Shown piece after piece: positions 1 through 64,000 of a stretch of 64,000 nt of DNA (position 1 is its first letter; each line of letters starts with the position of its first letter). The stretch is from positions 2,099,001 through 2,163,000 of the forward strand of contig NZ_CP014143.1 of assembly GCF_001750105.1 (NCBI RefSeq). Direction: 5' to 3'. The notes beneath the pieces are model-generated. The model worked only from the letters and a program-made list of their open reading frames with translations. It did no database searches and was not told where the DNA came from. This DNA is from Microbulbifer aggregans (lineage in GTDB: Bacteria; Pseudomonadota; Gammaproteobacteria; Pseudomonadales; Cellvibrionaceae). The position numbers and the translations under genes are program-made.

Positions 1-598
1 TAAACAGTGTGTTTTCCGGCGGCAGTGTGGCGAGGGTATCACTCAGGTCGGCGCCATCGATATTGGCGACAAAGTGCACGGAAAGATCCGGGCGGTCCCA
101 GGGGCGCAGGGCCTCCATCACCATTCGCGGGCCCAGGTCCGACCCGCCGATACCGATGTTCACCACATGCCGAATGGGCTCGCCGGTGTAGCCGGTCCAC
201 TGCTTGCTGTGCACCTGTTCGACAAAACGGCGCATCTGAGCGCGGCAGTCGGCCACCGCCTGCTCGTGTTCAGTGGCGGGTTTGCCCTGAAAACGCAGGG
301 CCGTGTGGAGCGCGGGGCGGTGTTCGGTATTGTTGACGGTTGCGCCGGATAACAGGTCTTCAATCTGCTTTCGGAGATCGACTTCCTCGGTCAGGCCCAG
401 CAGCAACTCCAGGGTTTCCTCCCGCAAGTGATTCTTGCTGAAGTCCAGATAGATCCCGGCTGCATCAGCGCTGAAACGCGTTGCCCTGTCAGGGGAGGTG
501 GAGAACAGGTCGCGAAGGGACCACTTGTGCTTTTCCTGATGGGATTGCAACCGGGCGATGGCTGCGGTGCGGTCAACCGTCGGAGTTTCGGAGGTCAT
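1..598 (-). CDS. pgi: Glucose-6-phosphate isomerase, N-terminal part (runs off the left edge)
   Basis: The gene interconverts glucose 6-phosphate and fructose 6-phosphate in the cytoplasm (glycolysis and gluconeogenesis). The first 199 codons are visible, reading leftward from an ATG at 598. The phosphosugar-binding signature NIGIGGSDLGP lies at about residues 147-157, followed by a helix like that of E. coli Pgi; family members have about 550 residues, so roughly two thirds lie outside the window. The start fits the family N-terminus (MTSETPTVDRTAAIARLQ). The reading frame is intact as far as it can be seen. No operon partner lies upstream: the next gene on this strand ends at 814, with a hairpin in between. 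The call is firm from the signature and the colinear N-terminal region. Confidence 0.95.
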   Translation of the reverse strand, partial: MTSETPTVDRTAAIARLQSHQEKHKWSLRDLFSTSPDRATRFSADAAGIYLDFSKNHLREETLELLLGLTEEVDLRKQIEDLLSGATVNNTEHRPALHTALRFQGKPATEHEQAVADCRAQMRRFVEQVHSKQWTGYTGEPIRHVVNIGIGGSDLGPRMVMEALRPWDRPDLSVHFVANIDGADLSDTLATLPPENTLF

Positions 599-724
599 GA
601 TAATTCTTGATTATTGCTGCTTGAATGATGGTCGCGGCTTTTAGCCGCCACTAGGGTGCTCAATGCTAGCGGGATTTTGGGGGGGGAGCCAGCGGGCGAG
701 AGTTTCTGGTAGGGTAAAATAGCA

Positions 725-748
725 AATGCCGCTTTGGAAAGCGGCATT
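725..748 (-). terminator. Hairpin, probable terminator of the small lipoprotein gene
   Basis: AATGCCGCTTT (725-735) and AAAGCGGCATT (738-748) form a perfect 11-bp inverted repeat. Read on the minus strand it is followed by a T-rich run (TGCTATTTTA), which suits rho-independent termination of the gene ending at 814. A second short hairpin, AGGTCT...AGACCT, is at 761-777. Confidence 0.6.
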
Positions 749-813
749 GCTAGTTTGAACAGGTCTCGTAAAGACCTTTCAGGAAAACTGCGAGAGTAAC
801 CTGAAAAGTTTCC

Positions 814-1008
814 TTACTTGACCACTTTCATGCAGCGAACGTCGTCGGATGCCATCCAGCAATCCGCGTCAGCCGGGCACGCCATTGAAAGCGGAATCTG
901 CTCAGAGCCCGGAGGACAGGATGCCGGCGGTGTTGGCGCTGCACAGCATCCTGCCAGAACCAGTGCACTGATAATTCCGAGTAAGTACTTGGCTGGAGTG
1001 AAATTCAT
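814..1008 (-). CDS. Small Cys-rich lipoprotein, unknown function
   Basis: A 64-residue protein with a short charged start, a hydrophobic stretch and a lipobox (LVLAGC at residues 16-21), so it is predicted to be lipidated at Cys21 and anchored to a membrane facing the periplasm. The mature part is only about 44 residues but has five further cysteines (CC at the lipidation site, then SC, AC, DC, RC), a spacing that could form two disulfides. An AGGAG-like ribosome site precedes the ATG (AAAGGAGTTAGGGG, read on the minus strand). I do not recognise a family. It is monocistronic, with a hairpin downstream. The lipobox, the RBS and the terminator together make it likely to be real despite its size. 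Confidence 0.65.
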   Translation of the reverse strand: MNFTPAKYLLGIISALVLAGCCAAPTPPASCPPGSEQIPLSMACPADADCWMASDDVRCMKVVK

Positions 1009-1437
1009 CCCCTAACTCCTTTCCGTTGATGTTAGCTATCAGCATAGCCAATAAAACGTCACCTGTTTGGTCAGCTTTGTAAAAATATTTTCTACAAAGA
1101 TACCGCCCTTTGGAGTGTAATAGGCACGCGGTTTAAATAGCCGCCAAGGGGTAACTCTGGGTTATTCCAGCGCCAGTTTGTCGCTTAAAAACACCTAAAT
1201 TTAAGGGGTTTCCTGCCAGAACTGACCGGGCTCCATTGCGGGGCGCTGAAAATTTAATTTTTTGGCTTCGCGCAAAAAATGCGCAGAAAAAAATCAGAGA
1301 GTTTTTGCGTCAGGCAGGTGCGGCACCAAACTTTTTAGTTTCGATTGCACCGCTGCAAAGATAGTTGCTTGGCGGGTTTGTGGCAGCCTGAAAATCAGGG
1401 TGAAAGGCACGAGGACCGGAGAATTCAGTGCCGCGGT
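1009..1437. other. 429-bp intergenic stretch, AT-richer than its neighbours
   Basis: It lies between the lipoprotein start and the DUF3549 stop (both genes minus strand). It holds several A- and T-tracts (around 1080-1100, 1180-1205, 1250-1300) and short palindromes such as GCGCAAAAAATGCGC near 1270. No convincing ORF is present: the short frames here have no ribosome site and no protein-like composition. The promoter of the lipoprotein gene must lie at its left end, but I see no good -35/-10 pair. Confidence 0.5.
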
Positions 1438-2493
1438 TCAGTGAACCGGGCCGCTGCCATGCAGAAACTTGCCAAATGCGGTGGCAACACTTTCCGGGCG
1501 CTCGGGGTCCCGCACTGCATCGAGGATCGCGCTGCGCACCGCCGGCAGGTACATCAGGTCACTGAGCAGCAGGTTGAAGGTGTTCTGGCTCTGGGTGCAG
1601 GAAAGGGCCTTGAGCCAGAGGGCGGTAAGTTCGCTACTTTCGAGATCATCGGCACACCGGCTGCCGATGGCCGCCAGGGTTTCACCGTCGCTCGCCGCCT
1701 TGGAGGTGAGCAGGTCTTGCAGGAAGTCCTGTCGCAATCCCCTGGCGACCGAATGGGACAGACCTCGCACTGCAGCAGCAATCTCCGCCCGGTTGCCATC
1801 CTCATTCGCCATGACCTGACGCCCGCGATCGGCGATGACGCCGGCAATACGGTGATCGATGACCTCGCTCTCCAGGCACTGGCACAGGGTAATAAATACC
1901 GGTCCGGCGAGCTCCGGGATGCGGCGCTCGAGCAGATCCCGGTGCTCCTCCCAGCGGGCCGCGAGATCAGCAATTCCCTGAAGCGCTAGCTGGTCCCAGG
2001 CGACTCGCTCCGGGGCCTCGAAATACGCGAGTGTTTTTGCAAAGTGCTCACTGGTCGGACGCTTGAGCAGGAGGGATGAGCGGGCATGAAACGAGGCCTG
2101 CCGCTCGGGCGCCGGCTCAAATAGCAGGCCGCTGGCCTGCAGTGCCGCATCGAGAGCTTCGGCCGGAGCCTGTTTCTCCTGTGCTTCACCACTGGTCTTC
2201 AGGGCCAGGTTCAGGCGACGCAGGAAGCCGTCGCGCACTGGCAGCTGAAGTTTGCCCTGCTCGTCCAGCGGCAGGCGTAAAAACCACACCACTGGCTCGC
2301 CACCTTCGCGGGGCCAGAGCAGGAGCCCGGTCCAGGCGTGGCGAAGGTAGGGAAAAGGCCAGGGTGCCACGCCGGCCTCGAATGCTTCGGCGTCGGCTCG
2401 CGAGACGAGTCGTACCCGCCGGCCAAGGTCGAACCAGCGCAGCCTGAAGTCCGCTTCTTCTATCAGTGCACTCAGGGTTCCCGCGTTGCTCAT
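1438..2493 (-). CDS. DUF3549 family protein
   Basis: A 351-residue soluble protein with no signal peptide or membrane segment. Composition and motifs (an N-terminal FDLGRRV strand, a GLLLWPRE segment, then a helical C-terminal half rich in Leu and Ala with many Glu/Arg) match the DUF3549 family known from Pseudomonas, Vibrio and relatives, which has no assigned function. The start ATG at 2493 overlaps the stop of the upstream nhaC gene by 4 bp, so the two are translationally coupled. Family membership is from recall of the sequence style. No enzymatic motif is visible, and I do not assign a role. Confidence 0.75.
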   Translation of the reverse strand: MSNAGTLSALIEEADFRLRWFDLGRRVRLVSRADAEAFEAGVAPWPFPYLRHAWTGLLLWPREGGEPVVWFLRLPLDEQGKLQLPVRDGFLRRLNLALKTSGEAQEKQAPAEALDAALQASGLLFEPAPERQASFHARSSLLLKRPTSEHFAKTLAYFEAPERVAWDQLALQGIADLAARWEEHRDLLERRIPELAGPVFITLCQCLESEVIDHRIAGVIADRGRQVMANEDGNRAEIAAAVRGLSHSVARGLRQDFLQDLLTSKAASDGETLAAIGSRCADDLESSELTALWLKALSCTQSQNTFNLLLSDLMYLPAVRSAILDAVRDPERPESVATAFGKFLHGSGPVH

Positions 2494-3980
2494 GCGCGTT
2501 TGAGCTCTCCTTCGGCGTCAGTGATGTCTTCCTTTGCCAGTGGCATCTGCTTGAAGTGGAACCAGCCATAGGCGATCGCCAGCAGCGGGCACAACAGGTT
2601 GAAGATGGCAAAGGGAGCGTAGGTGAAAGTGGCGATACCCAGTGTGGCGCTCATATAGGCACCACAGGTGTTCCAGGGGATCAGCACCGAGGTGATGGTG
2701 CCCGAGTCCTCCAGGGTTCGGGACAGGTTGAGTCCGTGCAAGCCCTTCTCGGTATAGGCCTCGCGGAACATGCGGCCGGGGATGATGATCGCCATGTACT
2801 GGTCGCCCGCTGCCGCGTTCATACCGAAGCATGTGAGTACAGTGGAGCTGATCAGGCCGCCGACGGTCTTCACTCTCGACAGGGCCCAGTCGACGATGCG
2901 CTCCAGGAATCCGGCGCGCTCCATAGCGCCGCCAAACGCCATGGCGGAGACGATCAACCAGACGGTATTGAGCATGCTGCTCATACCGCCCTTGGAAAGC
3001 AGTGCCGCCACATTCTCATTGGTGGAGGTGGATTTATAGCCGTCGAAGAGGCTGTACCAGGCGCCCTTGAGGCCCGCCAGCGCGCCTTCACCGCCGCCGA
3101 GGCGTCGGGCGGTTTCCGATTCGAACACCAGGGCAATGGCGCAGCCCACCAGGGCGCCGATGATCAGGGTCGGATAGGCCGGTATCTTGCGCCAGGCCAT
3201 GAACAGTAGCAGCGCCAGGGGTAGCAGGCTGACCAGTGAAATATTGAACTCCGCTGTCAGGGCATCCAGCAGCGCCTGGATATCCGAGGCGGATGCATTG
3301 CCGGTGTCCGAAGCCAGACCGATCACGGCGAATACCACCAGGGCGATGACAAAGGCCGGCATGGTGGTCCACAGCATATGGCGGATATGCAGGAACAGAT
3401 CGTTGGAGGTCACGGCCGCGGCCACATTGGTGGTGTCTGACAGCGGCGACATCTTGTCACCAAAATAGGCGCCAGAGATGACCGCACCGGCAGTGACTGC
3501 CGGAGACAGGCCCAGGGCGGCGGCGATACCCATCAGGGCAACACCCAGTGTGCCGGCTGTGGTCCAGCTGGAACCGATACTGAGACCGACGATGGCGCAG
3601 ATGATGCAGCTGGCTGCATAGAACCACTGCGGCGACAGAATCTGTACCCCGTAATAGATCATCGACGGTACCGTACCGGCCAGGATCCAGCTGCCGATCA
3701 GTGCCCCGACTGCCAGCAGGATCAGGATGGCGCCGAAGACCAGGCCGATGCCGTGCAGCATGCCGCCTTCCATGTCCTCCCAGGTGCGGCCGTTTTTCAT
3801 GCCCATCAGCGCGGCGACGCCGGCACAGAGCAGCAGGGCGATCTGGTTGGGGCCGTAGGAGGAGTCGGCTCCAAAGAAGTAGACCGACAGGGACAAAAGG
3901 GCGATCAGTATGCCCAGTGGAATCAGGGAGTCACGCAGGCTGGGCTTGCGGGGCTCGTAGGGGGTGTCTGGCTGGCTCAA
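2490..3980 (-). CDS. nhaC: Na+/H+ antiporter, NhaC family
   Basis: A 496-residue polytopic inner-membrane protein with about 11-12 hydrophobic segments. It has the NhaC-type core: GSSWTTAGTLGVALMGIA, the GAYFGDKMSPLSDTTNVAA segment with its acidic residue in the membrane, and a second conserved half around LIPWNTCGAYM. These features mark the NhaC branch of the ion transporter superfamily, which exchanges Na+ (or in some members malate/lactate) for H+. The length fits the family (about 450-500). The N-terminus (MSQPDTPYEPRKPSLRD) is cytosolic. It is first in a two-gene unit with the overlapping DUF3549 gene. The substrate cannot be fixed from sequence; salt or pH homeostasis is the usual role. 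Confidence 0.88.
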   Translation of the reverse strand: MSQPDTPYEPRKPSLRDSLIPLGILIALLSLSVYFFGADSSYGPNQIALLLCAGVAALMGMKNGRTWEDMEGGMLHGIGLVFGAILILLAVGALIGSWILAGTVPSMIYYGVQILSPQWFYAASCIICAIVGLSIGSSWTTAGTLGVALMGIAAALGLSPAVTAGAVISGAYFGDKMSPLSDTTNVAAAVTSNDLFLHIRHMLWTTMPAFVIALVVFAVIGLASDTGNASASDIQALLDALTAEFNISLVSLLPLALLLFMAWRKIPAYPTLIIGALVGCAIALVFESETARRLGGGEGALAGLKGAWYSLFDGYKSTSTNENVAALLSKGGMSSMLNTVWLIVSAMAFGGAMERAGFLERIVDWALSRVKTVGGLISSTVLTCFGMNAAAGDQYMAIIIPGRMFREAYTEKGLHGLNLSRTLEDSGTITSVLIPWNTCGAYMSATLGIATFTYAPFAIFNLLCPLLAIAYGWFHFKQMPLAKEDITDAEGELKRA

Positions 3981-4114
3981 GCTTTACTCCTGCTCTGTTG
4001 CGGTGCCCGGCGTGGCGGGCTCGTTATCGTTGTTCTCGGCGTCTGAGCGCAAACAAGCGGGTTATTCTCCCGGCTGCGCCGCCGCCTGTCCACACCGGGC
4101 GGTCGAGTCGGGCA

Positions 4115-4131
4115 CTGGCAGTTCCCTTGCG
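4115..4131 (+). promoter_or_regulatory. Weak sigma-54 type promoter candidate
   Basis: CTGGCAGTTCCCTTGCG keeps the invariant GG-N10-GC spacing and the TGGCA and TTGC cores of sigma-54 promoters, but four flanking consensus positions differ. It would start RNA about 125 nt upstream of the acyltransferase gene. It may be chance in GC-rich DNA. Confidence 0.2.
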
Positions 4132-4265
4132 GTTCCGGTATGTTCTGCGCCGGCGCGGCCCTGGCCGCCGATCGCGTGCCGTCCGGATGCCGGGCGGCTA
4201 GGATCAGGTAAGAAGAAGCCCAGAGTGCTGATTCACGGCACCGCAGTAGGCAGGTAAGTGATTCC

Positions 4266-5435
4266 ATGAGAGCAAGTGAGTTGGATCCCGCCCAGTTCGA
4301 GGATATGCGCCCGTACCGTGACGACGAGGTACGCGAGGCCCTCGACCGTATGATCGCGGACCCCGAGATGTCCCACGCGGCCGCCCATTTCCTGGTGCCG
4401 AAGCTGGCCAAGTTGGAGGGGCCGATCGCCTGGCTGGTAAGGCAGTTCCTGCGCTTTGAGTTCCGCAAGGCCCACGACGTGCGCGGCGTGCAGGAGGTGG
4501 TGGCCAAGTATATGGACATGGTGGTCAACCGCACCAGCGATGGGCTGACCATCTCCGGCCTGGACACCCTGCCCAAGGATCGCGCCTGCCTGTTCGTCAG
4601 TAATCACCGCGATATCGCCATGGATCCGGCGCTCTCCATTCTGTCCATGTATAAGGAAGGGCACGAGACATCCCGAATTGCCATCGGCGACAACCTGCTC
4701 AGCAAGCAGTTTGCCACTGATATCATGAAGCTGAACAAGTGCTTCACCGTCAAGCGCAAGTCCAGTAACCGGCGCGAGAAGCTGGCGGCAGCTACCCAGC
4801 TGTCTAACTACATCTACCACTCGGTAGTGAACGACAACGAGCATGTGTGGATTGCCCAGCGCTCCGGACGTGCCAAGGACGGGCTGGACCGGACCAACCC
4901 GGCCCTGTGTGCCATGTTCGCCATGACCAAGGACAAGGAAACCTCGTTTGCTGAGTTCTGGCGCAAGCTGCACATCGTGCCACTGTCGATTTCCTATGAG
5001 TGGGACCCCTGCGACATGCAGAAAGCGCGGCAGATCTACTTCGAGGCAAACCCCGAGGGCTACAACAAGAGCAAGCATGAGGACCTGAAGTCCATTGCCA
5101 AGGGCGTGGTGGGTCAGAAAGGCCATGTACACGCTGCCTTCGGTACGCCCATCGAGGGCGATTACCATGATGTGTCCACTCTTGCAGAAGAGATTGATCG
5201 CCAGATTATCGGCAACTACGTCCTGCATCCCACCAACCTGATCGCCTACGAAATGCTCTACGGTGAGGCGCCAGACCTGCCGGTCTCATGGCCACCGCGG
5301 GAGTGGCGGCCGGACGAGCACCGGGAGATCCGGCAGAAGTTCGAGGAGCGCATGGATCGTATGGATGAGCGCTGGCGCAGGCAGGCCATTCAGTCCTACG
5401 CCAACCCGGTGGTTTCCAAGCTCGCCTACGAATAA
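4266..5435 (+). CDS. PlsC-like acyltransferase (variant motif)
   Basis: A 389-residue soluble protein of the glycerolipid acyltransferase superfamily (1-acyl-sn-glycerol-3-phosphate acyltransferase type). The catalytic block is SNHRDIAMDPAL at about residues 116-127: His plus an acidic residue, but with five residues between the two instead of the usual four (HX4D). A second conserved block, VWIAQRSGRAKDG at about residues 196-208, corresponds to the EGTRS-like phosphate-binding motif. It has no membrane helix, unlike PlsC. The protein is longer than PlsC (about 245) and has N- and C-terminal extensions. It is likely to transfer an acyl chain to a lysophospholipid or related acceptor; the acceptor is unknown. 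It stands alone, divergent from nhaC, with a hairpin after the stop. Confidence 0.8.
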   Translation: MRASELDPAQFEDMRPYRDDEVREALDRMIADPEMSHAAAHFLVPKLAKLEGPIAWLVRQFLRFEFRKAHDVRGVQEVVAKYMDMVVNRTSDGLTISGLDTLPKDRACLFVSNHRDIAMDPALSILSMYKEGHETSRIAIGDNLLSKQFATDIMKLNKCFTVKRKSSNRREKLAAATQLSNYIYHSVVNDNEHVWIAQRSGRAKDGLDRTNPALCAMFAMTKDKETSFAEFWRKLHIVPLSISYEWDPCDMQKARQIYFEANPEGYNKSKHEDLKSIAKGVVGQKGHVHAAFGTPIEGDYHDVSTLAEEIDRQIIGNYVLHPTNLIAYEMLYGEAPDLPVSWPPREWRPDEHREIRQKFEERMDRMDERWRRQAIQSYANPVVSKLAYE

Positions 5436-5437
5436 TC

Positions 5438-5468
5438 CCCACCGCGTGCCGTTCGAGCGCGCGGTGGG
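5438..5468 (+). terminator. Hairpin after the acyltransferase gene
   Basis: CCCACCGCG (5438-5446) pairs with CGCGGTGGG (5460-5468). This is a 9-bp GC stem just after the stop codon. There is no T-run after it, so it may be only a weak or processed terminator. Confidence 0.4.
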
Positions 5469-5512
5469 ACCGTTGAATCGGTTACCATTGCGCGTCTTCC
5501 GTCTCAACCAGC

Positions 5513-7666
5513 GTGCCGGCGTTCCCAGTGCTAACCGATCAACAAAAGAAATCCATTCAAACTGCCTACAGTCAGTTCCTGGCCGGCCGTTCTCTCAAGG
5601 CGCGCTACGGCCAAAAGCTGATGGTGGCCGCGATCGCGCGCACGATCGGCAGCATTGCCCAGGATGGTGCCGGTGAGCGGGATCACGGCAAAACTGACGG
5701 CGAGCATATCTGTGTGGTGGAGGCCGGAACCGGTACGGGCAAGACCGTTGCCTACCTGCTCGCTGCCATCCCCCTGGCCCAGGCCCACGACAAGACGCTG
5801 GTGGTGTCCACCGCCACCGTGGCCCTGCAAGAACAGATCATCCACAAGGACCTTCCCGAGGTGGCTCGCCACAGTGGCCTGAAGTTCGATTTCAGCCTGG
5901 CCAAGGGGCGCGGTCGCTACCTCTGCCTGAGCAAGCTGGACCAGCTGTTGACCGAGTTCAGCGGTAACGGCATCGGCACCAGCATGGGGCTGTACGAGGA
6001 TGAGCTGCCGCAGATCGGCGAGGACAGCGCGAATCTCTACCGCGATATGGCCGACAAGCTGGCCACCGGTAAGTGGGACGGCGACCGCGATAACTGGTCC
6101 GATACCATCGAGGTCGAAGACTGGGGCCGGGTTACCACCGACCACCGCCAGTGCAGCGGCCGCCGCTGTCCCCATGTGACCAATTGCAGTTTCTTCCGCG
6201 CCAGGGAGAGCCTTGGCAAAACCCGGGTGATCGTCGCCAACCACGACCTGCTGCTGGCAGATCTGGCGCTCGGCGGCGGCGCCATTCTGCCGCCACCGGA
6301 AGAGTGCATTTACGTGCTCGACGAGGCCCATCACCTGCCGGATAAGGCCCTCAACCACTTTTCCCATCACAGCCGGGTGGGCGCCTCCACTGGCTGGCTC
6401 GATCAGGCCAACAAGAACCTGGGCCAGATGCTGGGCGAAATCGGCGATGGCGCCGAGATCGATCGCTGCGGCGAGCAGCTGCCGGCGCTGCTCACTTCCG
6501 CCAAGCAGGGGCTGGAGCAGATGTGGCCGCTGATTGAGGAGCTGTGTGAATTCGAGGATGAGCGCGGCAATACGGTTCGCCACCGCTTCGAGGGCGGTGT
6601 GGTGCCCGAGTCCCTGATGCAGCTGGCCGAGAAGCTGCGGGAAGATTTCGACGAGCTGGAAGCGCTACTGGGCAAGATGCTGCAGGCCGCCCAGCGGCTG
6701 CTGGACGACCCGCATTCGCCCGTACCGGCGGTGGATCTTGAGCGCTGGTATCCGCAGTTGGGTAGCTGGTATGGCCGCGCTGAGGCAAACCTGCAGCTCT
6801 GGGCCAACTATGCCCGCCCTGACGCCGAGGGCGCCCTGCCACAGGCCCGCTGGGTGACACTGGTGGACTGGGGTGGCTCCATGGACTTCGAGGTGTGCAG
6901 TTCCCCGATCCTCGCCGGCAAGACCCTCGAGTACAGCCTGTGGCGGCGTTGCTTTGGCGCTGTGCTGACCTCGGCCACACTGACCGCGCTGGGCCGCTTC
7001 GATCGCCTCAAGATGCGGGCCGGTACACCGGACAACGCTTGCTATGAAGTGGTGCCGAGTCCGTTTGATTTTTCCCGGGCCAAGTTGCAGGTGCCCGCCA
7101 GTGCGGTGGACGCGGGCGACGCGGATGCTCATACCAATGCGCTGGTCGACTCCCTGCCGGGGCTGTTGGAGGGGGAGGGCGGCGCTCTGGTGCTCTTCTC
7201 TTCGCGCCGGCAGATGGAAACTGTCTACGAATCCCTGCCCGGTACCTGGCACAATCGCATCCTGATGCAGGGGCAGCAGTCGCGCCAGCGGCTGCTGGAG
7301 TTGCACCGTGAGGCGGTCGACGGTGGCACCGGCAGCGTGCTGTTCGGCCTTGCCAGCTTTGCAGAGGGCGTGGACCTGCCGGGCAATTACTGTCGTCATG
7401 TGGTGATTGCCAAGCTGCCCTTCGCGGTGCCTGACGACCCGATTGAAGCGGCACTGGCGGAGTGGATTGAGGCGCGTGGCGGCAATCCGTTTATGCAGAT
7501 CACCGTGCCGGATGCCGCGCTCAAGCTGGTGCAGGCCTGCGGACGCCTACTGCGGGCGGAGGGAGACGAGGGCATGATTACCCTGCTGGACCGTCGGATT
7601 GTGACCCGTCGCTACGGTCGCGCCATCCTGGATTCGCTGCCGCCGTTCACGCGCCATATCGTATAA
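5513..7666 (+). CDS. dinG: ATP-dependent DNA helicase DinG
   Basis: A 717-residue superfamily 2 Fe-S helicase of the XPD/DinG type, 5'-3' direction, acting on R-loops and damaged or conflicting forks. The motifs in order: Walker A EAGTGTGKT at about residues 70-78, a first Cys in GRYLCLS near 140, three Cys in CSGRRCPHVTNC near 214-225 (C-x4-C-x5-C as in E. coli DinG, binding a 4Fe-4S cluster), DEAHH near 269-273, and a C-terminal helicase block ending in QACGRLLRAEGDEG. The start is GTG at 5513 or GTG at 5528 (MLTDQQKKSIQ); neither has a strong RBS. No LexA box was found upstream. yqcC follows after 49 bp. Confidence 0.95.
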   Translation: MPAFPVLTDQQKKSIQTAYSQFLAGRSLKARYGQKLMVAAIARTIGSIAQDGAGERDHGKTDGEHICVVEAGTGTGKTVAYLLAAIPLAQAHDKTLVVSTATVALQEQIIHKDLPEVARHSGLKFDFSLAKGRGRYLCLSKLDQLLTEFSGNGIGTSMGLYEDELPQIGEDSANLYRDMADKLATGKWDGDRDNWSDTIEVEDWGRVTTDHRQCSGRRCPHVTNCSFFRARESLGKTRVIVANHDLLLADLALGGGAILPPPEECIYVLDEAHHLPDKALNHFSHHSRVGASTGWLDQANKNLGQMLGEIGDGAEIDRCGEQLPALLTSAKQGLEQMWPLIEELCEFEDERGNTVRHRFEGGVVPESLMQLAEKLREDFDELEALLGKMLQAAQRLLDDPHSPVPAVDLERWYPQLGSWYGRAEANLQLWANYARPDAEGALPQARWVTLVDWGGSMDFEVCSSPILAGKTLEYSLWRRCFGAVLTSATLTALGRFDRLKMRAGTPDNACYEVVPSPFDFSRAKLQVPASAVDAGDADAHTNALVDSLPGLLEGEGGALVLFSSRRQMETVYESLPGTWHNRILMQGQQSRQRLLELHREAVDGGTGSVLFGLASFAEGVDLPGNYCRHVVIAKLPFAVPDDPIEAALAEWIEARGGNPFMQITVPDAALKLVQACGRLLRAEGDEGMITLLDRRIVTRRYGRAILDSLPPFTRHIV

Positions 7667-7715
7667 GTGTTAAGAAGGCCTGCAATCTGGCGGGCGCCCC
7701 GACACGGAGTAGCTG

Positions 7716-8039
7716 ATGCAATCGATTTACCTGGAAGTCGCTGACCAACTGTTGCAGCTTGAAATGGAGCTGCGCCGACAGAACCTCTGGCAGGCTGAGC
7801 CGCCGGCGCCGGAAGCCCTGGCCAGTACCGAACCTTTCTGTGTCGACACCCTTTCCCTGCCGCAGTGGTTGCAGTTTGTCTTCCTGCCGCGGATGAGCCA
7901 GCTGATTGAACTGGAGCAGCCTCTGCCGCGGCAATGTGGGATTGCGCCCATCGCCGAGGAATTCTTCCGCAATACTGGGGGCGGCGAGCCCCTGATCACC
8001 CTGCTGGCAGACATCGATACCCTTCTGCAGCAGGGCTGA
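7716..8039 (+). CDS. yqcC: YqcC family protein (DUF446)
   Basis: A 107-residue soluble, acidic, mostly helical protein. The LPQWLQFVFLPRM block at about residues 49-61 and the CGIAPIAEEFFR block near 78-89 are the hallmarks of the YqcC/DUF446 family. Members are about 100-110 residues, often beside the tRNA pseudouridine synthase truC in enterobacteria, but here yqcC follows dinG. The function is not established. An AGTAGCTG stretch precedes the ATG. A 20-bp perfect palindrome (8046-8065) follows the stop. Confidence 0.85.
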   Translation: MQSIYLEVADQLLQLEMELRRQNLWQAEPPAPEALASTEPFCVDTLSLPQWLQFVFLPRMSQLIELEQPLPRQCGIAPIAEEFFRNTGGGEPLITLLADIDTLLQQG

Positions 8040-8045
8040 AGCGGC

Positions 8046-8065
8046 CCGGAGGCCATGGCCTCCGG
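8046..8065 (+). terminator. Perfect 20-bp palindrome after yqcC
   Basis: CCGGAGGCC-AT-GGCCTCCGG starts 7 bp after the yqcC stop. The following bases (TCTATACTCCCCTCT) are pyrimidine-rich but not a clean T-run, so it is a possible weak terminator or a protein-binding palindrome. Confidence 0.4.
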
Positions 8066-8283
8066 TCTATACTCCCCTCTCGATTTCCCGTTCTGGAACA
8101 TGTCAGTCCTGACATGTGACGATGCCCGGACAGTCGGTCGCTGTTCAGGTACAGTATGGATGCGGTAATATCCGCCCTTTGCGCGAGACGGAGGCGGGAA
8201 CTCTCCGGCGTCAGAGAAGCACGGATAGCCAGATTGCGATGATCGCAAATGGACGGCCGTCAGGCCCAAGGTAGTTAATAAGA

Positions 8284-8973
8284 ATGCGGACTTCTCCCTT
8301 AATTTTGCTGCTGCTCGCCCCGCTCATGGCCGGTTGCGAGTCGCTGCACTTCCCCTGGCAGAAATCGACTCCGGCAGTTATCGAGTCGGGGCCCCCTGCC
8401 GAAGCTGCCGCTGCCCGGGAGGCGGCCCAGCAGTGTCCACCGGTGCAAGAGGTGGTCTGTGCCGAGCCCGAGGTCAAAGTCGTCGAGCGCGTGATTGAAC
8501 GAACTTATGAAAAAGTCGTCGAAGTGCCCGTCGCCAAGGACAAGCTGGTACTGGGCAGCGTGGAAACTGTGGCCATCGAGCCGGGCGGGTTGCTGCTCGA
8601 ATCCCTAATCGACACCGGTGCCCCCACCTCATCCCTGAGTGTGACCGAGCTGAAACCGTTTGAGCGGGACGGCAAGGAATGGGTGCGCTTCAAAGTCGGT
8701 GCTGGTGACGAGGATGACGGCGTGTCCGTCGAGCTGCCGGTCAAGCGCTATGTGCGTGTGGCCCGGCCCGGCTTTGAGACCCAGCGGCGCCCAGTGGTGA
8801 ACATGAGCCTGACTGTGGGTGACGTCACTCACATGGTGGAGGTGAACCTGACTGATCGCACCAGCCTCGACTACCGTCTGCTGGTGGGACGGAATTTCCT
8901 CAAGGATGCCGCCGTGGTCGACGTGAGCCGGCGCAAGGTACAGGGACAGCCACGGCCACCGCAGCCAAAATAA
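8284..8973 (+). CDS. Retropepsin-like lipoprotein ('ATP-dependent zinc protease' family)
   Basis: A 229-residue envelope lipoprotein: signal sequence LILLLLAPLMAGC with the lipobox Cys near residue 18, then a linker rich in Ala/Glu/Val, then the domain long annotated as putative ATP-dependent zinc protease, whose fold is that of a single-domain retropepsin. The catalytic aspartate is in LIDTGAPTSS at about residues 108-117 (DTGA, the aspartic protease signature), and the conserved LLVGRNFLKDAAVVDVSR block is near the C-terminus. It is the first gene of a unit with the 7TM inactive transglutaminase and the ATP-grasp ligase, a gene set that recurs in gammaproteobacteria. I infer periplasmic cleavage of a peptide or of a ligase product. 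The substrate is unknown. Confidence 0.85.
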   Translation: MRTSPLILLLLAPLMAGCESLHFPWQKSTPAVIESGPPAEAAAAREAAQQCPPVQEVVCAEPEVKVVERVIERTYEKVVEVPVAKDKLVLGSVETVAIEPGGLLLESLIDTGAPTSSLSVTELKPFERDGKEWVRFKVGAGDEDDGVSVELPVKRYVRVARPGFETQRRPVVNMSLTVGDVTHMVEVNLTDRTSLDYRLLVGRNFLKDAAVVDVSRRKVQGQPRPPQPK

Positions 8974-9038
8974 CTACAGAAATTGATAACCGCGGGTGAC
9001 GAGTGCAATCGTCCCCGCTTGCATATGGGGACTGGCGA

Positions 9039-10571
9039 ATGTCGCCACGCGCTCAGGTATATATCCTTGCCGTGATACTCACCCTGATGGGTGCCGGCCT
9101 GACCATCTATAAAAACCGCGAACTGGGTTTCCCCCTGTTGCCGGGTGAATACCGCACCGTCTGGACCATTGAGGCCAAGGTGCGCTTCACGGCAGACGGC
9201 GGACCAGTCAAGGCGTCCCTCACGCTTCCCCGCGCACAGCGCAATATGGAAGTCCTCGGCGAGACCTTCAGCTCCTCGGGCTTTGGGTTCAATATTGTCA
9301 GCGACGATGATGAGTACCGCGCGGTATGGTCGCGCCGGTCGGCCTCTGGTAATCAGTCCCTGTTCTACCAGCTGGATGTTCACCAGACCCCGGGCGCACC
9401 ACTGGAGCAGCCCCTCGACCTGAGCACCGAGGTGGAACAGCCTTTCCTGGGTGCCCGTGAGCAGGAGGCGGTGCGCCAGGCGATATACAGCCTGGTGGAA
9501 GGTGCGCGCGATCGCTCGGCAGACACCAGGACCTTTACCACGCAGCTTCTTACCGCGCTGAATGATCCCCGCAACCAGGACCGCAACCTGATCTTCGGTT
9601 ACTTCAAGGACCGCACCCTGGTCGACGTGGCGCTGACAGTGCTGGCCGCAGCCGAGATCCCGGCCCACCGTATTCGCGGCCTCTACCTTGAGGACGACCG
9701 CCGGCGACTCGATCCGGAGGATCTGCTGGAGGTTTACGACGGGCGCCGCTGGGTGGTGTTTGAGCCCAATACCGGCAACCCCGGTGTACCCAGGAATTTC
9801 TTTATCTGGCAGCGGGGCGGCAAGAGCCTGCTGGACGTTGAGGGCGGGCGTAATTCCCGCGTGACCTTCTCTGTCATCTCCAATGATGTCCCGGCGCGGG
9901 ACGTAGCCATGCTCAGCACCAGCAACGAGAAAGAGGCGCTGGTGGATTTCTCCATTTACAGCCTGCCCATTGAGCAGCAGAGCATTTTCAAGCTGATCCT
10001 GCTGGTGCCGGTGGGGGCACTGGTGGTGGTCTTGCTACGGGTTTTCGTGGGGCTGCGCACCTCGGGCACCTTTATGCCGGTGCTGCTGGCCATCGCCTTT
10101 ATCGAGACGCGACTGTTTACCGGCCTGTCCATCTTTGTCCTGATTCTGGTGCTGGGCCTGTGGGTGCGTTTTTACCTCAGCAGGCTCAACCTGTTACTTG
10201 TGGCGAGGATCGCCGCTGTGGTGGTCACGGTGGTGATATTGATGGGGGCGATCAGTGTTGTCAGCTACAAGCTCGGTATCGAGCAGGCGCTGACGGTAAC
10301 CTTCTTCCCGATGATTATTCTCGCCTGGACCATCGAGCGCATGTCGATTGTCTGGGAGGAGGACGGGCCCTATGAGGTCGTGGTCCAGGCCGGCGGCAGC
10401 CTGCTGGTGGCCGTGCTGGCCTGGTGGGTGATGACAAACCGTTTCGTTGAGCACTGGACGTTCAACTTCCCAGAGCTGCTGCTGGTGCTATTGGGCATTA
10501 TCCTGATTGTGGGTAACTACACAGGCTATCGCCTCGGTGAGCTGATGCGGTTCCGCCAGCTGGTGCGCTAG
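9039..10571 (+). CDS. Inactive transglutaminase fused to seven membrane helices
   Basis: A 510-residue membrane protein. One N-terminal helix (VYILAVILTLMGAGLTIY) is followed by a periplasmic domain of about 270 residues of the transglutaminase-like fold lacking an obvious Cys-His-Asp triad, then about seven helices from residue 315 to the C-terminus. This matches the families called inactive transglutaminase with TM helix and 7TM-transglutaminase. The ATG at 9039 was preferred over GTG 9003, because a GGGG ribosome site lies 8 nt before it and the membrane helix then begins near the N-terminus. It stands between a retropepsin lipoprotein and an ATP-grasp ligase whose start is 5 bp beyond its stop. 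A role in sensing or scaffolding peptide modification is inference. Confidence 0.85.
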   Translation: MSPRAQVYILAVILTLMGAGLTIYKNRELGFPLLPGEYRTVWTIEAKVRFTADGGPVKASLTLPRAQRNMEVLGETFSSSGFGFNIVSDDDEYRAVWSRRSASGNQSLFYQLDVHQTPGAPLEQPLDLSTEVEQPFLGAREQEAVRQAIYSLVEGARDRSADTRTFTTQLLTALNDPRNQDRNLIFGYFKDRTLVDVALTVLAAAEIPAHRIRGLYLEDDRRRLDPEDLLEVYDGRRWVVFEPNTGNPGVPRNFFIWQRGGKSLLDVEGGRNSRVTFSVISNDVPARDVAMLSTSNEKEALVDFSIYSLPIEQQSIFKLILLVPVGALVVVLLRVFVGLRTSGTFMPVLLAIAFIETRLFTGLSIFVLILVLGLWVRFYLSRLNLLLVARIAAVVVTVVILMGAISVVSYKLGIEQALTVTFFPMIILAWTIERMSIVWEEDGPYEVVVQAGGSLLVAVLAWWVMTNRFVEHWTFNFPELLLVLLGIILIVGNYTGYRLGELMRFRQLVR

Positions 10572-10575
10572 ATCC

Positions 10576-11595
10576 ATGGGCAGGTTCAACTTCAACCAGT
10601 TCCTGGCCAAGTTACGGGGTGGCTTTGTTTCCCCGTTTGCCCTGCGCCGCCTCGGCGTGCTCGGGATGAACGCACGGAACGTGCACTACATTGCCCGTTA
10701 CAACGACCGGGACCTGTATCCCATTGTCGATGACAAGCTCAATACCAAGAGGGCCGCAAGGCGCCACGGTATCCGCGTGCCAGAGTTGATTGCTGCGTTC
10801 GATAGCCAGCCGAGCCGGCGACGGGTGCTCGAGGTGATCGAGCCACTGTGGCAGTTCGTGATCAAGCCGGCTCGGGGTTCCGGGGGCAAGGGCATCCTGG
10901 TGGTGGTCGGTCGCGAGGGAGAGAATTACCTCAAGCCCTCTGGCGCGATGGTGACGAAAGAAGATGTCCTGCGCCATGTGAGCAACATCCACAGTGGCCT
11001 TTACAGTCTCGGCGGCAAGCCGGACCGGGTAATGGTCGAGGCGCTGGTGGATTTCGATCCGGTGTTCGACAAGTACTCTTTCGAGGGCGTGCCGGATATC
11101 CGTGTGATCGTGTTCCGCGGCTTCCCGGTGATGGCCATGTTGCGCTGTTCCACTCATTCGTCAGACGGTAAGGCCAACCTGCACCAAGGTGCGGTGGGCG
11201 TGGGCATCGACCTGGCGACAGGCAAGAGCTGCCATGCAGTACAGCGTGGATTGCGGATTAGCCGCCACCCGGACACGGAGATGCCCTTCGGTGAGCTTGT
11301 CGTGCCCGGCTGGCGTGATCTCCTGCGCCTCGCCTCCAGCTGTTACGAAATGACCGGCCTCGGCTACCTGGGTTGCGATATCGTGCTGGACCGCAAGCGT
11401 GGTCCGCTGCTGCTGGAGGCCAATGCGCGTCCGGGGCTGGCAATTCAGGTAGCGAATGGTGTGGGCCTGCGCACCCGTCTCAAGCATATTGAAGCCATGG
11501 ATCTCGAGCAGTTGGAGAAGTCGGTGGAGGAGCGAGTGAACTACTCCATGCAGGAGTTTGCTGCGGTCCGCACTCTGGAGCAGAAGAGCGCCTGA
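10576..11595 (+). CDS. RimK-related alpha-L-glutamate ligase-like ATP-grasp protein
   Basis: A 339-residue cytosolic ATP-grasp enzyme. The glycine-rich ATP-binding loop IKPARGSGGKGILVVVG is at about residues 95-111, and the Mg-binding Glu/Asn motif LLLEANARPGLAIQ is near 277-290. The pattern is that of the RimK-related E-ligase family (alpha-L-glutamate ligase-related, also called sugar-transfer associated ATP-grasp). Such enzymes join a carboxylate to an amine with ATP hydrolysis. The product is not known for this branch. It is the last gene of the unit with the retropepsin and the 7TM protein, starts 5 bp after the previous stop, and is followed by a strong bidirectional terminator at 11625. 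Confidence 0.88.
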   Translation: MGRFNFNQFLAKLRGGFVSPFALRRLGVLGMNARNVHYIARYNDRDLYPIVDDKLNTKRAARRHGIRVPELIAAFDSQPSRRRVLEVIEPLWQFVIKPARGSGGKGILVVVGREGENYLKPSGAMVTKEDVLRHVSNIHSGLYSLGGKPDRVMVEALVDFDPVFDKYSFEGVPDIRVIVFRGFPVMAMLRCSTHSSDGKANLHQGAVGVGIDLATGKSCHAVQRGLRISRHPDTEMPFGELVVPGWRDLLRLASSCYEMTGLGYLGCDIVLDRKRGPLLLEANARPGLAIQVANGVGLRTRLKHIEAMDLEQLEKSVEERVNYSMQEFAAVRTLEQKSA

Positions 11596-11624
11596 CAACG
11601 TCCCGTCGGCCGTTTCTTGAGGCA

Positions 11625-11656
11625 CAAAAAAGGCGAGCCATTGGCTCGCCTTTTTC
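11625..11656. terminator. Bidirectional rho-independent terminator
   Basis: An A-run, then AGGCGAGCC-ATT-GGCTCGCCT, then TTTTT. The 9-bp stem flanked by A and T runs serves both the plus-strand ligase operon and the converging desaturase gene. Confidence 0.9.
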
Positions 11657-11677
11657 GTTTTACCCGGATCTGCCCGA

Positions 11678-12823
11678 TCAGGCAGCAGTAGCCGGGGAAA
11701 GATGGAACTGCTCCATCATGATGGACAGGCGCTTGCGCTGCATCTTGAGGCTGTACTCCAGCTCCTTCACCCGCGTACGGATGGCGGCGCTTTCCCACTT
11801 GGCCAGCAGGCGCTCGCGGGCATTTTCATAGCGGCGGGATTGAAGCTCTTTCCACTCGCCGAGGGCGGCAGAAAATTCCTGCGCTTCTTTTTCCAGCAGT
11901 TCGCGCCAGCTGTCCTTGTGGCTGGACTGCTGAAGCTTCTGCTCCGCCCGCTTGAACTGCATGTCCAGCATGGCACGTTGAATGCGCATGGCGGGGACGG
12001 TCTTCAGGTTGCGGGCCAGGCCCACCCAGCTGGCAGTTTTGATCAGCCATTTGGTCGGATCCCACTGGTACCAGCGGATACCGTTGCGGTAATCGGTCTG
12101 AAAAATGTGATGGTAGTTGTGGTAACCCTCGCCGAAGGTGAAGAACGCCAGCAGGTCATTGTCACGGGCTGTGTTCTCATCGGTGTAGGGGCGGCGGCCC
12201 CAGATGTGGGCGAGAGAGTTGATAAAGAAGGTGGTGTGGTGGTTGACCACAATCCGCAGGACGCCCGCCAGCAGCAGCATACCGATGATGTCCCCGGCCC
12301 AGATGCCGAGCAGCAGCGGCAGGCCAAGATTCATCGCCAGGGTGACCGGGATGTAGTGGTTGTGCTGGAACATCACGATCTTATCCCGCTGCAGGTCCTT
12401 GGCATTGTCAAAGTCTACTTTGCCACTGGGGTAATCGCGCAGCATCCAACCGATATGTGAGAACCAGAAACCGCGATTGGCGGAATAGGGGTCGTGATCG
12501 TTGTCGTCCACGTGGCGGTGGTGGCGGCGGTGTCCGGAGGACCAGATCAGGATGGAGTTCTGCAGCGCTGCGGCACCGAAAAGGGCAAACAGCCAGCGCA
12601 GGGACCAGTGTGCTTCATACGTCCGGTGGGACCAGAGTCGATGGTAGCCGGCGGTGATGGAAAGGCCACACAGCGCGCCGTAAACGGCAAAAGCTGCCCA
12701 GGCCTGCCACTGGTATCCGTGCATGATTCCATAGAGGGGAACCAGGATCAGTGCTGCCAGGGCGGTGGCGGAGAACAGAATGGTAGTGACCCAGATTCTC
12801 GGGGCCTCGGAAACTGTATTCAT
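11678..12823 (-). CDS. Acyl-CoA/acyl-lipid delta-9 type fatty acid desaturase
   Basis: A 381-residue integral membrane di-iron desaturase. The three histidine boxes are HRLWSH at residues 61-66, HRRHH at 98-102 and EGYHNYHH near 233-240, with four hydrophobic segments in two pairs around them, which is the stearoyl-CoA desaturase (OLE1/DesC) pattern that introduces a cis double bond with O2 and an electron donor. Beyond the usual core (about 280-300 residues) there is a C-terminal extension of about 90 residues rich in Glu, Arg, Gln and Lys with a coiled-coil look (residues about 285-375), whose role is unknown. It is monocistronic. Its 5' side faces the sigma-54 RNA locus. No FabR or DesT operator was recognised. 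Confidence 0.9.
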   Translation of the reverse strand: MNTVSEAPRIWVTTILFSATALAALILVPLYGIMHGYQWQAWAAFAVYGALCGLSITAGYHRLWSHRTYEAHWSLRWLFALFGAAALQNSILIWSSGHRRHHRHVDDNDHDPYSANRGFWFSHIGWMLRDYPSGKVDFDNAKDLQRDKIVMFQHNHYIPVTLAMNLGLPLLLGIWAGDIIGMLLLAGVLRIVVNHHTTFFINSLAHIWGRRPYTDENTARDNDLLAFFTFGEGYHNYHHIFQTDYRNGIRWYQWDPTKWLIKTASWVGLARNLKTVPAMRIQRAMLDMQFKRAEQKLQQSSHKDSWRELLEKEAQEFSAALGEWKELQSRRYENARERLLAKWESAAIRTRVKELEYSLKMQRKRLSIMMEQFHLSPATAA

Positions 12824-13082
12824 CTTACAACCTTGTTTGTGCGCAACAGCGGTCAGGCGGCTCCCTCGTGAGCCCGGCCGGAACTCTCTCCGGCAACCCA
12901 GCGCGTAACTTCCACTGCTGGCCTGATCCTAACCGATCGGCACCAGTATGGCACCCCGTTCCGGCGCCAACAGTACTGATGTTGGGTTACTGGTCACAAG
13001 TGCGAGCTTTTGGTGCGCAGGGGAGGAGTTTTGTGCCGACATGGTTCACGAAGCTCCCCTGAGTGCCGCCGGAAATGATCGA
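12824..13082. other. Intergenic stretch upstream of the desaturase and of the sRNA locus
   Basis: About 260 bp with no supported gene. A 64-codon plus-strand frame at 12868-13062 has no RBS and is not protein-like. The desaturase promoter should lie at its left end, but no clear -35/-10 pair is visible on the minus strand. Confidence 0.4.
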
Positions 13083-13101
13083 GCGATGAGCTTGTCATCG
13101 C
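13083..13101 (+). promoter_or_regulatory. Palindrome at enhancer distance from the sigma-54 promoter
   Basis: GCGATGA-GCTTG-TCATCGC is a perfect 7-bp inverted repeat with a 5-bp centre. Its middle is about 100 bp upstream of the predicted RNA start, the usual place for a dimeric sigma-54 activator (NtrC, CbrB or GlrR type). The sequence does not match the NtrC consensus, so the activator is unknown. Confidence 0.45.
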
Positions 13102-13165
13102 CTCCTGAGAGCTAAGCCGTGCTCGCAGGCCCCGTCAGACGGGCGTTTGCGGTTGTTTTGCAAAC

Positions 13166-13182
13166 TTGGCATGAGCGTTGCA
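13166..13182 (+). promoter_or_regulatory. Sigma-54 (RpoN) promoter
   Basis: TTGGCATGAGCGTTGCA matches the sigma-54 consensus YTGGCACGrNNNTTGCW at all specified positions but one (T for C after TGGCA). GG is at 13168-13169 and GC at 13180-13181, with exactly 10 bp between. The predicted start is about 13192, at the foot of a stable hairpin. This is the best RpoN site noticed in the window. Confidence 0.75.
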
Positions 13183-13191
13183 ATTACTCTG

Positions 13192-13342
13192 ACGTGGGTC
13201 GAAAGACCCGCGCTCCGGGAAACCCTCACGGGGTTATGGCGAACCGCCGGCGCAAGCTGGCAACAAGTTTATAACGCTGCGTGACTTCCCGTTTTCTCTC
13301 ATCATCGCTGATTCAGGCCCCGCATTGCGGGGCCTTTTTTTT
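13192..13342 (+). ncRNA. Putative sigma-54-dependent small RNA, about 150 nt
   Basis: No ORF lies between the RpoN promoter and the terminator at 13316-13342, yet the interval is highly structured. An 8-bp stem capped by GAAA (CGTGGGTC-GAAA-GACCCGCG, 13193-13212) sits at the predicted 5' end. A 5-bp stem follows (AACCC-TCACG-GGGTT, about 13221-13235), then a stem with a GCAA tetraloop (GCCGGC-GCAA-GCTGGC, about 13247-13262). A single-stranded, pyrimidine-rich tract (CTTCCCGTTTTCTCTC, near 13285-13300) comes before the terminator and could base-pair with a purine-rich ribosome site. This layout is that of a trans-acting bacterial sRNA. It does not resemble CrcZ (no array of AAnAAnAA motifs), Qrr, GlmY/Z, 6S, tmRNA or 4.5S RNA as far as I can recall them. 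An attenuated leader for the kinase gene at 13478 is the alternative. Confidence 0.6.
13316..13342 (+). terminator. Rho-independent terminator of the putative sRNA
   Basis: GGCCCCGC-ATT-GCGGGGCC (13316-13334) is followed by eight T residues. It is a textbook plus-strand terminator with no protein-coding gene in front of it, which is the main reason to postulate a non-coding transcript. Confidence 0.9.
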
Positions 13343-13477
13343 ACTGCGTCCGCGACGGCGTGCACTGCCTGTGGTGACTGTGGAATCTCCGCTGGGTGTC
13401 GCAGGACTCTTTCCCCGGCGCCGCTTTAGTGCTTCACTTAAGGTGACAGCCAATTGCCGGCTCAACAATGACTATAA

Positions 13478-15487
13478 GTGGCACTCGTGTCTGAGCTCAC
13501 TCCCGATCAAGTTACCGACGCCCCCTTGCAGCTGGCCACTCCGGACGAGTTGGACCAGCTGGACGCTGAGCAGTTACGCAGCCAGGTCCAGTACCTGCAG
13601 CGGCTGTTGCTGGACGTGGATTCCGGTTACTTCGAATGGCACCCTCAGTCTGGGCATTGCCGTGCGGAAGGGGCTGTCTGGTCTCCCTTTGATGCCGATG
13701 CGGTTCGTGCGCTGGCTGGCCTTTTCACCGGAGACGCACTGGCGCTGGTGCATTCCGATGACCGGGATCGCCTGCGGGTTCTGCGGCAGAGGCTGGATGG
13801 GCCCGGTGGGTTGGCGGATGCCACATTCCGCGCATATGACAGCAGTGGCCGCATGCGTTGGCTGCGAATCTGGGCCCGCTCTTTCGAGACGCAGGGGCGC
13901 GACGGAGAACAGCTGCATTTTGTCCTCGGCGGTTGTGCCGACTATACAGAATCCCTTGCCGGCCGAGATGCCTCGAGTCTGCCTGCTGAACGTGCCTTGC
14001 AGGCACTGGCCGGCGTCGGCGACGGCCTGTGGGAGTGGGATCTGCGGGCGGACGAGGTGCTGTTCGACGACGCCTGCTGGGCGCTGATCGGTTTCGAGAC
14101 CAGCCCCCTGGATGGCGACAGTCGTAGCTCCCTGGCGCAATGGAAGCGGCGCATGCTGCCGGAGGATTACGACCGGGTCTCCCAGGCCATGCAGGACGCC
14201 GTGCGCGAACGAATCCCCCTCGATGTCGAGTACCGTCTCTGGCATCGCGATGGCGGTATTGTCTGGCTTCGCTGTCGCGGTCGGCTCCAGTGCAATCGCA
14301 AGGATGAACCGCTGCGGTTATTGGGAACCCTGCAGGACGTGACCGGCAGTCGCGAGACCTTTTCCCGGGTGGAGAGGGAGCTGGAGAGCTTGCGCGGTGA
14401 AAATGAGCACCGAGCCGGCCTGTTGTTCAGCCTTAGTCACGAACTCCGCACGCCGCTCAACGCCATTCTCGGCTACAGCCAGATGGTTGAGCTGGATCAC
14501 ACCCTCAATACCGATCAACGGCAGCGGCTGGGGGAGATCCGTCGCGCGGGCCAGCATTTGCTTCACCTCGTCGGGGATGTTCAGGAGTTGGCCAGAATCG
14601 ATACCAATCGGGTGGCGCCGGCAATGGAAGCGGTGCAGCCGGCCAGCCTGGTCAGCGACTGCAAGCGGCTGCTTGAGCCGTTGGCCGAGACGCGCAAGGT
14701 CTCGCTCATATTCGAGCCGTTGGGCTGGGAATCCGCCTATATCCGCGTTGATCCGGTCCGTTTCAAGCAGGTCGTGCTCAACCTGGCCGGTAACGCCGTG
14801 AAGTACAACCAGGAGGGCGGCCGGGTTGTGATCAACTTCGCCCCCCAGTCCGAGGGCTGGCTGCGTCTTTCTATTCTCGATACCGGCAAGGGTATACCCG
14901 AGGAGCGGCGAGCAGAGGTATTTGAGCCGTTCAACCGTCTCGGGGCCGAGAAGAGCCAGATCGAGGGCACAGGAGTGGGTTTGGCAATTGCCAAGCGCCT
15001 GACGGAGGCCATGGGTGGGCGTATTGACTTCGACAGCCACGAGGACCAGGGGTCGGTATTCTGGATCGAGTTCCCCATGATCGATGCGCCCGGTGATGTG
15101 CTGAGGCTGCGCCCGGAGCCGGGCAGCGAAACGGTGTTCCCGGAATGTAATTTGCTGGTGGTGGAAAACAGGCCCGCCCTGCTGGCGCGGTTACGGGGGA
15201 TGTTGGCGGGTGCGCCGCAGGTGAAGCTGCTGGTCGCTGCAGATGCCGTCGAGGCAATTTTCATTGCCCGCAGTCAGGCGGTCGATGCCGTACTTTTTGA
15301 TAACTCTTTACCGGGAATGTCGGCGGCTGACCTGTCTGGAATTTTCTCCCGGGATCCGCGTACTGAGGGTGTGCGGCTTATCGAGATTGGTGGTGGGGGC
15401 AGCGATCCGGTGGACGCGGCATTGCCAGCGGAATACGGCCCGGGCGAGCTGGCCCGGGCCATGGAGGTGGCCGGCGCGGCCACCTAG
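13478..15487 (+). CDS. PAS-containing hybrid sensor histidine kinase with degenerate receiver
   Basis: A 669-residue cytosolic sensor kinase with no membrane helix. Two PAS-like domains (about residues 45-150 and 168-290, the second with the DGLWEWDL and YRLWHRDGGIVWLRCRGR signatures) are followed by HisKA (SHELRTPLNAILGY, His near 322), HATPase (N box NLAGNAVKYNQ near 434, G1 DTGKGIPEE near 468, G2 GTGVGLAIA), and a C-terminal receiver-like domain (about 555-660). The receiver keeps a candidate phosphoryl Asp (VLFDNSLPGM) but has VVEN where the acidic pair should be and no clear Lys, so phosphotransfer is doubtful. The start is GTG at 13478 or GTG at 13487. No cognate regulator is adjacent; the upstream neighbour is the putative sRNA. 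Confidence 0.88.
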   Translation: MALVSELTPDQVTDAPLQLATPDELDQLDAEQLRSQVQYLQRLLLDVDSGYFEWHPQSGHCRAEGAVWSPFDADAVRALAGLFTGDALALVHSDDRDRLRVLRQRLDGPGGLADATFRAYDSSGRMRWLRIWARSFETQGRDGEQLHFVLGGCADYTESLAGRDASSLPAERALQALAGVGDGLWEWDLRADEVLFDDACWALIGFETSPLDGDSRSSLAQWKRRMLPEDYDRVSQAMQDAVRERIPLDVEYRLWHRDGGIVWLRCRGRLQCNRKDEPLRLLGTLQDVTGSRETFSRVERELESLRGENEHRAGLLFSLSHELRTPLNAILGYSQMVELDHTLNTDQRQRLGEIRRAGQHLLHLVGDVQELARIDTNRVAPAMEAVQPASLVSDCKRLLEPLAETRKVSLIFEPLGWESAYIRVDPVRFKQVVLNLAGNAVKYNQEGGRVVINFAPQSEGWLRLSILDTGKGIPEERRAEVFEPFNRLGAEKSQIEGTGVGLAIAKRLTEAMGGRIDFDSHEDQGSVFWIEFPMIDAPGDVLRLRPEPGSETVFPECNLLVVENRPALLARLRGMLAGAPQVKLLVAADAVEAIFIARSQAVDAVLFDNSLPGMSAADLSGIFSRDPRTEGVRLIEIGGGGSDPVDAALPAEYGPGELARAMEVAGAAT

Positions 15488-15525
15488 AGCGGGCTGCGCC
15501 GATTTGGAGCAGCAAAAAACTGGTG

Positions 15526-16329
15526 TCAGCGAATGTTGCCGAGGTTCTTGCCCACGATCTGCAGCAGCGGCTTGAACACCTTGGGAGTGCCGCAGACCAG
15601 GTTGCCGGAATCCAGGTATCCCTCGCCGCCGCGGAAGTCACTGATCAGTCCGCCTGCCTCCCGCACCAGCAAGGTGCCGGCGGCGATATCCCACTCGTTC
15701 AGGTACATTTCCCAGAAACCGTCAAAGCGGCCGGCAGCCACGTAGGCCAAGTCCAGAGCCGCGGCGCCCGGACGGCGAATACCGGCGGTCTGGCCAGCAA
15801 TTTCCTTCAGGGCGGCCAGGTAGGGGTCGATGTTTTCCAGTGCCGGGCCGTTGAAAGGAATTCCGGTACCGATCAGGGCGCCGCGCATGCCCTGGCGTGG
15901 GGACACACGAATGCGACGGCCGTTCAGGGCTGCGCCACGTCCGCGGCTGGCGGTAAATTCTTCGCGCTTGATCGGGTCCAGCACCACGGCGTGCTCGATG
16001 CGGCCGCGGTAGCGACAGGCGATGGAAATACAGAACTGCGGCACGCCATGGATAAAGTTGGTAGTCCCGTCGAGAGGGTCGATGATCCACTCGTAATCGG
16101 GTTCGGCGCCCTCGAGAATGCCGCTCTCTTCAGCGCGAATGCTGTGCTTGGGGTAGGCTTTGCGCAGGTGGTAGATGATTTCCTGCTCGCTGGCGCGATC
16201 CACCTCAGTGACGAAATCGTTACGACCCTTTTCCTCGAGCTTGGCGAGGTCGCTGCGCTCCCAGGCTCGCTCGATCAGTTCTCCGGCCTTGCGCGCCGCG
16301 CGCAGGGCAATATTCAGCATGGGTTCCAT
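15526..16329 (-). CDS. suhB: Inositol-1-monophosphatase family protein SuhB
   Basis: A 267-residue Mg-dependent phosphatase that in E. coli also joins the NusA/rRNA antitermination complex. The motifs present are the metal-binding EESG near residue 70, IDPLDGTTNFIHG near 84-96, and the C-terminal WDIAAGTLLVREAGG. The start was set at ATG 16329 (MEPMLNIALRAARKAGELI) because it aligns with E. coli SuhB (MHPMLNIAVRAARKAG); an upstream in-frame ATG would add nine residues. It is divergent from trmJ with about 190 bp between, the same arrangement as in Pseudomonas upstream of iscR. The length equals the family norm. Confidence 0.95.
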   Translation of the reverse strand: MEPMLNIALRAARKAGELIERAWERSDLAKLEEKGRNDFVTEVDRASEQEIIYHLRKAYPKHSIRAEESGILEGAEPDYEWIIDPLDGTTNFIHGVPQFCISIACRYRGRIEHAVVLDPIKREEFTASRGRGAALNGRRIRVSPRQGMRGALIGTGIPFNGPALENIDPYLAALKEIAGQTAGIRRPGAAALDLAYVAAGRFDGFWEMYLNEWDIAAGTLLVREAGGLISDFRGGEGYLDSGNLVCGTPKVFKPLLQIVGKNLGNIR

Positions 16330-16516
16330 AGCTAAGTCCGCACTGTGTGGTGTCAAAGGTTAAAAAGCGGGAGGCGCATCGACCTCCGGGCACCGGGCTC
16401 GCCGGGCGACGCGGATTGTAGGGATTCCTGTGCAATTTTGCTACACTCGCGCGCCGTTTCAGAAGTGTAGGGTGTTTGTGCGGCGCACATCCACCGGACA
16501 ACCCGGAATTCACCAG

Positions 16517-17296
16517 ATGGCCCAGTCCCCAATGTCCGCTCTCGACAATATTCGCATCGTGCTGGTCAACAGCGCTCACCCCGGCAATATCGGTGGCGCC
16601 GCTCGCGCCCTGAAGAATATGGGTCTGAGTCAGTTATACCTGGTCGCACCGCGGGAATTCCCCGCCGCCAATGCCATCTGGCGTGCGGCTGGTGCTGCCG
16701 ACCTGCTGGAGACTGCCGTTGTGGTGGACACTCTGGAGGAGGCCGTCGCGGACTGTGCACTGGTGGTGGCCACCAGTGCCCGTGAACGCCGGATTCCCTG
16801 GCCGCTGCTGACACCGCGGGAATGCGGGCAGCGAGCCGTGGCCGAGGCGCCTTCCCACCCGGTGGCCCTGGTGTTCGGGCGTGAGGATCGCGGTCTCACC
16901 AATGAAGAGCTGCAGGCGTGCAACTTCCACGTCCATATTCCCGCGAACCCGGAATACAGTTCCCTGAATCTGGCCACTGCCGTGCAGGTGCTGGCTTACG
17001 AGGTGCGCATGGCCGCCCTGGAGGCGGAGCAGGGGGCGCCGGTCAGTTATGCCGACTGGGACCGTCCGCCGGCCAAGGCCAGCGATATGGAGCTTTACTT
17101 CGAGCACCTGCAGCAGGCGCTGGGCGAGCTCGGCTTCATCGATCCGGACAATCCCCGTCAGACCATGACCCGACTGCGTCGACTGTTCAGTCGCGTGCGC
17201 CCCGACGATATGGAGCTGGGTATTCTGCGGGGCATGCTGACCGCGATTCAGAACTACATTCACCGGACTGGTGGAAAAGGTCGCCCGGATTCCTGA
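16517..17296 (+). CDS. trmJ: tRNA (cytidine/uridine-32-2'-O)-methyltransferase TrmJ
   Basis: A 259-residue SPOUT-class methyltransferase that modifies position 32 of the tRNA anticodon loop with S-adenosylmethionine. The N-terminal IRIVLVNSAHPGNIGGAARA aligns with E. coli TrmJ ([20 protein letters not shown]), and the knot-forming blocks ALVFGREDRGLTNEEL and NPEYSSLNLATAVQVLAYE are complete. The start at ATG 16517 was chosen because GGAA lies 8 nt upstream; ATG 16532 is a second option, while the longest frame from 16430 would add a non-conserved leader. iscR follows after 110 bp with its own promoter. Confidence 0.95.
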   Translation: MAQSPMSALDNIRIVLVNSAHPGNIGGAARALKNMGLSQLYLVAPREFPAANAIWRAAGAADLLETAVVVDTLEEAVADCALVVATSARERRIPWPLLTPRECGQRAVAEAPSHPVALVFGREDRGLTNEELQACNFHVHIPANPEYSSLNLATAVQVLAYEVRMAALEAEQGAPVSYADWDRPPAKASDMELYFEHLQQALGELGFIDPDNPRQTMTRLRRLFSRVRPDDMELGILRGMLTAIQNYIHRTGGKGRPDS

Positions 17297-17332
17297 TGCT
17301 GCGCCCAATACCCGAGCGCAGCGCCCGGTTAT

Positions 17333-17357
17333 ATACTTGACTGTGTTGGTGGGTTAT
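17333..17357 (+). promoter_or_regulatory. IscR type-1 operator
   Basis: The left half, ATACTTGACT, fits all ten positions of the type-1 consensus ATASYYGACT, and the right half to 17357 fits 11 of 15 (consensus recalled from E. coli work). It covers the -35 hexamer of the iscR promoter, so Fe-S-loaded IscR would repress the operon, as in E. coli. Confidence 0.7.
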
Positions 17358-17365
17358 TCCATACT
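17337..17365 (+). promoter_or_regulatory. Sigma-70 promoter of the isc operon
   Basis: The -35 TTGACT (17337-17342), a 17-bp spacer, and the -10 CATACT (17360-17365) lie 42 bp before the iscR ATG. The -35 is inside the IscR operator. Confidence 0.7.
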
Positions 17366-17406
17366 CGCGCCCGTTCTTAGGGGCTGTCCATCAGTCGGGA
17401 GCTGAA

Positions 17407-17886
17407 ATGCGTTTAACAACCAAGGGCCGCTACGCGGTCACAGCAATGCTGGATCTAGCACTGCATGCCGGGCAGGGCCCGATCAGTCTGGCGGATATTT
17501 CCAAGCGCCAGGGCATTTCCCTTTCCTATCTGGAGCAGCTCTTTTCCCGGCTGCGGCAGTCCGGCCTGGTCTCCAGTGTGCGTGGACCGGGCGGTGGATA
17601 CCGACTGGCGCGGGACGGTGCAGAGATTTTTGTGGCCCAGATCGTCGATGCGGTCAATGAATCCGTTGATGCCACCAGTTGTGGCGGTAACAGCGATTGC
17701 GCCGGTGGTGAGCAGTGCCTCACCCATTACCTGTGGTGCGATTTGAGTGCCCAGATTCACAGCTTCCTCAGTGGTATCAGCCTGGCGGACCTAGTGGCTC
17801 GAGCCGAAGTGCAGGAAGTGGCCCGCCGCCAGGATATGCGCGAGGCGGTGAAAGAAGAGACAGTGGCGGTGCTGGGCGGTCTGTAA
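17407..17886 (+). CDS. iscR: Fe-S cluster-sensing regulator IscR
   Basis: A 159-residue Rrf2-family repressor. The N-terminal winged helix-turn-helix begins [19 protein letters not shown], the recognition helix region is [19 protein letters not shown], and the wing is [10 protein letters not shown]. The cluster ligands are present as [17 protein letters not shown]-x5-C-x5-C-x2-H, the same spacing as Cys92, Cys98, Cys104 and His107 in E. coli. It senses 2Fe-2S supply and controls its own operon through the operator at 17333. The start ATG follows a GGGAGC ribosome site. iscS starts 62 bp after the stop. Confidence 0.97.
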
Positions 17887-17948
17887 ACCGGCATCGACAG
17901 AAACAGAGCACGAATGAGCAACAGTTTAGTGCGCGGAGAGATTTGAAT

Positions 17949-19163
17949 ATGAAGCTTCCCATTTACCTGGACTATTCTGCTACCTGCCCGGTCGACCCGC
18001 GCGTGGCCAAGAAAATGGCGGAGCAGCTGACGATGGAGGGTAACTTCGGTAACCCCGCCTCCCGCTCTCATTTGTTCGGCTGGAAAGCTGAAGAAGCGGT
18101 GGAAGATGCACGTCGTCATGTGGCTGAGCTGGTAAATGCCGACCCGCGTGAGATTGTCTGGACCAGCGGTGCCACCGAGTCCGACAACCTGGCCATTAAG
18201 GGTGCAGCCCACTTCTATCAGGGTAAGGGCAAGCACATCATCACCTCCAAGATCGAACACAAGGCGGTGCTGGATACCTGCCGTCAGCTGGAGCGTGAAG
18301 GCTTCGAAGTGACCTACCTGAATCCGCGCCAGGACGGCATCGTCTACCCGGAACAGGTGGAAGAAGCGATGCGCGATGACACCATCGTCGTCAGCCTGAT
18401 GCATGTAAACAACGAGATCGGCGTAATTAACGATATCGCCGCGATCGGGGAACTCTGTCGCGCACGCAAAGTAATTTTCCATGTGGATGCCGCCCAGAGC
18501 GCTGGCCGGTTGCCGATCGACCTGGCGGAGATGAAGGTGGACCTCATGTCCTTCTCCGCCCACAAGATGTATGGCCCCAAGGGCATTGGTGCGCTGTATG
18601 TACGCCGCAAGCCGCGGGTGCGTCTGGAAGCACAGATGCACGGCGGTGGTCACGAGCGTGGTATGCGCTCTGGTACCCTGGCGACGCATCAGATCGTCGG
18701 CATGGGTGAGGCCGCCCGTCTCGTGAAGGAAGAGATGGCGGCGGAAAGCAAGCGTATCCTCGCCCTGCGCGATCGCTTCTGGGACAAGATCAAGGATATG
18801 GAAGAGGTGCACGTGAACGGCTCTTGGGAGCAACGCGTGGCTGGCATCCTCAACGTGAGCTTTGCTTTCGTGGAGGGCGAGAGCCTGATCATGTCGCTGA
18901 AGAACCTGGCGATCTCTTCCGGTTCTGCCTGTACCTCCGCGAGCCTTGAGCCGAGCTATGTATTGCGCGCCCTGGGCGTAAATGACGAGCTGGCGCACAG
19001 CTCACTGCGCTTCAGCTTCGGTCGCTTTACTACCGAGCAGGACGTAGATACCGCCGCTGCGGAAGTCCGCAGTGCTGTAGAAAAACTGCGCGAGCTGTCT
19101 CCGCTTTGGGATATGTACAAAGACGGTATTGACCTGAACAGCATCGAGTGGGCCGCCCACTAA
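17949..19163 (+). CDS. iscS: Cysteine desulfurase IscS
   Basis: A 404-residue PLP enzyme that takes sulfur from L-cysteine for Fe-S clusters and tRNA thiolation. The start is at ATG 17949 ([19 protein letters not shown]), giving exactly the length of E. coli IscS; the frame is open further upstream but that part has no family match. The PLP lysine is in [12 protein letters not shown] near residue 206, and the catalytic Cys loop is SGSACTSAS near 328. The C-terminal segment that binds IscU ([20 protein letters not shown]) is complete. A GGAGAG ribosome site precedes the ATG. It is the second gene of the isc operon. Confidence 0.98.
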
Positions 19164-19192
19164 GCGCACCAGCAAGAGTTAGGAGAAAAGTC

Positions 19193-19600
19193 ATGGCCTA
19201 TAGCGACAAAGTTATCGATCACTACGAACACCCCCGTAACGTCGGCCGTATGGACGACGAGGCGGACAATGTGGGTACCGGTATGGTCGGTGCTCCCGCC
19301 TGTGGTGACGTGATGCGCCTGCAGATCCAGGTCAACGAAGACGGCGTGATCGAGGATGCGAAATTCAAAACCTACGGTTGTGGTTCCGCAATCGCTTCCA
19401 GCTCACTGCTGACCGAGTGGGTGAAGGGCAAGACCATCGACGAGGCGGAACAGATCAAGAACACCGCAATCGCCGAGGAACTGGCCCTGCCGCCGGTGAA
19501 AATCCACTGTTCAGTGCTGGCCGAGGACGCCATCAAGGCAGCGGTGCGCAATATCCGCGAAAAGCGCGGGCAGGCGGTGAAGGAAGAAGCAGCCGAGTAA
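19193..19600 (+). CDS. iscU: Fe-S cluster scaffold IscU
   Basis: A 135-residue scaffold on which IscS builds a 2Fe-2S cluster. The three ligand cysteines are in GAPACGD, YGCGSAIAS and IHCSVLAEDA, with the Asp after the first Cys conserved. The HscA recognition motif LPPVK is present just before the last Cys. The start at ATG 19193 follows AGGAG by 7 nt and aligns with E. coli (MAYSEKVIDHYENPRNVG). The C-terminus has a few extra charged residues. It lies 29 bp after iscS. Confidence 0.98.
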   Translation: MAYSDKVIDHYEHPRNVGRMDDEADNVGTGMVGAPACGDVMRLQIQVNEDGVIEDAKFKTYGCGSAIASSSLLTEWVKGKTIDEAEQIKNTAIAEELALPPVKIHCSVLAEDAIKAAVRNIREKRGQAVKEEAAE

Positions 19601-19616
19601 GCAGTAAGGCAGAACG

Positions 19617-19940
19617 ATGGCAATTACCATGACGGCCGCGGCACAGGAACATGTGGCGCGCCAGCTGACCAAGCGCGGAAAAGGTATCGGTATCCGGGTG
19701 GGTGTGCGCACCGCCGGATGCTCCGGCATGGCCTATGTGCTTGAATTCGTCGACGAAGCGAACGCTGAAGACGAAGTGTTTGAGCAGGGGGGCGTCAAGC
19801 TGGTGGTGGACCCGAAAAGCCTTGTGTACCTCGACGGAACAGAACTGGATTTCGTCAAAGAGGGCCTTAACGAGGGTTTCGCGTTCAACAACCCCAATGT
19901 AAAAAACGAGTGCGGTTGCGGCGAAAGCTTCCACGTTTGA
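19617..19940 (+). CDS. iscA: A-type Fe-S carrier IscA
   Basis: A 107-residue A-type carrier that receives clusters from IscU and hands them, in particular 4Fe-4S clusters, to apoproteins. The three ligand cysteines are in [10 protein letters not shown] near residue 35 and in ECGCGESF near 99-101. The length matches E. coli IscA (107). The ATG lies 16 bp after iscU. It is followed by a terminator-like hairpin before hscB. Confidence 0.97.
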
Positions 19941-19960
19941 GGCAGCCGCTGTGCGAACGG

Positions 19961-19996
19961 GGCCGGCTGCTTCCCTGCAGGCCGGCCTTTTTCTTT
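19961..19996 (+). terminator. Terminator-like hairpin inside the isc operon
   Basis: GGCCGGCTGC and GCAGGCCGGCC (right arm ending at 19987, one bulged G) form a strong stem, followed by TTTTTCTTT. It lies between iscA and hscB, so it should end part of the transcription from the iscR promoter and give less HscBA-Fdx than IscSUA. Confidence 0.7.
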
Positions 19997-20075
19997 GGGT
20001 GAAACAAAGGCGCTCCGTGAAATGAATCTCATGGGTGCGAGGCAGATTGATCCAGGGTTGGTCGAGAGGGCAGGT

Positions 20076-20600
20076 ATGTCAGAACAGCAGACCTATTTCG
20101 ATATTTTCGGTCTCAAGCCCGCATTCGAGGTGGATCGCGCGGCCCTGGCCCAGCGTTATCGCGAGTTGCAGCAAGAGTTTCACCCGGACAAGTACGCCTC
20201 CAAGTCCTCCCGCGAGCAGATGCTGGCGATGCAGTATGCAACGCGAATCAATGAGGCCCACACGACCCTGAAGGATCCGGTGCAGCGTGCCGGCTATCTG
20301 CTGAAACTGGCCGGCGTCGAAGTGAGTCCTGAGCAGACTACTGCCGATGCCGAGTTTCTGATGCAGCAGATGATGTTGCGCGAACAGCTCGAGGAAGTGC
20401 GCGAAGCGGCAGAGCCCGCCGCGGCGCTGGACGATCTCGCCGATGAGGTGAGCGGCCTGTACCGGAGTGAACAACAGACGTTTGCCGGTGCCTTCACGGA
20501 TGGTCGGCTCGAAGAGGCAAAAAACTCCCTGCTCAAGCTGCAGTTCCTGGCGAAGTTGCAGCGGCAGGTGGAAGAACTGGAAGAAGATCTACTGGACTGA
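20076..20600 (+). CDS. hscB: Fe-S co-chaperone HscB
   Basis: A 174-residue J-protein that delivers IscU to HscA and stimulates its ATPase. It has the J domain with HPD in [13 protein letters not shown] near residues 31-33 and the C-terminal three-helix bundle that binds IscU ([15 protein letters not shown]). The start at ATG 20076 ([20 protein letters not shown]) was chosen by alignment to E. coli (MDYFTLFGLPARYQLD); the frame is open from 19995 but the leader is not conserved. It is separated from iscA by 135 bp containing the hairpin, and from hscA by 2 bp. Confidence 0.95.
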
Positions 20601-20602
20601 CG

Positions 20603-22462
20603 ATGGCATTACTGCAGATTTCCGAACCTGGCCAGACCCCTGAGCCCCACCAGCGCAAGCGTGCGGTGGGTATCGACCTGGGCACCACCAATTCACTGGT
20701 GGCGACAGTGCGCAGTGGTTCCGCAGAGGCAATCGCTGCGACCGAGGGCGGTGTGATCCTGCCGTCTGCAGTCCACTACAGCTCAGAGGGCGTGACCGTC
20801 GGTGCCGAGGCCCGCGTCCGGGCCGGCAGCGACCCCTACAACACCATGCTCTCGATCAAGCGGTTGATGGGCCGCGGGATTGCCGATGTAAAAAGCTTCG
20901 GCGACCAGCTCCCTTACCGCTTTGCGGAAACTGATGGCGGTATGCCGCACATCGAAACTGCTGCCGGCAACGTGAACCCGGTGCAGGTTTCTGCCGAGAT
21001 CCTCAGGGTGCTGGCGCAGCGTGGCAGTGAGGCACTGGGCGGAGACCTGGATGGCGCCGTGATTACTGTGCCGGCCTATTTCGACGATGCGCAGCGCCAG
21101 GCGACCAAGGACGCCGCGCGTCTCGCCGGTCTGCATGTGCTGCGCCTGTTGAACGAGCCCACTGCAGCCGCCGTAGCCTATGGTCTGGATCGTGGCGAAG
21201 AGGGCCTCATCGCCGTGTACGATCTGGGCGGCGGTACCTTCGATATTTCCATCCTGCGGCTGTCCAGAGGGGTGTTCGAGGTGTTGTCCACCGGTGGCGA
21301 TACTGCCCTCGGCGGCGATGACTTTGATCGCGCCATCGCCAGCTGGATCGCCGAGCAGGCCGGACTGGGCACTGACCTCGATGTCACCACCCAGCGAGCG
21401 CTGCTCGACGCGGCCTGTAGCGCCAAGGAGCAGCTGGCCCACGAGGAGTCCGTAAGCGTGAGCCACGGTGACTGGCGTGGCACGCTTGATCGCGCGACGA
21501 TGGCCGCGATCCTCGACCCGCTGATCGACAAGACCCTGCGCGCCTGCAAGCGGGCGTTGCGAGACGCCGACCTGGGTGTCGATGAGGTCGGTGAGGTGGT
21601 GCTGGTGGGCGGATCCACCCGCACCCTGCGCGTGCGCGAACGCGTGGAAGAATTCTTTGGCCGCAAGCCCCACGCAGAAATCGACCCGGACCAGGTGGTT
21701 GCCATCGGTGCCGCCCTGCAGGCGGACGTGCTGGTGGGCAACAAGTCCGGTGATGACCTGTTGCTGTTGGATGTGATTCCGCTGTCACTGGGTATCGAAA
21801 CGATGGGTGGCCTCACCGAAAAGCTGATTCCGCGCAATACCACCATTCCCGTGGCCAAGGCGCAGGAGTTCACCACATTCAAAGACGGCCAGACCGCAAT
21901 GGCCATTCACGTGGTACAGGGTGAGCGGGAGCTGGTGCAGGACTGCCGATCCCTGGCGCGCTTCGAGTTGCGTGGCATTCCGCCGATGGTGGCCGGTGCC
22001 GCCCATATCCGGGTGACGTTCCAGGTGGATGCGGACGGCCTGCTGTCGGTGACTGCGATGGAGAAGAGCAGTGGCGTCAGCGCTGATATCACCGTCAAGC
22101 CCTCCTATGGCCTGGAGGACGAGGATATTACCCGGATGCTGCGGGACTCCTATAGCCATGCCGAGGAGGACGTGGCCGCTCGGGCCCTGCGCGAGGCGCA
22201 GGTGGAGGCGGAGCGCGCACTGGAATCCCTGCTGGCGGCGCTGCAGGAAAACGGCGCCGAGCTGTTGAGCGAGAAAGAGCTGGATGCCATAGAGCGGGCG
22301 ATGGAGGCCCTGCGTCTCGCCCACAATGGCGGCGATGCGGAGGAGATCCACCAGCGCATCGAGGCGCTCAATGAGATCTCGGAGCCCTTCGCTGCTCGCC
22401 GGATGGATGCTTCCATCCGCAGAGCCATGCAGGGGCATACCCTGGACGAATTTGATCAATAA
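20603..22462 (+). CDS. hscA: Fe-S assembly Hsp70 chaperone HscA
   Basis: A 619-residue DnaK-type ATPase specialised for IscU. The actin-like ATPase domain has [14 protein letters not shown] near residue 23, the [16 protein letters not shown] phosphate loop, and [17 protein letters not shown]; the substrate-binding domain starts with [14 protein letters not shown]. The HscA length (about 616-620) and the N-terminal extension before the ATPase domain separate it from DnaK (about 640). It is directly downstream of hscB. Confidence 0.97.
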
Positions 22463-22554
22463 CGGGTGGTTCCGCGCCCAACTGGGCAACAGGAATCGCC
22501 GCTGGCGCCGCGATGAGCGCCAGCAACTTTGAGACCATAGCGAGTTGGAAGCCC

Positions 22555-22893
22555 ATGCCTAAAATCGTATTTCTACCCCACGCCGAAATCTGCCCCGAGG
22601 GCAAGGTGATCGAAGTGGAAAGTGGCGTGAGTGTCTGTGATGCGGCACTGGAACACGGCATCGAGATCGAGCACGCCTGTGAAAAATCCTGTGCCTGTAC
22701 CACCTGTCACGTGATCGTACGCGAGGGCTTCGATTCACTGGGTGAACCGGACGAGCTGGAAGAGGACCTGCTGGACAAGGCCTGGGGCCTGGAGCCCGAA
22801 TCGCGCCTGTCCTGTCAGGCCATCGTGGATGATGAGGACCTGGTGGTCGAAATCCCCAAATACACCATCAATCAGGTTTCGGAAAAACACTGA
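22555..22893 (+). CDS. fdx: ISC-type 2Fe-2S ferredoxin
   Basis: A 112-residue adrenodoxin-type ferredoxin that gives electrons for cluster building. The ligands are in ACEKSCACTTC (C-x5-C-x2-C) and the distal RLSCQA, identical in pattern to E. coli Fdx; DKAWGLEPESRLSC and VEIPKYTIN are also shared. The start at ATG 22555 (MPKIVFLPH) has a GGAAG ribosome site. It lies 92 bp after hscA. Confidence 0.97.
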   Translation: MPKIVFLPHAEICPEGKVIEVESGVSVCDAALEHGIEIEHACEKSCACTTCHVIVREGFDSLGEPDELEEDLLDKAWGLEPESRLSCQAIVDDEDLVVEIPKYTINQVSEKH

Positions 22894-22931
22894 CGGAGCA
22901 GTCAGCGTCGTCGCCAAGCGGAGAGCAACGG

Positions 22932-23126
22932 ATGAAGTGGACCGACATCAACGACATTGCCATTGAGCTGGTAGATGCCCACCCGGACGTGGATCCCCTG
23001 CAGGTCAACTTTGTCGACCTGCGCAACTGGGTGATCGAGTTGCCCGGCTTCGATGACGAGCCGGATCGCTGTGGCGAGAAGATCCTCGAGGCGATTCAGG
23101 CCGCCTGGATCGAAGAAGCGGACTGA
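22932..23126 (+). CDS. iscX: Fe-S assembly protein IscX
   Basis: A 64-residue acidic helical protein (YfhJ family) beginning MKWTDINDIAIELVDAHPDVDP, with the conserved VNFVDLRNWVIELPGFDDE and the C-terminal EKILEAIQAAWIEE. It binds IscS and iron and tunes desulfurase activity. It is the last gene of the isc operon, 38 bp after fdx, with a GGAGAG-like site upstream. A short hairpin (TGGCAG...CTGCCA, 23140-23158) follows but has no T-run. Confidence 0.95.
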   Translation: MKWTDINDIAIELVDAHPDVDPLQVNFVDLRNWVIELPGFDDEPDRCGEKILEAIQAAWIEEAD

Positions 23127-23198
23127 CCGGTAAGTTCTGGCAGTGAAATTCTGCCAAGCGGGGCGCTAGTTGGAGTACAAAACTCGAACAATTCCCCG

Positions 23199-23204
23199 TA
23201 TAAT
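23199..23204 (+). promoter_or_regulatory. -10 element of the ndk promoter
   Basis: A perfect TATAAT at 23199-23204. No good -35 is seen at 16-18 bp, so it may be activator-assisted. It would give a leader of about 125 nt before ndk. Confidence 0.45.
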
Positions 23205-23275
23205 CCGCCCGCCGCAGCTGGCGGTGATCGCTTTTCGCACAGTTGCGCCAAGCGAAAGAAACAGGAATTCAGGGA

Positions 23276-23295
23276 AGAGCAACTGCGGTTGCTCT
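23276..23295 (+). other. Hairpin in the ndk leader
   Basis: AGAGCAAC-TGCG-GTTGCTCT is a perfect 8-bp stem with a tetraloop, followed by TTCTG. It ends 40 nt before the ndk ATG, inside the leader made from the TATAAT at 23199. It could be an attenuator or a stability element. Confidence 0.4.
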
Positions 23296-23335
23296 TTCTG
23301 TATGTAAATTGCTAACACTGAAATTGGAGAAAATC

Positions 23336-23764
23336 ATGGCCCTGGAGCGCACTCTTTCCATCATCAAGCCGGACGCGGTAGCCAAGAACGTTATTGGCGA
23401 AATCGAAAGCCGTTTCGAAAAAGCCGGCCTGCGTATTGTTGCCATGAAAATGCTGCACCTGTCCCGCGAGAAGGCCGAAGGCTTTTACGCCGAGCACAAA
23501 GAGCGTCCGTTCTTTAAGGATCTGGTCGACTTCATGACTTCCGGTCCGGTTGTGGTTCAGGTTCTGGAAGGCGAAGATGCCATCAAGGCCAACCGTGACC
23601 TGATGGGTGCCACCAACCCGCAGGAAGCTGAAGCTGGCACCATCCGCGCTGACTTTGCCCAGAGCATCGACGCCAATGCCGTACACGGCTCTGACTCCGC
23701 GGCTTCCGCTGAGCGCGAAGTGAGCTACTTCTTTGCAGACGACGAGATCTGCCCGCGCGCCTGA
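23336..23764 (+). CDS. ndk: Nucleoside diphosphate kinase
   Basis: A 142-residue enzyme that equalises NTP pools by passing the terminal phosphate from ATP through a phospho-histidine. The active-site His is in [16 protein letters not shown] near residue 117. The start at ATG 23336 ([18 protein letters not shown]) gives the family length (about 141-143) and has TTGGAG 10 nt upstream; the longer frame from 23243 crosses the leader hairpin. rlmN follows, as in Pseudomonas. Confidence 0.97.
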
Positions 23765-23821
23765 TTCGCGCCTCCTCGCGCCGGCCGCCCGGTCGGCGCA
23801 GACTCTCCCCGAGGTGATTCC

Positions 23822-24949
23822 ATGACTGCGAGCCAAACCGAAAAAGTGAACCTGCTGGGCCTGTCGTTGGACAAGCTGGCGGCTTTCTTTGACTCACTGG
23901 GCGAAAAGCGTTTTCGCGCAGTGCAGGTACTCAAGTGGATTCACCAGAGCGGGGTTGATGACTTCGAGCAGATGACCAATGTCAGCAAGGCATTGCGTCA
24001 GAAGCTGGCGGACTTGGCCGAGATCCGTGCGCCCAAAGTGCTGGAGCAGTGGGACTCCGCCGATGGCACCCGCAAGTGGTTGATCGAAGTCGCAGGTGGC
24101 AATGCCATCGAGACTGTCTACATCCCCGACGGCGACCGCGGCACGCTTTGTGTCTCCTCCCAGGTGGGCTGCTCCCTCGACTGCAGCTTCTGTGCAACCG
24201 GCAAGCAGGGTTTCAACCGTGATCTGACCGCGGCCGAGATCATCGGCCAGGTCTGGATTGCCTGTAAATCCTTTGGCCAGCTGGAGCCCAAGGGGCCGCG
24301 CAAAGTCACCAACGTGGTGATGATGGGTATGGGCGAGCCGCTGCTCAACTTCGATAACGTAGTCGACGCGATGAACCTGATGATGGAGGACAATGCCTAC
24401 GGCATTTCCAAGCGTCGCGTGACCCTGAGCACCTCCGGGGTGGTTCCGGCCCTGGATCGCCTGGCCGATGTGACTGACGTGAGCCTGGCGATCTCTCTGC
24501 ACGCGCCCAACGATGAACTGCGTAACGAGCTGGTGCCGATCAACAAGAAATACCCGATCGCCATGCTGCTGGACAGCGCCAAGCGCTACATCGAGCGCAT
24601 GCCCGACACCCACCGCAAGATGACCATTGAGTACACCTTGATGCGGGAGGTCAACGATCGGCCGGAGCACGCCGAGCAGCTGGCTGAACTGTTACGCGAT
24701 GTGCCAGTCAAGATAAATCTGATACCCTTCAATCCGTTTGAACTGTCCGACTATCAGCGTGTGAGCAACAACGCTTTGCGACGCTTTCAGCAGATTTTGT
24801 TGGACAAAGGGTTTACGGTAACCGTGCGCACCACCCGCGGCGACGATATCGCGGCGGCCTGCGGCCAGTTGGCTGGCAGTGTCAACGACCGCACACGCCG
24901 TTCCGAGCGTTACCGCAATGCCGAGCGTCCGGTCCGGATAGTCGGCTAG
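23822..24949 (+). CDS. rlmN: Dual-specificity 23S rRNA/tRNA adenine-C2 methyltransferase RlmN
   Basis: A 375-residue radical SAM enzyme that methylates A2503 of 23S rRNA and A37 of some tRNAs. The 4Fe-4S motif is [15 protein letters not shown] (CxxxCxxC) near residues 120-134. The methyl-carrying Cys is in [16 protein letters not shown] near 345, and the N-terminal helix-hairpin domain is present. The length fits the family. A GAGGTGATTCC ribosome region precedes the ATG. It depends on the isc products encoded upstream. Confidence 0.97.
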
Positions 24950-25032
24950 CGTGTTCCCGGCCGGCATGTGATTGCCGGCCGGCCAACGGCGCATCGCCGG
25001 GGTGTGCTCCCAGAAAAATAAAAGGTGATGTA

Positions 25033-25812
25033 GTGTTGGCGAAATCCCTCTCCCTGCCACTGGCAGGCTTACTTCTCAGCGTGCTGCTGACTGGCTGCGT
25101 GACCACGGGTTTACCGGAGCGTCAGGAAGTCAATCTGGACCAGGCGGTAAAGACCCACGTGCAGTTGGGTTTGCGCTACCTGCAGACCGGTGAAAACCGG
25201 GATCTCGCCCGCTACCACTTCAACAAGGCGCTGGAGCTCGGCAAGCGCAATCCCGATGCCCATCACGGTCTGGCCATGCTGTACCAGGTGGATGGGGAAC
25301 TGGACGTTGCTGAGGAACATTTCCGCAAGGCGCTGCGTTACGGCGATGACTTTTCCATGGCCCAGACCAATTACGGTGTCTTCCTCTATCGTCAGGGACG
25401 GTATGAGGACGCGCTGGAGCAGTTCGAGAAGGCCTCCAGCGACCTCACTTACAATCGCCGCTCCTACGCGCTGACCAATTACGGCCGCGCGGCCGTTCAG
25501 CTCGGTAAAACCGAGGAGGCGGAGCGCGCTTTCACCCGTGCCCTGGCACTCAATGAAAACCTGCCGCAGCCGTTGCTGGAGCTGGCAGAGATGAAATACG
25601 AAGCCGGTGCCTACGCTCAGGCCAAGCAGTATCTGGACCGTTACAGCGAAAAGCACCGGCAGGTGCCTCAGTCACTCTGGCTGGGTATCCGTATCGAGAA
25701 AATCTTTGGTAACCGGGACAAGGAGCGGAGCTACGCCCTGGCCCTGCGAAACCTGTATCCCTATTCAGCGGAAGCGCTGGAATATAAGAAGATGATGGCC
25801 AATGACGGATAA
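25033..25812 (+). CDS. pilW: Type IV pilus assembly lipoprotein PilW/PilF
   Basis: A 259-residue outer-membrane lipoprotein pilotin: signal sequence and lipobox (LLLSVLLTGC, Cys near residue 22), then about six tetratricopeptide repeats (such as AHHGLAMLYQVDGELDVAEEHF). PilF/PilW brings the secretin PilQ to the outer membrane and stabilises pili. The start is GTG at 25033 after AAAGGTGATG. The 3' end overlaps the rodZ start by 11 bp, so the two are coupled. The same order (rlmN, pilF, rodZ, ispG) occurs in Pseudomonas. Confidence 0.92.
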   Translation: MLAKSLSLPLAGLLLSVLLTGCVTTGLPERQEVNLDQAVKTHVQLGLRYLQTGENRDLARYHFNKALELGKRNPDAHHGLAMLYQVDGELDVAEEHFRKALRYGDDFSMAQTNYGVFLYRQGRYEDALEQFEKASSDLTYNRRSYALTNYGRAAVQLGKTEEAERAFTRALALNENLPQPLLELAEMKYEAGAYAQAKQYLDRYSEKHRQVPQSLWLGIRIEKIFGNRDKERSYALALRNLYPYSAEALEYKKMMANDG

Positions 25813-26908
25813 CGTAGTCGAAAACGCGCAAGCGTCCGCGCAAAGTGCCGCGGTCCGTGACGAACACCTTTCGCCGGGGGCCCAGCTCCGAGAAGCCCGT
25901 GAAGCCGCCGGGCTGACGCTCGATGAGCTCTCGGCCCGCCTGCGGATGACCGGCAATAAACTGGAGTTGCTGGAGCGGGATGAATACGACCGCCTTCCCA
26001 GTGCCCTCTACGTTCGCGGTTATATCCGCAATGCCTGCAAGGAGCTGGCTGTCGATCCCGAGCCGGTGCTGAAAGCCTTTTCTGGCTACAGCGCTGCCGA
26101 AGAGGAGAGTCGGGCGATCATCGAGCATGTGAGCAAGGGGCCCGTCATCGACGAGGGTGGCAAGGGCGGCCACGGTGTTCTGGCGCTGGTGGCCCTGGTG
26201 GTTGTTGCCGGGGCTTTCTGGTGGTTCCAGGGGCGCGATTTGGGTGTATCGTCGATTGATGTCGATTCTCTTACTGCAGAGCGCCCGGTCGAGGAGACCG
26301 TTGCAGACAGCACTGTGGATGACTCCTTTGCTGGTGAGTTTTCTGAGCCTGCGGCGACAGCAGCCGCGGTGCCTGCGGAGCCCGTTACCGCGGCTGCTCC
26401 GGAGACTTTTGAATCTGTCTCTACAGATGAGGAGGGCGGCTCCCTGGAGTCTGTGCCGCAATCTTTTGCTGCCCAGAGTGAGGAGATTGGTCTCGCTTCG
26501 GTAGAGCCCAGTGGCGAAACCGCGATCGAGGAGACCGCTGCCGAGACCGCTGTTGCCGAGAAGCCCGAGCCCGTTACTGCGACAGCCGCAAGCGGGGCAG
26601 CGCTGGAGACCGCAGTTGAGCCGGTTGCAGCAGTAGAGCCCGCGGCGGCGCCGGTGACCACCGGCTCCGTCGAGACACTGGAGCTCAGCTTCGCCCAGGA
26701 GGCCTGGGTAGAGGCCAAGGATGCGTCTGGCAGTGTGCTGCTGGCCAAGCTGCAACCTGAGGGTTCCGTGGTTGTGCTGGAGGGGCAGCCGCCGTTCAGC
26801 CTGATGCTGGGCAATGCAGCGGCTACCGAAGTCCGCTTCCGTGGCCAAGTCATTCCCAGTGACCCCATCGGCGGCCGCCGTACCCGTCGCATGACAGTGG
26901 GCGAGTAA
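25802..26908 (+). CDS. rodZ: Cytoskeleton protein RodZ
   Basis: A 368-residue bitopic inner-membrane protein that links MreB to the elongation machinery. The cytosolic helix-turn-helix domain (GAQLREAREAAGLTLDELSA, about residues 26-95) is followed by one membrane helix (VLALVALVVVAGAFWWF, about 126-142), a long periplasmic linker rich in Ala, Glu, Thr and Val (about 150-300), and a C-terminal beta domain (DUF4115; LSFAQEAWVEAKDASG). The linker is low complexity, which is normal for the family. It is translationally coupled to pilW. Confidence 0.93.
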   Translation: MTDNVVENAQASAQSAAVRDEHLSPGAQLREAREAAGLTLDELSARLRMTGNKLELLERDEYDRLPSALYVRGYIRNACKELAVDPEPVLKAFSGYSAAEEESRAIIEHVSKGPVIDEGGKGGHGVLALVALVVVAGAFWWFQGRDLGVSSIDVDSLTAERPVEETVADSTVDDSFAGEFSEPAATAAAVPAEPVTAAAPETFESVSTDEEGGSLESVPQSFAAQSEEIGLASVEPSGETAIEETAAETAVAEKPEPVTATAASGAALETAVEPVAAVEPAAAPVTTGSVETLELSFAQEAWVEAKDASGSVLLAKLQPEGSVVVLEGQPPFSLMLGNAAATEVRFRGQVIPSDPIGGRRTRRMTVGE

Positions 26909-27029
26909 ACCCCTCGCGGACGGTGTCATGCCGGCCGCTTTGTCATCCCCGGAACCCCAAGCTGCCTGTTCACTAGCTAGGATGGGCAGTCACGCGTGCG
27001 CTGATGCTGATTTGTGCGCTCGGCACCTT

Positions 27030-27035
27030 TATAAT
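27030..27035 (+). promoter_or_regulatory. -10 element of an ispG promoter
   Basis: TATAAT at 27030-27035, about 44 bp before the chosen ispG ATG. The -35 region is weak. It supports the ATG at 27079 rather than the upstream frame start at 27004. Confidence 0.4.
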
Positions 27036-27078
27036 TCCCCCTCGATTTTTCACTCTGCGAAACCGTCAGGTCAGACCT

Positions 27079-28191
27079 ATGCAATTTGAGTCACCCATCG
27101 TTCGCCGCGTATCCCGCCAGATTATGGTGGGCAATGTGCCTGTTGGTGGCGGGGCGCCCATTTCGGTGCAGAGCATGACCAACACCGAGACCTGTGATGT
27201 CGAGGCCACCGTTGGCCAGATTCGGCGTTTGCAGGATGCCGGGGCCGATATCGTGCGGGTCTCCGTACCCACCATGGAGGCGGCCGAAGCATTTGGTGAG
27301 ATCAAGAAGCAGGTAGAGGTACCGCTGGTTGCGGATATCCACTTCGATTACCGCATCGCCCTGCGGGTGGCGGATCTGGGAGTGGACTGCCTGCGTATCA
27401 ACCCGGGTAATATCGGCCGTGAGCACCGTATTCGCGCCGTGGTGGACAAGGCCCGGGACCTGAATATCCCGATCCGGATCGGCGTCAACGCGGGTTCACT
27501 GGAAAAAGACCTGCAGAAGAAATACGGCGAGCCGACCCCGGATGCCCTGGTGGAGTCCGCTCTGCGTCACGTCGAAATTCTGGATGGCCTGGACTTTCAC
27601 AACTTCAAAGTCAGCGTAAAGGCCTCTGATATCTTCATGGCCACCGCGGCTTACCGGAAGCTGGCCCAGTTGATTGAGCAGCCCCTGCACTTGGGTATCA
27701 CCGAGGCCGGGGGCCTGCGTTCGGGCACCGTGAAGTCCGCAATCGGCCTCGGTGCGCTACTGCTGGATGGCATCGGCGATACTCTGCGGGTCTCCCTCGC
27801 CGCCGATCCGGTGGAAGAGGTGAAGGTGGGCTGGGATCTACTCAAGAGCCTGCGCCTGCGCACCAAGGGGATCAACTTTATCGCTTGTCCCAGCTGCTCG
27901 CGTCAGAACTTCGACGTGGTGAAGACCATGAACGAGCTGGAGACGCGCCTCGAAGATGTGACCACGCCGCTGGATGTGGCGGTCATCGGTTGCATCGTCA
28001 ATGGCCCGGGTGAGGCCAAAGAGGCGGATGTCGGTCTCGCCGGTGGCACACCCAGCCATGCGATTTATGTGGACGGTAAGCCCAGCCATAAGCTGAAAAA
28101 TGACAACCTGGTGGATGACCTGGAGCGCCTGATTCGCGAAAAGGCTGCCGCCAAGGCGGAGCAAGAGGCGGATATCATCGCCAAGGCCTGA
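27079..28191 (+). CDS. ispG: 4-hydroxy-3-methylbut-2-enyl diphosphate synthase IspG
   Basis: A 370-residue 4Fe-4S enzyme of the MEP isoprenoid pathway that converts MEcPP to HMBPP. The TIM-barrel N-terminus begins [19 protein letters not shown]; the C-terminal cluster ligands are CPSC ([11 protein letters not shown]) and [10 protein letters not shown]. The start at ATG 27079 ([10 protein letters not shown]) matches the E. coli length (372) and has a TATAAT at a suitable distance. It is followed by a long inverted repeat before hisS. Confidence 0.97.
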
Positions 28192-28209
28192 CCATCCTCA
28201 GGAGGGGCG

Positions 28210-28318
28210 TTGGGTGCTGACGGGGCTTTTGCGGGACATGCCGTGAATCCGTCCCTGGAGGCTTGTCGACCGGGTCCCTCCGGCCGACAGTCCCGCAAAA
28301 ACCCCAACAGCACCCATC
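28210..28318. repeat. Long imperfect inverted repeat between ispG and hisS
   Basis: The left arm (28210-28238) and the right arm (28290-28318) pair at 25 of 29 positions. Inside are two smaller stems: GGGAC...GTCCC (28234-28256), and TGTCGACCGG (28264-28273) with CCGGCCGACA (28280-28289), 9 of 10. The core ATGCCGTGAATCCGTCCCTGG has the look of dispersed intergenic repeats seen in marine gammaproteobacteria (recall, not checked). It has no ORF and no T-run. Confidence 0.65.
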
Positions 28319-28381
28319 AGAGTCTTGTCGGTGTCGACGCCCTTCAACCCGGAAACTGATTGAGTTAAGTAAGGACAAACC

Positions 28382-29644
<1,263 letters not shown>

Positions 29645-29739
29645 CCGCGGAGCGACAGAAGACAGAAGTAAGTATCGGGAGTGGCCCAGGGCCGCTCCAC
29701 GGGAAGTATCAAGAATTGACAGGAAAGGCGAATTGACCA

Positions 29740-30462
29740 ATGGCTGATCATTTGACCGAAGAAGAACAATTAGAATCGTTGAAGCGCTGGTGGGCGGAAA
29801 ACGGCCGTGGCATCGTCACCGGCGTGGTCCTGGCACTGGCCGGTTACTTTGGTTTCCAGTGGTGGCAGGGCGCCGAGCGCGACCAGGTCGAGGCTTCCTC
29901 TGACCTGTACCAGGGCTTTGTCGAAGCGGTAAGCGCGAACGAGGGCCAGCCGGACAACAAGCAGTTGACCACGGCGAAGAGCCTCGCCCAGCAGTTGAAA
30001 GAGGAGTACGCGAGCCGTATCTACGCCAGCCAGGCGGCACTGCGCCTTGCGGCTCTGGCGGCCGGCGATAACGATCTGGAGTCTGCCGAGAAGGAGCTGC
30101 AGTGGGTACTGGATAACAGCAAAGAGGAATCCCTCAAGCTGCTTGCCACTCGCCGCCTGGCCTCTGTACTCGCCGCGCGCGGCAAGCCCGATGAGGCTCT
30201 GAAGCTTCTGGAAGGCGATGTACCCGCAGCTTTTGCGGCCCTGTTCGCTGAGACCCGTGGCGATATCCTGCTGCAGAAAGGCGACGAAAGCGCGGCCCAC
30301 GAGGCCTACCAGCAGGCCCTGGCCAAGCTGACGGCGGAGCAGGCGGGCGGTGCCCAGTTGCTGCGCCTGAAGGCCGAGGGTGTAGCGCCAGCAAAGACTG
30401 AGGCAAGTGCAGCGGAAGAGCCTGCACAGGAAGAGCCGGCACAGGAGAGTGACGAGCAATGA
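29740..30462 (+). CDS. yfgM: YfgM-type ancillary translocon protein (TPR)
   Basis: A 240-residue bitopic inner-membrane protein. A short cytosolic part beginning MADHLTEEEQLESLKRWW is followed by one helix (GIVTGVVLALAGYFGFQWW, about residues 24-42) and periplasmic tetratricopeptide-like helices. This is the YfgM family, which contacts SecYEG and the PpiD chaperone. The last 25 residues are rich in Ala, Glu, Pro and Gln. The gene overlaps bamB by 4 bp, and the hisS-yfgM-bamB-der order is the common gammaproteobacterial one. Confidence 0.93.
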   Translation: MADHLTEEEQLESLKRWWAENGRGIVTGVVLALAGYFGFQWWQGAERDQVEASSDLYQGFVEAVSANEGQPDNKQLTTAKSLAQQLKEEYASRIYASQAALRLAALAAGDNDLESAEKELQWVLDNSKEESLKLLATRRLASVLAARGKPDEALKLLEGDVPAAFAALFAETRGDILLQKGDESAAHEAYQQALAKLTAEQAGGAQLLRLKAEGVAPAKTEASAAEEPAQEEPAQESDEQ

Positions 30463-31628
30463 AAGCCATTTCACGCACCCTGACCAGAGCGGTCGTGGTG
30501 GCACTGGCGGCAGCGATCGCCGCCTGCGCTTCCAACGATGAGAAAAAAGAAGACACGGACCCCGTCGAGCTTGTGGATATCAATGCCACTGTGGAGCTGC
30601 GTGAAGTCTGGTCGGAAAACATCGGCGATATCGACACCAAACGTTACGCCATGCTGCAGCCCGCTATCGGTGCAGGCAGGATTGTTGCTGCCAGCAGTGA
30701 CGGCGAGGTACAGGCACTGGACCGTGCCACCGGTCGCCGGCAGTGGAAAGTGGACCTCGACGTGCCCATCAGTGGCGGCGTCGGCGTTGGGCTCAACCTT
30801 GCTGTCGTATCCGATTACCGCGGCCGTGTAGTGGCTCTCGATCTGAACGATGGCAGTGAACTCTGGAGCCACCAGCTCACCAGTGAAGTGGTGGCGGCGC
30901 CGGCCGTCGGTGCCGGTGTGGTTGTTGTGCAGTCGGTGGACGGCAAGCTGGTTGGGCTCGATGCAACCGATGGCACCGAACGCTGGAGCCACAGCACGAC
31001 GCTTCCGGTACTGACCCTGCGTGGCACGGCAGCGCCGGTGATCACCGCCGGCCTGGTATTCGCCGGTCTGGATAACGGCAAACTGATCGCCCTCGACGCC
31101 CGCGATGGTATTCCTCGCTGGGAGCAGCGGGTGGCCATTCCGCAGGGCTCCGCCGAACTGGAGCGCGTTGTGGATATCGACGGCTCCCCGGTGGTACGCG
31201 GCGACCTGGTGTTCGCCGCCAGCTATCAAGGGCGCGTCGTGGCCCTGTCCCGTGAGGACGGCCGGGGCCTGTGGGCCCGGGATGCCTCCACCCACCACAG
31301 CGTGGCCGTGGGTGCGGGCAATGTATACTTGAGCGATGCCGGTGGCAGCGTATATGCCTACAATGTGGGCAGTGGCCAGATCGTCTGGAGCAACAATGAT
31401 CTGCTGCGCCGGGAGCTGAGCGGCCCTGCCTACTTCGGTGATGTGCTGGTCGTGGGCGATCTGGAAGGCTACCTACACGCCATCGACCCGACGACCGGCC
31501 AGATCATCGGCCGTGAGCAGATTGACGGCGATCCGGTACGGATTCCGATGGTTGTAGATGGCGACCTGCTCTTTGCCCTGTCTGATGACGGAGAGCTCGT
31601 TGCCCTGCGCCTCGAGCGTCGCCAATAA
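30459..31628 (+). CDS. bamB: Outer membrane assembly lipoprotein BamB
   Basis: A 389-residue lipoprotein of the BAM complex, which folds beta-barrel proteins into the outer membrane. The signal peptide ends in AAAIAACAS (lipid Cys near residue 23), and an eight-bladed PQQ-type beta-propeller follows with repeated motifs such as ALDRATGRRQWKVDL and ALDLNDGSELWSH. It is coupled to yfgM by a 4-bp overlap. The length agrees with the family (about 380-392). Confidence 0.95.
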   Translation: MKAISRTLTRAVVVALAAAIAACASNDEKKEDTDPVELVDINATVELREVWSENIGDIDTKRYAMLQPAIGAGRIVAASSDGEVQALDRATGRRQWKVDLDVPISGGVGVGLNLAVVSDYRGRVVALDLNDGSELWSHQLTSEVVAAPAVGAGVVVVQSVDGKLVGLDATDGTERWSHSTTLPVLTLRGTAAPVITAGLVFAGLDNGKLIALDARDGIPRWEQRVAIPQGSAELERVVDIDGSPVVRGDLVFAASYQGRVVALSREDGRGLWARDASTHHSVAVGAGNVYLSDAGGSVYAYNVGSGQIVWSNNDLLRRELSGPAYFGDVLVVGDLEGYLHAIDPTTGQIIGREQIDGDPVRIPMVVDGDLLFALSDDGELVALRLERRQ

Positions 31629-31637
31629 AATCGAAAC

Positions 31638-31707
31638 GGGCGGAGCTGGCCTCCGCCCGCCGCGCCACTCATGCGCGGAGACGTTGTACCGCCCGCGCTT
31701 CGCGGGC
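31638..31707 (+). terminator. Two consecutive hairpins between bamB and der
   Basis: GGGCGGAG-CTGGC-CTCCGCCC (31638-31658) lies 9 bp after the bamB stop. GCCCGCG-CTT-CGCGGGC (31691-31707) is followed by GTTCGTGTTT. Neither has a clean T-run; they may partly terminate the hisS-bamB transcript or protect its 3' end. Confidence 0.45.
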
Positions 31708-31752
31708 GTTCGTGTTTATGGCAAATCCATTTTGCCCAGAGAAGACTGAGTT

Positions 31753-33150
31753 ATGCTGCCAGTAATTGCCCTGGTCGGGCGTCCCAATGTGGGTAAATCC
31801 ACCCTGTTCAACCGGCTCACCAAGAGCCGTGATGCCCTGGTGGCAAACTACGCCGGTCTTACCCGCGATCGCAAATACGGTGAAGCGGAGATCGACGGTA
31901 AGAAGATGATTCTCGTCGACACCGGTGGTATCACCGGCGGCGAGGAGGGCATCGACGCAGCCATGGCGCAGCAGTCCATGCAGGCGATCGAGGAAGCCGA
32001 CTTCGTCCTGTTCCTGGTCGATTGCCGGGATGGCCTGACTCCGGCGGACGAGATGATTGCCGAGCAGCTGCGCAGTCGCTCCAAGCCGACCCTGCTGGTG
32101 GCCAACAAGGTGGATGGGGTGAATCCCGATATCGCCCTGGCACCGTTTTACGAGTTGGGTATCGGCGAGCTTTTCCCCACTACCGCTACTCATGGGCGCG
32201 GCGTTCGCTCCCTGATGCAACGCGTTGCAGACGGCCTGCCGGAGCAGGCTGCCGCAGAAGAAGAGGAGGACGAAGCCACCGGCATCAAGATCGCCATTGT
32301 CGGCCGTCCCAACGTGGGCAAGTCCACCCTGGTCAACCGTCTGCTGGGTGAAGAGCGAGTGGTGGTTTACGACCAGCCCGGTACGACCCGTGACAGTGTC
32401 TACATCAATTACGAACGCGACGACAAACCCTACACGCTGATCGATACCGCGGGTATCCGCCGGCGCAAGAACATCAAGGAATCGGTGGAGAAGTTTTCCA
32501 TCGTGAAAACGCTGCAGGCGGTCGAGGACGCCAATGTGGTGGTGCTGGTGATTGATGCCAAAGAGGGCCTCGTCGACCAGGATATGCACCTGATGGGCAG
32601 TGTCATTCAGGCGGGCCGTGCACTCGTGGTGGCGCTGAACAAGTGGGATGGCCTTGACTCCGACCATCGCGATTTCGTGAAGACCGAGCTGGAGCGGCGC
32701 CTGCGCTTCGTCGACTTCGCGGATATCCACTTTATTTCCGCTTTGCACGGTACCGGTGTCGGTCACCTCTACGAGTCCATCGAAGCGGCTTACCAGTCTG
32801 CCACCGACAAGCTCTCCACCAACCACCTGACCCGTATCTTGCAGTGGGCGGTGAGTGAGCACCAACCGCCACTGGTGCACGGGCACCGCATCAAGTTACG
32901 CTATGCCCACGCCGGCGGCCAGAATCCACCGGTGATCGTGATTCACGGTAACCAGACTGAAAAAGTGCCGGCTCACTATGTGCGCTATCTGGAAAAGACA
33001 TTCCGCAAGGCGCTGGAGCTGCACGGTACGCCGGTAAAAATCGAATTCCGCACTGGTGACAATCCCTACGCCGGGCGCAAGAACAAGCTGTCCGACCGGC
33101 AGAAGGCCAAGAAGCGCCGGTTGATGAAGTTCGTGAAGAAGAAAAAATAA
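31753..33150 (+). CDS. der: Ribosome biogenesis GTPase Der (EngA)
   Basis: A 465-residue double GTPase needed for 50S subunit maturation. The first G domain begins [14 protein letters not shown] near residue 8 with DTGG and NKVD motifs. The second begins [18 protein letters not shown] near 183 with [10 protein letters not shown] and NKWD. The C-terminal KH-like domain ends in a very basic tail ([20 protein letters not shown]). It is linked to bamB as in most gammaproteobacteria. Confidence 0.97.
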
Positions 33151-33199
33151 CGGTTGCAGCCCCTTCCCGGGGCCAACCAGCAGGCAAAAGGAGAACGCA

Positions 33200-34663
33200 A
33201 TGCTGGACCTGAAAAACCCCTCGCTGCTGCGCACCCAGTCCTATGTGGACGGTCAGTGGATCGATGCCGATTCCGGAGCCACCCTCGACGTTACCAACCC
33301 GGCCACCGGCGAAGTGGTGGCCAGCATTGCCAGCCTCGGTGCGGCGGAGACCCGTCGCGCGATCGAAGCTGCCAACCGCGCCTGGCCGGCCTGGCGGGAT
33401 GCCACCGTAAAGGAGCGGGCCAAGATCCTGCGCCGCTGGTATGACCTGATCATCGAAAATGCCGATGACCTGGCGAAGATCCTCACCGCCGAGCAGGGTA
33501 AGCCACTCGCGGAAGCGAAGACCGAGGTGGTTTACGGGGCCAACTACGTCGAGTGGTTTTCCGAGGAAGCCAAGCGGGTCTACGGTGATGTCATCGCGCC
33601 GCCGTCGAAGGACAAGCGAATCATTGTCATCAAGCAGTCCGTGGGTGTGACCTGCTCGGTAACCCCATGGAATTTCCCCAGCGCCATGATTGCCCGCAAG
33701 ATGGCCCCGGCCCTCGCCGCCGGTTGTCCCTTTGTCAGCAAGCCCGCCTCCGAAACGCCGCTGTCGGCGCTGGCGCTGGCGGTACTGGCGGAAGAAGCGG
33801 GTATCCCGGCCGGTGTTTTCAACGTGGTGGTGGGTAAAAGCTCCCGCGAGATCGGCGCCGAGATGACGTCCAACCCGCTGGTACGCAAGTTCACCTTCAC
33901 CGGTTCCACCGGGGTGGGCAAGCAGCTGCAGGCCCAGTGCGCGGAAACCATCAAGAAAACCTCCATGGAGCTCGGTGGCAACGCACCGTTTATCGTCTTC
34001 GATGACGCCGACCTCGATGAGGCGGTGAAGGGTGCCATCGTCTGTAAATACCGTAACGCTGGTCAGACCTGTGTGTGCGCCAACCGTATCTTTGTACAGG
34101 AGGGCGTCTACGATGCCTTCGCGAAGAAATTCGCCCAGGCGGTGCAGGGCATGAAAATGGGCAACGGCGCCGAAGAGGGCGTCGAGGTCGGCCCGATGAT
34201 CAACACCAAGGCCGTGAAGGATGTGCACGCGCTGGTGGAGGATGCAGTTTCCAAGGGCGCCAAGGCACCGGTCGAGGGCGGTCCCAGTGAAATGGGAGCC
34301 TGCTTCTACGCGCCGACCATACTGACGGGCGTGACCGACGAGATGAAGATTTTCCGAGAGGAGATTTTTGGCCCGGTGGCGCCGCTGTACAAATTCTCCA
34401 CCGAGGAGGAGGTGATCAAACTGGCCAACGACACCGAGTACGGTCTCGCTTCCTATTTCTATTCCCGCGATATCGGCCGTATCTGGCGCGTCAGCGAGGG
34501 TCTGGAATACGGCATGGTCGGCGTCAACGAGGGTATTATCTCCAATGAGATGGCGCCTTTCGGTGGTGTAAAGGAATCCGGTGTTGGCCGCGAGGGCTCC
34601 AAGTACGGTATCGACGATTACATCGAGATCAAGTACCTCTGCCTCGGTGGTATCGACAAGTAA
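33200..34663 (+). CDS. gabD: NAD(P)-dependent succinate-semialdehyde dehydrogenase
   Basis: A 487-residue aldehyde dehydrogenase. The catalytic Glu is in MELGGNAPFIVFDD near residue 257 and the nucleophilic Cys in GQTCVCANRIF near 291. The cofactor loop FTGSTGVGKQL and the substrate-loop sequences place it in the GabD branch that oxidises succinate semialdehyde to succinate (GABA and related degradation). The length is close to E. coli GabD (482). No gabT transaminase is adjacent, so the source of the semialdehyde is open. An AAAGGAG ribosome site precedes the ATG. Confidence 0.92.
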   Translation: MLDLKNPSLLRTQSYVDGQWIDADSGATLDVTNPATGEVVASIASLGAAETRRAIEAANRAWPAWRDATVKERAKILRRWYDLIIENADDLAKILTAEQGKPLAEAKTEVVYGANYVEWFSEEAKRVYGDVIAPPSKDKRIIVIKQSVGVTCSVTPWNFPSAMIARKMAPALAAGCPFVSKPASETPLSALALAVLAEEAGIPAGVFNVVVGKSSREIGAEMTSNPLVRKFTFTGSTGVGKQLQAQCAETIKKTSMELGGNAPFIVFDDADLDEAVKGAIVCKYRNAGQTCVCANRIFVQEGVYDAFAKKFAQAVQGMKMGNGAEEGVEVGPMINTKAVKDVHALVEDAVSKGAKAPVEGGPSEMGACFYAPTILTGVTDEMKIFREEIFGPVAPLYKFSTEEEVIKLANDTEYGLASYFYSRDIGRIWRVSEGLEYGMVGVNEGIISNEMAPFGGVKESGVGREGSKYGIDDYIEIKYLCLGGIDK

Positions 34664-34682
34664 AATTCTCAATTGATTCTCG

Positions 34683-35369
34683 ATGAACATCGAGCCCATC
34701 GCGCGCGTGCACTCCTGCTTCGGCGAGAAGTTCGGGGTGCCGCGCCAGCCGCTGCTTGCCGATGCGAGCCGCGCCTCCATTGAACTGCTGCCGCCGCTGA
34801 ACGTGGCGGAGGCCGTGGCCGGGCTGGAGGAAAACACCCATATCTGGGTGATCTTCCAGTTCCACCAGGCGGCCGGCCAGTGGTCTGCCAAGGTGCGCCC
34901 GCCGCGCCTCGGCGGCAACAAGAAACTCGGTGTGCTCGCCACCCGTTCCCCATTCCGCCCCAATAATATCGGCCTCTCCGTGGTGCGCCTGCTGGAAGTG
35001 CGCACTTCGCCAAAGGTAGAGTTGATTGTCGGTGGTGCAGATCTCGTCGACGGCACGCCGGTGCTGGATATCAAACCCTATGTGCCTTATGCGGATGCGC
35101 TCGGAGACGCACACAGTGCTTTTGCCGATAGGGCACCGGCAGCAGTTACGGTGGAGATCCCAGCGGTCGTGCGGGAAAAGGCTGCAGCCTATCAAGACGA
35201 CTGGGGCACGGATCTGCCGCGCCTGATTGAGCAGGTGTTAGGGCAAGATCCCAAACCCGCCTACCAGAAGCCGGACCCGGACAGGGTTTATGGTATGAAA
35301 CTCTGTGGCTTCGACCTGCGCTGGCGCTATATCAGTCAAGGACAGCTGAACGTAGTCTCACTCGATTAG
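34683..35369 (+). CDS. trmO: tRNA (N6-threonylcarbamoyladenosine37-N6)-methyltransferase TrmO
   Basis: A 228-residue SAM-dependent enzyme of the YaeB/TsaA beta-barrel family that methylates t6A37 in tRNA-Thr. The signature is RSPFRPNNIGLSVVRLLEV near residues 92-110, and LDIKPYVPYAD near 127-137 is also typical. The C-terminal extension (GQDPKPAYQKPDPDRVYGM) matches the E. coli YaeB type. It lies 19 bp after gabD and may share its transcript. Confidence 0.92.
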   Translation: MNIEPIARVHSCFGEKFGVPRQPLLADASRASIELLPPLNVAEAVAGLEENTHIWVIFQFHQAAGQWSAKVRPPRLGGNKKLGVLATRSPFRPNNIGLSVVRLLEVRTSPKVELIVGGADLVDGTPVLDIKPYVPYADALGDAHSAFADRAPAAVTVEIPAVVREKAAAYQDDWGTDLPRLIEQVLGQDPKPAYQKPDPDRVYGMKLCGFDLRWRYISQGQLNVVSLD

Positions 35370-35409
35370 CACTGACGTGGGGCGGCGTTTGCGATAAGGA
35401 AATATTGCA

Positions 35410-35871
35410 ATGCGATACATGGCCCTGTTTTGGTTGGTTTTTGCTCCCGTAGCACTCTCTTCAGATGAAGAGGATCCGTCACAGTTTATTGCCGCATTTG
35501 CCGCTGATTTTAAGGGACACAAAGAAGCTGCAGCTTTCGATCAATATTTTGTGGGGGCCCCTGTTTTCTTTCTGGGGGAGCAACCGGGAATCTCCTCGGC
35601 GCCAGATTTCGCGCCAGGAATGGTTGAGCTTTTGCGTGAGACGTTGCACCTGGACCAATATCCGTTCGGAAAAGTCAAAGTGGAAAGCCAGAATATTGCG
35701 GATGATGGCACGGCGACATTGCTGGTAGTTTTTGAGCGTGAACGGTCGCGCGAACCATACGCGAAAGCCATCTGTAATATTTTCGCGTTAACAAAGACTC
35801 AGGGTGGGTGGAAAATCAGTTTCTGGCATCTCGTCACCACTTACCATCCGACACGATGTACATGGGCCTAG
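35410..35871 (+). CDS. Small secreted protein, unknown, possibly NTF2-like
   Basis: A 153-residue protein with a signal peptide (MRYMALFWLVFAPVALS, about residues 1-17). The mature part begins DEEDPSQFIAAFAADF and ends in GGWKISFWHLVTTYHPTRCTWA. The pattern of alternating helices then strands with a final WKISFWH strand recalls the NTF2-like (SnoaL) fold, but I cannot name a family. Two Cys may pair (in KAICNIF and TRCTW). AAGGAAATATTGCA precedes the ATG. It stands alone between trmO and the scsB-like gene, with slightly lower GC. Confidence 0.6.
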   Translation: MRYMALFWLVFAPVALSSDEEDPSQFIAAFAADFKGHKEAAAFDQYFVGAPVFFLGEQPGISSAPDFAPGMVELLRETLHLDQYPFGKVKVESQNIADDGTATLLVVFERERSREPYAKAICNIFALTKTQGGWKISFWHLVTTYHPTRCTWA

Positions 35872-35963
35872 CCCGGTGCTGGAGTGCCTTTACCGGTTTT
35901 GATGGCGATCCAGGCCCGTAACGGGAACGTACTATCAATAGATAAAGACCGCCTGTCAGCAGT

Positions 35964-35981
35964 CTGTCCAGAGGGGGACAG
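35964..35981 (+). promoter_or_regulatory. Hairpin overlapping the ribosome site of the dsbD-like gene
   Basis: CTGTCC-AGAGGG-GGACAG places the GAGGGGG ribosome site in its loop and right arm, 4-7 nt before the TTG/GTG start. It could lower translation, but a 6-bp stem is modest. Confidence 0.3.
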
Positions 35982-35984
35982 TCC

Positions 35985-38009
35985 TTGGTGTTGTTGCAGA
36001 AAAATATTGTAAAAGCCATTTTGGCTCTTGTGTTGCTTTCAGCAACAACGTTCCTGGTAGCGCAGGAGTCCGCCAGTGGTGACCACGTGCGCGTCCGCTG
36101 GCTGGCACCGGAAACCTTTGCTGCGGGAGAACCCGCCACTATCGGTTTTTATTTCGAGGTGGATCCGGAATGGCATGTCTACTGGCGCAATGCCGGTGAT
36201 TCCGGCGCGGCGCCGCGTTTCGATCTCTCCGTTACGGGTGCCCACGCTGGCGATATCCTCTGGCCTGTCCCCAAACGCCTGCCCATCGAACATCTCACCA
36301 ACCTCGGTTACGAGGGCAATGTTGCCTACCTGTTGCCACTGACGCCTGAGCAAGACGCCGGACAGGTGGTTCTGGAAGCCAATCTGGAATGGCTGGTCTG
36401 TAAAATTGACTGCATTCCCGGCTTCGGCACCATGCGCCTCGAGCGCCCGGTGATGGCAAGCCAGGCCTGGGATGCTTCCGATCGGGACCTGGTGGCAGGA
36501 TTTTTGGCCCGGGTCCCAAAACGACAGGCAGACAGCCCCTGGCGGGCAACGGCGCTATTGGAGGAAGGCGAGGAGGTTGTCCTTACCCTGCAGGGCGCGG
36601 GTGAAACACCGGAGGTTTTTCCGTTAGATGGCGCATTGCTGACGGCCGCCGAACCGGAAGTTCAACGTCGGGACGACAGTATCGTTTTCCGTTTTCAGCG
36701 CGTGCCCGGTGCAGCGCCGGCGCAAAGTGCCGGTTTTGTGGTGAGTGACGGAGCACAGGCCTGGTCTCTCGAGCAGGTGCCGTTTGGGCTGCGAGGGGAG
36801 TCCCCGGCGCAATCCCTCTGGCTGCTGGTGCTGGCGGCCTTTGCCGGCGGCGTGATTCTCAATCTGATGCCCTGTGTCTTTCCGGTACTGTCGATCAAGG
36901 TGTTCGGGCTGATCAATAGCGGCGCCGGTCACCGGATGCGCGAGGCGTTGTTATACGGCGCCGGTGTACTCGCGACTTTTGCCGCACTCGGCGCACTGTT
37001 ACTGGCGCTGCGTGCCGGCGGAGCTGCAGTAGGCTGGGGTTTCCAGTTACAGTCGGCACCGGTAGTGCTGGCCCTGATCGCGCTGTTTTGGCTGATGGCG
37101 CTGTCCTTCAGTGGTCTGTTTGAATTCGGTCACCGATTGATGAATCTGGCCGGTAGCAGTCGTGGCGGCAGTTTCGCTACCGGTGTGCTGGCGGTGTTTG
37201 TCGCTGCACCCTGTACGGGCCCGTTTATGGGTGCGGCCCTGGGGGCGGCAGCGGTGCTGCCGGCACTTTCCGCGATGGCCATTTTCCTTGCGCTTGGGGT
37301 AGGGCTGGCCGCGCCGTTCCTGCTGCTCTGTGCCAGCCCACCGCTGCTGCGGCGGCTGCCGCAGCCGGGCCCCTGGATGGACAAACTGCGCCAGTTCCTG
37401 GCCTTCCCGCTCTATCTCACTGTGATCTGGCTGTTGTGGGTACTGGGGCGTCTGCTGGGCGAAGATGGATGGCTGATCGGCTCATTGCTGCTGGTGGCGC
37501 TGGTGTTTGCCATCTGGCTCGGCGGCACGATCAAAAGAGGAGGGCGTGCCGTCGGGTACCTATTTTCGGCGATCGCTCTGGTAATGGCTTTTTCCGCCCT
37601 GCAATTGCGCGAGGGCAAAGTGTCGGTGGCGGGAGAGGGTGCATGGCAGCCTTTCGAACCGGCTGCCATCGCCGCGGCGCGCGAGGAGGGGCGGGGAGTA
37701 TTTATCGACTACACTGCCGCCTGGTGTATTACTTGCCAGGTGAATAAGAAACTGGTGCTGGACCTGCCCGAGATCCAGGAAATCTTCCAGCGCAATAATG
37801 TCTATCTGGTCAGGGCCGACTGGACTGATCACAATCCGGAAATCACCCGCGCGCTGGCGGCTCTGGGACGCAACTCCGTGCCGGTTTACGCCTGGTATGC
37901 CCCGGGTACCAGTCGCCCGGAACTGCTCCCTCAGATTCTGCAGGAGAGCATGATTACCGGACTTTTCGAGGATTCACCAAGTCAATCAAAAGAGGACGAC
38001 ACACAATGA
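35985..38009 (+). CDS. DsbD/ScsB-type thiol:disulfide interchange protein
   Basis: A 674-residue inner-membrane electron conduit from cytosolic thioredoxin to periplasmic thiols. It has a signal peptide (ILALVLLSATTFLVAQ) and an N-terminal DsbD-alpha-like domain with CKIDC near residue 138. About eight membrane helices follow, with the redox cysteines in NLMPCVFPVLSIKVFG and APCTGPFMGAALG, then a C-terminal thioredoxin domain with WCITCQ near 580. The N-terminal domain (WHVYWRNAGDSG) is of the ScsB/DUF255 style rather than classical DsbD. The start is TTG 35985 or GTG 35988. It overlaps the next gene by 4 bp; three thiol-related genes follow one another. Confidence 0.88.
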   Translation: MVLLQKNIVKAILALVLLSATTFLVAQESASGDHVRVRWLAPETFAAGEPATIGFYFEVDPEWHVYWRNAGDSGAAPRFDLSVTGAHAGDILWPVPKRLPIEHLTNLGYEGNVAYLLPLTPEQDAGQVVLEANLEWLVCKIDCIPGFGTMRLERPVMASQAWDASDRDLVAGFLARVPKRQADSPWRATALLEEGEEVVLTLQGAGETPEVFPLDGALLTAAEPEVQRRDDSIVFRFQRVPGAAPAQSAGFVVSDGAQAWSLEQVPFGLRGESPAQSLWLLVLAAFAGGVILNLMPCVFPVLSIKVFGLINSGAGHRMREALLYGAGVLATFAALGALLLALRAGGAAVGWGFQLQSAPVVLALIALFWLMALSFSGLFEFGHRLMNLAGSSRGGSFATGVLAVFVAAPCTGPFMGAALGAAAVLPALSAMAIFLALGVGLAAPFLLLCASPPLLRRLPQPGPWMDKLRQFLAFPLYLTVIWLLWVLGRLLGEDGWLIGSLLLVALVFAIWLGGTIKRGGRAVGYLFSAIALVMAFSALQLREGKVSVAGEGAWQPFEPAAIAAAREEGRGVFIDYTAAWCITCQVNKKLVLDLPEIQEIFQRNNVYLVRADWTDHNPEITRALAALGRNSVPVYAWYAPGTSRPELLPQILQESMITGLFEDSPSQSKEDDTQ

Positions 38010-38620
38010 AGATCTCCCACAATCTGAGTCGTTGGATGTTTTCGCTGTTGCTTGCAGTTCCGGCCATGGCCATGGCTGCTGCCGTACCGGGTGAAAAGGC
38101 GCCTGCTTTTTCCGAGGTGGATGCCGCAGGTAAGACGCATACGCTCGATGATTATGCCGGCAAGTGGCTGGTGATTGAGTGGTTCAACAAGGACTGCCCC
38201 TACGTCAAAAAGCATTACGGCAGCGGCAATATGCAGGCCCTGCAGGAAAAATATACCGGTGAGGGCATCCAGTGGCTGACGGTGATCTCCTCGGCCAAGG
38301 GCAAGCAGGGCTATCTGGAGCCGGCTGCGGCGCTGGAAGTTGCCAAGGGGCACAACCTGAATGCCAGCGCACCATTCCTGCTGGATACCGATGGAGATAT
38401 GGGCCGCGCTTTCGGTGCCAAGACCACGCCGCACATGTTTATCATCAACCCAGAAGGCAAAGTGGTCTATGCCGGGGCTATCGATGATAACGATTCTGCC
38501 AACCCGGCGGTGATTCCGAAGTCCAACAACTATGTGGCAGCCGCTCTGGATGCGTCCATGAGTGGAGAGGCTATCCAGGTGGCTTCCTCCCGTGCCTACG
38601 GTTGTTCGGTGAAGTACTGA
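38006..38620 (+). CDS. Periplasmic redoxin-family protein
   Basis: A 204-residue exported protein: signal peptide (MFSLLLAVPAMAMAAA), then a thioredoxin/peroxiredoxin-like fold. The expected active site reads FNKDCPYVKKHYG: one Cys (near residue 65) followed by Pro, so not a CxxC but a 1-Cys or AhpC/TlpA-like type; another Cys sits near the C-terminus (YGCSVKY). TTPHMFIINPEGKVVY is the cis-Pro strand. It is coupled by 4 bp to the ScsB-like gene, so its oxidised Cys may be the substrate that ScsB reduces (inference). Confidence 0.82.
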   Translation: MKISHNLSRWMFSLLLAVPAMAMAAAVPGEKAPAFSEVDAAGKTHTLDDYAGKWLVIEWFNKDCPYVKKHYGSGNMQALQEKYTGEGIQWLTVISSAKGKQGYLEPAAALEVAKGHNLNASAPFLLDTDGDMGRAFGAKTTPHMFIINPEGKVVYAGAIDDNDSANPAVIPKSNNYVAAALDASMSGEAIQVASSRAYGCSVKY

Positions 38621-38646
38621 TTAAAGGGTACGGGGAAGACATAGCG

Positions 38647-39150
38647 ATGTCCCGCAAATGGCTGGGGGCCCTGCGTCAGACCGTGGTGTTTCTGGTGCTG
38701 GCGGCACTGATTGCCACCGGCGTCGGCCTCTACCAGCAGCGGGATATACCCCGGGACCGGCTGCCACCATTAGCGGGCAAAACCATTAGTGGTGATGCTG
38801 TCGATCTCGCTGCGCTCACTGAACAGGGACCGGTATTGGTGTATTTCTGGGCCACCTGGTGTGGATACTGTCGCATCGTATCGCCGATGGTGGATGAGCT
38901 CGCCGCAGATCATCAGGTGCTGAGCGTGGCACTGCAGTCTGGCGCTGATGCCGAGGTGGAGCAGTATCTGGCCGGCAAAGGCTGGTCCTTTGCGACGCTG
39001 AACGACCCCATGGGTACCCGGAGCGCTAACTGGGGTGTTCGGGTGACCCCGACGCTTGTGATTCTGAACAGCGCCGGTGAGGTCGCGTGGGTGACTTCTG
39101 GCACTACCTCCAAATGGGGGTTGCAGCTGCGCCTGGCATTGACGAACTGA
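38647..39150 (+). CDS. ScsD/TlpA-like membrane-anchored thioredoxin
   Basis: A 167-residue protein with one N-terminal helix (TVVFLVLAALIATGVGLY) and a periplasmic thioredoxin domain with the redox motif FWATWCGYC near residues 73-81 and the cis-Pro strand VRVTPTLVILN. It fits the ScsD/TlpA protein-disulfide oxidoreductase family (suppressor of copper sensitivity). The start at ATG 38647 was chosen, since the longer frame from 38602 adds a segment overlapping the previous gene. It lies 26 bp after the redoxin gene. ScsC, the usual DsbA-like partner, is not here. Confidence 0.85.
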   Translation: MSRKWLGALRQTVVFLVLAALIATGVGLYQQRDIPRDRLPPLAGKTISGDAVDLAALTEQGPVLVYFWATWCGYCRIVSPMVDELAADHQVLSVALQSGADAEVEQYLAGKGWSFATLNDPMGTRSANWGVRVTPTLVILNSAGEVAWVTSGTTSKWGLQLRLALTN

Positions 39151-39314
39151 GCGCAGTACGGCTCTGCCACCCATGCCGCGAACGGTTTGATCAACTTGAA
39201 ACAGGCATATGGCTCTTCAGCAGTCAATCATCTCGGATGACAATGGGCGTCGTCAGCCCCCCGCACTGGAATCTGGCGGCGAGGCATTTCTCGTACCAAA
39301 GCGCTCGGAGCCCC

Positions 39315-40145
39315 ATGTCTGTTCTCTCCCACTACCGCCATCATGATCTCGAGGGTATACGCGTAGGCCGTTTCAATCTGGGCGTAAATACCACCTTCAT
39401 CGTCTACAGGCTTGGTGACACTGTGATTGATACGGGGCCGAGTAATCAGTGGCGATACGTGAAACCTTTCATCGAAGTGACACCGCTTCAGCAGCTGCTG
39501 CTCACACACCACCACGAAGACCACAGCGGTAATGCGGGCGCTATATACCAGGCTACAGGAATCCAGCCCCAGGCACCGGCGCTCACCATTGAGATCCTCA
39601 AACGGGGTTTCCGTATTCCTCCTATCCAGAGACTATTCTGGGGCGCCGCCGGGCGGGCCGAAGCCAAGCCCCTGCCGGAACAACTGACGATTGGTACTGA
39701 CAAGGCGGAGGCCCTTTTTACCCCCGGGCATGCCAAAGATATGTGTTGCTACCTGTTGCCAGAGCGAGGCTGGCTGTTCAGTGCGGACCTGTATATCGCC
39801 AATTACCTCAAACTATTGCGCAGCGATGAAGATGTGGGAACGCTGATGGAAAGTATCCGCAGTGTATTGGCGCGGGATTTCGACACCATTCTCTGCCCCC
39901 ATCGCGGGGTTGTGGAAAATGGTAAGAGCAGGTTGAGAGAGAAATATGATTACCTGCGCAACCTTGCTACAGAAGCACAGGAACTACAGCAACAGGGTAT
40001 CAGCCTCGATGAGATGACGCGCCGCTTACTGGGTAAGGAAAGCCTGGTCGGCGTGCTGAGCCGCTACAACTTCAGTAAACGGAATCTGATTATCTCTTGT
40101 CTCGACGTGAACCTCGATGCAGTGGCGCTCCCACCTGGGACCTGA
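39315..40145 (+). CDS. MBL-fold metallo-hydrolase
   Basis: A 276-residue metallo-beta-lactamase-fold protein with no signal peptide. The metal motif is THHHEDHSGNA near residues 57-67 (HxHxDH), followed by TPGHAKD with the third His and FSADLYI with the bridging Asp. The C-terminal helical part resembles beta-lactamase-like 2 (LACTB2) proteins. The start at ATG 39315 has CGGAG just upstream; the frame is open from 39087 but crosses the previous gene's end. The substrate is unknown (thioester or nucleic acid hydrolysis in relatives). It lies 164 bp after scsD and 144 bp before gltS. Confidence 0.82.
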   Translation: MSVLSHYRHHDLEGIRVGRFNLGVNTTFIVYRLGDTVIDTGPSNQWRYVKPFIEVTPLQQLLLTHHHEDHSGNAGAIYQATGIQPQAPALTIEILKRGFRIPPIQRLFWGAAGRAEAKPLPEQLTIGTDKAEALFTPGHAKDMCCYLLPERGWLFSADLYIANYLKLLRSDEDVGTLMESIRSVLARDFDTILCPHRGVVENGKSRLREKYDYLRNLATEAQELQQQGISLDEMTRRLLGKESLVGVLSRYNFSKRNLIISCLDVNLDAVALPPGT

Positions 40146-40289
40146 ATGGCACTGACCAGCGCCCGGGGCTGCCCAGTTGTCGCAATGGTACTGTTCGCAG
40201 TCTGCCAATAAAGCCCTCCCGCTTCATGTTCCCCTTACTAGCCTATCTTTTAGGTCAATGGAAAGGTGCGCTAGGGAAGTGAATGTGCG

Positions 40290-41492
40290 ATGGAATATGC
40301 GTTAGGCCCTCGACAGACCCTCATCATCGCCATATTGGTATTGTTTCTGGGCAAGTATTTGACGGCCAGAGCGGGAGTGCTGCGCCACTACAATATACCG
40401 GAGCCTGTCACAGGTGGTGTATTGGCATCCCTCTTCTTTTGCGTGGTTTATTTCGCCGCTGATCGTGTCTTCGTCTTCGATTTGAGGGAGCGGGATATCT
40501 TTCTTGTCGTTTTCTTTACTTGTATCGGGCTTTCATCCCGTATCAGTAGTCTGCTGGCTGGGGGACGCGCGTTATTGATACTGCTTTTTCTCGCCGTAGG
40601 GCTCCTGTTCCTGCAGAACCTGATGGGAGTGGCAGTGGTTTCATTGGCCGGGCTGGATCCGGTCGTGGGTGTTCTCGGCGGCAGTATCTCGCTCAGCGGT
40701 GGGCATGGGACGGCGATTGCATGGGCTTCTTTGCTGGAGGAATCCTATGGCATCGACGATGCCATGGAAATCGGTATCGCCTGCGCAACTTTCGGACTGA
40801 TTCTCGGCGGAATCGTCGGAGGACCGATCGCCAACTTTCTGGTAACCCGGTACCAGCTGAAGTCCACGAGTCACGAGCACATCACTGTCGGTATTCCGCA
40901 GGGGAAGAAAGACGAAAAGATCAGCGTTGACTCGGTGCTGAATGCAATTCTGATGATCAGTATTGCGGTCGGGATCGGATTGCACCTGGACATGTTGTTG
41001 GAGCATTGGGGCATTAATATGCCCCTCTTTGTCAGCTGCCTCTTCGCCGGTATTCTGATGACGAACACGATTCCGCAGATATTCAAGCAGCTGCCGTGGC
41101 CCACGGGTACGCCCATTCTGGCTCTTATATCAGACCTGAGTCTGGGGCTGTTTCTGGCAATGTCGCTGATGAGCCTGCAACTGTGGACTCTTCTTGGGCT
41201 CGCTGGGCCGATAGTTTTTCTGCTCGCGGGACAGGTTCTCGCGATCACGCTTTACGTACTGTTTATCCTCTTTCCCATAATGGGTCGAAATTACGATGCT
41301 GCGGTCATGTCGGCGGGATTTGCCGGCCTTGGCCTGGGGGCAACTCCTACAGCATTGGCTAACATGACGGCCGTTACCGAGCGCCATGGGCCCTCGCCGC
41401 AGGCTTTTCTGGTAATACCTCTCATCGGGGCATTTTTTATCGATATTGCCAATGCCGTGGTGGTGAATGTCATGCTCAACCTTGTCTCATAG
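40290..41492 (+). CDS. gltS: Sodium/glutamate symporter GltS
   Basis: A 400-residue polytopic protein with about ten helices in two inverted repeats. The family blocks GGVLASLFFCVVYF, GGSISLSGGHGTAIAW and GLGLGATPTALANMTAVTE (the paired re-entrant GGxG-type loops) are present. GltS imports L-glutamate with Na+. The length equals E. coli GltS (401). The upstream AGGGAAGTGAATGTGCG includes a ribosome site 11-16 nt before the ATG. It is monocistronic; no clear terminator is seen after it. Confidence 0.92.
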   Translation: MEYALGPRQTLIIAILVLFLGKYLTARAGVLRHYNIPEPVTGGVLASLFFCVVYFAADRVFVFDLRERDIFLVVFFTCIGLSSRISSLLAGGRALLILLFLAVGLLFLQNLMGVAVVSLAGLDPVVGVLGGSISLSGGHGTAIAWASLLEESYGIDDAMEIGIACATFGLILGGIVGGPIANFLVTRYQLKSTSHEHITVGIPQGKKDEKISVDSVLNAILMISIAVGIGLHLDMLLEHWGINMPLFVSCLFAGILMTNTIPQIFKQLPWPTGTPILALISDLSLGLFLAMSLMSLQLWTLLGLAGPIVFLLAGQVLAITLYVLFILFPIMGRNYDAAVMSAGFAGLGLGATPTALANMTAVTERHGPSPQAFLVIPLIGAFFIDIANAVVVNVMLNLVS

Positions 41493-42112
41493 TACAGGAG
41501 CGTAGTACGGGGCAATCGACAGCAATCCATAGAAGTCCTTCAAACCTCTCTCTTCAGGAGCCGGACGGGGTGTCGCGGATCTGGAGATTCAGCGGCATAT
41601 TCCCGTTCCCGCAGAGCCACATGAAGGCAGGAGGAATCAACCAAGAGCTTGAACCTCGGCCTCATCAAGCGCGAGTAGTTTGTTTATTTTCTTCCCCCCG
41701 AATGGATATTTTTTAACGTCACGAGTGATGGCTTTCACGAAGCAGTTCGTCACTTGCGCCGGACGCCTTTATGACACCGCTGTCAGTTTGATGTCATGAG
41801 ATTCCCGCGTATCGATAGCGACGTAATTTCCCAGCACAAATGGAGAATCCTCCGCCACAGAGTCGTTTGCGTGATTCATTTCACGGTCTGTCATCCGCAT
41901 CGCGAGAATATGACCGGTGTTAGTGCGTCCGTTCACTTTTGTGCTCTCCGCTAGTGCGTTGCTTTCCGGTTGGTGACGAGGCAATCGGGCGTGTTCTGTG
42001 GGTCCGTGTTGCGGGCATAGTGTTGTCACGTTTTTTGCAAGATAGAGAATTTGTGACGTTTCGTAACTTTCACCATCGCTTCAATAACATCCAATAAATT
42101 GGGAAAGTCTGT
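41493..42112. other. 620-bp intergenic stretch between gltS and the TonB receptor
   Basis: It holds a broken minus-strand frame (see the next entry) and, at its right end, the promoter region of the receptor. TTGTCA at 42023-42028 could be a -35, but no good -10 follows at 16-18 bp. GC is lower than in the neighbours. Confidence 0.5.
41637..42029 (-). pseudogene. Possible broken gene, unknown family
   Basis: One minus-strand reading frame runs from 42029 to 41637 with a single in-frame TAA at 41769-41771. The first part (86 codons) ends GNYVAIDTRESHDIKLTAVS. The second (from about 41768) reads on as VKAITRDVKKYPFGGKKINK...LDEAEVQALG and stops at 41637. The second part, and the end of the first, look protein-like (charged, helical), while the first 45 codons do not. 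It could be a remnant of a transferred gene interrupted by a nonsense mutation, or two small unrelated frames. No ribosome site is clear, and I recognise no family. Confidence 0.3.
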
Positions 42113-44584
42113 ATGAAGACCATTACTCGAGTGCATACTCCGGCGCTACTTGCCCTGGCGATTGCTGCCGTTTCAAGCCCTGTATCGGCTCAGGACGAGA
42201 TCATTGAGGAAGTCATTACGATTGGTACCCGTGTAGAGGGCCGCTCTGCCGCGGACTCCGCGGTACCCATCGACATCATTACCGGTGAGGACTTTGTTAA
42301 CCAGGGCGATTCCGATCTGAACTCCCTGCTGCGTAATGTGGTTCCCTCGTACAATGTGAATACCCAACCGATCAGTGATGCGGCCAGTCTGGTACGGCCG
42401 GCTAATCTTCGCGGACTGGCGCCCGACCACACATTGGTGCTGGTCAATGGTAAGCGCCGCCACCGTGCCGCGGTGATCGCATGGTTGGGTAACGGGGTTT
42501 CCGATGGAGCGCAGGGGCCCGACATTTCCCAGATCCCGGCCATCGCCCTGCAGCAAGTGGAAGTGCTCCGCGATGGCGCTGCTGCGCAGTACGGTTCTGA
42601 TGCCATTGCCGGGGTCATCAACTTCAAACTGAAAGATGCGCCTGATGGCGGCGCGCTGGAAGTGAAAGCGGGACAGTTCTACGAGGGAGATGGCACTCAA
42701 TATACCGTGTCGGCCAATTACGGCATGCCATTCACTTCCCAAGGCTTTGCCAACGTCAGCTTCGAAGCCGGAGCCCAACAAGATACCGACCGCAGCATTC
42801 AGCGGAATGATGCCGCTGCGCTGGTCGCAGCAGGTAATACCGATGTGGCCAATCCTGCCCAGGTCTGGGGCCGCCCGGAAATCAAGGATGACTTCAAGAG
42901 TGTGGTGAATCTCGGTCTCGAACTTGGCGGTGGTAGAGAGTTTTATGCGTTCGGCAACTACGGCTCAAAACAGGTTGATGGCGGCTTCTATTTCCGTAAC
43001 CCAGAAACCCGCAGTGCAGTATTTGCCGACGGTGACGGTAATCCGCTGATCGGTGATCTCGACCCCAGCAACGGTCTTGATAGTTGTGCCGGCTTCAGTC
43101 ATGCCGATGCGCTGTCCAGCGCCGAGTGTTTCTCTTTCCAGGAAATTTTCCCGGGTGGCTTCACGCCGCGCTTCGGTGGTGAAGTGACAGACCTTGCCGG
43201 GGTAACCGGTGTACGGGGTGAGCTGGAGAATGGCTGGGCCTACGATGTGAGTGCGTCCCTCGGCTACAACGATGTAGACTTTTTCATCTACAACACCGTC
43301 AACGCTTCACTGGGTCCGCAGACGCCCACTGCGTTTAATCCCGGTGCGTACACCCAGTTGGAGAAAAACTTCAACATCGATATGGTCAAGGGCTATGAAG
43401 TGGGCCTCGCCTCTGAGCTCAGTGTCGCGACCGGTCTGGAATGGCGCGACGAAACCTTTGAAATCACCACGGGCGATCAGGCCTCCTACGAAATCGGCCC
43501 CCTGGCCGGCCAGGGCTTCAGTGCCGCTTCGAACGGCTTCCCGGGTTTTGGTCCCCTCGCGGGTGGCCAGTGGAGCCGCACCAACCGGGCTGCTTATGTT
43601 GATCTGGAGGCAGACGTAGTAGAAGGTTGGCTTCTGGGCCTGGCACTACGTTTCGAAGACTTTGATGATTTTGGTTCCACCACCAACGGCAAGTTGGCAA
43701 CCAATATTGATGTCACGGACAACCTCGCTGTGCGCGGCTCCTGGAGCACGGGCTTCCGGGCTCCGACACCGGGTCAATCAAACGCGTTTAACGTTTCTAC
43801 CGAATTCGACCTGGCGCTCAACGACCTGGTCAATAACGGCACGATTCCCTCCACAAACGCGGTGGCGAAACTGCGTGGGGGAGAACCCCTGGATCCGGAA
43901 GAGTCCACCAACTGGACCATCGGTGCCGTCTTCACTGTCGGTCCCATTGATGTGACCGTGGACTACTTCAATATCGAGGTAGAGGGCCGTATCGCGCCGT
44001 CGCAGCTGTACTCACTGACACAAGCAGAGGTGGATAGCCTCGTGGCTTCTGGCGTAACCAGTGCGGCTAACCTGCAAAACTTCCGCTTCTTCACCAATGA
44101 CTTTGATACCACCACGACCGGTGTCGATATCGTGGCGACCTACAGCACGGATCTGATCGGTGACAATACCGACATCAGTCTTGCCTTCAACCAGACTGAT
44201 ACCTCTGTCGACAGCTTCACGCCCGAGACCATTGATGCGACCCGGATTCGGGAGCTGGAAGAGGGCCTGCCGGAAACCCGCTGGAACCTGTCGAGCAATA
44301 CCACTATCGGTGATTGGCGGATGATGGCCAGAGTGAGCTCCTATGATGACTGGTTCGACTCGGAGGACGGCCAGGTCTATGGCGGTGAAATGATTGTGGA
44401 TGCCGAGGTGGGTTATGCCTTTACGGAGAAAGCGTCCGTAATCCTGGGGGCCCAGAACCTGTTGGATCAGTTCCCGGAAGAGAATCCGGGCGCTGCCGAT
44501 GGTGTGGGTAACCGCTACAGCCAGTTCTCGCCGTTCGGTTTCGAGGGCGGTTTCTACTACCTGCGGACCCGCTACGAGTTCTGA
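42113..44584 (+). CDS. TonB-dependent outer membrane receptor
   Basis: An 823-residue outer-membrane receptor: signal peptide (LLALAIAAVSSPVSA), TonB-box-like start (EEVITIGTRVEGRSA), plug domain (PIDIITGEDFVNQGD, then VEVLRDGAAAQYGSDAIAGV) and a 22-strand barrel ending in an aromatic residue (FYYLRTRYEF) as needed for BAM recognition. Substrate specificity cannot be read. Absence of an iron box and the lack of siderophore genes nearby argue for a carbohydrate, peptide or other nutrient, which is common in this lineage. It is monocistronic, with a strong terminator at 44603. Confidence 0.92.
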   Translation: MKTITRVHTPALLALAIAAVSSPVSAQDEIIEEVITIGTRVEGRSAADSAVPIDIITGEDFVNQGDSDLNSLLRNVVPSYNVNTQPISDAASLVRPANLRGLAPDHTLVLVNGKRRHRAAVIAWLGNGVSDGAQGPDISQIPAIALQQVEVLRDGAAAQYGSDAIAGVINFKLKDAPDGGALEVKAGQFYEGDGTQYTVSANYGMPFTSQGFANVSFEAGAQQDTDRSIQRNDAAALVAAGNTDVANPAQVWGRPEIKDDFKSVVNLGLELGGGREFYAFGNYGSKQVDGGFYFRNPETRSAVFADGDGNPLIGDLDPSNGLDSCAGFSHADALSSAECFSFQEIFPGGFTPRFGGEVTDLAGVTGVRGELENGWAYDVSASLGYNDVDFFIYNTVNASLGPQTPTAFNPGAYTQLEKNFNIDMVKGYEVGLASELSVATGLEWRDETFEITTGDQASYEIGPLAGQGFSAASNGFPGFGPLAGGQWSRTNRAAYVDLEADVVEGWLLGLALRFEDFDDFGSTTNGKLATNIDVTDNLAVRGSWSTGFRAPTPGQSNAFNVSTEFDLALNDLVNNGTIPSTNAVAKLRGGEPLDPEESTNWTIGAVFTVGPIDVTVDYFNIEVEGRIAPSQLYSLTQAEVDSLVASGVTSAANLQNFRFFTNDFDTTTTGVDIVATYSTDLIGDNTDISLAFNQTDTSVDSFTPETIDATRIRELEEGLPETRWNLSSNTTIGDWRMMARVSSYDDWFDSEDGQVYGGEMIVDAEVGYAFTEKASVILGAQNLLDQFPEENPGAADGVGNRYSQFSPFGFEGGFYYLRTRYEF

Positions 44585-44602
44585 TTACGGCCGGAAAACA
44601 AG

Positions 44603-44630
44603 AAACCCGCTGCTTGCAGCGGGTTTTTTT
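44603..44630. terminator. Bidirectional terminator after the TonB receptor
   Basis: AAACCCGCTGC-TT-GCAGCGGGTTT plus a T-run. It serves the receptor on the plus strand and probably the converging small gene at 44651 on the minus strand. Confidence 0.9.
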
Positions 44631-44650
44631 GTTGCACAATCAGAAATAGT

Positions 44651-45109
44651 TCACATATCCCAGAGCGAGTTGGTAGCCATCGACAGGGTGATGCGCTCCT
44701 TGTCCTGTATCTGCTTGAGGTCCTCGAATACCTCTTTCACCTCGGCAGATTCGATAGCGCCGTACACGGCCTGGTAGAGATCGGAGAAGTAGCGGTCCAC
44801 TGCCCGTTGCATGGCATTGATTTCTTTGATCGTGGGTGGGTCGCTCAGCTCGAGACCATGAATAAAGTCCTTCACAGACTCCTCATGGGTGTACTGCAGC
44901 CAGGTTTTCATCACCTTGTGTTGGGCGACCTCACCATAATTGGCGAGGTTTTTTGCCATCCTTTCCTCATGCTCGATCATGTGCGTGAGGAGTAGTTGAG
45001 TGCGGTTATCGTCGGATTTTTCCATTAAATGACGGTAAAAATCGGCGATATCACGGTGAAATTTCTCGGCGTCCTTGAGTACTTCATACGCCTGTTTAAA
45101 CGTCTTCAT
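44651..45109 (-). CDS. Conserved helical protein, possibly ferritin-like
   Basis: A 152-residue all-helical soluble protein with no signal peptide. Two long helices (KFHRDIADFYRHLME, then LLTHMIEHEERMAKNLANYG with an E-H-E-E cluster near residues 46-49) and a second pair (AMQRAVDRYFSDLYQAVYG, then VFEDLKQIQDKERITL) suggest a four-helix bundle of the rubrerythrin/ferritin-like type, but the full set of metal ligands (two ExxH) is not evident. The fold is therefore a guess. It lies 77 bp downstream of nuoN on the same strand and could be co-transcribed with the complex I operon, though a separate promoter is possible. Confidence 0.6.
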   Translation of the reverse strand: MKTFKQAYEVLKDAEKFHRDIADFYRHLMEKSDDNRTQLLLTHMIEHEERMAKNLANYGEVAQHKVMKTWLQYTHEESVKDFIHGLELSDPPTIKEINAMQRAVDRYFSDLYQAVYGAIESAEVKEVFEDLKQIQDKERITLSMATNSLWDM

Positions 45110-45186
45110 CGGCAGGCCTTTGAATAGTTGTGGTTTTTACGGCGCGAAAGCGGGTGATTTTTGTCCTGAAAATCATCATGCCCCTG

Positions 45187-46713
45187 TTATGTATATAGTG
45201 CATGTAGCCAATTGATCAAGGGCTGGGGGAAGACACCTAGCGCCAACAGGGTCACAGATAGCACCACCAGTAGCAGTTGTCCGGTCACCGGAACCTGCAG
45301 CCCGGTGCTGCCCGGCAGCGGAAGGCGGCTATCCCGCTGAAACAGTGTGAGCATGAGGCGCAGATAGTAAAAAAGCCCCAGAGCACTACCGACAATCACT
45401 GCGCTGAGGACGAGCCACAGTTCGCCCTCCACGCCCGCTGTAAATATATAAAATTTACCGATAAAGCCGATGGTCAGCGGGATGCCCGCCAGTGATAGCA
45501 GCATGGCGGCAAGGCAGGTTCCCAGCAGTGGTGAGCGCCAGAACATCCCGGTAAAACTCTCTCTCTGGAACAGATCTGCTTCAGCACCAGCTGGCGTCTC
45601 GGAACTGGCAACAGACTGGTCGCCCACCAGGCTAACGGCGGCGAAGGCGCCGAGAGTTGTAACGATATAGGCCACCAGGTAGTAGAGAGCGGCCTCGCCA
45701 CCGAGTCCCTGTTCGCTAATCAGCAAGGCCACCATCAGGTAGCCGATATGGGCGATCGAAGAGTAAGCCAGCAATCGCTTCACATCTCCCTGCAGCAGCG
45801 CCAGCAGGTTGCCGCCGATGATGCTGGCTAACGCCAGTACCGTGAGCAGGGGGCCGGTAATTGGTGCCTCGTTCCAACCCGAGAGCGTCAGTAGTCGCAG
45901 TAACAGCGCCACGGCTGCCGCTTTACTCACGGTGGCGATCAGTGCCGTGACGGGTGTTGGTGCCCCCTGATAGACATCCGGAGTCCAGATGTGGAAGGGG
46001 ACGAGGGAGAGTTTGAAGGCCGTGGACACCAGCACCAGTGTTATACCCGTCTGCACCAGCGCGGAACCGGCCCCATTCTCAGCCATCTTCGCCGCCACGG
46101 CGACAAACTCCATTGCGCCGGTGGCTCCGTAAACCAGTGCAATACCGAAAAGCCCCAGGGCACTGGCAAGCGCCGAGAGCATCAGGTACTTGATCGCGGA
46201 TTCTATCCCCTGACGTTTTAGCTCGGGAGCGAAGGCACTGCCGGTGAGGGGAAAGCCGAGCAGTGGATAGAGCGACAGACTGATCAACTCCAGTGCCAGA
46301 AAGAGCATGGCGAAGTGGCTGGCGCAGACCAGTGTACAGGCGCCTAGCAGGCAGAGTAGCAGCAGGAGATAGAAGGCCTCGGGATGATTCCTGTCGGAAG
46401 GGCGCACCGCTCTGGCACAGAGGTAGCTGCGCCCCAGAACGGCGACAGCCACTGCGGCAAGCAGCAGTAACAAGCAAAGGAAAATAGCCTGCCGATCCAC
46501 CAGCAACAGGGCGGTGGCCTGGATAGAGGTAATTCCGCTTTGCAGCTGACTGGCGACCAGCAGGCAGGCAGCGCCAGCCAGGAACAGTACGGTGAGAGTG
46601 GTGATCAGGGCTGCTGTGTGACTGCGAAAAAATGCCACCTGCAGCATGAGAAAGACAATGCCCCCGGTCAGGACCAGAAGCGGCAGAATTGCATAGAGTT
46701 CCGAGGCTGTCAT
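45187..46713 (-). CDS. nuoN: NADH-quinone oxidoreductase subunit N
   Basis: A 508-residue antiporter-like proton-pumping subunit of complex I, about 14 helices. The family core is present in LVLVSTAFKLSLVPFHIWTPDVYQGAPTP (residues about 230-258), with the conserved Lys and the discontinuous-helix Pro, and AYSSIAHIGYLMVALL. It is last in the operon; its ATG overlaps the nuoM stop by 4 bp. Confidence 0.96.
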   Translation of the reverse strand: MTASELYAILPLLVLTGGIVFLMLQVAFFRSHTAALITTLTVLFLAGAACLLVASQLQSGITSIQATALLLVDRQAIFLCLLLLLAAVAVAVLGRSYLCARAVRPSDRNHPEAFYLLLLLCLLGACTLVCASHFAMLFLALELISLSLYPLLGFPLTGSAFAPELKRQGIESAIKYLMLSALASALGLFGIALVYGATGAMEFVAVAAKMAENGAGSALVQTGITLVLVSTAFKLSLVPFHIWTPDVYQGAPTPVTALIATVSKAAAVALLLRLLTLSGWNEAPITGPLLTVLALASIIGGNLLALLQGDVKRLLAYSSIAHIGYLMVALLISEQGLGGEAALYYLVAYIVTTLGAFAAVSLVGDQSVASSETPAGAEADLFQRESFTGMFWRSPLLGTCLAAMLLSLAGIPLTIGFIGKFYIFTAGVEGELWLVLSAVIVGSALGLFYYLRLMLTLFQRDSRLPLPGSTGLQVPVTGQLLLVVLSVTLLALGVFPQPLINWLHALYT

Positions 46714-48296
46714 GGCTTACCTCCCGCAATCGATGATCTCTGCGCGACGGTGGCTTCCCATCTGTCTGGTGGCAAGTGAGCCAGTGCTTTTTCAATAGAG
46801 GGGGAGACACTATCCATCAGCGGCTGTGGGCGCAGGCCGATGAAGAGCAGGGCGAGCGCCAGAGCCAGCAGCGTCAGCGCCTCGGGAGTGGAGATGTCTG
46901 TCGACCGCGCAGCGGTGCCTGTTACAGCCGGCGCAGCCACGCTGGAGCCATCGGCCTCTTCCGGTGAGGGTGGGCCGAACAGTGACCGCTGTACCATCAC
47001 GAGTGCGTAGATGGCGGCGCCGATCATCCCAAGCGCAGCGATGATGGTCAGTACGGTATTGCGCGCAAAACTACCCAGCAGGACGAGGAACTCCGCCACG
47101 AAATTTCCGAGTCCCGGCAGACCGAGGGAAGCCACGGCAAAAAAGAGCACAAATCCCGACAAACGTGGAAAGGTTGTCCAGAGCCCGCCCATGCGATTCA
47201 TGTCACGGGTATGCAGGCGATGCTGGAGGGCGCCGACCAACGCAAACAGGGCAGCGGTGCTCAAGCCATGGGCGAAGAGTTGCACCAGTGCGCCCTGCAA
47301 GGCGACGGTATTGAAGGCATAGATCCCCAGTAGCACGAAGCCCATATGGCTGACACTGGAATAGGCCACCAATCGCTTCATATCGCTCTGGGCAAAGGCG
47401 AGGGCAGCACCGTAGACGATACTGACGGCGCCCAGCGTCATCGCCACGGGGGCAAATGCCTGGGAGGCCTCGGGAAATAACGGCAGGGTAAAACGGATCA
47501 GCCCGTAGGCACCGGTCTTGAGCAGAACGGCGGCCAGCAGGATACTGGCGGCAGTGGGCGCCTGAGTGTGCGCGTCTGGCAGCCAGGTGTGGAAAGGAAG
47601 CGATGGCAGTTTTACCGCAAATGCGATAAAGAAACCGAGCATCAACCAATAAGCTTTTTCCGGTGCTATTGGGGTAGAGAGCAGTGCCTCATAATCAAAA
47701 GTGACATCACCGGTTGCCCGATAGTGGATAAAAGCGAGGGTGACAATCGACACCAGCATCAGCAGACTGCTGGCCTGGGTGAATATGAAAAATTTGATTG
47801 CCGCCGCGGTACGTCTCTCGTGGCCCCAAACTGCGATCAGCAGCAGCATGGGGATCAGCATGACTTCCCAGAAAAAGAAAAACAGGAACAGATCGACCGC
47901 GGTAAAAACGCCAACAATCCCTGCCAGTACCCAGAGGTAGTTCGCGTAGAAGAATCCACGACGATAATCCACCTGGTTCCAGGTCGAAAGAAGACCGAAC
48001 AGGCCCATTGCCAGAGTCAGTGACACGAGCGCAAAGCTCAGCCCGTCCAGCGCCAGGCGGAAATGAATACCGAAACGGGGAATCCATGGCAAGGATACTT
48101 CATGCCACCAGCCGGCGGTATTACCGATGTCTTTCCCGCTGCCGGTGTAGGCGATCACCTCTCCCAATAAAAGTACGCCTGCGGCCAGCAACACCGCGAG
48201 TGTGAGCCAGCGTGCGCTGCCGGCATGCACGCGATCCGCTGCGAGAGTGAGCAGGCCACCCACAGCAAGCAGTGCAATCAGCAGAACGAGGATCAC
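46710..48296 (-). CDS. nuoM: NADH-quinone oxidoreductase subunit M
   Basis: A 528-residue antiporter-like proton-pumping subunit. The core AFAVKLPSLPFHTWLPDAHT (about residues 223-242) and KRLVAYSSVSHMGFVLLG (about 308-325) are the Mrp-type signatures, and the catalytic Glu near the first third is in FFFFWEVMLIPM. It overlaps both nuoL and nuoN by 4 bp, so translation is coupled. Confidence 0.96.
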   Translation of the reverse strand: MILVLLIALLAVGGLLTLAADRVHAGSARWLTLAVLLAAGVLLLGEVIAYTGSGKDIGNTAGWWHEVSLPWIPRFGIHFRLALDGLSFALVSLTLAMGLFGLLSTWNQVDYRRGFFYANYLWVLAGIVGVFTAVDLFLFFFFWEVMLIPMLLLIAVWGHERRTAAAIKFFIFTQASSLLMLVSIVTLAFIHYRATGDVTFDYEALLSTPIAPEKAYWLMLGFFIAFAVKLPSLPFHTWLPDAHTQAPTAASILLAAVLLKTGAYGLIRFTLPLFPEASQAFAPVAMTLGAVSIVYGAALAFAQSDMKRLVAYSSVSHMGFVLLGIYAFNTVALQGALVQLFAHGLSTAALFALVGALQHRLHTRDMNRMGGLWTTFPRLSGFVLFFAVASLGLPGLGNFVAEFLVLLGSFARNTVLTIIAALGMIGAAIYALVMVQRSLFGPPSPEEADGSSVAAPAVTGTAARSTDISTPEALTLLALALALLFIGLRPQPLMDSVSPSIEKALAHLPPDRWEATVAQRSSIAGGKP

Positions 48297-50125
48297 AGGA
48301 TCACCACCAGGGCCAGAAACAGGGCGAGTCCGCCTGCAAGGGTGGCCAGGTACCAGCGCAACTGTCCGTTCTGGGACAGGCTGAGCAGGCCGTGCAACTG
48401 ACGGCTGATAGCCCCGGTCAGGTTCCAGAGGCCGTCAATGATGTCATTGCGGTTCAGTTGTGCCAGCCAGCGAAACGGGCGAACCAGCAGCCACGAGTAC
48501 AAAGTATCGAAGCCCCAGCCGTTGCGCCAGAAAGTGGCAGGTGCTGAATCGGACAACCATGCCCAGGGGTGACGGAACAGCATCCATGCCAGCAGGGCGC
48601 CGATGATCGGCGCCGCGATAGCGACAATGATTGTCCATAGAGGGGGGTGTGGAGGTTCACCGTTTTCGAATACGGCCTGAAGTTGTGGAACGAGCAGGCC
48701 GCCCACAAGAGCCAGCAGTGAGAGTGTCAGCAGCGGCAGTCGCATCACCCCGCGATTGGCGTCGTCACAATGTGCACTGGCGGTTCCGCAGGGACCAAAG
48801 AATACTTTCAGCAACAGGCGGGCTGTGTATGCCCCTGTAATTACCGCACCCAGTATTCCCGCCATCCAGAACAGGTTGAGGCCATGGCCGTTTTCCCACG
48901 CCCCGGCGAGGATAGCCTCCTTGCTGGAAAAGCCGGAGGTGAGTGGCAGCGCGGCGAGACAGGCGCAGCCCACGGCGAAAGTAAAGAATGTGAACGGCAG
49001 TTTGCGGTAGAGTCCACCCATCTTGTCCAGTGCCTGCTCATGGTGGAGGCTCAGGATGATCGAGCCGGCAGCGAGGAACAGCAACGCCTTGAAAAAAGCG
49101 TGGGTCATCAGATGGAAAATCGCAGCGGGCCAGGCCCCGACCCCAAGGGCGAGAAACATATAGCCCAGCTGACTGATGGTGGAGTAGGCGAGTACCCGCT
49201 TGATGTCGGCCTGCATCAGGGCGCTGCAGCCAGCCATTAGCAGTGTCAGTGCGCCCACGCTCGCCACGGCGGTCATCGCCAGGTCGGAAAGGGCAAACAG
49301 CGGGTGCAGCCGCGCAATCAGGTAAACCCCGGCGGTGACCATGGTCGCGGCATGGATCAGCGCACTCACCGGTGTGGGGCCGGCCATGGCGTCAGGCAGC
49401 CAGGTCTGTAGCGGCAGCTGGGCAGATTTTCCCACAGCGCCACCGAGCAACAGCAGTGCGGCGATGCTGACGACTGGTTCGCGCGGGGCCGCGGTGACCG
49501 CATCCAGCAATGGCCGGATCTGCAGGGTGCCGTACTCGCGGAACAGGAGAAAGAGACCGATGGCGAGCGCGGTGTCGCCGATACGGGTCACCAGGAAAGC
49601 CTTGATTGCTGCACGACCATTTTCCCTGTTGCGATACCAGAAGCCGATTAACAGGTAACTACACAGGCCCACGCCTTCCCAGCCCAGATAGAGCAACACC
49701 AGGTTATCGGCCAACACCAGTATCAGCATGGCTGCCACGAACAGGTTCAGATAGGCGAAGTAACGGCGGAAATCACCGTCACCGCGCATATAGCCAACGG
49801 AGTAGAGGTGGATCAGGAAACCGACCCCGGAAATCACGAGTAGCATGACCATGGTCAGCCAGTCAGCGTACAGGTCAAAACCCAGCTGCAGTGCGGCCAC
49901 CTTTATCCAGGGGCCGGCAGCGAACACTTGTTCGCTCTCCGGGTGTCCCAGGAACTGATTGAAGAACAGCGTGGCACTGGCGACAGCGGCCAGCGCCACT
50001 GCGCCGACAGCGACCCACGCCACCGCTGTCTCTCGCGGCTGGCGGTGCAACAGCAACGCACTGCAGACCAGCAGCAGGAAACCCGACAATGGAAGCAGCG
50101 GTATCAGTGCCAGCAGACTTTGCAT
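48293..50125 (-). CDS. nuoL: NADH-quinone oxidoreductase subunit L
   Basis: A 610-residue proton-pumping subunit carrying the long C-terminal lateral helix of complex I. Signatures: GWEGVGLCSYLLIGFWY, GKSAQLPLQTWLPDAMAGPTPVSA (about residues 225-247) and KRVLAYSTISQLGYMFLALG. The length is normal (about 610-620). It begins 1 bp after nuoK and overlaps nuoM by 4 bp. Confidence 0.97.
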   Translation of the reverse strand: MQSLLALIPLLPLSGFLLLVCSALLLHRQPRETAVAWVAVGAVALAAVASATLFFNQFLGHPESEQVFAAGPWIKVAALQLGFDLYADWLTMVMLLVISGVGFLIHLYSVGYMRGDGDFRRYFAYLNLFVAAMLILVLADNLVLLYLGWEGVGLCSYLLIGFWYRNRENGRAAIKAFLVTRIGDTALAIGLFLLFREYGTLQIRPLLDAVTAAPREPVVSIAALLLLGGAVGKSAQLPLQTWLPDAMAGPTPVSALIHAATMVTAGVYLIARLHPLFALSDLAMTAVASVGALTLLMAGCSALMQADIKRVLAYSTISQLGYMFLALGVGAWPAAIFHLMTHAFFKALLFLAAGSIILSLHHEQALDKMGGLYRKLPFTFFTFAVGCACLAALPLTSGFSSKEAILAGAWENGHGLNLFWMAGILGAVITGAYTARLLLKVFFGPCGTASAHCDDANRGVMRLPLLTLSLLALVGGLLVPQLQAVFENGEPPHPPLWTIIVAIAAPIIGALLAWMLFRHPWAWLSDSAPATFWRNGWGFDTLYSWLLVRPFRWLAQLNRNDIIDGLWNLTGAISRQLHGLLSLSQNGQLRWYLATLAGGLALFLALVVIL

Positions 50126-50126
50126 A

Positions 50127-50459
50127 TCAGCCCCGCATCCCGCTCAGCTGATCGATATCCACCGTCTTGTGATGGCGATAGAAATGCAGGCTCAGGGCCA
50201 GGGCAATGGCGATCTCTGCCGCCGCCAGCGTAATGGCAAAGACGAACATCACCTGGCCGTCGGCATTGCCCCAGTGTGCACCTGCGACGACAAAGGCCAG
50301 GGCAGCGGCATTCGTGCAGACCTCCACACTCATCAGCATAAACAGGATGTTACGCCGCACCAGCAAGCCGAGCAGGCCGAGGCAAAACAGTGCCGATGCC
50401 AGCAGCAGTCCGTGTTGCAGCGCGATATCGGTGGTGCCGGTTGCGAATTCAATCGACAT
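50127..50459 (-). CDS. nuoK: NADH-quinone oxidoreductase subunit K
   Basis: A 110-residue subunit with three helices. The membrane glutamates used in proton transfer are present ([14 protein letters not shown] and [12 protein letters not shown]). The start at ATG 50459 was chosen by length and because the longer open frame above it belongs to nuoJ in another frame. It overlaps nuoJ by 11 bp and leads into nuoL after 1 bp. Confidence 0.94.
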
Positions 50460-50976
50460 GCTTACCTCCGTCACGGTCCTCGCCCCTGTCAGAATGACGA
50501 GCCAGGTGAAAGGCGCCGACGAGGCCGGCGAGCAGCACCATCGACGCGAGTTCAACTGCGAGCAGGTAGTGGCCGAACAGCGCTGCTCCCACCTGTTTTG
50601 CGCCCACATAGTGCACGGCCCCGACCCGGCTGCCGTTTCCGCCAAGCAGTAGCAGAAGCAGTAAAAGCAGGATGGCGGAGAGCAGCGCGGGGCCAATCCA
50701 AACTGATGGCGCCAGCCACTCACGCTCCTGTTCTACCGTGGAGCTGCCCTGATTGAGCATCATGATCACGAACAGCATCAGCACCATGATCGCGCCTGCG
50801 TACACAATCACCTCCAGTGCCGCGGCAAACGGGGCACCATAAAGAACAAAGATCACGGCAATCGCCAACAGGGAGACGATCAGATGCAGCAGCGCATGTA
50901 CTGCATTACGTGCGGTGATGACAAACCCGGTGGCGATAACCGCAATCGCCGCACTGAGATAAAAAAATATGGACAT
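50449..50976 (-). CDS. nuoJ: NADH-quinone oxidoreductase subunit J
   Basis: A 175-residue subunit with five helices. The conserved block [22 protein letters not shown] (about residues 53-74, containing the pi-bulge helix) identifies it. It lies 29 bp after nuoI and overlaps nuoK by 11 bp. The C-terminus is charged and cytosolic ([15 protein letters not shown]). Confidence 0.95.
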
Positions 50977-51005
50977 ATGTTCGTCCCTGTCGCTTTCAGG
51001 TGTCG

Positions 51006-51521
51006 CTAGAGGTTAAGTCCGCGGATATTCACCGGTCTCTCCTCATTTTCGGCCTCACCTTTCCCCTTGCCACCCACTGCCTTACCGGCGACGCCATAAA
51101 AACTGTAGTCGTGATACTTGCCTGTACCGCTGATCAGAAGGTCTTCCTTTTCGTAAACCATGTTCTGGCGATCGTACTCACACATCTCAAAGTCTGGTGT
51201 CAGCTGGATGGCATAGGTGGGGCAGGCCTCTTCGCAGAGGCCGCACATGATGCAGCGGGAAAAGTTGATGCGGAAATACTCAGGATACCAGCGCCCCGTG
51301 TCGTCCTCGGCTTTCTGCAGGGAAATACAGTCCGGGGGGCAGGCCACCGCGCAGAGGTTGCAGGCCACACAGCGCTCTTTGCCATCCGGCTCGCGGGTGA
51401 GCACGATACGCCCGCGATAGCGCGGTGCCAGATAGGGCTTTTCATCCGGATACTCCACCGTGACGCGGGGTGTGAACAGGTGGCGAAATACCAGATACAT
51501 ACTGCGCAGTTGGCTGATCAC
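51006..51521 (-). CDS. nuoI: NADH-quinone oxidoreductase subunit I
   Basis: A 171-residue peripheral-arm subunit carrying two 4Fe-4S clusters (N6a, N6b). The ligand motifs are [15 protein letters not shown] near residues 51-65 and [15 protein letters not shown] near 90-104. It joins the cluster chain between NuoG and NuoB. Its ATG is 16 bp after the nuoH stop, and nuoJ follows after 29 bp. Confidence 0.97.
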
Positions 51522-51537
51522 TCTATCGTTACCTCCG

Positions 51538-52494
51538 TTACTGGAGCCACATTAGTATCCCCCCGGTTGCGAGTAGGTTGGCGAGAGCAAGCGGCAGCAT
51601 GATTTTCCAGCCGAACTGCATCAGTTGGTCATAGCGGGGGCGTGGCAAGGCAGCCCGCAGCAACACAAATACACAGACGAGCAGGGCGGTTTTCAGACTG
51701 AACCAGAGCAAGGGCGGTAGCCAGGGGCCAAGCCAGCCGCCGAGAAACAGTGTCGTCATCAGCGCGGATATGAGGATGATCGACAGGTATTCGCCGACGA
51801 AGAACATGCCGAACTTCATGCTCGAGTACTCGGTGTGAAAGCCGGCAGTGAGCTCATGTTCTGCCTCCGGCAGGTCGAATGGCAAGCGGTGGCTCTCGGC
51901 GATACCGGCGATAAAGAAAATTACAAAACCGAGAAACTGCGGCAGGATAAACCAGCCATCGCTCTGTGCGATCACGATATCGCGCAGGTTGAAACTGCCC
52001 GCCAGCATAACCACGCCCATCAGGCTGAGTCCCATGAAAACCTCGTAGGAGACAGTCTGTGCCGCAGCCCGCAGACCACCGAGCAGGGCATATTTATTGT
52101 TAGAGGCATAGGCGCCCAGCACCACGCTGTAGACGGCGAGGGATGACATGGCGAGGACAAACAGTAGCCCCACGTGCAGATCCACAATGCCGATACCGGG
52201 CGCGAACGGCACAACCGCAAAGCCTAGTAGCATGGTGGCCATCACCAGGGTGGGTGCCAGAACGAACACCGGTCGGTCGGCAAAATGCGGGATAAAGTCT
52301 TCCTTGAAAAAAAGCTTGATCATGTCCGCTACCACCTGCAGTAGGCCAAAGGGCCCAACCCGATTGGGTCCGGGTCTGTCCTGCCAGAAACCCAGCAAGC
52401 GGCGCTCCACCCAGGTGAGCAGCGCCGCCATCAGCACCACCACGGTGAGAATGCCGAAGATGTTGGCCAGCTGTAACAGCACAGAGGAGTTCAA
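51538..52494 (-). CDS. nuoH: NADH-quinone oxidoreductase subunit H
   Basis: A 318-residue membrane subunit that forms the quinone-binding site with NuoB and NuoD. Signatures: [20 protein letters not shown] (about residues 31-50), and [22 protein letters not shown] [20 protein letters not shown] (about 196-215) with the conserved glutamates at the start of the proton path. About eight helices. The ATG overlaps the nuoG stop by 4 bp. Confidence 0.97.
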
Positions 52495-55370
52495 GCTTCA
52501 TCGCCCTCCGTTTGCTGACTGCTGGCAGTCACCTTCCGGATTTCCACTTCGGCGGGTAACAGGGCCCCGACATCACCGTGCTTCGGAAAACCACAGGGGA
52601 GGCCAATGACCCCGGGAGAGATCTCAAAGTCTACCTGCGCGGTCAGCTGTAGTAGGTGGCCGTTCAGGCTGAGCTGCAGCAAATCACCATGGGAGATTCC
52701 GCGCGTTGCGGCTTCTGCCGGATGCAGCTTGGCGAAGGCAGGCGTCAATACACTGGCAATGCCTGCGGCAGAGTTACTCAGCTCACCACTGCCGAGCAGG
52801 CGGTACAGTGGGACAGCCAGTAGAGGTGTCATTTTCGCTTTGTCGACTAACAGGGTTCTGCTGGCATGCAGCTCCACCGATTGCCAGTGGGGCAGGGCGG
52901 CTGTTGTTCTTTGTAGCAACACCGCTGGGCCGCGACCGATACGTTGACCGTTGAGGCCGCGGAGAAATTTGTGAATCGACTGGTTGGAGCTCCACCCCGG
53001 AGCCCGGATTACCGCCTGCAGAGTTGTGGCGGCCGGGTTGTGCACACCCTCCATGGTAAAGCTGAGCGGCGCATCGATGTCCTCCGGTGGCGGCATCTCA
53101 GCGACATGCTCCCTGGCATTGATGGCTGTGCGCCCACTGGCGCGGTGGCTCTGGCGCGCTACCTTAAATTCGTCCAGTGCCGTGGCGGATAATTTCGGCA
53201 GGTCCGCAAACACCGGCAGGGTTGCGGCCAGTGCCCTGGTGACATCGTCGCAGTGCTGCCAGCTGCGTATTTGATCCGCGGCTTCACTGTGCAGGTTGCT
53301 GGCACTGACGGCATCGGCAAGCCACCGCCAGCTCTCCTGAATAAAGCCGACTCCCTCATAGACACAGTAGTGGCGCTGCGCGCTGCCACCACTATTGATC
53401 ACGGTTCCCTGGCACTCGGCGGTTGCGGATGCCGGGAACACCAGGTGTGCGCGTCTCGTCGTGTCATTGAGGAGGTGGTCCAGGGCTATCACATTATCGG
53501 CAGCGGCCAGCAGTTCCTGTGCCTGATGTTGTCCGAGTCGGCGGAACAGATCGTTTTCCAGGATTACCAGCGTGACCGGTATGCCCCGCTGCCTGGTTTC
53601 CGTCACCGTCGAATGCAGCCGTTGCAGGTGCTGTTCGCCGGAATTCAACAAATTGAGTAGCCCCAGGCTGTTCATTTCCGGGCAGGCCAGGTAGGTATTG
53701 ATCGCTCTCTCTTTTTTCTGCGCGAGTGCTGCAGCGATCAGGCCGGCAGTACGCAGGACTCCGGCATGCCTGGCACCACAACCGGCGATGATCAGCGGCC
53801 GTTTAGCCCCGATTAGCGCCCGTGCGGTTTCGACGGCTAGCTGAATAATGTCGCTGGTGAGTGGTGCGTTGCCTTTAGCGGACGGAGTTTCGTCCTGGAT
53901 CCCGTTCGTGCGTATAGCGGTGAGCAGGACTTCCCCAAAGCTGACCAGTTCATCGGGAGTGCCGATTACCTGGTCGGAACAGCAGTCCGCCAGCGCGGGG
54001 ATTTCTGAACCGGCGAAAACTATCGGCACTGCCGGAGCTGGCAGCTGGCGCAGGGCGGCATCCTGCCATTGTGGGATCTTCAATTCTGTCGCGCGAAGGC
54101 GACGGTGATTCAGGGCCGCCTGCCGGACTGCGAGGGCGATCCGCGGTGCGGTATTGTCGATATCCTCACCGAGGATCAGGATCGCATCCGCTTGCTCAAT
54201 CTCGGGTGTCGTTGCACTGACAATGCGCTCGTCACACTGGATCGTGTCTACCAGCCGCAGCAATTGCAGATCAGTTATGTCGACCCCTGCGTAGAAGTGC
54301 TCGGCGCCGGTCAGGGTTCGCAGGACGAAATTGTTTTCCAGCGAGCTTCGCGGTGAGCCGATCCCGAGCAATAGGTGTTTGCCGGGCCCCTGATTCTCCA
54401 GGAATCGGGCGAAGGCCTCGACTCCATCAGCGGGGTGTATCTCGCGGTGGGACAGGACCCCATCACCGGCAGTGGAGCCGATCACGTCCACATTGTCCCG
54501 CTCCAGTACCCGGCTCAGGCGTGCGGGACTGTTGGCATACTCGTATCCGAAACGCCCCCGATCGCAGAGGAAGTAGCCGTTGATATCGCGGTTGTAGAGG
54601 TTGGTGACTCGACGCAGCCAGGGGTCGCCGGGCGCTGCGGGCTCACGTGCAGCGGGTGCGGTATTGCACCCGACGCCACAGTGCTCGCAGACCGACGGTG
54701 CCATCTGCTGATCCCACTTGCGCACATAGTGGCGGCTGAAGGTTTTGTCGGTGAATACCCCGGTGGGGCAGATCTCCACCAGATTGCCACTGAAGCCATT
54801 TAACAGGCGGCCATCTTCATGGCGGCCGAAATAGATCTGATTGTTACGCCCCAGTGCTTCCAGGTCGGTGCCGCCGGCGTAATCGCGGTAGTAACGGGTA
54901 CAGCGGTAACAGGCAATGCAGCGGTTCATCTCATGATTGATAAACGGGCCCAGGTACTGGTTGTGATGGGTGCGCTTGGGTCCCCGGTAACGCCGCACGG
55001 TGTGGCCGGTCATTTCGGTCATGTCCTGCAGGTGGCACTCGCCGCCCTCTTCACAAACCGGGCAGTCGTGGGGGTGGTTGGTCATCAGGTTCTCGATAAT
55101 GCCGCCGCGAAATTCCCGCGCCGCTTGTGCACTTACGCTGTAGCGGCCGCCGTCGCGAACCTCCGTCATGCAACTCATTACCAGCCGACCCTGCTGATCC
55201 TCCACGTCTTTGTACTCGATCACCGCGCACTGGCGACAGGCACCCACAGAGCCCATGGCCGGGTGCCAGCAGAAGTAGGGCAGGTCAATGCCCCGGGCGA
55301 GACAGAGGCCGAGCAGGTTCTGCCCGGCTTCTACCTCATAGTCTTCGCCGTCGACGGTAATAATTGGCAT
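52491..55370 (-). CDS. nuoG: NADH-quinone oxidoreductase subunit G
   Basis: A 959-residue peripheral-arm subunit. The N-terminal 2Fe-2S motif is CWHPAMGSVGACRQC (about residues 34-48), the His/Cys-ligated 4Fe-4S cluster is HDCPVCEEGGEC (about 101-112), the next 4Fe-4S motif is CIACYRC, and the N7-type motif CEHCGVGC (near 228) is present as in E. coli. A molybdopterin-oxidoreductase-like domain without cofactor motifs follows. The length (E. coli 908) is slightly larger. It is separated from nuoF by 50 bp. Confidence 0.96.
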   Translation of the reverse strand: MPIITVDGEDYEVEAGQNLLGLCLARGIDLPYFCWHPAMGSVGACRQCAVIEYKDVEDQQGRLVMSCMTEVRDGGRYSVSAQAAREFRGGIIENLMTNHPHDCPVCEEGGECHLQDMTEMTGHTVRRYRGPKRTHHNQYLGPFINHEMNRCIACYRCTRYYRDYAGGTDLEALGRNNQIYFGRHEDGRLLNGFSGNLVEICPTGVFTDKTFSRHYVRKWDQQMAPSVCEHCGVGCNTAPAAREPAAPGDPWLRRVTNLYNRDINGYFLCDRGRFGYEYANSPARLSRVLERDNVDVIGSTAGDGVLSHREIHPADGVEAFARFLENQGPGKHLLLGIGSPRSSLENNFVLRTLTGAEHFYAGVDITDLQLLRLVDTIQCDERIVSATTPEIEQADAILILGEDIDNTAPRIALAVRQAALNHRRLRATELKIPQWQDAALRQLPAPAVPIVFAGSEIPALADCCSDQVIGTPDELVSFGEVLLTAIRTNGIQDETPSAKGNAPLTSDIIQLAVETARALIGAKRPLIIAGCGARHAGVLRTAGLIAAALAQKKERAINTYLACPEMNSLGLLNLLNSGEQHLQRLHSTVTETRQRGIPVTLVILENDLFRRLGQHQAQELLAAADNVIALDHLLNDTTRRAHLVFPASATAECQGTVINSGGSAQRHYCVYEGVGFIQESWRWLADAVSASNLHSEAADQIRSWQHCDDVTRALAATLPVFADLPKLSATALDEFKVARQSHRASGRTAINAREHVAEMPPPEDIDAPLSFTMEGVHNPAATTLQAVIRAPGWSSNQSIHKFLRGLNGQRIGRGPAVLLQRTTAALPHWQSVELHASRTLLVDKAKMTPLLAVPLYRLLGSGELSNSAAGIASVLTPAFAKLHPAEAATRGISHGDLLQLSLNGHLLQLTAQVDFEISPGVIGLPCGFPKHGDVGALLPAEVEIRKVTASSQQTEGDEA

Positions 55371-55420
55371 GTCGCTTTTATTCTTCCCTGATCGATTGCC
55401 CCGTTACATGTTTCAAGCAC

Positions 55421-56695
55421 TCAGTGGAAAGGGCAGCTTCCACCCCGGATATGGTCGATGAAATCCTGTTCGAACAGTTTCAGCGCGCTCTGGATGGGCT
55501 CCGCCGCGCCTGGGGCCAGGGCACAGAAAGTATTGCCGGGGCCCATACGCGAGGTGTGTTGCCGCAGCAATTCAAGGTCATCGATTTCTCCCGCGCCGCT
55601 TTCTATCCGCTGCAGTATCTCCACCACCCAGGGCAAACCATCCCGACACGGTGTACACCAGCCGCAGGACTCACGGGCAAAAAAACGGGTCAGATTGAGT
55701 ACCAGACCTACCGGGCAGGTGGCCTCGTCGAGTACGGTGATGGTGCCGGTGCCGAGCCGGCTTCCCGCCTTACCGATCGCGTCGTAGTCCATTGGCAGGT
55801 CGAGATGTTCGGGACCGAGGAAGTCGGTGGAACCACCGCCGGGCAGGAATCCCCGCAGGGTGAGCCCGGCTTTCAGGCCGCCCGCATGTTGTTCGATGAT
55901 TTCACGCACTGTGGTGCCCATGGGCAGCTCCCACAGGCCGGGATTGTTCACTTTGCCACTGGCGCCGAAAAGTTTGGTGCCGGCGTCCTCGCCGTGCCCC
56001 AGCTTTCGATACCAGTCGGCGCCGTGAAGAAGTAGGTGCGGCAGATTGCATAAGGTCTCGACGTTGTTGACCACTGTGGGCCTGCCCCAAAGCCCACTGA
56101 CCTGTGGGTAGGGCGGTTTGGCCCGCGGGATCGCGCGCTTGCCTTCCAGTGCGTTCAGCAGCGCAGTTTCTTCGCCACAGATATAGTTGCCACTGCTGCG
56201 ATGCAGGTAAATCCTGAGGGTCTGATCCGCACCAGTGGTTTCTGGGGCAAGCAGGCCGGCGTCATTGAGTTCGGCAATGGCTGTTTCCAGACGCTGCGTG
56301 GCGAGGTGGTATTCACCGCGGATGAAGATATAGGCGCTGGTGGCACCGATGGCATGAGCCGCGATGGCCATACCCTCTAGCAGCAGGTGCGGATCCCGCT
56401 CCATGAGCAGGCGATCCTTGAAAGTACCCGGTTCCATCTCGTCGGCGTTGCAGACCAGATAGCGGATCGGGTGGGCCTGGCGATCCTTGGGGACGAAGCT
56501 CCACTTGAGGCCGGTATTGAAACCGGCACCGCCACGACCCCTGAGACCCGCCTTCTGTACCAGATCGATAAGATCTTCGGGAGGCATTTTCAGTGCGCGC
56601 AGCCAGCCGCGGTAGCCGTCGTTGTTGCGGTAGGCCTCGAGATCCGGTGCTGCGTCTTCTGCGCCGATGTTCTTAGTCAGTGGATTGGTCAGCAT
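55421..56695 (-). CDS. nuoF: NADH-quinone oxidoreductase subunit F
   Basis: A 424-residue NADH-binding subunit. The FMN/NADH glycine-rich loop is GLRGRGGAGFNTGLKW (about residues 50-65), and the 4Fe-4S N3 ligands are ESCGWCTPCRDG near 345-356 with a further Cys near 396. It takes hydride from NADH and passes electrons to NuoE and NuoG. It overlaps nuoE by 23 bp, more than the other pairs. Confidence 0.96.
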   Translation of the reverse strand: MLTNPLTKNIGAEDAAPDLEAYRNNDGYRGWLRALKMPPEDLIDLVQKAGLRGRGGAGFNTGLKWSFVPKDRQAHPIRYLVCNADEMEPGTFKDRLLMERDPHLLLEGMAIAAHAIGATSAYIFIRGEYHLATQRLETAIAELNDAGLLAPETTGADQTLRIYLHRSSGNYICGEETALLNALEGKRAIPRAKPPYPQVSGLWGRPTVVNNVETLCNLPHLLLHGADWYRKLGHGEDAGTKLFGASGKVNNPGLWELPMGTTVREIIEQHAGGLKAGLTLRGFLPGGGSTDFLGPEHLDLPMDYDAIGKAGSRLGTGTITVLDEATCPVGLVLNLTRFFARESCGWCTPCRDGLPWVVEILQRIESGAGEIDDLELLRQHTSRMGPGNTFCALAPGAAEPIQSALKLFEQDFIDHIRGGSCPFH

Positions 56696-57227
56696 GCCGC
56701 CGTCTTTTTTCTGCCAATAAGGCGCGGAGTTTTTCCCCGCTCAGGTGCGTATGAAGCTCTCCGTTCATCAACAGTACCGGCGCGCGATCACAGGCGCCGA
56801 GACAGGGGTTTTCGAGCAGGGTGAAAATACCGTCAGTGCTGGTCTCGCCGGGCCCAATACCAAGCTCCTCGATGATGTCTGCTTGCAACTGCTCGCAACC
56901 GAGAATCCAGCAGCTGGAACTCTTGCACAGCTGGATCACCTCGGTTCCAGGCGGACTGCGGAACAGCAGTTGGTAATACGTGGCCAGGCCCTCCAGTTCT
57001 GCCTCTGCGATACCCAGGTAGGCGGATACCGCTCGCAGGCTTTCATCGGAGATCCAGCCACGTTTGCGCTGCACGATGCGCAGGGCTTCTAGCCCAGCCG
57101 CGCCGTCGCACTCGTAATGACTGCGCTCCTCGTCGATCTCGTTTATTTCCTCTGCAGACAACTGTGGGGCCTCCCCCTCCTGCCGTACGGGAATGCGGTG
57201 AAATTCTGGTAGCTGTTGTTCTTCCAT
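56673..57227 (-). CDS. nuoE: NADH-quinone oxidoreductase subunit E
   Basis: A 184-residue 2Fe-2S thioredoxin-like subunit. The ligands are CKSSSCWILG near residues 101-106 and CLGACDRAP near 142-146. The N-terminal part is a helical bundle (ALRIVQRKRGWISDE). It overlaps nuoF by 23 bp and lies 9 bp after nuoCD. It is a bit longer than E. coli NuoE (166). Confidence 0.95.
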   Translation of the reverse strand: MEEQQLPEFHRIPVRQEGEAPQLSAEEINEIDEERSHYECDGAAGLEALRIVQRKRGWISDESLRAVSAYLGIAEAELEGLATYYQLLFRSPPGTEVIQLCKSSSCWILGCEQLQADIIEELGIGPGETSTDGIFTLLENPCLGACDRAPVLLMNGELHTHLSGEKLRALLAEKRRRHADQSTD

Positions 57228-57236
57228 TGTCTGCCC

Positions 57237-59042
57237 TTAGCGATCCACATCCGCCATCACGAAATCGATGCTGGCAATGATCGCGATCAGGTCTGCCACC
57301 ATCAGTCCCCGGGATATTAACGGAATCATCTGCAAGTGGGGGAAGGAGGGGGTACGGATGCGGGCCCGGTAGGCACGGGTATCGCCATCACTGATCAGCT
57401 GGTAACTGTTGATGCCTTTGGTCGCTTCCACGGGTACACAGACTTCACCGGCTGGCATGACTGGCCCCCAGCTGGCATTGAGGAAGTGCTGGATCAGCGT
57501 TTCGATATCATGCATGGTGCGCGGACGGTCCGGGGGGGTTGTCAACGGATGCTCGGCCTTAACCGGCCCGCCGGGCATGTTATCCAGGCACTGCCGGATA
57601 ATGCGCAGACTCTGGTGCATCTCCTCGACCCTCACCCAGCAGCGGTCGAAGCTGTCACCGCACGCCGCTGTGGGGATATCGAAATCAAACTGGTCATAGC
57701 CGCTGTAGGGCCGGCGCTTGCGCAGGTCCCACTCGAGACCGGTGGCGCGCAGACCGGGTCCAGTGACACCCCACTCGATCGCTTCTTCGGTGTTATAGAC
57801 GCCGATACCCCGTGTACGCCGCTTTACTGTGCCGTTTTTCAGTACCATGCCCTCGTATTCACGCAGGCGCTTGGGCAAGTAATCGATAAACTCCCGGACT
57901 TTTTCTTCCCATCCCCGTGGCAGGTCCATGGCCACGCCGCCAATACGGAACCAGGAAGGGTGCATGCGTGCACCGGTAATGGCCTCGACGATACCGAACA
58001 GGCGCTCCCGATCCTCGAACATGTAAAACACCGGGGACATCTGTCCCACGTCCTGGGCGAAAGTGCCGTAAAAGACCAGGTGGCTCGACAAGCGAAAAAA
58101 CTCGCACAGCATGACGCGGATGACCTGTGCCCGCGGCGGCACAGCAATACCTGCCAGCTGTTCCAGTGCCAGCACGTAGGGAAGGTTGTTCATGACCCCG
58201 CCCAGATAGTCCACTCGATCGGTGTAGGGGATGTAACTGTGCCATGATTGTCGCTCGGCCATTTTTTCGGCACCGCGGTGGTGATAGCCGATATCGGGCA
58301 CCGCATCGACAAGGCGTTCGCCGTCCAATTGCAGGGCAACACGGAAAACCCCGTGCACGCTGGGGTGGTTGGGCCCGAGGTTCAGGAACATGTAATCGCT
58401 GGACTCACCGGTGCGGGCCATGCCCCATTCTTCCGGCTTGAACAGCAGTGCCTGTTGCTCGCGCTGTTCTTTTTCTTGGTCGAGGCTGAAGGGGGCTTTT
58501 TCCGTGGCTCGCGCGTGATGATCCTTGCGCAGCGGGTGTCCCTGCCAGGTCTCCGGCATCATGATACGGCGCAGATTCGGGTGCCCACTGAAGATGATCC
58601 CGAACAGGTCCCAGACTTCCCGCTCATACCAGTTGGCGCTGGGCCAGATGCCGGTAATGGAAGGAATGCGAAGGTCGGACTCTGCCAGTGGCACTTTGAT
58701 GCGAATAAACAAGTCCCGTTCGAGAGAGAGCAGGTGGTAGACGAGGGTAAAGTCGCTCTCCGGTTGCCGGTCCTGGTTTTCACCGCGGTGGACTCGTAGC
58801 CGCTCATCGACCGCGCTCAGGTCGTAGAGCATGCGAAAGGGCAGGGTGATCTCCTGTTTCAGGGTAATCAGGATGGGTAGCAGCCCCGCGGACTCCACCC
58901 ACAGTGTGGGTAGGTCGAGGCAGTCCGGTTGCAGCCAGTAACTCGGTGCGGTCTCCAGGCGGCGGAGATCGGCCAGGAACTGCTCAGCTGCCGCCCGGTA
59001 GGGTGACTGGAGTGACGTAGATTCGGCAATCACCTCTCTCAT
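57237..59042 (-). CDS. nuoC: NADH-quinone oxidoreductase subunit C/D (fused)
   Basis: A 601-residue fusion of the NuoC (30 kDa) and NuoD (49 kDa) subunits, the usual gammaproteobacterial form. The NuoC part (about residues 1-200) has [20 protein letters not shown]. The NuoD part has [27 protein letters not shown] and the quinone-site HPSWFRIGG. The ATG at 59042 was preferred over GTG 59045 because it gives better spacing to GGAGAGGGC. It lies 14 bp after nuoB. Confidence 0.97.
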
Positions 59043-59056
59043 CACGCCCTCTCCGT

Positions 59057-59710
59057 TTATACCGAGTCCGGTGTGCGCAGCTGCTCGGCGCGCATGCGCT
59101 CATCCCGGTGGAGATCCCGCTGGCTTGCTCGAGGCACTTCCCGGATGCGCTGATCCTCTACGATCCAACTCAGTGCGCGGCGTTCTTCCGCCACGGACTT
59201 CTGCAACAGGGTCAGGCCCTGCATCAATGCTTCAGGCCGTGGCGGACAGCCGGGTACATAGACGTCCACTGGCAGAAAGCGGTCGACGCCCTGCACTACG
59301 CTGTAGATATCGTACATGCCACCGGAATTGGCACAGGAGCCCATGGAGATCACCCAGCGGGGCTCCATCATCTGTTCGTAGAGGCGCTGAATGACCGGCG
59401 CCATCTTCAGGAACACGGTGCCAGAGATCACAATCAGGTCGGCCTGACGCGGGGTCGCGCGGATCACCTCCGAGCCAAAGCGGGCCAGGTCATGGCGGCT
59501 GGTGAAGGCAGTGGCCATCTCCACATAACAGCAGGACAGGCCAAAGTTGAACGGCCACAGGGAATTCGCACGCCCCCAGGCCACCAGGTCCTCCAGCTTG
59601 GTCAGCAGAATATTGCGACGCACGTCGGATTCTGGCGTGTTCTCTTGTGTAGTCTCTCTCGCAATCAGTTCTGATTCGGGCGGTTGAGCCCGGGTCAGTG
59701 TCCAGCGCAT
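59057..59710 (-). CDS. nuoB: NADH-quinone oxidoreductase subunit B
   Basis: A 217-residue subunit holding the terminal 4Fe-4S cluster N2 beside the quinone. The tandem Cys are in LSCCYVEMA near residues 59-60, with further ligands in [11 protein letters not shown] and [16 protein letters not shown] lies 6 nt before the ATG. The N-terminal 30 residues are charged and variable, as usual. Confidence 0.97.
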
Positions 59711-59719
59711 GGTTGCTCC

Positions 59720-60136
59720 TCAGGGCGGCCGATGGCTTCGCGAATTTTTCAGGCTCAACTGTCGGCCACCCCAGTCGAGTGCTCCGAGGCGCCACAGGTA
59801 GATGAGTCCCACCAGCAGAATGCCAACGAATACGGTAGCCTCCACAAAGCCTGCCAATCCCGCCTCCCGGAACGCCACAGCCCAGGCAAACAGAAACACT
59901 GCCTCGAGATCGAAGATGATGAACAGGATTGCCACCACGTAGTAATTCACGGCAAACCGCAGGCGTGCGCTGCCCTGGGAGACGATGCCAGATTCATAAG
60001 GCTCATGGGTGGCAGGGTCTGAGCGGCGCTGACCGAGCAGGTGTGATAAACCCAGCATCAATCCGATCAACCCGGTGATCGCCAGTGCATAGACGATTAG
60101 CGGCCAGATTTCGCCGGAAGTCGCTGTTTCTGCCAC
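59720..60136 (-). CDS. nuoA: NADH-quinone oxidoreductase subunit A
   Basis: A 138-residue subunit with three helices: PLIVYALAITGLIGLMLGLSHLL, FAVNYYVVAILFIIFDLEAVFLF and LAGFVEATVFVGILLVGLIYLW. The conserved block between them is HEPYESGI. The start is GTG at 60136, because GGAG lies 7 nt upstream of it; the TTG at 60148 would leave the GGAG inside the gene. It is first in the operon; the promoter should lie upstream of 60150, but no clear -35/-10 is seen. Confidence 0.94.
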   Translation of the reverse strand: MAETATSGEIWPLIVYALAITGLIGLMLGLSHLLGQRRSDPATHEPYESGIVSQGSARLRFAVNYYVVAILFIIFDLEAVFLFAWAVAFREAGLAGFVEATVFVGILLVGLIYLWRLGALDWGGRQLSLKNSRSHRPP

Positions 60137-60612
60137 TGTTTGCTCCAATGCCTGTGTTTTATCGGTGTCGGCTGATCTGGTTCTGACGTGATTGAAAGGT
60201 CAGGTTGAAGATTCTTTATTCAGAGGATGCCTGCGCACTTTTCATTCTTCTGGCATCGTAAGTGTTCAAGCTTTGCCGGGGTTGGATGGCAATGAAAAAT
60301 TTCTAAGACAAAGCACTGCAGGGTATATAGAAGGGAAAAAGCGCAGCTGCCAGTGAACGGCGGTAGACTCCTTGTCGTGCGTGATATTGAGGTGGGTTGT
60401 CGGCGCGAGAACTTACGGGCGGCACATGAAACGTCGCTGCGAAGTGCCATTTCGGGTGATCTCAGGCATGACCGCGTTAGCCTATCTACTCGCTACTGAA
60501 AAGGTTTCGGGCTCAGAAAGAAACGGCATCAGCGCCGATTTTCATTCGCCGTCAACATAAAAGTATGCTTTGGTCGATAATTCGTCTGTGCAAGAGATAG
60601 AGGGAGTCTGTG
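60137..60612. other. Intergenic stretch between nuoA and the beta-helix gene
   Basis: 476 bp between divergent genes. It should contain the nuo promoter (minus) and the beta-helix promoter (plus). A possible minus-strand -35 TTGAAC is near 60268-60273, but the -10 is poor. No gene is supported; the 62-codon plus frame at 60372-60560 lacks an RBS. Confidence 0.4.
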
Positions 60613-61578
60613 ATGCGAAGATTGATGACTGTTCTTCTCGCCATCGGGGCGTGTTTTTCATTGGCTGCAGACAATACCCTGAAAACGGATGCAGATACCA
60701 TGTCCATGGTCCCGCCAGAGCTCATCGTGGGACCTTACCGGCATGTTCGGCCACAAGATGTCGGTGTGAGTATTGGGCCAGGCGTCATCGCGGCATTCCC
60801 AACGGCTACTTACCGCGGGTCCATGAAGGTTCGCTCCCCAACCACGATTGAAAATGTCGTTATCGAAGGGTGCTTGCGTATCGAAAGCGATAATGTGATT
60901 TTACGCAACGTGGTCATTCGATGTGATTCGTTCTATCCGGTCAAAGCTAGCGATCATTCGAATGCTCGCATCGAGTACAGTCTGGTGGAATGCTCCACGC
61001 CCACTAAAGTATTCCGCCTCTCCAATTATCGAAATTTCGTGGTCCATCGCACGGAAACCCGTGGCTGCGAGGACCTGTTCTTCCTCGGCGGTAACAACGA
61101 TGGGCTTGAGGTTACCTACAACTACATGCATTCACTGACTCTGACCCCGAAATCTCACGCGGATGGGTTCCAGTTCGGCAAGGTACCGATGTCAGGCTCG
61201 GCTATCATCCGTGGCAACTATTTCTGGGCCAACGCCGAAGGCCCCAAGACCGATATCATATTTGCGGAGGGCGCTTCGCAGGTTCAGTTTCTCATCGAAG
61301 ACAATTTCTTTCACGTTTGGGGCCTACGCACGATTCGTTGTGGTGGTGAGGGGGTCAGCTGCACCATACGCAACAATGTCTACGAACAGGCTTTCGAGAA
61401 CATGAACTTGCTCCGTTACGGCAAGCTGCTCTTTAGTTATCTCAGGGGAGGCGGTGCCCATGCCGCATCCTGTAATCGCCTTGAAGACGGGTCCTTCGCG
61501 AGGGAGTATCAGAGCGGTACCGATCGTTTCTACGGCGTCCGTCACCAGGTCTCCGATTGTCCGGAGTGGCCATATTGA
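60613..61578 (+). CDS. Secreted right-handed beta-helix protein
   Basis: A 321-residue exported protein: signal peptide (MRRLMTVLLAIGACFSLAA, about residues 1-19), then a run of short repeated strands characteristic of parallel beta-helices (IENVVIEGCLRIESDNVILR, RLSNYRNFVVHRTETRGC, FLIEDNFFHVW). This is the fold of pectate lyases, polysaccharide lyases and phage tail spikes. No catalytic residue set can be assigned. The ATG at 60613 follows AGGGAG by 6 nt; GTG 60610 is next to it. It is divergent from nuo and monocistronic. A polysaccharide is the likely substrate in this type of organism (inference). Confidence 0.72.
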   Translation: MRRLMTVLLAIGACFSLAADNTLKTDADTMSMVPPELIVGPYRHVRPQDVGVSIGPGVIAAFPTATYRGSMKVRSPTTIENVVIEGCLRIESDNVILRNVVIRCDSFYPVKASDHSNARIEYSLVECSTPTKVFRLSNYRNFVVHRTETRGCEDLFFLGGNNDGLEVTYNYMHSLTLTPKSHADGFQFGKVPMSGSAIIRGNYFWANAEGPKTDIIFAEGASQVQFLIEDNFFHVWGLRTIRCGGEGVSCTIRNNVYEQAFENMNLLRYGKLLFSYLRGGGAHAASCNRLEDGSFAREYQSGTDRFYGVRHQVSDCPEWPY

Positions 61579-61980
61579 TGTGATTTACTATCTAACCATA
61601 TTTATGGTTGTGCAGCATTCTGGTCGAGTGTGATCCTGTTGCTTTAAGTTGGGGCTGAGAGAGAGCTTGCAGGATTCGATTGCGGTGCTTTAAACGCACT
61701 GGAGTCTATTGGATTATTTTTGGCTATGTATCTTTCTGCCTCATTCTGCAGTTTTCCTGTTTGCTGAAGAGGCTTGAATGGTTGATGATTGACGATTCAA
61801 TTTTTCCCTTTCCTAATTTTTTATCTGTGTGGTTGCCAGGGGGTTGTCTGTTAATCAGGCTGGTTTTTCTGTTGGGGAAGTGATTACCTGGCAATGGTGT
61901 GACGTCTGTTAACAATGACTGATAGTCACTGGGATGCGTATAGCCGAGTCTTGGTTAGAAATGGTTGAGTAGGGGGCAAG
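61579..61980. other. AT-richer intergenic stretch
   Basis: About 400 bp between the beta-helix gene and a small membrane protein, with many T-runs between 61740 and 61880. It contains only the doubtful ORF listed next. Confidence 0.5.
61680..61883 (+). CDS. Doubtful small hydrophobic ORF
   Basis: A 67-codon frame from a TTG. Two hydrophobic stretches (YWIIFGYVSFCLILQF and LLIRLVFLLGK) around a short polar part could be a tiny membrane peptide. The ribosome site (GAGAGAG) is too far away (about 14 nt), and AT-rich DNA encodes hydrophobic residues by chance. I recognise no family. Confidence 0.2.
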   Translation: MRCFKRTGVYWIIFGYVSFCLILQFSCLLKRLEWLMIDDSIFPFPNFLSVWLPGGCLLIRLVFLLGK

Positions 61981-62295
61981 ATGGATGAGCGTGTAGATTT
62001 GAGACGGTATGGTCGGAGTGGACGTGTAAAGGGTTACCTGTGGCTGCTCCTTTCTGTTGCCGTTATTCTGTTGATACCGTTTATTGCGATGCAGGTGACC
62101 GAGGAAGTCCAGTGGGGCCCTGGTGATTTCCTGGTAATGGGGACTCTTTTGTTGGTGCTTGGCAGTCTGTGTATCTTTGTGCTGGGCAAGGTTGCATCCC
62201 GATGGCGTTTACCTGTTATTGGATTGTTTATTCTGACCTTTTTGTGGGTGTGGGCCGAGCTGGCTGTAGGGGTATTCACAGATCTGGGGCAGTGA
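61981..62295 (+). CDS. Small conserved membrane protein
   Basis: A 104-residue protein with a basic cytosolic start and three helices (LWLLLSVAVILLIPFIAMQV, FLVMGTLLLVLGSLCIFVLG, LPVIGLFILTFLWVWAELAV). The pattern IPFIAMQVTEEVQWGPGDF, with the Trp and Asp-Phe between helices one and two, recurs in a family of small uncharacterised integral membrane proteins of marine bacteria that I know only as hypothetical. AGGGGGCAAG precedes the ATG. It is followed by a terminator shared with valS. Confidence 0.72.
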   Translation: MDERVDLRRYGRSGRVKGYLWLLLSVAVILLIPFIAMQVTEEVQWGPGDFLVMGTLLLVLGSLCIFVLGKVASRWRLPVIGLFILTFLWVWAELAVGVFTDLGQ

Positions 62296-62376
62296 TTGCC
62301 GCTTTAGCCATCGCTGGATGGCCGCCGGCATTGCCGGCGTCAATCGTTATTAACTCCTTCAGAATAGCGGCAAAAG

Positions 62377-62398
62377 AAAAGGGGCTTGCGCCCCTTTT
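62377..62398. terminator. Bidirectional terminator between the membrane protein and valS
   Basis: AAAAGGGGC-TTGC-GCCCCTTTT. The A- and T-flanked GC stem works in both directions and suits the converging small membrane protein gene and valS. Confidence 0.85.
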
Positions 62399-62430
62399 AC
62401 TATCATTGAATCGACTGCAGTCAGCAGCGC

Positions 62431-64000
62431 TTACAGCTTGGAAATCTCCTCCAGCTGCTGTTGCAGGCGATCCTGCGCGCTTTGCATGTCCACCAGCTTG
62501 CCGCGCTCCTTCTCGACCACCGCCTCGGGGGCCTTGTCGACGAATTTCGGGTTTTTCAGTTTACCCTCTACCCGTGCCAGCTCCTTGGCCAGTTTGTCGA
62601 TTTCTTTTTGCAGGCGTGCAGATTCGGCAGCGACGTCGATCAGCCCGGCCATGGGTACCAGCAGCTCCACGTCGCCGGCCAGCGCGGTGGCGGAGGCGGG
62701 GGCGGCCTCACCGGCGTTGAGCCAGGACACGGACTCGAGGCTCGCCAGCTTGATCATCAGCGCACGGGCGTTGTCCAAGTTCTGGCGGTCTTCGGCGCTG
62801 CCACCGCGCAGGATCAGAGGGATCTTGGTAGCCGGGGAGATTTTCATCTCACCGCGGATATTGCGCACGCCCTCAATCACCTGTTTGAGCGCCGCGATGG
62901 CGGCCTCGGCTTCAGTGTCGATGCGGTTCTCATCGGCTTCCGGGTAGGGCTGCAACATGATGGTATCGCCGCTCTGGCCCGCCAGATCTTTCACCCGTTG
63001 CCAGATCTCCTCGGTGATAAACGGCATCATCGGATGTGCTAGGCGCAGCACGGTCTCGAGAACGCGAATGAGGGTGCGACGGGTCCCTTTTTTCACTGCC
63101 TCGGAAGCGGATTCGTCCCACAGTACCGGCTTGGAAAGCTCCAGGTACCAGCTGCAGTATTCCGCCCAGACGAAATCGTACAGGGCCTGGGAGGCGAGGT
63201 CGAAGCGATAGCTGTCCATGGCTTCGCGCACGGCTTTCTCAGTGCGCTGCAACTGGGAGATGATCCAGCGGTCTGCCAGTGACAGTTCGAAGTCGCCGCT
63301 GCCGTCCTGGCCACAGTCGTGACCGTCGCAGTTCTGCAGTACGTAGCGGGAGGCGTTCCAGATTTTGTTGCAGAAATTGCGGAAGCCCTCGATGCGGCCC
63401 ACATCGAATTTGATGTCGCGGCCGGTGGAGGCCAGCGAGTAATAGGTGTAGCGCAGGGCATCGGTACCGTAGGCAGCCAGGCCCTCGGGGAATTCCTTGC
63501 GGGTCTGCTTCTCGATCTTCTCGCGCAGGTGCGGCTGCATCATGCCGGAGGTGCGCTTCTGTACCAGACTCTCCAGGTCGATGCCGTCGATCAGGTCGAT
63601 GGGGTCGAGCACGTTACCCTTGGACTTGGACATCTTCTGCCCGTGGCTGTCCCGCACCAGACCGTGTACGTATACGGTATGGAAGGGTACCTCCTTCTTG
63701 AAATAAAGGGTCAGCATCATCATGCGCGCGACCCAGAAGAAGATGATGTCGAAGCCGGTGACCAGCACCGAAGTCGGATGGAAAGTCTTCAGTTCTTCGG
63801 TGTCCTCGGGCCAGCCCAGGGTGCCGAAAGTCCAAAGGCCAGAAGAGAACCAGGTGTCGAGCACGTCCTCGTCCTGGCGCAGGGCGATATCGCCCAGGCT
63901 GTGCTTCTGGCGCACCTCTTCTTCGCTGCGACCGACGTAGACATTGCCGTTGTCGTCATACCAGGCCGGAATGCGGTGGCCCCACCACAGCTGGCGGGAA
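62431..64000 (-). CDS. valS: Valyl-tRNA synthetase, C-terminal part (runs off the right edge)
   Basis: About 520 residues are visible, reading leftward into the stop at 62431. They include the RIPAWY segment at the edge, [14 protein letters not shown], the KMSKS motif ([14 protein letters not shown]), the anticodon-binding domain and the C-terminal coiled coil ([21 protein letters not shown]) that is special to ValS. The HIGH motif and editing domain must lie beyond 64000. The frame is open to the edge. Confidence 0.96.

Follow-up and report, generated by a model that had tools for sequence, protein, structure and literature searches.

A predicted sigma-54-driven small RNA of the genus Microbulbifer with likely NtrC control

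Results

A putative RNA gene between desaturase and kinase genes

The window (the whole analyzed stretch of DNA, 64,000 nucleotides from Microbulbifer aggregans) carries, between a fatty acid desaturase gene and a PAS/histidine kinase gene, a region whose sequence delimits a putative RNA gene with its boundaries, promoter, paired upstream boxes, conserved structure and seed:

11678..12823, - strand: gene for a fatty acid desaturase on one flank, oriented divergently from the RNA (Pfam PF00487; synteny)
13001..13017, + strand: NtrC-type box 1 (TGC-N11-GC form), 165 bp upstream of the -24 element; 9/14 letters of the enteric consensus, weak as a single box
13032..13048, + strand: NtrC-type box 2, exactly 31 bp after box 1; 10/14 letters of the same consensus, likewise weak singly
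13166..13182, + strand: sigma-54 -24/-12 promoter (GG at 13168-13169, GC at 13180-13181, ten bases between)
13191..13194, + strand: predicted transcription start, placed by promoter spacing 10-13 nt past the -12 GC
13193..13212, + strand: hairpin P1, 8 bp (13193-13200 / 13205-13212) with a GAAA loop, from the fold
13216..13291, + strand: hairpin P2, with a CGGGAA/TTCCCG base and an apical part variable in length and sequence
13292..13309, + strand: unpaired pyrimidine tract TTTTCTCTCATCATCGCT, the proposed base-pairing seed, from folds and conservation
13315..13342, + strand: intrinsic terminator, 9-bp stem (13315-13335) and T-run
13478..15487, + strand: flanking PAS/histidine kinase gene (Pfam PF08447, PF00512, PF02518; synteny)

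The RNA is about 150 nt long in the window and 123-129 nt in most relatives, and it appears to be a free-standing gene, with a predicted promoter and a predicted terminator of its own. A previous interpretation of this DNA from its letters (hereafter the sequence-only reading) had placed it between a desaturase and a hybrid kinase, and this position was confirmed: the desaturase lies on one side and the kinase on the other in 34 of 36 loci (L001-L036), the exceptions being L007, where the contig ends before the kinase, and L036 (G006), where an ATP-grasp gene occupies the place of the desaturase. In the longer loci, the ATP-grasp gene and suhB are found further outside. The receiver-domain match (PF00072) in the flanking kinase is below Pfam's cut-off.

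Occurrence within and beyond the genus

A search with a 186-base query was positive for 36 of the 37 genus genomes covered (E <= 8.3e-10), G007 (80% complete) yielding none by this query, and model R1 added two more, bringing the coverage to 38 of the 39 congeneric genomes examined (out of 48 genus genomes used for other pattern searches). When R1 was run on 390 genomes of the order, with strict filters at which weak matches are lost, all ten genus genomes scored at least 87.8 bits among the matches listed; at least 126 non-genus genomes were also matched, at most at 36.6 bits among the matches listed, and no homologue was recognised among these matches for the 380 other genomes of the order (which include the 21 non-genus genomes of the 186-base search). 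No piece of the Microbulbifer tract was found in 32 outgroup loci (L076-L095; L294-L303, L310 and L312, L310 being the same place as L084), of which two represent PrrF and a third is PrrF-like. Exact records of the 20-base core of the RNA comprise 26 named Microbulbifer entries and one other. That single match from outside the genus, an exact 20-mer in L058 (labelled Dehalococcoidia), sits within a long open frame and was taken as a chance occurrence.

The nearest sister genus (G434) encodes the closest kinase outside Microbulbifer (44% identity), adjoined by a desaturase with 79% identity, and the gap between these two genes holds neither a sigma-54-like site nor TTTCTCTC. Within the genomes searched, the RNA appears to be restricted to the genus. 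No report of the RNA was found in a search of open-licence literature (a scope that leaves most subscription papers outside), in which the Microbulbifer text consulted gives RNA counts only.

Two divergent copies were noted. M. okhotskensis (G004) has the pair of desaturase and RNA twice; the second desaturase is broken, and the second, upstream RNA copy (L037:4035-4184) is decaying (66 bits, terminator degraded) while retaining the sigma-54 promoter and the 31-bp box pair. The most divergent RNA copy, that of L036 (G006; 87.8 bits), has a changed tract and stands without the desaturase neighbour.

A conserved sigma-54 promoter

The promoter string at 13166-13182, read directly, is TTGGCATGAGCGTTGCA, and the motif TGGCAYGNNNNTTGCW has a single exact match in the window. 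Across the whole genome, a single contig of 3.86 Mb, the pattern TTGGCAY-N5-TTGCW has exactly three matches, including the RNA locus and glnA. Letter frequencies alone would predict about two, and the exact match by itself is little proof; with one mismatch allowed, there are 72 genome matches vs. 25 for the reversed pattern. Across the genus, conservation carries more weight: GG-N10-GC is kept in 38/38 loci (none dropped), spaced from the 5' end of the RNA as such a promoter should be, TGGCAY is present in all 38 and TTGCW in 37. The near-consensus RpoN promoter with an exact GG-N10-GC that the sequence-only reading had described is therefore both present in the window and conserved in every locus, and these data support a sigma-54-driven RNA.

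Paired NtrC-type boxes and predicted nitrogen control

The commonest 8-mer within 300 bases upstream, TTTGGTGC, is half of an NtrC box and occurs in 30/38 loci. Relative to the NtrC-box consensus (TGCACCAnnnTGGTGCA, taken from the accessible text of PMC8743547), the first box fits [TC]GC-N11-GC in 36/38 loci. A second half-site (at least 5 of 7 letters) lies exactly 31 bp further on in 36/38 loci when sites are chosen with knowledge of that spacing, vs. 0-6 of 37-38 loci for other spacings from 14 to 60 bp; if the choice of the first site rests solely on its own score, the best-scoring partner is at 31 bp in 30/38 loci. Single-locus box scores beat shuffles (p <= 0.05) in 18 of the 38 loci, which, being related, do not constitute independent trials, and among 3000 random 250-nt pieces of the window (the own locus not excluded) six contained a 31-bp box pair. 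The boxes lie either at -105 to -131 or at -153 to -183 relative to the promoter (two distance classes, with L036 apart), and the 31-bp spacing is constant. A recognisable box pair is absent in the most divergent genome (G006, L036). These putative paired boxes are a new observation that goes beyond the sequence-only reading.

NtrC is encoded in the genome (761 bits, cut-off 558.6). The combined action of NtrC and sigma-54 on glnA is established in enteric bacteria, and the glnA promoter of the same M. aggregans genome, directly upstream of the Gln-synt_C gene, has an exact sigma-54 site and two boxes (11/14 letters each) that are likewise 31 bp apart. The glnK-amtB promoter has one box (10/14) and no 31-bp pair, its nearest pair being 33 bp apart. 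The paired NtrC-type boxes upstream would tie the RNA to nitrogen limitation, and its control by NtrC and sigma-54 is likely.

Another enhancer-binding protein, that is, an NtrC-like response regulator other than NtrC itself, might instead drive the same sigma-54 sRNA. Consistent with such an activator, a further three proteins give matches that span most of the NtrC model (below its cut-off), and the second box reads TGG(T/G)TCA rather than TGGTGCA; box 1 and the 31-bp spacing, on the other hand, match the glnA promoter of this very genome, and we hold this alternative to be unlikely.

RNA fold, covariation and the terminator

The segment 13190-13342 folds at -66.5 kcal/mol (z -4.06; none of 200 shuffles as good). 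In the alignment, 95.4% of 944 cells are paired vs. 33-49% for slid versions, with 95.7% and 93.6% for the two helices of P1, 99.5% for the base and 84.6% for the inner helix of P2, and 100%, in all 35 rows, for the terminator stem. Both-sided changes are seen in 4 of 8 P1 pairs and in neither helix of P2. Cells with both-sided changes number 22 vs. 6.9 in shuffles (0/500 as high), pairs with such a change 5 vs. 3.1 (32/500 as high), and pair types 21 vs. 20.1 (156/500 as high). Covariation support is thus real but moderate, and there is none for P2 in the structure counted. Mean column identity amounts to 0.997 for the tract, 0.947 for the terminator and 0.768 for P1; no other element is as conserved as the tract, and P1 retains its pairing while its letters change.

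The 8-bp GAAA-capped hairpin proposed earlier is indeed present at 13193-13212, with its pairing conserved across the alignment, and the proposed rho-independent terminator (9-bp stem and T-run) is paired in 35/35 rows. The sequence-only reading had been staked beforehand on conservation of the stems in relatives; the stems are kept, and the reading survives. Taken alone, the terminator is not above chance, one terminator-like site having been found in a 1.4 kb stretch vs. 1.3 expected. More generally, the parts are singly not decisive, and it is their conservation that lifts the RNA well above chance.

The location of the RNA on the same strand as the kinase, whose ORF begins about 135 nt past the terminator in a conserved gene order, would also be compatible with a regulated 5' leader (attenuator), its transcript initiated by sigma-54, in which readthrough of the terminator sets kinase expression. 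We regard this as distinctly unlikely: the terminator stem is kept in 35/35 rows and appears in their minimum-energy folds, the distance between RNA and kinase varies (about 90 nt in L018 and about 270 in L016), and conservation peaks in an unpaired tract rather than in a stem that could switch.

Seed tract and coding potential

Within the tract, TTTCTCTCATCA is present in all 35 aligned rows, and the 20-base core of the RNA, CGTTTTCTCTCATCATCGCT, is exact in 34 of them. The sequence-only reading had pointed to a pyrimidine-rich single-stranded tract, and the folds bear this out, the tract being unpaired and nearly invariant; in the window copy, a weak hairpin of 4 bp can form in its final portion.

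Tracing of ATG, GTG and TTG starts through the 35 alignment rows revealed no ORF common to all: in some rows the frames close within 1 to 39 codons, and in others they continue, still open, into the terminator. Two of the frames read across the tract and meet no stop before the RNA ends (from a GTG in 28/35 rows and from an ATG in 18/35). The tract is near-invariant even at third codon positions, so these open frames are taken to reflect non-coding constraint. A small peptide was considered and rejected, since no start yields one common to all 35 rows, and a listed 268-codon ORF from 13281, which passes through the terminator, is an unlikely gene. The RNA is almost certainly non-coding, as the sequence-only reading had it in claiming that no protein is encoded. 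Its broader description of a structured sigma-54 RNA without an ORF likewise agrees with a locus in which promoter, stems, tract and terminator are conserved and reading frames are not.

Candidate mRNA targets

The 12-mer TGATGAGAGAAA, with at most one mismatch, has ten genome matches, one being the RNA itself. Four of the other nine are no more than 30 nt away from probable start codons, namely those of petA, of a lipase and of two further genes (which we take to be oxidoreductase-like and DUF3604-like), and one of the nine is inside the start of a short ORF.

Within the genus, petA leaders carry GATGGGAGA in 30/30 shown and TGATGGGAGA in 29/30; among sister genera (12 leaders read of 26), TGATGGGAGA is found in three and ATGGGAGA in seven more. 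Predicted duplex energies, which overstate free pairing because the 28-nt piece used includes the 3' arm of P2, range from -21 to -28 kcal/mol in Microbulbifer (29/30 leaders read) and from -16 to -26 kcal/mol in sister genera without the RNA (again 12 of 26). As the site is complementary also in genera without the RNA, it predates the RNA or is independent of it. In L201-L230, the petA leader keeps GCTGTGATGGGAGA (or a version 1-2 letters off) before the start, further upstream being variable, and this conservation extends partly beyond the genus.

Lipase leader matches were obtained in 17/48 genus genomes, 14 of them strong; the 12-base match is present in three of these 14, and GAGAGAAA occurs near the start in eight. 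A genus-wide pattern search placed a site near an ATG in 38/48 genomes vs. 10/48 for the reversed pattern, a control that is unmatched for purine-rich ribosome-binding sites; seven of the listed matches fall on the RNA gene itself, read in antisense, and the sites inspected (30 loci and 20 more) form a subset. Overall, petA, the lipase and, in some species, secreted or TonB-receptor-like proteins (names that are in part our assumption) may be regarded as candidate, unproven targets.

Two further recurrences were seen. TGATGAGAGAAA stands just before the start of one gene, presumably secreted hydrolase-like, in six species (L195, L196, L274, L277, L278 and L288), and in two species (L280-L282, L284 and L285) several paralogous genes for a protein of secreted appearance (MFRSI.K.LLMWLL...) share TGATGGGAGA(A/G)ATAG(G/A)AATG at their starts.

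Discussion

The analyzed locus is almost certainly that of a real small regulatory RNA of the marine genus Microbulbifer. We consider it likely, with reasonable though incomplete assurance, that it represents a stand-alone, NtrC/sigma-54-activated sRNA of nitrogen limitation that would act in trans by seed pairing. In the mechanism that we infer (including transcription, dependence on NtrC and RpoN in the cell, use of Hfq, targets and direction of effect), phosphorylated NtrC would, under nitrogen limitation, occupy the two boxes 31 bp apart upstream, and sigma-54 RNA polymerase would then transcribe the sRNA gene, leading to accumulation of the RNA. The transcript would fold into P1 and P2, followed by the single-stranded seed UUUUCUCUCAUCAUCGCU and a terminator that ends in a U tail, and it would act in trans, probably together with Hfq engaged via the U-rich tail. 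Pairing of UUUUCUCUCAUCAUCGCU with purine-rich ribosome-binding sites would lower the translation of selected mRNAs. As judged from sequence, such a mechanism by seed pairing is probable.

This analysis provides a predicted sRNA for which gene, promoter, enhancer and seed are all resolved. Since the RNA is present in almost every genus genome examined and is recognised nowhere else, and since the sister genus keeps the flanks without the RNA, it offers a clean case for studying the origin of a new sRNA under nitrogen control and the way in which it acquires targets. It would also help to probe nitrogen control in a genus that has drawn attention for its degradation of polysaccharides.

Comparison with known regulatory RNAs

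To our knowledge, RpoN-dependent sRNAs are few and NtrC-dependent ones are fewer. Qrr and GlmY are RpoN-dependent, and Qrr, CrcZ and GlmY are in Rfam. The claim of the sequence-only reading that the RNA resembles none of Qrr, CrcZ, GlmY and NrsZ holds in that none of the Rfam families attains its cut-off within the window, and it has to be relaxed for NrsZ, which is alike in regulatory logic.

At a low threshold, the top Rfam family is PrrF (RF00444), with 33.1 bits (E 2.7e-4) for the window and 36.4 bits (E 4.5e-5) for L018, both read against a gathering score of 90. The two RNAs share a GNRA-loop hairpin, a second hairpin, a UCUC(C)UCAUCA tract and a GC-rich terminator, in the same order. 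They differ in that PrrF is Fur-controlled, whereas the Microbulbifer RNA is without a Fur-box-like promoter, and in that the PrrF core CAGGCUAAUCACGG, present in L294, L310 and L302, is absent from it. With a score below 90 and with both the core and the Fur box absent, the RNA is not classed in the PrrF family.

A diverged PrrF (an iron-sparing sRNA) that has exchanged its Fur-controlled promoter for one of the NtrC/sigma-54 type, and in which a PrrF-like response would thus be triggered by nitrogen shortage, could account for the rank of RF00444 and the matching hairpin order and tract. It would also fit the fact that R1 had picked up, outside the genus, two PrrF genes of another family (L294 and L310; 154 and 143 bits) and one PrrF-like gene of another genus in Microbulbifer's own family (L302, 61 bits), that the RNA body without terminator aligned to L294 and L310 with z 1.0 to 3.3 vs. 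shuffles (4 of 7 rows), and that the leader of petA (Rieske Fe-S) is complementary. Nevertheless, we judge this origin quite improbable, given scores far below 90, the missing CAGGCUAAUCACGG core and Fur-box-like promoter, and an alignment of the RNA body to the PrrF-like L302 that is at chance (z -1.25 to 1.28, 4 of 7 rows). In addition, L018 without its terminator gave no PrrF match up to E 10; because the PrrF model is matched end to end, this loss lowers the probability of kinship and does no more. Very improbable, in our estimation, is the more specific scenario of a PrrF-like body rewired in the Microbulbifer lineage from iron control to NtrC/sigma-54, by which nitrogen shortage would repress respiratory proteins rich in iron, for example the Rieske subunit of cytochrome bc1.

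The L302 element itself (L302:299-433, minus strand, G282) is a PrrF-like RNA with Fur-box-like promoter letters that scores 61 bits vs. the cut-off of 90; the ORF beside it is one that we take to be htpX. The Rfam PrrF cut-off may be too strict for this locus.

The stand-alone NtrC/sigma-54 sRNA that we favour is closer in its predicted control to several Pseudomonas RNAs, as these are presented in the accessible text of two reports. In Pseudomonas stutzeri A1501, NfiR and NfiS are both lost in an ntrC deletion and NfiS is sigma-54-dependent; nfiR has two NtrC boxes of the TGC-N11-GCA form, and NfiR, whose start is not at a sigma-54 position, pairs with nifD mRNA (PMC6606865). The presence of two putative NtrC boxes upstream is a likeness to NfiR, compared here by description only. 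CrcZ is RpoN-dependent, and NrsZ of Pseudomonas aeruginosa is an intergenic, base-pairing RNA of about 226 nt that is made under nitrogen limitation by NtrB/C and RpoN, adjoins ntrC, is processed and activates rhlA (PMC8395346). Unlike NrsZ, the Microbulbifer RNA lies between a desaturase and a hybrid kinase gene, at 2.11 Mb, whereas ntrC is at 0.84 Mb; in regulatory logic, again compared by description only, the two would appear to be alike.
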